Virus record (IMG/VR): IMGVR_UViG_3300030329_002126
Span: 1 to 25,710 of that record
Source: a virus
Reading direction: 5' to 3' (one strand)
Length of the DNA stretch: 25,710 nt
In this document: positions 1 to 25,710 of the stretch, piece after piece
Layout of the letters: every line of letters starts with the position of its first letter
Numbering within the stretch: the stretch's first letter is position 1
The notes under the pieces: generated by a model
The model's input: the letters and a program-made list of their open reading frames with translations, nothing else
Databases searched by the model: none
Told to the model about the DNA's origin: nothing
Made by a program: the position numbers and the translations under genes

Positions 1-763
1 TGAAAAATATTCAAAAGTTATTAATAAAGAAAAAATAATTGTTGCACCTGAAAATTTTAGCGAAAGAGGTCAAGGGGGAATACCTGTAAGAAATTTTGTC
101 TGGGATCACTCAATTAAGCAAGGTTTTGATTGGCATTGGATATTAGATGACAATATTCATTTTATTTATAGAACATACAAGGGTAAAAGAATTAGATGTA
201 AATCAGCACCTGCATTTAAAGTTCTCGAAGATTTTACTGATAGATATGAAAATATTGCTATAGCTGGTTTAAATTATTCTATGTTTGTAGCTGGTGGTAA
301 TCCACCTTTTTATCTAAATACACATGTTTATTCTTTTTTACTAATTAGAAATGACCTTAAACACCGGTGGAGAGGAAGATATAATGAAGATACAGATTTA
401 TGTTTACAAGTTCTCTCTGATAAATGGTGTACTGTTGCCTTTAATGCTTTTTGCCAAAATAAACAAACTACTGGTACTATGAAAGGTGGTAATGCTGATG
501 AATTATACAAAGGTCATGGTAGATTATATATGGCAAATGCACTTAAAAGAATGTGGCCAGGTGTTGTAGATGTAAAAAGAAGATATAAAAGACCACAACA
601 TGTTATAGCGCATAGCTGGAGAAAGTTTGATCATTCATTAATAAAGAAAAAAGATTACAATGTTTCACATGAAACAAATGAATATGGTCTTACACTTAAA
701 GAAAAAAGCCCTATAAAAAGCCCTTATTTAAAAAAAATATACGATACATACCATTCTAAATAG
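1..763 (+). CDS. TET-associated glycosyltransferase (TAGT), 5'-truncated by window edge
   Basis: The reading frame is open from base 2 to the TAG at 761-763 with no start before an internal ATG at 281, so the N-terminus lies outside the window; 253 residues are visible. Seen: a WILDDNI segment (visible residues 46-52) giving an acidic DDN site typical of nucleotide-sugar binding, then a GGNPPF segment, and the block RWRGRYNEDTDLCLQVL followed by WCTVAFNAF and TMKGGNADELY. This series matches my knowledge of the TAGT family, found in phages beside TET/JBP-type dioxygenases and predicted to glycosylate oxidised 5-methylcytosine in phage DNA. The partner dioxygenase and C5-methyltransferase are not in this window and would be sought upstream. 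The gene converges on and overlaps by 8 bases the minus-strand replication gene. Family call is confident; the substrate is inferred. Confidence 0.88.
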   Translation, partial: EKYSKVINKEKIIVAPENFSERGQGGIPVRNFVWDHSIKQGFDWHWILDDNIHFIYRTYKGKRIRCKSAPAFKVLEDFTDRYENIAIAGLNYSMFVAGGNPPFYLNTHVYSFLLIRNDLKHRWRGRYNEDTDLCLQVLSDKWCTVAFNAFCQNKQTTGTMKGGNADELYKGHGRLYMANALKRMWPGVVDVKRRYKRPQHVIAHSWRKFDHSLIKKKDYNVSHETNEYGLTLKEKSPIKSPYLKKIYDTYHSK

Positions 764-778
764 GTTCTACTTTAGAAT
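753..778. terminator. Symmetric hairpin over the convergent stop codons
   Basis: ATTCTAAA (753-760) pairs with TTTAGAAT (771-778) around a 10-base loop that contains the TAG of the glycosyltransferase. The stop of the opposing replication gene lies in the left arm. The stem has 8 perfect pairs but only one G-C, and no long T tract follows on either strand, so it may be a weak bidirectional terminator or chance in AT-rich DNA. Confidence 0.3.
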
Positions 779-1526
779 TAAATTTCCATTTATGTTTTTG
801 ATACTTTTTACCATTTTCATCTATATACTCGTACATTTCTCCAAACTCTCCATGTTTTTTTAGAATCATTCCATTGTAAATAACAGGCGGTAATTCTATT
901 TCTACAGGTTTATTATTTATCTCATCTTCAAATCTGCGTTGGCTTAACCAAGTTGCAACATGCGCTACGAATTGTTTATCTTTTACTTCCGAGGCATATT
1001 TATTAAATGCTTCGGCGATTGTTTCTGGAGATTGCCCTTCGCATTCTTTAAGAAATCGTTGTTGCGCTAATTTCTTTGATCCTTTTTTTATTCTTATCAA
1101 CTCCCAAAATTTATTAAAATCTTCTATATATAATTTATTAGGTATAGGTTTAGGTTTAGGGTTAGGGGTTATCGTTTTGTTACTAACAGAACTGTAACGA
1201 ATTTCCATACCCTTTTTACCAGCATCTGATTTTTTCTGATAATATCTAGTTAAATACTCGTGTTCTTCTACTAATCTTTTTTGAGTAAATTTATTTTCTT
1301 TCTCTGTAAAAAATTCGTTTAATACTAAATCAACTATATCTCTACATTCATCAAGACGACATTGACAAATCATATATGCCTGTTCTCTCGTAAATGGTTT
1401 ATTAGCTTTAGTCCAAGCAAAACAAAGCAATCTAATATACATACCAATTGCTTCATTAGTTAAATGTACTGTATCACTTACAAATGTATCTGTGAATAAT
1501 GGTAATGATGGTAATTTACTACTCAT
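756..1526 (-). CDS. DUF1376-type phage replication protein
   Basis: A 256-residue protein. Residues 5-95 resemble the DUF1376 (YdaU-like) winged-helix domain of phage replication proteins: SLPLFTDTFVSDTVHLTNEA, then IGMYIRLLCFAW. A proline/lysine linker (about 119-131) joins this to a C-terminal module (136-203) with FNKFWELI and VATWLSQRRFEDE, a pattern common at the C-terminus of phage replication initiators and helicase loaders. Probable role: origin recognition or helicase loading at the phage origin. The start is fixed by AAGGAG on the minus strand at 1533-1538. It is the last gene of the leftward operon and overlaps the glycosyltransferase tail to tail. Initiator versus loader cannot be decided from sequence alone. 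Confidence 0.75.
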   Translation of the reverse strand: MSSKLPSLPLFTDTFVSDTVHLTNEAIGMYIRLLCFAWTKANKPFTREQAYMICQCRLDECRDIVDLVLNEFFTEKENKFTQKRLVEEHEYLTRYYQKKSDAGKKGMEIRYSSVSNKTITPNPKPKPIPNKLYIEDFNKFWELIRIKKGSKKLAQQRFLKECEGQSPETIAEAFNKYASEVKDKQFVAHVATWLSQRRFEDEINNKPVEIELPPVIYNGMILKKHGEFGEMYEYIDENGKKYQKHKWKFNSKVEPI

Positions 1527-1544
1527 AATTTTCTCCTTTTTTTG

Positions 1545-1895
1545 TTATCTTTTGTAGTGTTTGGCTAATATCTTATCCAATTGCTTTTTTAAACCAAAAA
1601 AATCGCCTTTTAGAATATAATGAGGTGTACCTAATATCTGACTTTGTGTGTACCATAGCTTTTGGCTACTAGATAGTGTACCTGTACTTGTTTTTAGTTC
1701 TATATATACTATTGAACCACCTTTAAACTCTAAAATTAAGTCAGGACAACCACTTTTTAAACCCATGTTAGAAAGTAATAATTTTTGTTTTATAGAACGA
1801 ATACCCTGATTTGGTACATGAAATACTCGTAATTTAGATAATTTTTTATCTTTTATATGTTTTAAAAGTTTTATTTGGAGTTGGTATTCTTTCAC
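1545..1895 (-). CDS. VRR-NUC domain nuclease
   Basis: A 116-residue single-domain protein of the VRR-NUC branch of PD-(D/E)XK nucleases. Seen: GLKSGCPDLIL with P51-D52, then YIELKTS with E66 and K68, then Q78 in the motif SSSQKLWY. These are the expected metal-binding and catalytic positions. Phage VRR-NUC proteins are usually stand-alone and probably act on DNA junctions or flaps during replication and recombination. The start codon is GTG, overlapping the TGA of the upstream glucosaminidase gene as GTGA, so translational coupling is likely. Structure-specific activity is inferred from family members, not shown here. Confidence 0.85.
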   Translation of the reverse strand: MKEYQLQIKLLKHIKDKKLSKLRVFHVPNQGIRSIKQKLLLSNMGLKSGCPDLILEFKGGSIVYIELKTSTGTLSSSQKLWYTQSQILGTPHYILKGDFFGLKKQLDKILAKHYKR

Positions 1896-2524
1896 TTTCG
1901 TAGTTCTTTAATAGTTCTTTGTACCTTTTTTACATAATCTTTGTCAGTTGCAAATTTTGATATATATTGTGTAAGTGATAAAACATTTATATAATTATTA
2001 TCTAACATTTTTTTACGCATTTTTCTAAAATCTTCAAATGCTGATGAATTATTAAGTATTTTTACATAATATTTTACACAATCGCATTTAGATTTAAAAA
2101 TTTTAACACCAAAAGTTTGATCATTGGTATTAAATGGTTTAATATGCTCCTCTTCTAAATTCCAAGTCCTTATACCAAATAGATTATTACCCTCCTTTGC
2201 AAACCTAGATTTACCATAATTAGATTCCAAAACAGCTTGTGCAATAATAAGTTCTGTTGGTATTCTTTCATATTTATGTAATCCTAAATTAATAAAATTA
2301 ATACAATTCCTCATAGCTAATATAAATTGCTCATTTGTTTCATAGGAAAATTCTGGTTCAAATAAAGCTATTTGTTTTGCTTCTTCAATATATTTTGTTT
2401 CTAAAGAATATTCTATTTGTTTTACTTTTAAAAAATTAGGGTAAAAAGTACCAGCAATAAATACAATAACTAAAATTATTAAATAAAATAATTTACCATT
2501 CAAAGTGTTTTTTAAACTTTTCAT
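1892..2524 (-). CDS. Membrane-anchored glucosaminidase (Bax-like lytic enzyme)
   Basis: A 210-residue protein with a hydrophobic N-terminal segment (about 11-30) after a basic start, then an N-acetylglucosaminidase-type domain. The catalytic region reads AQAVLESNYGKSRFA with Glu100 as the likely acid, followed by NNLFGIRTW (113-121), typical of the Bax / mannosyl-glycoprotein endo-beta-N-acetylglucosaminidase family. It would cleave peptidoglycan glycan strands in the periplasm. The uncleaved-looking anchor, with Gly and Ala present, fits a signal-anchor or signal-arrest-release enzyme. It sits among replication and nuclease genes in the early operon, far from the endolysin/holin cassette at 14180-15104, which is an unusual place for a lysis enzyme. 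It may act in superinfection exclusion or as a second lysin. Confidence 0.8.
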   Translation of the reverse strand: MKSLKNTLNGKLFYLIILVIVFIAGTFYPNFLKVKQIEYSLETKYIEEAKQIALFEPEFSYETNEQFILAMRNCINFINLGLHKYERIPTELIIAQAVLESNYGKSRFAKEGNNLFGIRTWNLEEEHIKPFNTNDQTFGVKIFKSKCDCVKYYVKILNNSSAFEDFRKMRKKMLDNNYINVLSLTQYISKFATDKDYVKKVQRTIKELRK

Positions 2525-2822
2525 ATATACCTTTTCTTATTTTTTTATCTGGACTTTCAGCACAAAGGGCTAATGCTTTTGATATTGGATTTATTTTATA
2601 TAAGTGCCAAAACATTCTTTCATTCATAGAATGTTGTTCTTGGTGGTGTTCTATGCAAAGTGGTACTACAAAACTATCACAAGGTTTTAAACCCATACCA
2701 GCACCAGTGTACCTTATATGGGCAGATTGTACATCAGTTCTACCACATATAGTGCACCCATGTTCTGAAACAAATTTTAGATGAACCTTACTTCTAATAG
2801 GTTTTGTCAATGTCAATACCAT
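2493..2822 (-). CDS. HNH-like zinc-binding nuclease (DUF968-like)
   Basis: A 109-residue protein with CTIC (C23, C26), SAHIRYTG (H35), GMGLKPCDSFVVPLC (C56) and IEHHQEQH (H59, H60, H64). This series of Cys and His residues matches DUF968/Ref-like HNH proteins of phages, in which the pairs bind zinc and the AH...HH residues form the nuclease site. The C-terminal part (MFWHLYKINPISKALAL) is also typical. Likely role: nicking or cutting DNA during replication or recombination. It overlaps both neighbours by about 30 bases, as expected for a translationally coupled operon. Confidence 0.75.
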   Translation of the reverse strand: MVLTLTKPIRSKVHLKFVSEHGCTICGRTDVQSAHIRYTGAGMGLKPCDSFVVPLCIEHHQEQHSMNERMFWHLYKINPISKALALCAESPDKKIRKGIYEKFKKHFEW

Positions 2823-3153
2823 AATCCTCTATAACAGAAATATCTCTTAATTTATAGATTATTTCGGTATTGTCATACTCATTTTTTCTTCTTTTGTCAG
2901 TATCTACTATTAAACCTTGTATTTTAAGTTCTGTAGTTCTTGGTCTTATAGATAGCAAACTACGATTTGCATTTTTAGCTATTTCTGAACCAGTTAAACC
3001 ATTTGGATATACTTTAGCTAATTCAACTAATACTATTTTACTGATTCTTTTAAGATGTTTATTTATTTTCTCTGCTGACTTTATAGATGTATCAACATTT
3101 CTATGTCCAGCTTTATAAGGATATTTATCCTTAAAATCAAAACTATCCTGCAT
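2794..3153 (-). CDS. Winged-helix DNA-binding protein
   Basis: A 119-residue protein from the ATG at 3153; a GTG at 3162 in frame is an alternative, but AAGGTG lies at a suitable distance from the ATG. After the segment KAGHRNVDTSIKSAEKI come helices with NGLTGSEIAK (51-60), then SIRPRTTELKIQGLI (68-82) and a basic wing DKRRKNEY. This is the phage winged-helix pattern in which an early helix pair is followed by an Arg-rich recognition helix, common in replication and regulatory modules. It probably binds double-stranded DNA; the target is unknown. It lies between the GIY-YIG and HNH genes. Confidence 0.65.
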   Translation of the reverse strand: MQDSFDFKDKYPYKAGHRNVDTSIKSAEKINKHLKRISKIVLVELAKVYPNGLTGSEIAKNANRSLLSIRPRTTELKIQGLIVDTDKRRKNEYDNTEIIYKLRDISVIEDYGIDIDKTY

Positions 3154-3616
3154 ATTTTTCACCTTTTTTAAATTTTTCTAAATCTTTTTTATAAAATGGA
3201 TTATGTAAATAGTTTCTTTCAAAGTTTGGTATAGTGTTATATTTTGGTACAAATCTACAAATCCATCTTCTTTCATACCAAAGTCTATTTTCATCTTTAC
3301 ATTTCATAAATCTTAATTTCATCTTTTTTGGCTTCCATACTGGATTACTAGCTAATCTTGATAAAATATTTATTGATTCTCCAATATAAACAATTTTTTT
3401 GCTTCTTTTATCTATACAAAAATAAATACCTTTATATTTAGGGTACTCTATTGTTTTTTTCATATTTATTTTAAAATTTTTATCTTTTTCAAATATAAAT
3501 GTACCTTTTACTCTCCTTTTATAATTTTTTCTCCAACTATATCTACCACAAGGAATCCATTCAGCATCATATTGACCTCTAATTGCTAGATATTTTTCTT
3601 TTATTTTATTTTGCAT
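3143..3616 (-). CDS. GIY-YIG family nuclease-like protein
   Basis: A 157-residue protein when started at the ATG at 3616, which overlaps the previous gene by 11 bases; an in-frame ATG at 3685 would overlap it far more. Seen: KGIYFCID (GIY at 63-65), KIVYIGESINILSRL (YIG at 77-79, Arg at 87) and a downstream YERRWI with a Glu (115) in the expected catalytic place. GIY-YIG proteins cut DNA with one metal ion. In phages they are either homing endonucleases or small repair and restriction enzymes. No intron or inserted gene boundary is visible nearby, so a housekeeping phage role is as likely as homing. The N-terminal 55 residues are basic and not recognised. Confidence 0.72.
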   Translation of the reverse strand: MQNKIKEKYLAIRGQYDAEWIPCGRYSWRKNYKRRVKGTFIFEKDKNFKINMKKTIEYPKYKGIYFCIDKRSKKIVYIGESINILSRLASNPVWKPKKMKLRFMKCKDENRLWYERRWICRFVPKYNTIPNFERNYLHNPFYKKDLEKFKKGEKYAG

Positions 3617-3779
3617 TTTTAATATGTTTTCTTGCTTCTTTCTCAGATAAAAAGAAAGTTCTTGACCAACCAGCCATTGATTCATTTAGCCCTTTTATAA
3701 CTTTTTGAAGTTTTATTTTTTTTACTCTTTTGGTTCCAGTTCTTACTCTGTAAATGTATAAATCTTTTTTAGCAGTCAT
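3606..3779 (-). CDS. Small basic hypothetical protein
   Basis: A 57-residue protein started at the ATG at 3779, whose first bases overlap the stop of the upstream gene as ATGA. An in-frame extension to 3860 exists but lies wholly inside the neighbour. The protein is lysine- and arginine-rich, with YRVRTGTKRVKKIKL near the N-terminus and a C-terminal LSEKEARKHIKN. It looks like a nucleic-acid-binding or accessory protein, but no family is recognised. Its place between the first operon gene and a nuclease gene suggests an early-expressed accessory factor. Confidence 0.55.
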   Translation of the reverse strand: MTAKKDLYIYRVRTGTKRVKKIKLQKVIKGLNESMAGWSRTFFLSEKEARKHIKNAK

Positions 3780-4063
3780 ATTTTTTTTAACCTTTGTACA
3801 ATTGTAATAGGTTCTCCATAATGTAATATTTGTTCTGGTCTTGGTACAAAAGATACCCACATTTTATCTCTAAACTGCCATTCATTAGATTTTAAATTTT
3901 GTTTTGTACGCATATAATCATACTCTTTCCAACCAAATAATTGTTGTGTACCTAAATCTCTAAAAACATTTAGATAACAAATTGGTTCAATATGATCTCT
4001 ATCTTCTTCAGATATATCTATCTGTCTTTCGTATCTGACTTTTTTTTCTATAGTTTTTTTCAT
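3776..4063 (-). CDS. Hypothetical protein, first gene of the leftward operon
   Basis: A 95-residue protein of mixed charge with no recognised domain; it contains the segments ISEEDRDHIEP, GWKEYDYMRTKQ and MWVSFVPRPEQ. It starts 22-29 bases downstream of a predicted minus-strand promoter (-35 at 4114-4119, -10 at 4092-4097) with AAGGAG just before the ATG. It is therefore likely among the first proteins made after infection. The ATGA overlap with the next gene points to coupled translation. Function unknown. Confidence 0.65.
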   Translation of the reverse strand: MKKTIEKKVRYERQIDISEEDRDHIEPICYLNVFRDLGTQQLFGWKEYDYMRTKQNLKSNEWQFRDKMWVSFVPRPEQILHYGEPITIVQRLKKI

Positions 4064-4091
4064 ATATTCTCCTTGTTTAGTTATAGCTATA

Positions 4092-4119
4092 TTTATACTT
4101 GTATTTGAATAGATGTAAA
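4092..4119 (-). promoter_or_regulatory. Predicted sigma70-type promoter for the leftward operon
   Basis: On the minus strand TTTACA (4119-4114) and TATAAA (4097-4092) are 16 bases apart. Transcription would begin near 4085, giving a 5' leader of about 22 bases with AAGGAG before the ATG at 4063. It faces the rightward promoter across the AT-rich region. Confidence 0.6.
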
Positions 4120-4222
4120 TAGTAAAAATTAATATATTTTAATATTATTTAATATATATAAAGACAAGATATGTTCACTAAATGTTCTAATAATAATTAA
4201 TAATAAATATTAATAATAAGTG
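4120..4222. repeat. AT-rich TAATAA repeat tract in the divergent control region
   Basis: This part of the 216-base intergenic region is almost entirely A and T. It carries repeated units of the type TAATAATAATTAATAATAAA (4191-4218), with more AATATATTT-like sequence before it. No ORF is visible. Such a tract between divergent early promoters could hold operators, or be a DNA-unwinding element of an origin; both are inference. Confidence 0.45.
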
Positions 4223-4252
4223 TTTACTTCTATTTTTTTATGAGTATATAAT
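4223..4252 (+). promoter_or_regulatory. Predicted sigma70-type promoter for the rightward operon
   Basis: TTTACT (4223-4228) and TATAAT (4247-4252) are 18 bases apart. The RNA would start near 4259 and reach the ATG at 4280 after a leader with AAGGAG (4268-4273). The -35 context TTTACTTCTATT closely matches TTTACATCTATT at two other predicted promoters in the window. Confidence 0.65.
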
Positions 4253-4279
4253 TAGACATTAACAAAAAAGGAGAAACAA

Positions 4280-4528
4280 ATGCGTAGATTAAATATAAAA
4301 GTAGAAGATAAACTATACACTAAATCTTTTTTAGATGTAGAAGAATTAGAAGTGTATTTACATAACGATTGTGGATTTATCTTTAATCCTAAAGCTATTG
4401 CTAAAAAGATTTGGAATTTAGATGTAGGTTCTAAATTTGAATGTGATGGTTTTAGATTTTCAATAAACTCTAAAAGACGAGTTGGTAATCAACTTACTGA
4501 TGGGACTATTATAGGAGCAGAACAATGA
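4280..4528 (+). CDS. Hypothetical protein, first gene of the rightward operon
   Basis: An 82-residue protein with a strong AAGGAG site 6 bases before the ATG. No domain is recognised. The visible segments KLYTKSFLDVEELEVYLHN and KFECDGFRFSINSKRR suggest a small alpha/beta fold with a basic C-terminus. Its place directly behind the rightward early promoter suggests an early host-takeover or regulatory protein. Its stop overlaps the next start by 4 bases. Confidence 0.65.
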   Translation: MRRLNIKVEDKLYTKSFLDVEELEVYLHNDCGFIFNPKAIAKKIWNLDVGSKFECDGFRFSINSKRRVGNQLTDGTIIGAEQ

Positions 4529-4722
4529 ATATATTTGAGATATTACAAAAAACTTATGATAGAAAAATGTTTCCATTTATGACTGCTGGTGAAATAATGA
4601 GAATGAAGAAAGTAAAAACTATTCGTCAATTAAAACCAAAAGTTTCTATGGGTTCTCATGTTGAAAAGTTTATAAAAGAAAAAAATTTAAGATTGGTGGT
4701 AAATAATGTCAAAAAAATCTGA
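4525..4722 (+). CDS. Small hypothetical basic protein
   Basis: A 65-residue, lysine-rich protein without recognised motifs; the middle reads TAGEIMRMKKVKTIRQLKPK. It is coupled to the previous gene by an ATGA overlap and has GGAG upstream, and its 3' end overlaps the following gene by 17 bases. The compact arrangement supports it as a real gene; function unknown. Confidence 0.6.
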   Translation: MNIFEILQKTYDRKMFPFMTAGEIMRMKKVKTIRQLKPKVSMGSHVEKFIKEKNLRLVVNNVKKI

Positions 4723-4972
4723 TTATGTGATTACTCTTACAAGAGAAGTAAAACAAACAGAAAAATGGTTAATACAAAACGAAACTAAATCTGATGCCAT
4801 TTGGATTGCAGAGAATATGAACCAAAGTAAATTATATGATTGTACTTTAATAGAAGAAGATGAAGATGCAGAAGATTTTATTTTGGATAGTGCTAAAGAA
4901 GTTGTTTTTACAAAAAGAACAGACTTTAAAGGACAAAAAGAAAATAAATATTTTTGGAAGGAGATAGAATGA
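4706..4972 (+). CDS. Small acidic hypothetical protein
   Basis: An 88-residue protein with an acidic stretch (about residues 48-58, IEEDEDAEDFI) between more basic ends. The N-terminal pattern YVITLTREVKQTEKW followed by ESDA-like helices recalls small phage proteins that pair a beta strand with an acidic helix, but no family can be named. It overlaps the previous gene by 17 bases, and its TGA overlaps the next ATG. Confidence 0.6.
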   Translation: MSKKSDYVITLTREVKQTEKWLIQNETKSDAIWIAENMNQSKLYDCTLIEEDEDAEDFILDSAKEVVFTKRTDFKGQKENKYFWKEIE

Positions 4973-5343
4973 TATTTGAAGATTATAGTAAAATACAAAA
5001 GCCTGAATTTTCAATGCGTAAAGATAAGGTAATAAAAGTTGGAGATATGGTAGAAGTTCATCAATCTAATACTAGCAATAGATTTGGTATTATTACTGAT
5101 ATTAGTATTTCTTTACATAGATCAGATATTGCTGGAGAGAGTGGCATAAGAGTTAATTCACTTGACTTGTCACTTGGTTATACTGGTTCTATTAGCTACA
5201 GAAATGATGATGCTTATGGAGAAAAAAATAATAAATGGTGGTGCTATTTTTATCAGATAGTTGATATTTATGGACATGATAAAGATGAATATGAATGTCA
5301 TTCAATTAACGATATAAATGTTCCACACGACAGAGAAGAATAA
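4969..5343 (+). CDS. Hypothetical protein
   Basis: A 124-residue protein started at the ATG that overlaps the upstream TGA (ATGA), preceded by AGGAG; an in-frame ATG at 4954 lies inside the neighbour. The segment IKVGDMVEVHQSNTSNRFGI looks like the beta-barrel start of an SH3-like or KOW-like fold, with VGDMVEV and GIITDI as barrel strands. The rest (DDAYGEKNNKWWCYFYQIVDI) would continue such strands. This is a fold guess only. It is the last gene before the 406-base structured gap. Confidence 0.6.
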   Translation: MIFEDYSKIQKPEFSMRKDKVIKVGDMVEVHQSNTSNRFGIITDISISLHRSDIAGESGIRVNSLDLSLGYTGSISYRNDDAYGEKNNKWWCYFYQIVDIYGHDKDEYECHSINDINVPHDREE

Positions 5344-5426
5344 ATTTATGTATTTAGATATTCTTTCAGCTGAAAGATACATTGCGTTGGTACACCGATT
5401 AGTCGTAAAAAAATTGGAGGTGTTTA

Positions 5427-5504
5427 ATGAAAGTCCAGTCCAAAAGTGACATTTTTGGTAAAAAAAGCCAACGAATGGAAGGGTGGGATTTCTGCTCCTT
5501 GTAG
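5427..5504 (+). CDS. Candidate 25-residue leader peptide
   Basis: An ATG at 5427 preceded by TTGGAGG (5414-5420), a near-ideal ribosome-binding site, opens a 25-codon frame that ends at TAG 5502-5504. The stop lies inside the loop of the terminator-like hairpin at 5479-5520, and the last codons form its left arm. This arrangement is like attenuator leader peptides. The peptide (KVQSKSDIFGKKSQRMEGW in the middle) has no run of one regulatory amino acid, so a ribosome-stalling signal is not obvious. It could also be a free microprotein. Confidence 0.4.
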   Translation: MKVQSKSDIFGKKSQRMEGWDFCSL

Positions 5505-5520
5505 GTTTACCCACCCTTTT
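5479..5520 (+). terminator. Intrinsic terminator, 9-bp stem with T tract
   Basis: AAGGGTGGG (5479-5487) pairs perfectly with CCCACCCTT (5510-5518), followed by TT and then AAATT. The loop is long (22 bases) and contains the stop of the small leader ORF. It would end transcripts from the 4280-5343 operon, or act conditionally. Confidence 0.6.
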
Positions 5521-5570
5521 AAATTGACAATGAGTGTTTATATGAATATACATTTTACAGGTGAGAAAAA

Positions 5571-5623
5571 TCCACCTCTTTATTTTATAGGTAGGTGGAA
5601 TTGGGTATCAGTAATGACCCAGT
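5571..5623 (+). other. Two adjacent hairpins, possible alternative partner of the upstream terminator
   Basis: TCCACCT (5571-5577) pairs with AGGTGGA (5593-5599), and ATTGGGT (5600-5606) with ACCCAGT (5617-5623, one U-G pair). AAATCCACC can also pair with GGTGGGATTT of the terminator's left arm with one bulged G, so the two structures could compete. Confidence 0.45.
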
Positions 5624-5693
5624 GGTATTTCAGAAATAGCATTTTCTTGCTGTCTCCTTACCATGTTAGTTCCATCTGCCTTAATAAATTCTA

Positions 5694-5722
5694 TTTACAT
5701 CTATTAAAAATTATTATAGATT
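5694..5722 (+). promoter_or_regulatory. Predicted promoter for the regulator genes
   Basis: TTTACA (5694-5699) and TAGATT (5717-5722) are 17 bases apart. The -10 box matches the consensus at four of six positions. The -35 context TTTACATCTATT is identical to that of the leftward promoter at 4092-4119. A start near 5729 would leave about 20 bases before the ATG at 5750. Confidence 0.45.
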
Positions 5723-5749
5723 TCACAAGATTAATGAAAAAGGAGAAAG

Positions 5750-5908
5750 ATGAATATAAGAAAAAATAAACCAAGACTAAAAATGTTACAGATACCTGTA
5801 CCATTTGAAGACTTTGAACAAATAGAAAAGATTGCCAAACAAGAAGGCAGAACAATTCCAGCACAAGTAAAAAGGTGGATAAAACCAAATCTAAATAAAA
5901 AGGATTGA
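5750..5908 (+). CDS. Small RHH-like (Arc-type) protein
   Basis: A 52-residue protein with AAGGAG (5740-5745) 4 bases before its ATG. After a basic N-terminus, the segment MLQIPVPFEDFEQIEKIAKQ looks like a short beta strand followed by helix 1, and EGRTIPAQVKRWIKP looks like the turn and helix 2 of a ribbon-helix-helix dimer. Such proteins bind operator DNA through the paired strands. The size fits Arc/MetJ-type repressors. It lies just behind a predicted promoter and close to an XRE gene, so a regulatory role is plausible. The call rests on pattern only. Confidence 0.55.
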   Translation: MNIRKNKPRLKMLQIPVPFEDFEQIEKIAKQEGRTIPAQVKRWIKPNLNKKD

Positions 5909-5909
5909 T

Positions 5910-6293
5910 ATGGAAATATTGTTGGTGGTATTAATATTTGTATTTTGTCTAATAGCATTAAATAAAAAAATAGATAATGTTAGAACAGAAAATCAATTAA
6001 ATAATGCAAGAATATCTGATTTACTTAATAATGTAGGTGTTAAATTATCAGAAATAGAAAAAGTTGCAGATGATTGTATGAAAATATCAGAGAAAGTACA
6101 AAAACAATCAAAACAAATAACTGCTGAATTAAAAATACTCAACTTTATGAATAGCAAAACTGTGGATTTAAAAGGTGAAGTTTCTAATGATTTTATGAAT
6201 ATGCTTAAAAAATCTAAAGTAAAACCAAAGTTAAGAATAATAACAACAAAAAAGGAGAAAAAAAATGATACCGATAAAAGAAGAAGAACATAA
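5910..6293 (+). CDS. Membrane-anchored coiled-coil protein
   Basis: A 127-residue protein. Residues 3-17 form a hydrophobic segment (ILLVVLIFVFCLIAL), followed by a long predicted coiled coil rich in heptad-like Asn/Leu/Ile/Val (about 20-80) and a very basic C-terminus. The topology suggests an inner-membrane anchor with a cytoplasmic coiled coil. The last residues (KKEKKNDTDKRRR) are encoded by the ribosome-binding site and first codons of the next gene, an overlap of 29 bases. No specific function is recognised; superinfection exclusion or a structural role are only possibilities. Confidence 0.6.
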   Translation: MEILLVVLIFVFCLIALNKKIDNVRTENQLNNARISDLLNNVGVKLSEIEKVADDCMKISEKVQKQSKQITAELKILNFMNSKTVDLKGEVSNDFMNMLKKSKVKPKLRIITTKKEKKNDTDKRRRT

Positions 6294-6669
6294 TTTAAGA
6301 ATAGGTAAAGCAATAAGAGAATTTAGGCTAAATTATAAAAACCCAGATAAACCAAAAACTGTTGGTATGACACAAACTGTATTAGCTAATAGAATTTTTG
6401 TAACCTTTCAACAAGTGCAAAAGTATGAAAAAGGTGCTAATGGTACAAGTTCTTATAGGTTACTACAAATATCAGAAGCATTAGGTGTAAGAGTATCTGA
6501 TATATTTGTAAAAGCATATCACGATATACCAGAAATACTTACTTACTTTGAAGATAAAAAACATAAATATACAGAGGTTAGTATTGAAGAAATAAAACAA
6601 GATGCAAATCTAAATTTAAGTCCAAAATATTGGATAGAAAAGAAAGAGAATGAACAAAAAGAAGATTAA
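6265..6669 (+). CDS. XRE-family helix-turn-helix transcription regulator
   Basis: A 134-residue protein. Residues 11-85 form an HTH_XRE domain: IGKAIREFR, then MTQTVLANRI and VTFQQVQKYEKGANGTSSYR with the recognition helix, then LLQISEALGVRVSDIF. The insertion YKNPDKPKTVG between helix 1 and 2 is a little long. This family includes CI/Cro-like phage repressors and is common in marine alphaproteobacterial phages. The C-terminal 50 residues have no peptidase motif, so this is not a LexA-type self-cleaving repressor. The start is set by AAGGAG at 6252-6257. It could control the divergent promoters at 4064-4279 or those further right. Confidence 0.82.
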   Translation: MIPIKEEEHNLRIGKAIREFRLNYKNPDKPKTVGMTQTVLANRIFVTFQQVQKYEKGANGTSSYRLLQISEALGVRVSDIFVKAYHDIPEILTYFEDKKHKYTEVSIEEIKQDANLNLSPKYWIEKKENEQKED

Positions 6670-6802
6670 TATATTTAAACTCTTTAAGAAAGCAAAAGAG
6701 TTACCAAAATCAAAGGTAAGTTGTATTAACTTTGATATAACAAAAAAAAGGAGAAAAAATGAAAAAACTGATAATTATTATAGGTCTTTTGGCACTTACT
6801 AA
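6650..6802 (+). CDS. Candidate small basic protein overlapping two neighbours
   Basis: An ATG inside the end of the XRE gene (6650) opens a 50-codon frame ending inside the following lipoprotein gene. The N-terminal half is lysine-rich (MNKKKINIFKLFKKAKELPK), and it fills the 90 bases between the two genes. The C-terminal third runs through the ribosome-binding site and start of the lipoprotein. Support is limited to position and length. Confidence 0.35.
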   Translation: MNKKKINIFKLFKKAKELPKSKVSCINFDITKKRRKNEKTDNYYRSFGTY

Positions 6803-7004
6803 TTGTGCTTATAAACCTAAAATAAATCCAGAGGCTAGTTTGCACCCTCATACTGGAGAAAATCTTGCTGGTAAATATTATTATTATTTAGCAACTTGTG
6901 AAGATATGTGGAAAAAAAATGCTGGGTTTTCTGTTATTAAAAGGCAAGGTTCTTTTACTAGAAAATGTATGAAAGACTTTGGTTTTAAATTATTATATTG
7001 GTAA
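6759..7004 (+). CDS. Small phage lipoprotein
   Basis: An 81-residue protein with a classic lipoprotein signal: MKKLIIIIGLLALTNC, with the lipobox LTNC and Cys16 as the lipidated residue. The mature part is about 65 residues with two further Cys (48 and 70) and aromatic residues. It is probably exported to the inner or outer membrane. Possible roles include superinfection exclusion or envelope modification, as for other early phage lipoproteins; there is no Rz1-type proline-rich pattern. AAGGAG at 6748-6753 supports the start. Confidence 0.7.
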   Translation: MKKLIIIIGLLALTNCAYKPKINPEASLHPHTGENLAGKYYYYLATCEDMWKKNAGFSVIKRQGSFTRKCMKDFGFKLLYW

Positions 7005-7005
7005 A

Positions 7006-7350
7006 ATGGCAGATAAAATATATAAAAAAGAATTAGAGGTTTTAGAAAAACACTTTGAGAATTTATTACAAGATTTTAGAAGTGATATTAAATTAAATAT
7101 TTCTAAAGACAAATCTAATAGAATACAAAACTTTTTAAAAGAGTTTGGTACAAGTTCTAATATATATAATAATAAAGATATAATTTTATCGCTTTTAAAT
7201 AATTTTGATGTTCAAATAGAAAATATTTATATGCAAACTAATATAATAATGAGATTTTTTCAGATAATTAAGAAATTAGAAGAAAAGCCAGATGATGAAA
7301 AATCATTACAAGCATTGGTAGAATACAAGAAAAGTCTAGGTTTAATTTAA
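7006..7350 (+). CDS. Hypothetical helical protein
   Basis: A 114-residue protein from the ATG at 7006, one base after the lipoprotein stop; an in-frame TTG at 6979 would overlap that gene. No clear Shine-Dalgarno sequence precedes it, so translation is likely coupled. The sequence is mainly charged helices (IYKKELEVLEKHFENLLQ, later FFQIIKKLEEKPDDEKSL). No family is recognised. Confidence 0.6.
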   Translation: MADKIYKKELEVLEKHFENLLQDFRSDIKLNISKDKSNRIQNFLKEFGTSSNIYNNKDIILSLLNNFDVQIENIYMQTNIIMRFFQIIKKLEEKPDDEKSLQALVEYKKSLGLI

Positions 7351-7375
7351 TATGGTTTATTATTTATTATTAGTG

Positions 7376-7381
7376 TATAAT
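7376..7381 (+). promoter_or_regulatory. Possible -10 box for a leaderless transcript
   Basis: A perfect TATAAT ends 5 bases before the ATG at 7387, and no ribosome-binding site is present. Transcription would start at or next to the A of the ATG. A -35 box is not clear. The call is weak in such AT-rich DNA. Confidence 0.25.
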
Positions 7382-7386
7382 AGGTT

Positions 7387-7683
7387 ATGGCAGAAAGAGG
7401 ATATAACGATTTGGAAGCAACTATTGATAGACTTAAAAAGCAAAAAGAGTTGTGTCAAGAGTTACTTAAAAAAGCTGGACTTAAAATTAAAGTTTTGGAA
7501 AGTAAGTGTAAAATGCTAGAGGAAAAATTAGAGTTTGAGAAAAAAAACCAAGATATTTTAAGAGATCAGCAAACCATAGAGTTATTACAGAAAGATTCAA
7601 TAATAACCAAACTAGAAAATGAAAGAAAAAAAGCAGAGGATAAAACATACGAAAACGAAAAAGAAGAAAAAAAAAGTAATTAG
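7387..7683 (+). CDS. Coiled-coil protein
   Basis: A 98-residue protein that is almost entirely a predicted coiled coil: repeated Leu/Ile/Lys/Glu at heptad spacing from residue 8 (LEATIDRLKKQKELCQELL) to about 85. No catalytic motif is visible. It lacks a Shine-Dalgarno sequence and may be read from a leaderless RNA (TATAAT at 7376-7381). It is the first of two consecutive coiled-coil proteins, which may bind each other; that is inference. Confidence 0.6.
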   Translation: MAERGYNDLEATIDRLKKQKELCQELLKKAGLKIKVLESKCKMLEEKLEFEKKNQDILRDQQTIELLQKDSIITKLENERKKAEDKTYENEKEEKKSN

Positions 7684-7738
7684 TGGCTATTATTTTGATG
7701 GAAAAAGAAGTAAAACACTATACGAAAAACAAAGATAA
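7619..7738 (+). CDS. Candidate 39-residue basic microprotein
   Basis: An ATG inside the previous gene opens a frame with a lysine run (KTKKKKKK), then a more complex tail VISGYYFDGKRSKTLYEKQR in the otherwise unexplained 7684-7738 space. The tail does not look like random AT-rich translation, which is the main support. No Shine-Dalgarno sequence is visible. Confidence 0.35.
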   Translation: MKEKKQRIKHTKTKKKKKKVISGYYFDGKRSKTLYEKQR

Positions 7739-7755
7739 CAAAAAAAGGAGAAAAC

Positions 7756-8121
7756 ATGATGTATATAAAACTAAATAAAAAACAACTTATTAATAAAGTT
7801 ATTAAGTTAACAAAAGAAAAAACAAATTTAATTGATGCTAATAATTCAAATCGTCAAACTCTTGTTTATCAAGAGAATAACTATGATAAATTACAAAAGG
7901 ATTATGATGATATGGTAAAAGTAAAAGAAAGCATACAATTAGCAAATCAAACTTTAGAAAAAAGATTGTTAGCTACTGAGGTAGAGTTATTAAGAAAAAT
8001 TGTATCTTTATATGAAAAACAACCAGTACAACAACCAATTATATATAATTACCCTAATAGTAATGGTGTAAGTACAACTGGCACAACAACAACTACAAGT
8101 AATACTTTTTATGGCAACTAA
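7756..8121 (+). CDS. Coiled-coil protein with Thr/Ser-rich tail
   Basis: A 121-residue protein. Residues 8-90 form a coiled coil (KLTKEKTNLIDANN, then YDKLQKDYDDMVKVKE). The tail from about 91 is low-complexity, with QPVQQPIIYNYPNS then a Thr/Ser run. AAGGAG lies at 7745-7750. Two ATGs in a row make the exact start ambiguous by one codon. The tail recalls flexible linkers in phage scaffolding or membrane-associated proteins; function unknown. Confidence 0.6.
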   Translation: MMYIKLNKKQLINKVIKLTKEKTNLIDANNSNRQTLVYQENNYDKLQKDYDDMVKVKESIQLANQTLEKRLLATEVELLRKIVSLYEKQPVQQPIIYNYPNSNGVSTTGTTTTTSNTFYGN

Positions 8122-8266
8122 AAAATTTGATTGGAAAAAACATAAAAAATGGATTAGCGAGTTTGCTGATGCAGTGATAGTATATCCAGATAAAGAAAAT
8201 AACAAAAAAAAGGAGAAAAAGAATGACACTAAATCAACTAATAAGAATACAAAGCATAATAGATAA
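8111..8266 (+). CDS. Small basic hypothetical protein
   Basis: A 51-residue frame that starts inside the last codons of the coiled-coil gene (ATGGCAACTAA overlap) and fills the gap to the next gene. The N-terminal half (ATKKFDWKKHKKWISEFADA) has a protein-like mix of aromatic and charged residues. The C-terminal part (NKKKEKKNDTKSTNKN) is encoded by the ribosome-binding site and start of the next gene. Probably real; function unknown. Confidence 0.5.
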   Translation: MATKKFDWKKHKKWISEFADAVIVYPDKENNKKKEKKNDTKSTNKNTKHNR

Positions 8267-8522
8267 AAGAGCAATAAGATCAGATACACAAGAGTTTTTA
8301 AAGAAAAAAAGGTATTCTAAATCTAAAGATGAATGGATTGAATATGGAGATATGCACATTGATCATTTCATTAGAGTATTTGAACAAGAAAAAGAAAATG
8401 ATGATTTATTAGGTTTTATAATAAATGGTTTTATGGAATCTTTAACAAAAAAAGGTTTTGCTAAAAAATTAACCAAAGAAGAATTTTTACAAGAAATTCA
8501 GAAAGATAAAAAATGGAATTAA
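8223..8522 (+). CDS. Hypothetical protein upstream of the recombination pair
   Basis: A 99-residue protein with AAGGAG at 8210-8215. It is helical and charged, with DKRAIRSDTQEFLKKKRY and a C-terminal FAKKLTKEEFLQEIQKD. No family is recognised. Its end overlaps the exonuclease gene by 10 bases (ATGGAATTAA), so it belongs to the recombination unit and may be an accessory to it. Confidence 0.6.
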   Translation: MTLNQLIRIQSIIDKRAIRSDTQEFLKKKRYSKSKDEWIEYGDMHIDHFIRVFEQEKENDDLLGFIINGFMESLTKKGFAKKLTKEEFLQEIQKDKKWN

Positions 8523-9277
8523 AAAATATTATAAAAGAAGATTTTAAACATAGTTTTAGTTCTGTATCAAAATTTAGAAAGAACCCTAGTGAATGGTTAG
8601 TACATTATGGTCTTGGTTTAAAATCACCAAGTAGTCCAGCTATGACAAGAGGTTCTTTAGCAGAGTTTGGTGCTTATTATAAAATAAAAAGAGGTATGCA
8701 ACAAAAAGATGATAAAGGTTTTGATAAGTTAATTAGACATAGATTTAAAAAATTAAAATATCTTAATGCAGAAAGTGAAATAGAAAATGCAGTAGAAATA
8801 GCAAAAAAGTTTGAAGAAAAGCTATATGAAAGACAATTAAGAAATATTGTTAGCTACCAACATGAAAAGGTAGAAAGTATTGTTGGTCTTAAATATCCAG
8901 TTAGATTATTTACTGATTTTGAATATGAACATATTATAGTTGATTTAAAATCTACTTTACGATTACCAAGTAGTCCAAAGGTAGATCATATAAGGCAACA
9001 AGCATTATACTCGGTTGTACATAGAAAACCAATAGCTTTATTATATGCTACACCGAAAAAGTCATTATGGTACGAATTATCTGAACAAGATATTATGGAG
9101 GGTTACCAAGAATTAATAAATGACTTTAAATCTTTAGAGAATTACATTAGTATGTGTAAAAATAATTTAGAGGAAGCAATTAAAATAACTCCTCTAAATA
9201 CTGATCCTAACCCTTTTAGTTGGGATAATAACATAAAACAGGAGGCGATAAAAATATGGCAAAAGATAAACAAATAA
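8513..9277 (+). CDS. PD-(D/E)XK exonuclease (RecB/Cas4-like recombination nuclease)
   Basis: A 254-residue protein. Seen: SFSSVSKFRKNP (14-25), a common N-terminal helix in RecB-like nucleases; TRGSLAEFG (45-53), the RG-type motif; FTDFEYEHIIVDLKST (133-148), with D135, D144 and K146 as the D...(D)xK active site; and HIRQQALYS (159-167), the QxxxY motif. This fits a PD-(D/E)XK exonuclease making 3' single-stranded tails, the counterpart of lambda Red alpha. Its 3' end overlaps the Rad52-type annealing gene by 22 bases, which is the usual pairing and strengthens the assignment. It would act in the cytoplasm on phage double-strand ends. Confidence 0.82.
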   Translation: MELKNIIKEDFKHSFSSVSKFRKNPSEWLVHYGLGLKSPSSPAMTRGSLAEFGAYYKIKRGMQQKDDKGFDKLIRHRFKKLKYLNAESEIENAVEIAKKFEEKLYERQLRNIVSYQHEKVESIVGLKYPVRLFTDFEYEHIIVDLKSTLRLPSSPKVDHIRQQALYSVVHRKPIALLYATPKKSLWYELSEQDIMEGYQELINDFKSLENYISMCKNNLEEAIKITPLNTDPNPFSWDNNIKQEAIKIWQKINK

Positions 9278-9738
9278 AAACAACAGAAGATTTGTCCTTT
9301 GAATTGGCAAAACCTTTTGACAGAAGTGAAATAAAATGGAGACCAGCAAGAATGTTAAAAGATGGTACTACTGCTATTGTTCTAGCTTATGTAGATGTAA
9401 GAACAGTGCAAGATAGGTTAAATACAGTTATGGGTATTGATGGTTGGCAATGTAAACATATTAGCTATGGACCAAAAACTATCTGTCATCTTGGTCTTAA
9501 ATTTAATAACGAATGGGTTTGGCGATCTGATGGTGCTGGAGATACAAACTTTGAAGCAGATAAAGGTGCTATTTCTGATAGTCTTAAAAGGGCGGCAGTA
9601 CAATTTGGTGTTGGTAGGCATTTATATGATTTACCGAGTGTTTTTGTAAAAACTGCAAAAGACAAATATGGTCAAGCACAAATTAACCCTGATGATTGTT
9701 GGAATCAAGTAAGAAGAAAACAATCTGATATTAGTTAA
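9256..9738 (+). CDS. Rad52-family single-strand annealing protein (Sak/DdrA-like)
   Basis: A 160-residue protein. Seen: KWRPAR (27-32), AYVDVRTVQDRLNTVMG (44-60), EWVWRSDGAGDTNFEADKG (86-104) and SDSLKRAAVQFGVGRHLYDL (107-126). These are the hallmark segments of the Rad52/Rad22 fold in phage annealing proteins such as Sak. It would coat single-stranded DNA and anneal complementary strands with the exonuclease encoded just upstream. The start is set by AGGAGG before the ATG at 9256. The C-terminus is short compared with eukaryotic Rad52, normal for phage versions. Confidence 0.9.
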   Translation: MAKDKQIKTTEDLSFELAKPFDRSEIKWRPARMLKDGTTAIVLAYVDVRTVQDRLNTVMGIDGWQCKHISYGPKTICHLGLKFNNEWVWRSDGAGDTNFEADKGAISDSLKRAAVQFGVGRHLYDLPSVFVKTAKDKYGQAQINPDDCWNQVRRKQSDIS

Positions 9739-9753
9739 AGAAAGGAGGAAAAT

Positions 9754-10056
9754 ATGAAAAGAGGAGAAAAAGATGTACCAGCATTATATTTTAATGTTTA
9801 TAAAAATGATAATGTTACTGGTAATGGACCTACTCATCAATGGCTTAAATGGGAAAACAGAGAAGAAATAGTAATACCAAAAGGTACTTATACTGTTAAA
9901 TTCTTTCCTAAAAGTCCAAAAAATGAGAATCAAGGTAATCTTAAAATTGAAAAATTTAAAGATAAACCAAGACAAGATCAGGTATATGGAACACAACAAA
10001 ATTATCCTAGTCCGTCAAGTGATTTAGATATGCTTGATGATGATCTAAATAGATGA
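9754..10056 (+). CDS. Small protein with SSB-like acidic tail, linked to the annealing protein
   Basis: A 100-residue protein with a strong AAGGAGG site, 15 bases after the Rad52-type gene. The middle contains beta-rich segments (ALYFNVYKND, EEIVIPKGTYTVKFFPKSPK), then a flexible linker (TQQNYPSPSSD) and an acidic end (DLDMLDDDLNR). A compact beta domain, a disordered Ser/Pro/Gln linker and an acidic tip is the general plan of single-strand-binding proteins. No SSB family signature is recognised, so this is a hypothesis from shape and position. Confidence 0.6.
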   Translation: MKRGEKDVPALYFNVYKNDNVTGNGPTHQWLKWENREEIVIPKGTYTVKFFPKSPKNENQGNLKIEKFKDKPRQDQVYGTQQNYPSPSSDLDMLDDDLNR

Positions 10057-10057
10057 T

Positions 10058-10095
10058 AGAATTATTAGATGTGCGTTTTTACATCTAATAGTTCT
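10058..10095 (+). other. Strong 15-bp hairpin abutting a start codon
   Basis: AGAATTATTAGATGT (10058-10072) pairs with ACATCTAATAGTTCT (10081-10095), with one U-G pair, around loop GCGTTTTT. It fills the space between the stop at 10056 and the ATG at 10098, and no Shine-Dalgarno sequence is left. It may be an RNA-processing or translation-control element; no T tract follows it, so a terminator is unlikely. Confidence 0.6.
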
Positions 10096-10097
10096 TA

Positions 10098-10286
10098 ATG
10101 GATAATAATAAAAAATACTTGATTAAATTGTGGATTTGTGTAGGTTCAGAGTATGTAACCGAGTTAGAATGGGTTACTGATAAAAAAGCTGAAGATTTCA
10201 TTAATGAGGTCACAGAAAGTTTGCCTGATGGTTTTAGGGCAACCATAGAGGAGAAAGATGAACGAGCAAATGAGACAACTCGTTGA
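10098..10286 (+). CDS. Small acidic hypothetical protein
   Basis: A 62-residue protein with segments YLIKLWICVGSEYVTELEW and KKAEDFINEVTESLPDGF, suggesting a small alpha/beta fold. It has no visible ribosome-binding site, and the hairpin at 10058-10095 lies two bases before its start. Its 3' end overlaps the next gene by 29 bases. No family recognised. Confidence 0.5.
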   Translation: MDNNKKYLIKLWICVGSEYVTELEWVTDKKAEDFINEVTESLPDGFRATIEEKDERANETTR

Positions 10287-10434
10287 TGCTTTGGATAGCA
10301 CACATAAAAAGTATGTACAGACAGTACATAATTATGGAGGTGTTAATCTTGAAGCTAGTAAGTTGGGTAGAGAGTACAAAGATATTCAACGAGATATAAT
10401 TGTAGCTGATATAAAAAATAAAAAAAAAGATTAG
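10258..10434 (+). CDS. Small hypothetical protein
   Basis: A 58-residue protein preceded by GAGGAGAAAG, a strong site. It is helical, with NEQMRQLVDALDSTHKKYV, then YGGVNLEASKLGREYKDI and a Lys-rich end. The two-helix pattern with GGVN in the turn recalls small DNA-binding or anti-repressor proteins, but no family can be named. It overlaps the previous gene out of frame. Confidence 0.55.
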   Translation: MNEQMRQLVDALDSTHKKYVQTVHNYGGVNLEASKLGREYKDIQRDIIVADIKNKKKD

Positions 10435-10449
10435 TTACAATTAAAAGAT

Positions 10450-10503
10450 ATTAGAGTTTACTAATAACTATTATATAATAGTGTAGGCATTTTGCACTCT
10501 AAT
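10450..10503 (+). promoter_or_regulatory. Nested palindromic control region with -10 box
   Basis: Outer arms ATTAGAGT (10450-10457) and ACTCTAAT (10496-10503) enclose a perfect 16-base palindrome ACTATTATATAATAGT (10467-10482), which contains TATAAT (10474-10479). No good -35 box is at 17 bases. A repressor operator laid over a promoter, or a simple RNA hairpin, are both possible. Confidence 0.4.
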
Positions 10504-10521
10504 TTAACAGAAAAGGAGAGT

Positions 10522-10629
10522 ATGAATATTAAAAAGCTAAAACAAAAGTTTGATGTATGGTCTTTATATCATAGAGAATATGTAGTAGGATTTATTGTAG
10601 GACTAATTGTTGGTGCTATAATATTTTAA
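10522..10629 (+). CDS. 35-residue single-span membrane protein
   Basis: AAGGAG (10513-10518) precedes an ATG opening a 35-codon frame. It has a basic N-terminus (MNIKKLKQKF) and one hydrophobic segment at the C-terminus (YVVGFIVGLIVGAIIF). Such tiny Gly-rich single-span proteins are frequent in marine phages and may alter the host membrane; they are too small to assign. It is the only gene between two regulatory gaps. Confidence 0.6.
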   Translation: MNIKKLKQKFDVWSLYHREYVVGFIVGLIVGAIIF

Positions 10630-10647
10630 TAACAAAAAAGGAGAAAC

Positions 10648-10998
10648 ATGAAACCAAATACATATACACTTAATTCAGAAGAATTATTTACAGATTTAGA
10701 AAACTCTGCTGAAGAGAAAGCTGAAGCAGTTTTTAAATTTGTAAGATCAGATAAATATGAAAAAATTCTTATAGCTGAATTAAAGTCAGAAATAAAAATG
10801 AATCACGATAAGATAAGTCAAGTTGAATTAACTGATTTAGCTTATCGACACCCTAAATATAAAAAGTGGTTAGATGATTATTCTAAAAAAGCAAAAAATA
10901 AAGTTTTAACATCTGATAAATATAATAACAGAGTTGCTTTAAAAGATATGAGAATTACAGAAGAAAGTTCTGCAAGATACTTAATTAAAAAAGGTTGA
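10648..10998 (+). CDS. Hypothetical helical protein
   Basis: A 116-residue protein with AAGGAG at 10638-10643. It is charged and helical: SAEEKAEAVFKFVRSDKYEK, then SQVELTDLAYRHPKYKKWLD and a basic C-terminus. No motif is recognised. It is the last gene before the promoter and terminator-like element at 11036-11107, so it may end the recombination operon. Confidence 0.6.
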   Translation: MKPNTYTLNSEELFTDLENSAEEKAEAVFKFVRSDKYEKILIAELKSEIKMNHDKISQVELTDLAYRHPKYKKWLDDYSKKAKNKVLTSDKYNNRVALKDMRITEESSARYLIKKG

Positions 10999-11035
10999 TT
11001 AAATAAACCCTTATTTTGTTCGGTTATTTTGTGTA

Positions 11036-11064
11036 TTTACTTTTCTAATAATACCTAATATAAT
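11036..11064 (+). promoter_or_regulatory. Predicted sigma70-type promoter for the GHKL-protease gene
   Basis: TTTACT (11036-11041) and a perfect TATAAT (11059-11064) are separated by exactly 17 bases. This is the best-matched promoter in the window. The RNA would start near 11071, where a hairpin begins. Confidence 0.7.
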
Positions 11065-11070
11065 GTATTA

Positions 11071-11107
11071 GAAATTATTAGTTAAGGTTTTCACTAATAG
11101 TTTTTTT
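11071..11107 (+). terminator. Terminator-like hairpin at the 5' end of the predicted transcript
   Basis: GAAATTATTAGT (11071-11082) pairs with ACTAATAGTTTT (11093-11104), with two G-U pairs, loop TAAGGTTTTC, and seven T bases at 11101-11107. It could end the upstream operon. It also lies at the predicted start of the downstream mRNA, whose gene begins at 11148. Confidence 0.55.
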
Positions 11108-11147
11108 ATCAAAAGTAAAACCAAACATAACTAAAAAGGAGACTTAT

Positions 11148-12578
11148 ATGTCAAATTGGTTTGATGTAGATAAGTCAGGACTTGCAAAAGTCCAAGCTGA
11201 AAAGGAAAAGTTTTTTGTAGTTCAAGAGTTAGTATCAAATGCTTTTGATGAAAACATAAAACTTTGCGAAATCAATTTTAAAAGAATTGATGGAACAAGA
11301 ACCTATCAGCTTTCTGTTCATGATGATAGTCCTGATGGATTTCAAGACTTATCTCATGCTTACACTTTGTTTGCTGAATCTTATAAAAAAGGTAATGTCA
11401 AACAAAGAGGTAGATTTAATCTTGGAGAAAAACTTGCATTAGCAATGTTTAAATCTGCAAGTATTACATCTACTAAAGGAACAATTACTTTTAATGACCA
11501 AGGTAGGTCTAAAAGTAAAAAATGTTCTGAAGCTGGTACTACTTTTACTGGAGAGATTGTACTTACTCAAGATGAGTACAATACAATGCTCGATAAAGTA
11601 AAAAGTATAATTGTACCAAATGGGGTTACTCTTAAGGTAAATGGTATTGAGGTTGATAAACCTAATATCAAAAAATCTTTTGAGACAACACTACCTACAA
11701 TAATTTCTGATGAAGATGGTAATTTAAAAAAATCTTCTAGAAATACTATTGTAGAAATTTATCCTAAATCAGAAGATAAAGGTAAAATCTTTGAGTTAGG
11801 CATTCCAGTAGTCGAGATAGATATTGACTATGATGTAAATGTCTTACAAAAAGTTCCTTTAAATAAAGATAGGGATAATGTTACTCCTGCTTTTAGGAAG
11901 CAGTTAGCAACAGAGGTACTTAATAATTGTTTTGAAGATTTATCTGAAGAACAAGTTAAGTCAGGTTGGGTTACAGATGCATTAGAAGATGCAGATGAAC
12001 AAGCTGTTGCTGATGTACTTACTAAAAAGCATGGAGATGATGCAGTAGTGTTTGATCCTAATGATCCTGAAGCTAATAAAAAAGCACAAGCAGATGGTCG
12101 TCAAGTAATCTATGGCGGTTCTTATAATTCCAAAGTTTGGGATAGAATAAGATCAACATCTGAATCAACTGGCTCTTTTAAAAGTTCAGGTTCTTACTCT
12201 GCTTTTGCTTCACCTGAATTTCAAGGTGGTGCAGAAGAATTACCATTGGAAAAATATACTGATGGTATGAAAGAGGTTGTAGAATATACCAAGAAAGTTC
12301 ACAAAGAATTAATTGGTATTGATGTAGAGGTATCTTTACATGATGGTGAAGGTGCTAATGCTTCCTACAATGGTAGAATACCTAGAATATCTTTCTTTTG
12401 GAAAGTTCTAGGTCGTGCTTGGTTTAATCTTAAAGTCAATAGAGTTGATATTGATAGATTGCTAATACACGAGTTTGGTCATTACTATTGTTCTGACCAT
12501 TTGGACACTAACTACTACAAAGCACTTTGTAAATTAGGTGCAAAGTTTGTAGATAAAGTTAGAAGCCAAAAACTTTAA
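11148..12578 (+). CDS. GHKL (Bergerat) ATPase fused to a metzincin-like metalloprotease
   Basis: A 476-residue protein. The N-terminus is a Bergerat ATP-binding domain: N box ELVSNAFDE (E27, N31, D34), G1-like box DDSPDGF (59-65) and G2-like box GRFNLGEKLALA (88-99), as in Hsp90, MutL, MORC and histidine-kinase ATPases. A middle region (about 160-310) has a repeated acidic stretch and could be a transducer domain. At the end is HEFGHYYCSDH (441-451): zinc ligands H441, E442, H445 and H451 at metzincin spacing (HExxHxxGxxH) with Cys in place of Gly. I infer ATP-driven control of a zinc protease. It has its own promoter and terminator and no operon partner. No family with this exact pairing is known to me by name. 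Confidence 0.85.
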   Translation: MSNWFDVDKSGLAKVQAEKEKFFVVQELVSNAFDENIKLCEINFKRIDGTRTYQLSVHDDSPDGFQDLSHAYTLFAESYKKGNVKQRGRFNLGEKLALAMFKSASITSTKGTITFNDQGRSKSKKCSEAGTTFTGEIVLTQDEYNTMLDKVKSIIVPNGVTLKVNGIEVDKPNIKKSFETTLPTIISDEDGNLKKSSRNTIVEIYPKSEDKGKIFELGIPVVEIDIDYDVNVLQKVPLNKDRDNVTPAFRKQLATEVLNNCFEDLSEEQVKSGWVTDALEDADEQAVADVLTKKHGDDAVVFDPNDPEANKKAQADGRQVIYGGSYNSKVWDRIRSTSESTGSFKSSGSYSAFASPEFQGGAEELPLEKYTDGMKEVVEYTKKVHKELIGIDVEVSLHDGEGANASYNGRIPRISFFWKVLGRAWFNLKVNRVDIDRLLIHEFGHYYCSDHLDTNYYKALCKLGAKFVDKVRSQKL

Positions 12579-12589
12579 TTAAAGTTCAA

Positions 12590-12613
12590 GGGGTGGCGAT
12601 TACTCGCCACTCC
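12590..12613 (+). terminator. Hairpin after the GHKL-protease gene
   Basis: GGGGTGGCGA (12590-12599) pairs with TCGCCACTCC (12604-12613), one G-U pair, loop TTAC. It is unusually GC-rich for this genome and sits 11 bases after the stop. The T tract is poor, but it would strongly protect or end the transcript. Confidence 0.6.
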
Positions 12614-12632
12614 TATGATTCGTCTATAAACT

Positions 12633-12659
12633 AAAAAAAAGGGAGCCAAGAATAGGCTC
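12633..12659 (-). terminator. Intrinsic terminator of the late leftward operon
   Basis: Read on the minus strand, GAGCC (12659-12655) pairs with GGCTC (12647-12643) around a 7-base loop, then CC and eight T bases (12640-12633). It lies just past the stop of the last late gene and faces the plus-strand terminators. Confidence 0.65.
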
Positions 12660-12665
12660 GTTATA

Positions 12666-12687
12666 GATACTTTCTTGTATCATTTTT
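12666..12687 (+). terminator. Weak plus-strand terminator
   Basis: GATAC (12666-12670), loop TTTCTT, GTATC (12677-12681), followed by A and six T bases. The stem is only 5 bp. It may back up the hairpin at 12590 at this convergent boundary. Confidence 0.35.
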
Positions 12688-13016
12688 TATTTATCAAAGC
12701 AATCGTAAATATAATCTCTTACTTTTTTATTTTGTTTTAATACCTTTGTTAATCCATCACCTAAAGCCATAACAATAGGTTCTTCACCTCTATCTTTTAC
12801 TTTTAAACCCTCATTAAATATAATGATATGAAATATCTCATGTAAAAGTGTATTTAGAAATACTTCACCTTTCATATTTTGGTCAAAATTGACTGTTTGT
12901 TTATTAGTATCGTATAGACCATAACAAGCATCAGTCTTTAAAAGATCAGAATAAATAACCTTTATTCTTTTCTTTCCATACTTTATTACCTTAAAGTTTG
13001 GATTAATTAGTTTCAT
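12687..13016 (-). CDS. Small HExxH zinc metallopeptidase-like protein
   Basis: A 109-residue protein. Residues 56-66 read NTLLHEIFHII, with H59, E60 and H63 as an HExxH site, and a later acidic motif (GEEPIVMAL, E78/E79) could supply the third ligand as in gluzincin or ImmA/IrrE-like peptidases. The context NFDQNMKGEVFLNTLLHE is typical of small phage metallopeptidases. Substrate unknown; a repressor or host protein is possible. It is the last gene of the leftward late region and converges on the GHKL-protease fusion, so two unrelated HExxH proteins meet at this point. Confidence 0.7.
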   Translation of the reverse strand: MKLINPNFKVIKYGKKRIKVIYSDLLKTDACYGLYDTNKQTVNFDQNMKGEVFLNTLLHEIFHIIIFNEGLKVKDRGEEPIVMALGDGLTKVLKQNKKVRDYIYDCFDK

Positions 13017-13196
13017 TTAATCACCCTTAATCAAACTTTTTAATTTATTAATTAATTTCTTTACTGATTTAGTAGTTAATAATTTACTAGCTTGATTACC
13101 AAACTCATCACATACTGTAAGAATTATACTCTTACCAGCTAATGTTTTTCTTGCTTCAACACTATTTTCTTTTTTTTTTATTCGTGGCAAATTCAT
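13017..13196 (-). CDS. Small basic hypothetical protein
   Basis: A 59-residue gene whose start lies in the last codons of the phosphatase gene (overlap of 35 bases) and whose stop touches the next ATG (TAAATG). It has a basic N-terminus (MNLPRIKKKENSVEARK), a core GKSIILTVCDEFGNQASKLL and a Lys-rich helix at the end. The core looks protein-like, but no family is recognised. Probably real because it fills the gap exactly. Confidence 0.55.
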   Translation of the reverse strand: MNLPRIKKKENSVEARKTLAGKSIILTVCDEFGNQASKLLTTKSVKKLINKLKSLIKGD

Positions 13197-13941
13197 TTTC
13201 TAAACTCTCCATTGATATATTTTTAACTTCTTGAATATGGTTGTCCCAAATATCAATTTCGCATATCTGATAAGTCCAACCAGTAAGGCTATGTCTTGCA
13301 TACTTTTCAATATGGTTATGAGGTAAAGCACAACCTAAATTAAGTATTCTTGTAAAGTCGTTTTTAATATTACTTATTTTTGGTATTCTTACATCTTGCG
13401 CTCTGTGACTATGACCAAAAACAATATCAATCTTTGACTTATTAGCTACATTTTTTTCACTTGTTTCACCACCATACTCTTTACCCATTGGGTTAATTGG
13501 TGCATGAATAAAACCAACACCACCAAGCATTAAATATTTACCCCAAGGTATTACATTCCATTCATACTTTTTACATATTCCAAAATATTCTCTTTGACCC
13601 ATATTATAAAAACTTGGATTTTTATCTTCATATCTCCATAATCTTCTTTCATGATTACCAAGTGTTATATATTTTTTTACCTGATAGTTACCAAGACCAT
13701 AATTAAATTCATAACAAGCATCATCAAAGCTATCCATTTCTTTTATAAATGTTGGCTTCTCTATTCTTGCTGAATACGTATCATCTGGAATGTAATGAGT
13801 ACAACTATCTAAAGTAATAAAATCACCGATCTGTACAACTGCATCTGGTTTTACCCTTTTAATGTATTTACCAAACCATCTAAATCTTTGTTTATCTACA
13901 TCAGGTGCATCATGAGTATCTCCAATAGCTATTATTTTCAT
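13162..13941 (-). CDS. Calcineurin-like metallophosphoesterase
   Basis: A 259-residue protein with the full set of metallophosphatase motifs: GDTHD (7-11), GDF (39-41), GNHER (95-99), a His in GFIHAP (H146) and GHSH (176-179). The two-metal site would cleave phosphomonoesters or phosphodiesters. In phages such proteins act on nucleic-acid ends, cyclic nucleotides or polynucleotide phosphates; the substrate cannot be read from sequence. It follows a small exported protein gene with a 4-base overlap. Late-region placement is less common for a DNA-repair phosphatase. Confidence 0.85.
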   Translation of the reverse strand: MKIIAIGDTHDAPDVDKQRFRWFGKYIKRVKPDAVVQIGDFITLDSCTHYIPDDTYSARIEKPTFIKEMDSFDDACYEFNYGLGNYQVKKYITLGNHERRLWRYEDKNPSFYNMGQREYFGICKKYEWNVIPWGKYLMLGGVGFIHAPINPMGKEYGGETSEKNVANKSKIDIVFGHSHRAQDVRIPKISNIKNDFTRILNLGCALPHNHIEKYARHSLTGWTYQICEIDIWDNHIQEVKNISMESLENEFATNKKKRK

Positions 13942-14174
13942 ACTGGATCACCTTTTGGTATAGTTATTTCTTCTTCGGCTTTACAAATAAACTTTATGTA
14001 AATTTGATATTGATTAACATCTTCTTTTCCAATTTCTTCTGATTTAATTAATGATTCTTTGTAACCAGCATTAAGACAAGAATACATTGAATCATAAGTA
14101 TCTTTTATCTTAAATGGTTCCATACATTCACCAGCAAGTAAAGAACACATAATCATATACAAACTGTATTTCAT
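13938..14174 (-). CDS. Small Cys-containing protein, probably exported
   Basis: A 78-residue protein with a hydrophobic N-terminus (YSLYMIMCSLLAG) that could act as a signal sequence, and Cys at 10, 17, 33 and 64. The mature part is acidic. Cysteines in an exported protein suggest disulfides, and its place next to the holin gene fits a lysis accessory, but there is no clear lipobox or Rz pattern. Overlaps the phosphatase gene by 4 bases. Function unknown. Confidence 0.5.
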   Translation of the reverse strand: MKYSLYMIMCSLLAGECMEPFKIKDTYDSMYSCLNAGYKESLIKSEEIGKEDVNQYQIYIKFICKAEEEITIPKGDPV

Positions 14175-14179
14175 TAATT

Positions 14180-14563
14180 TTATTTTTTACCATTTCTAAA
14201 GATTTGTGTACCTTTGATTCCGTAAATACTTGCAACTACCAAAATCCATAAATTTGTGAACCATGATGGAAGTGTAGAAAAATAATCAAAAAATAATTTA
14301 ACTTTGTCCATTGCTGTTGGGTCTTCTGATATAACTGCCCAAGCCAACACCAAAATTGGCGCCGACAAAATTAATAAAACAAATTCGTCTTTCCAGTCCG
14401 ATTGTCTTGCTTCTAAAAGTTTGCCCTCGTATTCTTTTTCACCTTTAGCCATAGCCATAGCAGTTCTGTGTTGGGCATCTGCCATTGCCATTTTAGTTTC
14501 TTGTCTTTTACGATAAATATGCCCACCAGCTTTGATACCTGCACTAATTATATTCAACCACAT
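14180..14563 (-). CDS. Holin-like protein (3TM, GTA-holin family)
   Basis: A 127-residue protein. An amphipathic Ala/Met-rich N-terminal part (about 20-55) is followed by WKDEFVLLILSAPILVLAW (57-75) and a second hydrophobic stretch WFTNLWILVVASIYGI (101-116). This resembles the 3TM holin family known from gene-transfer agents and many alphaproteobacterial phages, including the EARQSDWKDEF lead-in. It would form holes in the inner membrane to release the endolysin encoded at 14619-15104. GGAGG precedes the start. The family call is good; exact topology (2 or 3 spans) is not certain. Confidence 0.72.
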   Translation of the reverse strand: MWLNIISAGIKAGGHIYRKRQETKMAMADAQHRTAMAMAKGEKEYEGKLLEARQSDWKDEFVLLILSAPILVLAWAVISEDPTAMDKVKLFFDYFSTLPSWFTNLWILVVASIYGIKGTQIFRNGKK

Positions 14564-14618
14564 AGATATATCCTCCTAGTTGAGAATACACTATCAATTA
14601 TAGGTAGTAATTACAACT

Positions 14619-15104
14619 TTATTCGACTACTTGGCCTTTGTCCCATTTCATATCAGGTAAACCATTTTCGTATGACTTACCATCATAAGTTAAAACTTGT
14701 TTTCGGTTTGAACCTTTCTCGTTGTAGCTACAATGGACCCACCCTTTTGCACCATCTGTTGGAGAATAAAACTCCAAGATTAATTGATCAAAGTCGCAGT
14801 TGTTTTGTATCCAGTAAGCAATTTTGATATTTGGAATACCAGCTATCTCAAAATCGACCGCTTGGCCTTTAGCATGTTGGCTTGTCTTTTTGCTACCTAT
14901 AGCTTCGCAAAGTGCTTCTGATCTGTACCCTGATGTTACTGTTACTGGCTTGTCAAAGTGTGCTCGAACTGGTTCCAATATTTCATAGCATACATTTTCT
15001 AAATTTTTTATATCTCCTGAACCAGGTGAATTATCAATACCCTTTCTGGTTGCAGTCATACTTTTAGTCATCTCTTCAAGCTTGAAGTGTTTACTGAGTT
15101 GCAT
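14619..15104 (-). CDS. Peptidase M15 endolysin
   Basis: A 161-residue single-domain protein. Seen: VTSGYRSEAL (56-65), SQHAKGQAVDF (75-85) with zinc ligands H77 and D84, LILEF (E111, likely catalytic base) and GWVHCS (121-126) with H124. These are the M15A carboxypeptidase motifs. The enzyme would cleave the peptide cross-bridges of peptidoglycan. There is no signal peptide, so release needs the holin. The start is preceded by GGAGG. Together with the glucosaminidase at 1892-2524, the phage has two unrelated wall enzymes. Confidence 0.9.
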   Translation of the reverse strand: MQLSKHFKLEEMTKSMTATRKGIDNSPGSGDIKNLENVCYEILEPVRAHFDKPVTVTSGYRSEALCEAIGSKKTSQHAKGQAVDFEIAGIPNIKIAYWIQNNCDFDQLILEFYSPTDGAKGWVHCSYNEKGSNRKQVLTYDGKSYENGLPDMKWDKGQVVE

Positions 15105-15119
15105 ATACCCCTCCTTAAA

Positions 15120-15347
15120 TTATTTGATTATTAGATTATAGATTATTGTTGCCATACCTATTATCAACATAGCAGTTGATGACATTACTATTTTTTCTAG
15201 TCTTTCTATTTTTTTTCCATTTTGTTCAATTTTTCTATTTGTTTCTTGTTGCATTATCCTACACAATTTCTCATGATCATCAATCCTTTGATGTGCTCCA
15301 GCTGTTGAATAGTTACGAATTACCTTTTTTCTGACATATTTTACCAT
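15120..15347 (-). CDS. XhlA-like coiled coil with C-terminal membrane segment
   Basis: A 75-residue protein. A basic N-terminus is followed by a coiled coil (about 20-53; QQETNRKIEQNGKKIERLEK) and a single membrane segment near the C-terminus (SSTAMLIIGMATIIYNLI). The layout matches small haemolysin XhlA-like proteins that act with holins. It sits directly upstream of the endolysin in the transcript, supporting a lysis role. Assignment is by architecture only. Confidence 0.6.
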   Translation of the reverse strand: MVKYVRKKVIRNYSTAGAHQRIDDHEKLCRIMQQETNRKIEQNGKKIERLEKIVMSSTAMLIIGMATIIYNLIIK

Positions 15348-15348
15348 A

Positions 15349-15510
15349 CTATTTACCTTGTCCTCGATAACGCATTTGTTTTCTGCTTCTACCTTTTCTT
15401 TTACTCTTATTCATACTACTAACTTTTCTAGGGTTTCTACCTATACTTGTACCCTTGTTAGTTTTTTCATATTCTACTTTTACCCCAAAAAGTGGCTTTT
15501 TTTTTGCCAT
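15349..15510 (-). CDS. Small very basic protein
   Basis: A 53-residue protein with a clear ribosome-binding site (AGAGGA) upstream. It reads KKKPLFGVKVEYEKTNKGTS, then IGRNPRKVSSMNKSKRKG and an Arg-rich end. The high Arg/Lys content and Gly turns suggest RNA or DNA binding, or a ribosomal-protein-like fold; similar tiny basic proteins occur in marine phages. It ends one base before the next start codon region (TAGTATG). Function unknown. Confidence 0.65.
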   Translation of the reverse strand: MAKKKPLFGVKVEYEKTNKGTSIGRNPRKVSSMNKSKRKGRSRKQMRYRGQGK

Positions 15511-15606
15511 TCTAAATCCTCTATACTTACCCCTATAAAAACACCTAAATGCCTCTCTCCGTTAAGATATGAAGCTTGTAGGTACCCAAAATATTAGAGA
15601 TTAAAG
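15511..15606 (-). promoter_or_regulatory. 96-base leader in the late operon with an imperfect stem
   Basis: No ORF fills this gap, although neighbours overlap. Read on the minus strand, ACCTACAAGC can pair with GCATTTAGGT (8 of 10 pairs) around a purine-rich loop that holds AACGGAGAGAG. It may be a promoter, a processing site or a structured leader for the genes below it. No clear -10/-35 pair is seen. Confidence 0.35.
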
Positions 15607-15822
15607 CTATTTTTTAGTTTTTGTCTTTTTTAACTCTTTTTCAATTTTTGTTAGATATACGACAAAATCCATTGCTTCTTCTCTAGCATCTTTAATCCAT
15701 TCTAGCATAGGTTTAGTATTATTGGTAATAGTTTTTTTAAATTGTTTCATGCCTTGTTTGTGCCTTTTTATATGCAACTTTAAGACATCATTTATTATTG
15801 GATCATTTGTAGGTTTTATCAT
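15607..15822 (-). CDS. Small all-helical protein, MazG-like
   Basis: A 71-residue protein. The segment EWIKDAREEAMDFVVYLTKI (41-60) has an EExxxD pattern followed by a helix with Tyr, similar to the metal-binding helices of MazG-type nucleotide pyrophosphohydrolases, and RHKQGMKQFKKTI precedes it. At this size it would be a minimal or partial version and may need to form an oligomer. The idea of nucleotide-pool cleaning fits the family but is tentative. ATGA overlap with the microprotein gene above. Confidence 0.45.
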   Translation of the reverse strand: MIKPTNDPIINDVLKLHIKRHKQGMKQFKKTITNNTKPMLEWIKDAREEAMDFVVYLTKIEKELKKTKTKK

Positions 15823-15887
15823 TTTATGTTATAAGAAAGTATGGGAGTTAGAAAGCCATTAGCCTGTAATCCACCATGACTACTCAT
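15819..15887 (-). CDS. Candidate 22-residue microprotein
   Basis: A frame of 22 codons overlaps both neighbours: its ATG lies in the end of the membrane microprotein gene, and its TGA is shared with the next ATG (ATGA). It reads MSSHGGLQANGFLTPILSY plus three residues. Its composition (Gly, Pro, aromatic) differs from random AT-rich translation, and it fills the 57-base gap exactly. It may only couple translation. Confidence 0.45.
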   Translation of the reverse strand: MSSHGGLQANGFLTPILSYNIK

Positions 15888-15990
15888 CTTTTTTTTTATT
15901 ATAATTAATTACATACCAAGTTATAAATGCACCTATTAAAATTGCACCGATACCCATAAAAAAAGCAAGTATTCCATATTCAACTGTCAT
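15880..15990 (-). CDS. 36-residue membrane microprotein
   Basis: A short gene overlapping the glycosyltransferase end by 11 bases. A hydrophobic segment YGILAFFMGIGAILIGAFIT (5-24) is followed by WYVINYNKKKDE, giving an N-out/C-in single-span protein. Such proteins near holin genes can be anti-holins or accessory holins; nothing more specific is visible. Confidence 0.6.
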   Translation of the reverse strand: MTVEYGILAFFMGIGAILIGAFITWYVINYNKKKDE

Positions 15991-16741
15991 CTTTAAGTTT
16001 CATTAAAGGTTTTCTTGTATATTCTTTTATTCCTATATGTTTTAATGTACTTGTAAGATCACACCATATATCACCACCACATTGTTTCCATAAAGCACAA
16101 AAAAAATAATCTTCACTTAAATATCTTTGCGTATTCTCTTTATCTTCTAAAACACCTTTACCTTGGATACCACAATCGAAAAAAGCATATTCTTTATTAC
16201 CTAATACTTCCATTGTTTCTCTTTCGTTATCTATATTTGCTCTTACATCAGTTTTATATTCTATATCTGGGTATTTTTTTATTATATCTTCAAATACTTT
16301 TCTTTCTATACACATAAAACCAGTACCAGCATAATTTACTTTTTTAAAACCTTTATCATTATCTTTAAGATCATATTTTCCTAATGGAAAATTCATACAC
16401 CAACCAAAACTAGCATCACCTTTTTCAATAGGTGCTTCATGTTTTATAGGATAAGAAGCACATGTTAAAGGTTGCTCATATAATAATACTCTAATAAATT
16501 GTTGTGGGTCAAATATAATATCTGCATCTATAAAAAATAAATGTGTATATTCTTTTTGTTTTAAAAATTCACTAACCAATTTATTTCTTGCTCTTGTTAT
16601 TAAACTATCTCTTAACCACATCATACCACAACCTATCTTGGCTTGATTTAAAGTGTCCCTTACAGAAATGATTGATGATATAGTTTGTAAATGTATCTTT
16701 TGGTCAAAAGATGGAATACAAATTAAAACATTTTTATTCAT
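15980..16741 (-). CDS. GT-A-type glycosyltransferase
   Basis: A 253-residue protein from the ATG at 16741; an upstream in-frame TTG is less likely. Seen: NVLICIPSFD (start of a nucleotide-sugar domain), HLFFIDADIIFDP (67-79) with the DxD-like D72-A-D74, NYAGTGFMCIERKVF and LSEDYFFCALW, which corresponds to the catalytic acidic region of family-2-like transferases. It would move a sugar from a nucleotide donor onto DNA, a virion protein or host lipopolysaccharide. It is unrelated to the TAGT protein at the left end, so the phage has two glycosyltransferase types. Its neighbours are a methyltransferase and oxygenases. Confidence 0.8.
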   Translation of the reverse strand: MNKNVLICIPSFDQKIHLQTISSIISVRDTLNQAKIGCGMMWLRDSLITRARNKLVSEFLKQKEYTHLFFIDADIIFDPQQFIRVLLYEQPLTCASYPIKHEAPIEKGDASFGWCMNFPLGKYDLKDNDKGFKKVNYAGTGFMCIERKVFEDIIKKYPDIEYKTDVRANIDNERETMEVLGNKEYAFFDCGIQGKGVLEDKENTQRYLSEDYFFCALWKQCGGDIWCDLTSTLKHIGIKEYTRKPLMKLKDDS

Positions 16742-16743
16742 TG

Positions 16744-17289
16744 TTAAATCCAATCTAAAGAGGGTTTACCGTCATAGTTTTTATCAAATACAAACCAAGC
16801 AAAAGCCATTAAACCATTACCACCAAAACTTACCCTTTTTGAAAAAACCCAAATATTTTTCAATTTGTTTTGAGTAAAAACTTTGTTTTTCCTATTTATA
16901 CCCTCTAAAAAAGATAATTTATTTAACATAGCAACCTTACCTTTGGCAAGTTCTAAAGCCCTTATGGTAAACTCAGTTGACAAATTAAATGGAGGGTTTG
17001 TAATTATGTTATCTATATCCATCATAGAGTAATCTTGTTTTAAAAAATCTATATTACACTTACCGTAGCCTCTATCTATTAAATCTGATGAATCTACTGT
17101 ATAACCATTTTTTATGAAAACTTTTGACATTGCTCCATCACCACACGCACATTCATAAATTCTACCATTGAATTGTTCTCTATCCATAAGTGATTGAGTT
17201 GCTTCGGGAGGAGTTGGATAAAAGTCATTTAATTTTCTATTTTTATTTATGTTATGTCCTACATAAGCTAAAACATTATTTTTTTTCAT
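16744..17289 (-). CDS. DNA amino-methyltransferase (NPPF type)
   Basis: A 181-residue class I methyltransferase. Seen: YPTPPEAT (24-31), the SAM-binding motif IYECACGDGAMSKVF (44-58), VDSSDLIDRGYG (65-76) with the acidic SAM ribose contact, and the catalytic NPPF (98-101), typical of N6-adenine or N4-cytosine enzymes. No target-recognition domain is present, so specificity may be short or relaxed. It is not a C5-cytosine enzyme. It may protect phage DNA from host restriction. It lies between a lipoprotein and a glycosyltransferase gene. Confidence 0.82.
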   Translation of the reverse strand: MKKNNVLAYVGHNINKNRKLNDFYPTPPEATQSLMDREQFNGRIYECACGDGAMSKVFIKNGYTVDSSDLIDRGYGKCNIDFLKQDYSMMDIDNIITNPPFNLSTEFTIRALELAKGKVAMLNKLSFLEGINRKNKVFTQNKLKNIWVFSKRVSFGGNGLMAFAWFVFDKNYDGKPSLDWI

Positions 17290-17432
17290 TCTGTATCTAT
17301 TAAAAATCTTACTATTGTTGTATATGGATTTGGTTCATATTTAGCACAACTGTTAAGCATAAATAATAATGTAAGGCAGGTGAGTTTGGTGGTTTGGTGG
17401 TAAAACTCACCCACCAGTTTTCGGTTTATCAT
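17286..17432 (-). CDS. 48-residue lipoprotein
   Basis: A small gene joined on both sides: its ATG overlaps the TGA of the oxygenase gene (ATGA), and its TGA overlaps the ATG of the methyltransferase gene. The N-terminus has basic residues, a hydrophobic run (LTCLTLLFMLNSC) and a lipobox LNSC with Cys29 as the lipid-bearing residue, leaving a 20-residue mature part. It may be an Rz1-like spanin partner or an exclusion lipoprotein; the mature part is not proline-rich, which counts against Rz1. Confidence 0.6.
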   Translation of the reverse strand: MINRKLVGEFYHQTTKLTCLTLLFMLNSCAKYEPNPYTTIVRFLIDTE

Positions 17433-18049
17433 CTTTTAAACCAGTTTGGAAGTCCTAAATGTAATCTTTTATCAAAAATATTATCTTTAGCAAATTTTGT
17501 TTTAGTGTTGTTGTAATGTAAGAATACTTGAACAGATTGTTTTCCTTTAAATTTTTCTCTCCAATGTTCTAATTCACAACCACTATAAACAAGCATATCT
17601 CCAGCTTCTAAATTAACTTTAATACCTTTTTTACCAAGCTCTCCTGATGGTTCTAAATATATTGACCATTTATCACCACCAAGATTCATTGTTGTAGATA
17701 TTTCACAACTAAATCTATCTTTGTGTCTTTTAAGAATATCTCCTTTTTTGTAAACTCTGCCGTAAGTATATGCAGGATATAATTTCAAACCTGTTGTTTT
17801 TTCCATTATTGGTTGACATTTTAACATTAAAGTTTCCATAGCAATATCAGAATAAAATGAATAAGTATTTGGTATTTGTTCACTTTCTTTTTCATAATAT
17901 CCTAACATAGTTTCATATGGAGAAATATACCTTTCTTGCAAACAAGTGTCATAAACTTGTTTTTTCATTAACAAGTAGTTCATACAAAAAGTTGCTAACT
18001 CTTTGTTAATAGCTTTTTTTATTATTGCATATTTATTTTTTTTAAACAT
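17429..18049 (-). CDS. 2-oxoglutarate/Fe(II) oxygenase (HxD...H)
   Basis: A 206-residue protein from the ATG at 18049 (a longer in-frame start overlaps the neighbour). Seen: TYGRVYKKGDILKRHKDRFSC (95-115) with the metal site H109 and D111, then DKWSIYLEP, GDMLVYSG and ELEHWRE (H162) as the second His, and a basic/aromatic end. This is a prolyl-4-hydroxylase-like double-stranded beta-helix. It would use 2-oxoglutarate and oxygen to hydroxylate an unknown target. Unlike TET proteins it shows no DNA-binding insertion I can recognise. First in a row of four such genes in reverse order of transcription. Confidence 0.8.
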   Translation of the reverse strand: MFKKNKYAIIKKAINKELATFCMNYLLMKKQVYDTCLQERYISPYETMLGYYEKESEQIPNTYSFYSDIAMETLMLKCQPIMEKTTGLKLYPAYTYGRVYKKGDILKRHKDRFSCEISTTMNLGGDKWSIYLEPSGELGKKGIKVNLEAGDMLVYSGCELEHWREKFKGKQSVQVFLHYNNTKTKFAKDNIFDKRLHLGLPNWFKR

Positions 18050-18671
18050 CTTTCGCCATTTCTTTTGGTATACATTGTACGTTCCAATGTATAAATCTAA
18101 ATGGTTCTTTACCATGATCTACTGCAAACTCGTGTTCTAAATATCCTGGAAATATAATTAATGTTCCTGGAGTTGGTCTATAATGTATTAGTTCTGCACC
18201 AGCTAATACTCCTTTTTGTTCTTTCATTTTTAGTTTTGTTGCTCTAGCACCTGTTCTTGGTTCATGAAAAATAGGATAAGAAGTTTTTTCACTACATTTT
18301 AAAAAATAAAAACCTGATACATGTTGATTCCAATGTATGTGTGCAGAATGATGACCACCACCTTTTTTAGAAAACTCTTGCACCCATAGTTCAGAAAACA
18401 TAGTTTGATATTGTGTCATATCATAACCTTGATGATCTAAATATTCCCAAGACTTTTGACCTATGTAATTTCTAAAATCTAAAAAATCATTATCTTTTGT
18501 TAGTGGTGTTGAATGATACGACCTTCCAAAATCACTATATTCTTTTATATATGCTTTTTCTCTTTTACGAGCATCAGTAATATATTTATTACTTGCTTTG
18601 TTTAATGATTTAACAAATTCAGGTTTTTGTTCTGACCAAATTGTTGTACTAAAATAATTATTTATATACAT
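18042..18671 (-). CDS. 2-oxoglutarate/Fe(II) oxygenase-like protein (TIGR02466-like)
   Basis: A 209-residue protein resembling the TIGR02466 family of putative oxygenases. Seen: AHIHWNQHVSGFYFL (110-124) with HIH at 111-113, PGTLIIFPGYLEHEF (168-182) with H180, and R192 followed by FIHWN. The first metal motif is HxH rather than HxD, as is usual for that family. Common in marine phages; the substrate is not known. Overlaps the next gene by 8 bases. Confidence 0.75.
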   Translation of the reverse strand: MYINNYFSTTIWSEQKPEFVKSLNKASNKYITDARKREKAYIKEYSDFGRSYHSTPLTKDNDFLDFRNYIGQKSWEYLDHQGYDMTQYQTMFSELWVQEFSKKGGGHHSAHIHWNQHVSGFYFLKCSEKTSYPIFHEPRTGARATKLKMKEQKGVLAGAELIHYRPTPGTLIIFPGYLEHEFAVDHGKEPFRFIHWNVQCIPKEMAKDV

Positions 18672-18672
18672 A

Positions 18673-19311
18673 TTATCTAAATGGTTTTCCTAAATGCCAC
18701 ACAACAAGACTATACCTTGTTCCAGAAGTAACTGGTTTAACTCTATGCCAAACGAAACTCGGAAATACAATTATAGATCCTTTTGGTAAAATTTCTTTAC
18801 ATTGTATTCTATGTATTGATTCATCTCGCATATGGGGATCATAATTTCTAAAATCAAACTCTAGTTCTCCTCCACTATATTCTGAGCCATCTGTTAATTG
18901 GCAAGTCATAGATAATTTTCTTATACGACCATGTTCAGGGTCATTAATATCTTTTCTTTCGTAGGGTTTTTCCCAACTATCACAATGCCAATCATAATAT
19001 TGATTTAGTTTATATTTTGTAAATTGGCAAGATTCACTTCTTTCCCAATCAAAATTCCAACCTGCATATCTATTAGCTTGATGTACATAAGGATGTAATT
19101 CTTTATAAATCCATAAATCATTTAACCAAACTAAATCAGAGTTTCTTTTCCTTTTTAAATCTAATACTTCTTGTTTATTTAATTTTTTTTTTCCATATCC
19201 ACCTGTCAAAGCCATAACTTCTTTTTTTTGTTTTGCATAAGCTATGACATCATCACAAAATCTAGGCGTTAATGCAGATTTAAAATACCAATAATAATTA
19301 GATAAATTCAT
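18673..19311 (-). CDS. 2-oxoglutarate/Fe(II) oxygenase (PKHD-type hydroxylase-like)
   Basis: A 212-residue protein. Seen: YYDWHCDSWEKP (105-116) with H109 and D111, LSMTCQLTDGSEYSGGELEF (133-152), IVFPSFVWHRVKPV (181-194) with H189, and SGTRYSLVVW (196-205) with R199 for 2-oxoglutarate binding. All four catalytic positions are present, so this is the most convincing active enzyme of the group. It would hydroxylate a peptide, nucleic acid or small molecule. It starts 14 bases inside the end of the gene above it. Confidence 0.88.
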   Translation of the reverse strand: MNLSNYYWYFKSALTPRFCDDVIAYAKQKKEVMALTGGYGKKKLNKQEVLDLKRKRNSDLVWLNDLWIYKELHPYVHQANRYAGWNFDWERSESCQFTKYKLNQYYDWHCDSWEKPYERKDINDPEHGRIRKLSMTCQLTDGSEYSGGELEFDFRNYDPHMRDESIHRIQCKEILPKGSIIVFPSFVWHRVKPVTSGTRYSLVVWHLGKPFR

Positions 19312-19810
19312 AAGTTGTTTTAAGAATAAAATTTAATTTCTCTTTTTGATTATTTGATATGTGGTAAATTAAGGTACTAGGAAACATAATAAATTTGTTA
19401 TTTGTTAATTTTATATCCCAGCTTCTTCCTGCTCTCCTATTATCATCATAATAAATTCTTACAAAAGAATCTTTTAAATCTACACCATACAACATTACAT
19501 AATCAGGTGAGTTTCTTAAATCAACTTTATTGTTTTCACATTCAGGTAAATTAGATTCATTTGGTTTAAACATTAAACCAGTTGTTAATTTATTAATTAA
19601 ACTAAAACCATATTCTACATTTATATGTTCTCTTAAATAAGTATTTAATTTATCCCAATCTCTTGAAAAAGGAAAAGGACAATCTTGTATATTGTGAGTA
19701 AGTATATCTTTTGTTAAAAGTTCATTATCAATTTCAAAACCTTTCGGCATTAAAATTGTACCAGTATATAAATCTATTTTTGAAAGTATGTTTTGTTCAA
19801 TGTCCACCAT
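19298..19810 (-). CDS. Oxygenase-like protein lacking a clear HxD site
   Basis: A 170-residue protein with a beta-helix-like C-terminus: YVMLYGVDLKDSFVRIYYDD (104-123), then NRRAGRSWDI and NKFIMFPSTLIYHISNNQ (138-155), where H150 could be the distal His. I do not see a matching HxD upstream. Similar proteins occur in marine T4-like and pelagic phages next to oxygenases. It may be an inactive structural relative or a partner of the enzymes encoded below it. Confidence 0.6.
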   Translation of the reverse strand: MVDIEQNILSKIDLYTGTILMPKGFEIDNELLTKDILTHNIQDCPFPFSRDWDKLNTYLREHINVEYGFSLINKLTTGLMFKPNESNLPECENNKVDLRNSPDYVMLYGVDLKDSFVRIYYDDNRRAGRSWDIKLTNNKFIMFPSTLIYHISNNQKEKLNFILKTTYEFI

Positions 19811-19827
19811 ACATTAAAAGTTCTATA

Positions 19828-20283
19828 TTAAGCCATTGAATTTGTCAAATCCCAACTTTGTTCAGTTTCATTCCAACTATAATACCATTTATGAGTACCA
19901 GCTTCAGATTGTTCTATCTGTTCTTCAGTTAAATCAGGTGCATCTCCTATAGGTGAATCCCAACCTGCTATTGTATAATTTTTTACCCAAGATGGAAAAG
20001 GTTTTTTAGGCCAAAAGATTTGATCATCTTCGTCCCAAGTATAACCTATTCCTGCATAGTTACCTCTAAATGCTTTTGAATCATCGCCTGATGAGTGTTT
20101 ATTTCCTGATGTGTTATATGAAGTTTGAATCCACATTTGAGCAGGCCAGTTATTATGTCTTTCTAACCACTCTTGTCCTTTAGCTTCTATTTCATTACCA
20201 TCAGCATCTTTCATTTCTTCATTATCCATAGTTAATACTTGGATAACTTTTCCATTCATACCTATTTTTGCAAAATGTGCCAT
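19828..20283 (-). CDS. Conserved marine-phage protein, probably tail-associated
   Basis: A 151-residue protein starting MAHFAKIGMNGKVIQVLTM, with later GNYAGIGYTWDEDDQIFWPK and PFPSWVKNYTIAGWDSPIGD. This pattern recurs in marine phages, where it is often encoded beside tail-fibre genes and annotated as a virion or unknown protein. A C-terminal acidic/aromatic part follows. No catalytic motif is visible. Its position directly after the adhesin genes fits a fibre-associated or assembly role. Confidence 0.65.
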   Translation of the reverse strand: MAHFAKIGMNGKVIQVLTMDNEEMKDADGNEIEAKGQEWLERHNNWPAQMWIQTSYNTSGNKHSSGDDSKAFRGNYAGIGYTWDEDDQIFWPKKPFPSWVKNYTIAGWDSPIGDAPDLTEEQIEQSEAGTHKWYYSWNETEQSWDLTNSMA

Positions 20284-20320
20284 AATATTATCTACTTATC
20301 ATATTTAAAAAATTTATCAA

Positions 20321-21631
20321 CTATTGAAATTTATACCTAATAATTACTACTCCTGAACCACCAGCAGCCTCTGATCCACCACCACCACCTCTGTTAGTTG
20401 TTCCTGCATTTTGATATGCACCTCCTGTTCCACATGGACTTGCTGAACCATTACCACCTGTTCCAACACCTCCTCCTCCACCTGAATATGCAACAGGACT
20501 TGCAGTTATAGATGTTGTAGCACCAGCACCTCCTGATCCCCCTGTGGTACTATTTGGCGTGTTTCCACCTACAGCAGTTGCGCCACCACCTCCACCTGAT
20601 GCTGTTGCACTTCCTTGAGGTACATTACCTCCATTATTTCCTTGTGATGGGGATACTGGAGGTGTATTACCTGCACCTCCTGTTGTTGATCCACCAGCAG
20701 GTCCAATACCTGAACCTCCTCCACCTGATCCACCAGCAGCACCTGGATGTCCACATCCTACAGGAAAAGGTCCACCACCACCATAACCACCTCCTGCTGA
20801 AGTGATTGTTGAAAATATTGAAGCAGAACCATTTGCTCCATCACCACTTGGTGCTCCACTTGCACCACCAGCTCCTACTGTGATAGGATAAGCTTGTCCT
20901 GTAACAGTTATTCTATTAGGGGCAGATGGATAGCCATCTTTTGGACTTGCTGTATAAGGTGTAACTGGACTTTTTACTTCTCTAAATCCACCTGCACCAC
21001 CTGCACCACCATAAGACTGTACACCTCCTCCACCTCCACCTGCTACTACTAGATGAGAAACTACATTATTTGCTGAACATATTGCAACTGCATTTACTGT
21101 AAATGTTCCAGGTGATGTAAAAGTGTGTATTTTACAATTTCCTGATGTGGTTATTGTACCACCACTTGCTGATACAAAATTACTTCCTACATCAGAAAAA
21201 GCTGAATCTTGTATTGATCTCCAACCTACTGTTGAATCTATATATACTAAAGTTACTCCCTCACCCTCTGAAGATAAAACTATAGAACCTCCACCACCAT
21301 TTATTTTTTCTGAACCATTTGGTGTAACTGTTAAACCATTTGAATCAAATGTGTTATTGTAATCTTGAATAGAAACAATAGCACCAGCACTCCCTGCTGG
21401 AAGATTTACTGTAAATGCACTTGATGTTGTATTGCAAAAATATCCCTCACCATTTGCAGCAGTAAAAGTTGCAGTCTTTATAGAGCTTGTTTGCCAATCT
21501 ACAGTTCCTGTTCTGCCAAACCCAGTTTGACTTGCACCTGTTGCTAAAGTTATTGTATCACCTGATTCACCAATGGTAATAGATGAACCACTTGCTTTTT
21601 TAATATTGTTTACTTTTATTTCACTTGTCAT
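20321..21631 (-). CDS. Glycine-rich tail adhesin
   Basis: A 436-residue protein. The N-terminal part (EIKVNNIKKASGSSITIG) is an attachment domain shared with the next gene. It is followed by beta-rich repeats (NLPAGSAGAIVSIQDYNNTF), then a glycine-rich region from about 195 with runs such as VVAGGGGGG and GGAGGAGGF, ending in GGSGVVIIRYKFQ. The layout resembles phage adhesins in which polyglycine helices form a compact, surface-variable receptor-binding domain. It probably binds a host surface receptor. It is a tandem paralogue of 21639-23036, so one may be an alternative or an older copy. Confidence 0.78.
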   Translation of the reverse strand: MTSEIKVNNIKKASGSSITIGESGDTITLATGASQTGFGRTGTVDWQTSSIKTATFTAANGEGYFCNTTSSAFTVNLPAGSAGAIVSIQDYNNTFDSNGLTVTPNGSEKINGGGGSIVLSSEGEGVTLVYIDSTVGWRSIQDSAFSDVGSNFVSASGGTITTSGNCKIHTFTSPGTFTVNAVAICSANNVVSHLVVAGGGGGGVQSYGGAGGAGGFREVKSPVTPYTASPKDGYPSAPNRITVTGQAYPITVGAGGASGAPSGDGANGSASIFSTITSAGGGYGGGGPFPVGCGHPGAAGGSGGGGSGIGPAGGSTTGGAGNTPPVSPSQGNNGGNVPQGSATASGGGGGATAVGGNTPNSTTGGSGGAGATTSITASPVAYSGGGGGVGTGGNGSASPCGTGGAYQNAGTTNRGGGGGSEAAGGSGVVIIRYKFQ

Positions 21632-21638
21632 AATTTAC

Positions 21639-23036
21639 CTATTGAAACTTGTACCTTATAATTACTATACCTGATCCACCTGTTCCTGCTGGAGTTCTTG
21701 TTGGGTGGTTATTACCACTTCCGCCTCCTCCACCACCACCTCCAGTATTTGCTGTTCCTGAAGTTCCTGCTACACTTGGGTATCTTGAGCCTGTTCCTCC
21801 ACCTCCTGTGCCTCCTGCACCTGAACAGTTATAACCTGAACCTCCACCTCCTCCTGCTCTTGCAGTTGGAGTATTATTTATTGTACTTGTTGCACCTGCA
21901 CCTCCTGCTCCACCTATGTTATCAGGATGTGGAACTGGACTATCTCCACCTAAAGCAGTTGCTCCACCACCTCCTCCTCCACCTGAAGCTGTTGGTGTAT
22001 TTGGATTTAAATTACCTTTTCCTCCTGGATTACCTTGTGGTGGACTTACTGGGGGAGTGTTTCCTGCCCCAAAATAACCTTGATGTGTTGGGTTATCTGC
22101 TTGACCCCCACCACCACCTGAACCTCCAGGTCTTCCACCATAATTTGGACTTGATGGAGTATTTCTAGCACCTCCTCCTCCACCTCCAGTTGATGTTAAA
22201 CTAAATGCTACTGAAGAACCTCCTTGACCACCTGGAGTTTCACAATGTGGAGATGAAGCTAATGCTCCACCTGCACCTATAGTTATAGGATAACCTTGTG
22301 CTGAAACTGTAACACCACAAGTGACTAAAGGACTTGCTGTATAAGGAGTTAAAGGACTTTTTCCTTCTCTAAAACCTCCAGCACCTCCGCCACCTCCTTC
22401 ATAATCTCCACTAACTTGATTGCCTCCACCACCTGCACCACCACCTCCTATTATTAAATAAGAAATTACATTATTTGCTGGACTATTACCAACTGAACAA
22501 ACTGTAAAAGTTCCAGGTGCAGTAAAAGTATGAACCTTACAATTACCAACTGTTGCAACTGTATTACCTCCACTTGCTGTAATATATGTTCCACCCTCTA
22601 CTGAACTTGATGTTTCTTGTACATTTATCCAACCCTCTGTTCCATCAACATAAACAAATGTAGCTGATTGACCATTAGTTGTTAAAGTTGCACTTGCGGC
22701 TGTTCCACCTATTTTTTCTGAACCATTAGGAGTTATAGTAAGATTATTTGAAGCAAAAGTTCTTGTATAATCAGAAACTGCAACTATTGCTCCAGCACTT
22801 CCTGCTGGTAAATTAACTGTAAAAGCACCTCCTGAAGTATTACAAAAATAACCCTCACCACTTGCTGCAGTAAAAGTTGATGTTTTAATTGAACTCGTTT
22901 GCCAATCTACTGAACCTGAACGACCGAATCCTGATTGTGTAGCACCTGAACCTAAAGTAACTGCTGTACCACTTCCACCAATGGTAAGTGTAGAACCTGA
23001 TGATTTTACAATTTCATTTACTTCTATTTTACTCAT
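21639..23036 (-). CDS. Glycine-rich tail adhesin, paralogue of the neighbouring gene
   Basis: A 465-residue protein with the same N-terminal pattern (KIEVNEIVKSSGSTLTIG) and middle domain (GFGRSGSVDWQTSSIKTSTF) as the gene at 20321-21631. It is followed by a longer glycine-rich region with GGGGAGGF repeats and the same ending, GTGGSGIVIIRYKFQ. The two differ mainly in the glycine-rich loops, which are expected to decide receptor choice. Probable function: receptor binding at the tail tip. The adjacent, 7-base-spaced copies suggest a tandem duplication. Confidence 0.78.
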   Translation of the reverse strand: MSKIEVNEIVKSSGSTLTIGGSGTAVTLGSGATQSGFGRSGSVDWQTSSIKTSTFTAASGEGYFCNTSGGAFTVNLPAGSAGAIVAVSDYTRTFASNNLTITPNGSEKIGGTAASATLTTNGQSATFVYVDGTEGWINVQETSSSVEGGTYITASGGNTVATVGNCKVHTFTAPGTFTVCSVGNSPANNVISYLIIGGGGAGGGGNQVSGDYEGGGGGAGGFREGKSPLTPYTASPLVTCGVTVSAQGYPITIGAGGALASSPHCETPGGQGGSSVAFSLTSTGGGGGGARNTPSSPNYGGRPGGSGGGGGQADNPTHQGYFGAGNTPPVSPPQGNPGGKGNLNPNTPTASGGGGGGGATALGGDSPVPHPDNIGGAGGAGATSTINNTPTARAGGGGGSGYNCSGAGGTGGGGTGSRYPSVAGTSGTANTGGGGGGGGSGNNHPTRTPAGTGGSGIVIIRYKFQ

Positions 23037-23039
23037 TTA

Positions 23040-23294
23040 TTAAACTCCCATTAATGCTTTTATCTCATCATCATTAAGACCTAAATCTTTTAATTTTTGT
23101 TTACCTGATGCTTTATTATTTTCTTTAGAAGTAACTTCTTCTTCAGCAGTAGGTAACTCTGACATTTTAGCTTCAATGTCAGTTTTAGAAATTGGTGTTG
23201 TACCATTTAACCATTCAATATTATCTAAATCATCTTCTACAATATTAAATTGTGCATTTTCATTTATTGCTTTTATTGCTCTTGCATAATCCAT
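23040..23294 (-). CDS. Small tail-fibre-associated protein
   Basis: An 84-residue protein from the ATG at 23294, which overlaps the TAA of the upstream gene (TAATG); an in-frame ATG at 23333 lies inside that gene. It starts MDYARAIKAINENAQFNIVE and has IEWLNGTTPISKTDIEAKM, a pattern that recurs in marine phages beside fibre genes (XkdW-like). The C-terminus is a charged helix and KDLGLNDDEIKALMG. Possibly a fibre chaperone or collar protein. Confidence 0.62.
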   Translation of the reverse strand: MDYARAIKAINENAQFNIVEDDLDNIEWLNGTTPISKTDIEAKMSELPTAEEEVTSKENNKASGKQKLKDLGLNDDEIKALMGV

Positions 23295-24103
23295 TACGCT
23301 AATACCTCCATAGCAGTTATAACAGATGTACACCTTGCTGTTGTTGCATGGTCAGCATCATTCGGTGTTCTGTTAAATGTTAAAGTTGCATTATTATAAC
23401 TTGCACCTTGTATTTTATAAGTAGTTGCAGATGTTGTACTAGGAGTATCTAAATAATGATAATTTACTGAGTGTACATGACTATGACCATCTCCACCATC
23501 AACACCGAAAGAAAAATTACAACCTACTCTACTTCCATCATTTGATGCTGAACCTATGACCGTTGAACCTCTTAATAATTTAAAAAAAGCAACAGAATTG
23601 TTATTTTGTCCAGCATATAAAGATACATGAATAAGAATTTTACTATCTGAAGCACTTGGTGTTATCGCAACTGACATTCCTGAAACATCAGCAAAAGAAG
23701 AAGATGACATTTGAGATGTTGTTGTATTATGTGTTTGAACAACTTGATTTATTTTACCTCCACCACCAGCATCAGCAAAAGATAATTGACCTATTCCTGT
23801 TGCACCTGAGCCTGATACTGAATCTACTTTTAAAAATTTACCAGCAGTAATATTTCCAGTAGGAAACTTCATAGTATAGCTTTGACCTGCAGAATGTGCA
23901 GGTGATTGTAATTTAATACCATGTGAATTAGATTCACAATTTAATTGTATTGTTCCTGGATTTGTATTGCCACCAATCTCTACATGACCAGTACCATTAG
24001 GATACAAATCTAAATCTGCATTTGATTCAGTAATAAATTTACCACCGACTGTTACATCTGTTCCTGTTCTTGGACTAACTTTATTAACTTTAACTTCACT
24101 CAT
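23294..24103 (-). CDS. Tail-fibre protein
   Basis: A 269-residue protein. The N-terminus (MSEVKVNKVSPRTGTDVTVG) resembles the adhesin attachment segment, then LYPNGTGHVEIGGNTNPGT suggests short beta repeats. The C-terminal half has Asn/Ser/Gly-rich beta strands and a His-containing loop (GGDGHSHVHSVNYHYLD). This is typical of a fibre shaft with a globular end. The gene shares its first codons with the end of the next small gene's partner (4-base overlap at 24100-24103). Confidence 0.7.
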   Translation of the reverse strand: MSEVKVNKVSPRTGTDVTVGGKFITESNADLDLYPNGTGHVEIGGNTNPGTIQLNCESNSHGIKLQSPAHSAGQSYTMKFPTGNITAGKFLKVDSVSGSGATGIGQLSFADAGGGGKINQVVQTHNTTTSQMSSSSFADVSGMSVAITPSASDSKILIHVSLYAGQNNNSVAFFKLLRGSTVIGSASNDGSRVGCNFSFGVDGGDGHSHVHSVNYHYLDTPSTTSATTYKIQGASYNNATLTFNRTPNDADHATTARCTSVITAMEVLA

Positions 24104-24288
24104 ACTATTACTACTGTTGCCCCTGATTCTACTGTTAATGTTGATGTAACTGTTAATGGACCAGCAAATATTGCATTACTTGCCGCCTCTATAAATACAT
24201 CTCTTTGTAAATTTTTCTTATGATAATTAACAACATTATCAACTCCAGGTGTTTGACCTACATAAATAATATGATCTTTTTCTTCCAT
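24100..24288 (-). CDS. Small structural protein of the fibre cluster
   Basis: A 62-residue protein with IIYVGQTPGVDNVVNYH near the N-terminus and a repetitive beta-like end (GPLTVTSTLTVESGATVVIV), which suggests a short fibre or collar component. It is coupled to the gene below by an ATGA overlap. No family is recognised; late location and composition support a structural role. Confidence 0.55.
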   Translation of the reverse strand: MEEKDHIIYVGQTPGVDNVVNYHKKNLQRDVFIEAASNAIFAGPLTVTSTLTVESGATVVIV

Positions 24289-24296
24289 TGTAACTC

Positions 24297-24620
24297 CTAT
24301 GTTACATCAGTTAATAGACCCATCACTATATCAATATTACCAGATGAATCACTTGATTGTGCTTTTAATTTATACCCTGATCCTAAAACAAATTTACCTT
24401 TTAAAATCTCTATTTTAGAATTAGGTGGTATTGATACTGCATTACAAATTACAAAGTCATTTGAACCATCATTCATTTTTACTGTTAAAGTTAGAGCTGT
24501 TGTAGTTTTGTTTGCCGCATTAAAACCTATTAATATTTGTTTATTAGATGTTGTTGTAATTACATCTGTCAAACTGTTATTTGTAAGTGTTACTTCTGTT
24601 GAAAGAAAGTTATTTGCCAT
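24297..24620 (-). CDS. Structural protein, probably tail-associated
   Basis: A 107-residue protein rich in Thr, Asn and Ser with alternating beta segments: STEVTLTNNSLTDVITTTSN, then FVICNAVSIPPNSKIEIL and a C-terminal GNIDIVMGLLTDV. It looks like a small beta-sandwich such as a tail or fibre accessory protein. No named family is recognised. Confidence 0.6.
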   Translation of the reverse strand: MANNFLSTEVTLTNNSLTDVITTTSNKQILIGFNAANKTTTALTLTVKMNDGSNDFVICNAVSIPPNSKIEILKGKFVLGSGYKLKAQSSDSSGNIDIVMGLLTDVT

Positions 24621-24624
24621 TTAT

Positions 24625-24936
24625 TTATCCTCCTAAAGCTATTGCAAAGGGGATTGAGTTTGGATCACTTTCTCCCTCGATTGTTACTGTTGATGGTATA
24701 GAAGCTGTATTTGCATTTGTTGCTAGTTCAAAAACAGATACAAAAGCTGTACCATTGTAATATTTAAAAATAATTTTATTAGTTGTATTAGTATCTGCAA
24801 ATATCATACCAGAATACTTTGTTGTTGGCTCACTGGTTCCACTATTGTTAGTAACAACGGCAGAAAGCCCATTGTTGAGGTCGCTCCTGAACGATGGAAA
24901 GCCTTGGTTCGCAATTATATAATCGTGTTGTGCCAT
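24625..24936 (-). CDS. Tail-fibre N-terminal/structural protein
   Basis: A 103-residue protein from the ATG at 24936, with MAQHDYIIANQGFPSFRSDL at the start. This N-terminal pattern (AQHDYxIANQ...FRxDLN) is frequent in tail-fibre proteins of marine phages and marks the part attached to the virion. The end (ESDPNSIPFAIALGG) is short, so this may be a stand-alone adaptor with the fibre encoded by the next genes. Confidence 0.68.
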   Translation of the reverse strand: MAQHDYIIANQGFPSFRSDLNNGLSAVVTNNSGTSEPTTKYSGMIFADTNTTNKIIFKYYNGTAFVSVFELATNANTASIPSTVTIEGESDPNSIPFAIALGG

Positions 24937-24978
24937 AATATCTCCTATATCACTTAAAAATTGTATCTGCAATCATTT

Positions 24979-25710
24979 TTATACCCCTTTTGCAACATAA
25001 TCAAAGGTTCTACTTACTCCTGTACCACCACTATTTGTAAATGCAATATTAAATCCAGATGTACTTTTACCAGTTATAGCATATTTATCGCCAGATGCCA
25101 TATCTTGTACTGATAATGTTATGGCTATTGAATTAAGTAAATTAAATGCTTTTGAATATGTAATAGATTTAGTACCAGTACCAGAAACTACATCATTTTC
25201 TGAAACAGTAAATGCTTCTAGCTGTAAGGTTACACCTACTGCTGTCACTATAGGAGTTGCAGTATTATTATCTGACTGCATTAATACTCTAAATTTAAAA
25301 AATCTTCCTGTATAATCACCAATAGTAAAATCTTGAAAAGCTGAGTATGTAACATTATCATTAGAAACTGCTATTTGAAGTTCTGAAGAACATTGTGTAT
25401 TAGCATCACCATCAAAATTAGATGGTTGGTCATCAAAATCTCCAGTAACAAAATCAAATATTCTTGCTCTATCAGTTACTTGTTGAGTTAATGTAGCTGT
25501 TATTTGTGTTGTTAAAATAGAACCAGCATCAACGACTTGTGAAAATTCGTAAGTACCAGAAGATTTTACAGTTGCATTTTCACCACCATCAAAAAGTGTT
25601 GAAGTTATTGAATCAAAATTACCAGTTACATCATCAAAGAGTTGATTGCCCTTTAGTACCAAACAAGGTGTATTATCATCACCAATAGTAGTTTTTACAA
25701 CATCTGTTTT
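24979..25710 (-). CDS. Host-specificity (J-like) tail protein, 5' part outside window
   Basis: The minus-strand frame is open to the window end; the 25662 codon is an internal TTG, not a start. 243 residues are visible. They are Thr/Ser/Asn-rich beta structure with repeated FDxxTGxFD patterns (LFDDVTGNFDSITS, RIFDFVTGDFDDQPS) and FFKFRVLMQSDNNTATP, typical of the C-terminal region of phage central tail proteins of the J type. It would form the tail tip and interact with the host surface. The large N-terminal hub domains are expected beyond 25710. Confidence 0.65.
   Translation of the reverse strand, partial: KTDVVKTTIGDDNTPCLVLKGNQLFDDVTGNFDSITSTLFDGGENATVKSSGTYEFSQVVDAGSILTTQITATLTQQVTDRARIFDFVTGDFDDQPSNFDGDANTQCSSELQIAVSNDNVTYSAFQDFTIGDYTGRFFKFRVLMQSDNNTATPIVTAVGVTLQLEAFTVSENDVVSGTGTKSITYSKAFNLLNSIAITLSVQDMASGDKYAITGKSTSGFNIAFTNSGGTGVSRTFDYVAKGV

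Follow-up and report, generated by a model that had tools for sequence, protein, structure and literature searches.

A GHKL ATPase fused to a predicted Wss1-type zinc protease in large phages and plasmids

What would a virus gain from a single chain that begins as an ATPase and ends in a zinc-protease site? The question is raised by a gene in the window, the whole 25,710-nucleotide stretch of viral record IMGVR_UViG_3300030329_002126 that was analyzed. Its 476-amino-acid open reading frame begins with ATG and occupies 11148-12578 on the plus strand (coding 11148..12575, stop 12576-12578), and a Shine-Dalgarno sequence, AGGAG, lies at 11137-11141 (+), 6 nt 5' of the ATG. The frame, a conserved full-length family, and an AF2 model with a pLDDT of 93.9 support its annotation as a GHKL-minigluzincin fusion protein. 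The initial annotation described a GHKL ATPase fused to a metzincin-like protease and named E27, N31, D34, G88-RFNLGEK-95, and H441-EFGHYYCSDH-451, all of which are found at those places. The GHKL ATPase and the zinc protease are upheld by conservation, profile searches, and two confident models, whereas assignment to the metzincin family is not. Comparison with a relative of 97% identity (locus L001) gives a dN/dS of ~0.15, and comparison with one of 72% identity (L011) gives 0.23; in the protease third, the codon changes relative to L001 are three silent and no replacement. Judged from these sequences, the gene is under purifying selection, and both predicted active sites are kept by phages. 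A strong promoter and terminators of its own, also claimed at the outset, find little backing, as promoter-like and terminator-like sites do not rise above chance. A single TTTACT-17-TATAAT site lies upstream (11036-11064, 10/12 promoter match), and promoter-like sites are rarer than in shuffled sequence (6 versus 13.9). The sole terminator-like match is on the minus strand (1 versus 0.7 expected), and a GC hairpin at 12590-12613 has no T-run.

When the window protein alone was searched, Pfam returned only sub-threshold HATPase matches and nothing usable for the C-terminal half; PHROGs, NCBIfam, and PADLOC returned nothing usable, and phmmer against the PDB returned nothing. A protein query recovered a full-length relative in the 485-kb phage LR745208 (40.5% identity) and full-length copies on Bosea, Rhodovastum, and Methylibium plasmids (37-38% identity). 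An alignment query recovered at least 204 relatives in IMG/VR viral contigs, 80 of which were retained (contigs up to 435 kb), and 33 in bacterial or archaeal contigs. The 115 full-length sequences that were aligned comprise 94 that are non-redundant at 90%. The same fusion, with both active sites intact, occurs in well over 100 mostly unrelated phages and plasmids.

The N-terminal GHKL (Bergerat) ATPase domain, residues 1-140 (11148..11567, +), is assigned from Pfam, Foldseek, and invariant motifs. Its motifs are E27-N31-D34 (motif I), D59-D60-x-P-x-G64 (motif II), R87-GRFNLGEK95 (lid/G-box), and G130 (motif IV). N31, D34, D59, G64, R87, G88, G93, K95, G130, Q234, and R242 are present in all 115 aligned full-length relatives, E27 of the ExxxNxxD motif is kept in 113, and the middle Gly of motif II is replaced by Pro in most. 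Among the 94 non-redundant members, HATPase_c_3 is matched in 78 and HATPase_c in 57. Motif I, motif II with the lid and motif IV, and the Bergerat fold together place the protein in the GHKL superfamily. An S5/transducer-like (Hsp90 middle-domain-like) domain follows, residues 141-270 (11568..11957, +), delimited by a Foldseek span over the N and M domains of TRAP1/Hsp90 and over MORC3. It carries the invariant Q234-K235-x-P-L-N-x-D-R242, in which Q234-K235...R242 is a candidate Lys/Arg finger. Secondary structure and conservation define a helical linker, residues 271-365 (11958..12242, +), with a conserved DPxDPEANK; G296, D306, and E308 are conserved in 99%, 98%, and 91% of aligned relatives.

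The whole-protein AF2 model (pTM 0.79) was built from 89 sequences, with rows from annotated records left out. Its best Foldseek matches in the PDB are the N and M domains of Hsp90/TRAP1 (E ~1e-13), followed by MORC3 and MORC2; with the invariant basic R242, these matches give the GHKL-plus-S5 arrangement of MORC/paraMORC proteins. Against viral models, a close relative (E=8e-35) is followed by several RIIA proteins, so that residues ~1-270 group with Hsp90/TRAP1, MORC, and phage RIIA. Outside its own family, the nearest viral folds include many RIIA proteins, which raises the possibility of an RIIA-like counter-defence or host-takeover protease: the clamp would recognize a specific protein of host defence or regulation, which the protease would destroy early in infection, DNA not necessarily being involved. 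RIIA itself is described as joining a GHKL module to a C-terminal domain that varies, with a role in counter-defence (PMC7824862), and the patchy spread of a singleton gene over unrelated phages would suit such a function. However, the RIIA match covers the ATPase module only, rather than the full length, and RIIB is not named among the neighbors. Nor is there a link to a particular defence system: an annotated SIR2-HerA neighbor on a Rhodovastum plasmid is a single case. We regard this explanation as unlikely, though the most credible of the alternatives considered here.

The C-terminal domain, residues 366-476 (12243..12575, +), is assigned as a minigluzincin/Wss1-type zinc protease from AF2, Foldseek, and sub-cut-off Pfam matches, and conservation across relatives points to a predicted zinc site at H441-E442-F-G-H445-YYCSD-H451 (12468..12500, +). 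Conservation of HExxH had been set beforehand as one point on which the protease claim would turn, and HExxH is found in all 94 non-redundant relatives (20-72% identity). The third His, H451, is at the same place in 92 of these; in the other two (L118 and L120) it stands two residues later, as HExxHx7HGPxW, a pattern that we take to be that of SprT/WLM proteases. H441, E442, and H445 are each present in 113 of the 115 aligned relatives. One exception, L106, stops short of the site, and the other, L117, is frameshifted, with HELAHALGDTPMEHGPRW in another frame. The truncated L106 is thus the sole family member found without HExxH, and by sequence the pairing of GHKL with HExxH appears near-constant. 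From the lack of an above-threshold Pfam match in the C-terminal half, one might suspect that the protein is an ATPase in which HExxH is incidental and a protease domain is missing. However, because the ATPase and HExxH motifs are near-invariant across the 115 relatives, they are not chance occurrences; this conservation, with the third His shifted in just two members and a confident zincin fold, refutes a degenerate motif, which we consider extremely improbable. The fusion architecture, a GHKL and S5 ATPase followed by a zinc site in one chain, is almost certainly correct.

Which kind of zincin is this? The ligand spacing that suggested a metzincin stands, whereas the family does not, as the fold neighbors are minigluzincins and Wss1. 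Position 448, a Gly in metzincins, is S in 50, E in 20, A in 19, C in 9, and G in 3 of the 115 relatives. Met is not conserved within 452-476, where the chain ends as a single helix (454-472). Because the diagnostic Gly is absent from all but 3 of 115 relatives and no conserved Met follows the zinc motif as a Met-turn, metzincin membership was rejected. In Wss1, the crystallographic zinc ligands are His-115, His-119, and His-125 (PMC5557861), and H441/H445/H451 have the same +4/+10 spacing. An AF2 model of the C-terminal 113 residues alone (pLDDT 97.6, pTM 0.90) was compared with the PDB by Foldseek. The top nine matches are the archaeal minigluzincins abylysin, jannalysin, and selecase, Wss1 ranks 15 (E=0.45), and the first metzincin, ZHE1, ranks 47; the scores are modest (best E 0.009, TM 0.5-0.6). 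The modeled domain thus has a minigluzincin/WLM fold at modest E-values. These neighbors and the shared spacing are the reasons for filing the domain as probably minigluzincin/Wss1-like. By Pfam, WLM is matched in 6 of the 94 members (best E 0.005) and YgjP(-like) in 2, below cut-off, so formal WLM membership does not follow. The best sequence match in a profile search is the metzincin myroilysin (E=0.001), with Wss1/WLM weaker; this distant match reflects the shared zincin core.

A mechanism can be proposed from these parts. ATP drives dimer closure in Hsp90, MutL, and MORC, and because these proteins behave in this way, we propose by analogy that two N-terminal modules would close on a substrate as a dimeric clamp once ATP is bound, and that the gamma-phosphate would be sensed by the conserved Q-K...R in the S5 domain. 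Closure would carry the C-terminal protease to the trapped target and activate it there, making proteolysis ATP-gated. Clamp control of the enzyme is suggested by analogy with Vibrio cholerae VcSduA, which needs both of its sites: defence is lost when the ATPase site or the nuclease site is mutated (PMC12137116). A DNA-associated target is suggested by the precedent of the minigluzincins Wss1 and Spartan: Wss1 becomes active on binding DNA and removes proteins bound to chromatin (PMC4559962). The likeliest targets would be proteins on DNA, whether host defence proteins, nucleoid proteins, or stalled or crosslinked proteins, and the action of this single gene, which has no fixed partner, would be timed to the early DNA-metabolism phase. 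The conserved active sites, the fold matches, and the recombination-module neighbors count for an ATP-gated dimeric clamp that, early in infection, directs a Wss1-type protease to proteins associated with DNA; the modest Foldseek scores of the protease domain, myroilysin as the best profile match, and the diverse neighbors count against it. On balance, we hold this reading to have close to an even chance of being right.

The genomic context bears on these proposals. In the window, a PD-(D/E)XK exonuclease (8513-9277) and an Erf annealing protein (9256-9738) lie upstream of the fusion gene, with two short ORFs and a DUF2262-like gene just upstream as well. Elsewhere, named PHROG neighbors include a helicase, UvsX, DNA polymerase, dUTPase, a methyltransferase, a topoisomerase-like protein, and regulators; no head or tail protein name is among the 25 most frequent neighbor families listed. 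Recognizable neighbor domains are mostly those of DNA/RNA metabolism and regulators, and include an SRAP gene and a RecA gene. Because the neighbors are diverse, this apparent bias toward DNA metabolism is no more than suggestive. A fixed operon partner was rejected, as no partner gene is conserved across the family loci, and no operon with restriction-modification genes, as is typical of MORC/paraMORC, is conserved either. The context fits an early gene acting alone.

The adjoining recombination module, together with SRAP and RecA among the neighbors, would also suit a protease that repairs DNA-protein crosslinks or roadblocks while the phage replicates, a single-protein equivalent of Wss1/Spartan together with Cdc48. 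The protease fold and ligand spacing are as in Wss1, and MutL and MORC are examples of GHKL modules that act on DNA. However, there is no fixed tie to replication genes, and to our knowledge most phages replicate without such an enzyme; we judge a dedicated repair role to be rather improbable, behind counter-defence. The copies on Bosea, Rhodovastum, and Methylibium plasmids and in bacterial contigs, and the parallel with VcSduA, could instead point to a phage- or plasmid-borne defence against competing elements, with a protease as effector. PADLOC gives no match, however, and most copies are in virus-classified contigs, including phages of 170-485 kb, which leaves such a defence improbable and behind repair. 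Considered broadly, a role in host takeover, defence, or anti-defence is plausible.

Several other features of these loci were recorded. Downstream of the fusion gene and convergent with it, a separate 109-amino-acid HExxH protein (HEIFH; 12687-13016, -) gives weak SprT-like/DUF6782 and phrog_1233 matches. Its gene is kept beside the fusion gene in L001, L002, and L018 and resembles, at the DNA level, one from Pelagibacter phage HTVC112P. Two adjoining 2OG-Fe(II) oxygenases (Pfam 1e-13 and 1e-14) occupy 18042-19311 (-) of the window, flanked by similar-looking ORFs at 17429-18115 and 19298-19810 that have no Pfam match; all are downstream of tail-fibre-like genes. On the Rhodovastum plasmid RHOApd (L008:3770-6801), the fusion gene lies ~3 kb from the SIR2-HerA anti-phage pair, near a phage tail gene. 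A Topo VI A/Spo11-like Mini-A gene is near the fusion gene in a few unrelated records, namely the L042-L046 clade, L073, L085, and the archaeal MAG L116 (L042:4217-5191, L073:4356-5321, L116:9015-10151), and Mini-A is present in 8 of 50 whole records. In the reverse search, 2 of 80 Mini-A loci carry the fusion family and 4 of 80 carry cluster 18, described below, and Mini-A was rejected as a general partner.

Large phages hold at least one, and perhaps two, further GHKL-zincin families. Cluster 27 (phrog_6077-like) is homologous to the fusion family over its full length (hhalign E=1e-6); its zinc motif is HExAHxxxxDGxxxH at the end, and its G-box, GKFGEGLK, is more Hsp90-like. About 20 well-matched members are in viral contigs (including L059:4070-5386, L074:825-2132, L081:3489-4868, L090:3029-4369, and the start of L039), and five lie within 6 kb of a fusion-family gene. 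Because cluster 27 has relatives of ~380 amino acids without any HExxH, the protease is a trait of some GHKL lines and not of all. In cluster 18, the GHKL boxes are apparently rearranged, with GQFGSGNK before EFxSNAxDR, and a conserved EExxHxxTxxxDxSRDxQD stands where HExxH would be. This cluster has 26 viral loci and lies within 6 kb of the fusion gene in some records (members include L004:7698-9125, L042:8322-9749, and L088:1774-3294). A distant GHKL-zincin protein ending IHEAAHAMNMHHGEDF is encoded by the Picosynechococcus plasmid pAQ6 (L010:7388-13859), where its gene has a stand-alone DisA nucleotide-binding-domain gene on one side and a TPR-CHAT gene on the other; the ATPase match is shared by three plasmids.

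We tentatively suggest, with slightly less assurance than for the clamp itself, a class of ATP-gated clamp proteases in large phages and plasmids, comprising at least two homologous GHKL-S5-zincin families and, as a third, the rearranged GHKL family whose chain ends in EExxH. These proteins would strip DNA of bound proteins or degrade proteins of host defence, and would be a prokaryotic equivalent, complete in itself, of the Wss1-Cdc48 machine. GHKL clamps with a nuclease or TIR are known in bacterial immunity, whereas the protease version has no described function. The fusion protein would show how a zinc protease can be gated by ATP without an AAA unfoldase, and with this family one could test whether host proteins bound to DNA are degraded by phages. 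It is also tractable, being small enough for expression and having two active sites that can be removed by single substitutions.

GHKL-effector fusions are already known, with a nuclease in paraMORC3 and a TIR domain in paraMORC4 (PMC2292703). The papers searched contain no report of a GHKL-protease fusion; the new part is the protease effector. Like the fusion protein, T4 RIIA is encoded by a phage and joins an N-terminal GHKL module to a C-terminal domain that varies, but the likeness does not extend beyond the ATPase module, and PMC7824862 reports no zincin for RIIA. Wss1/WLM proteases and the minigluzincins abylysin and selecase share the domain fold and HExxH, and Wss1 also the third His at +10 of a three-His zinc site, but these chains have no ATPase, and sequence identity is 9-18%. 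MORC/paraMORC proteins have the N-terminal GHKL and S5 domains with the full set of motifs and an effector domain after them; their known effectors are nucleases or TIR domains in restriction-type operons, whereas here the effector is a predicted protease outside any conserved operon. VcSduA, a paraMORC3-like GHKL-Shedu nuclease, is likewise a single chain in which a GHKL clamp is proposed to control a C-terminal enzyme, but that enzyme is a PD-(D/E)XK nuclease, and the system is a bacterium-encoded anti-phage defence. Cluster 27 shares the full-length architecture of the fusion family and differs in its zinc motif and G-box.
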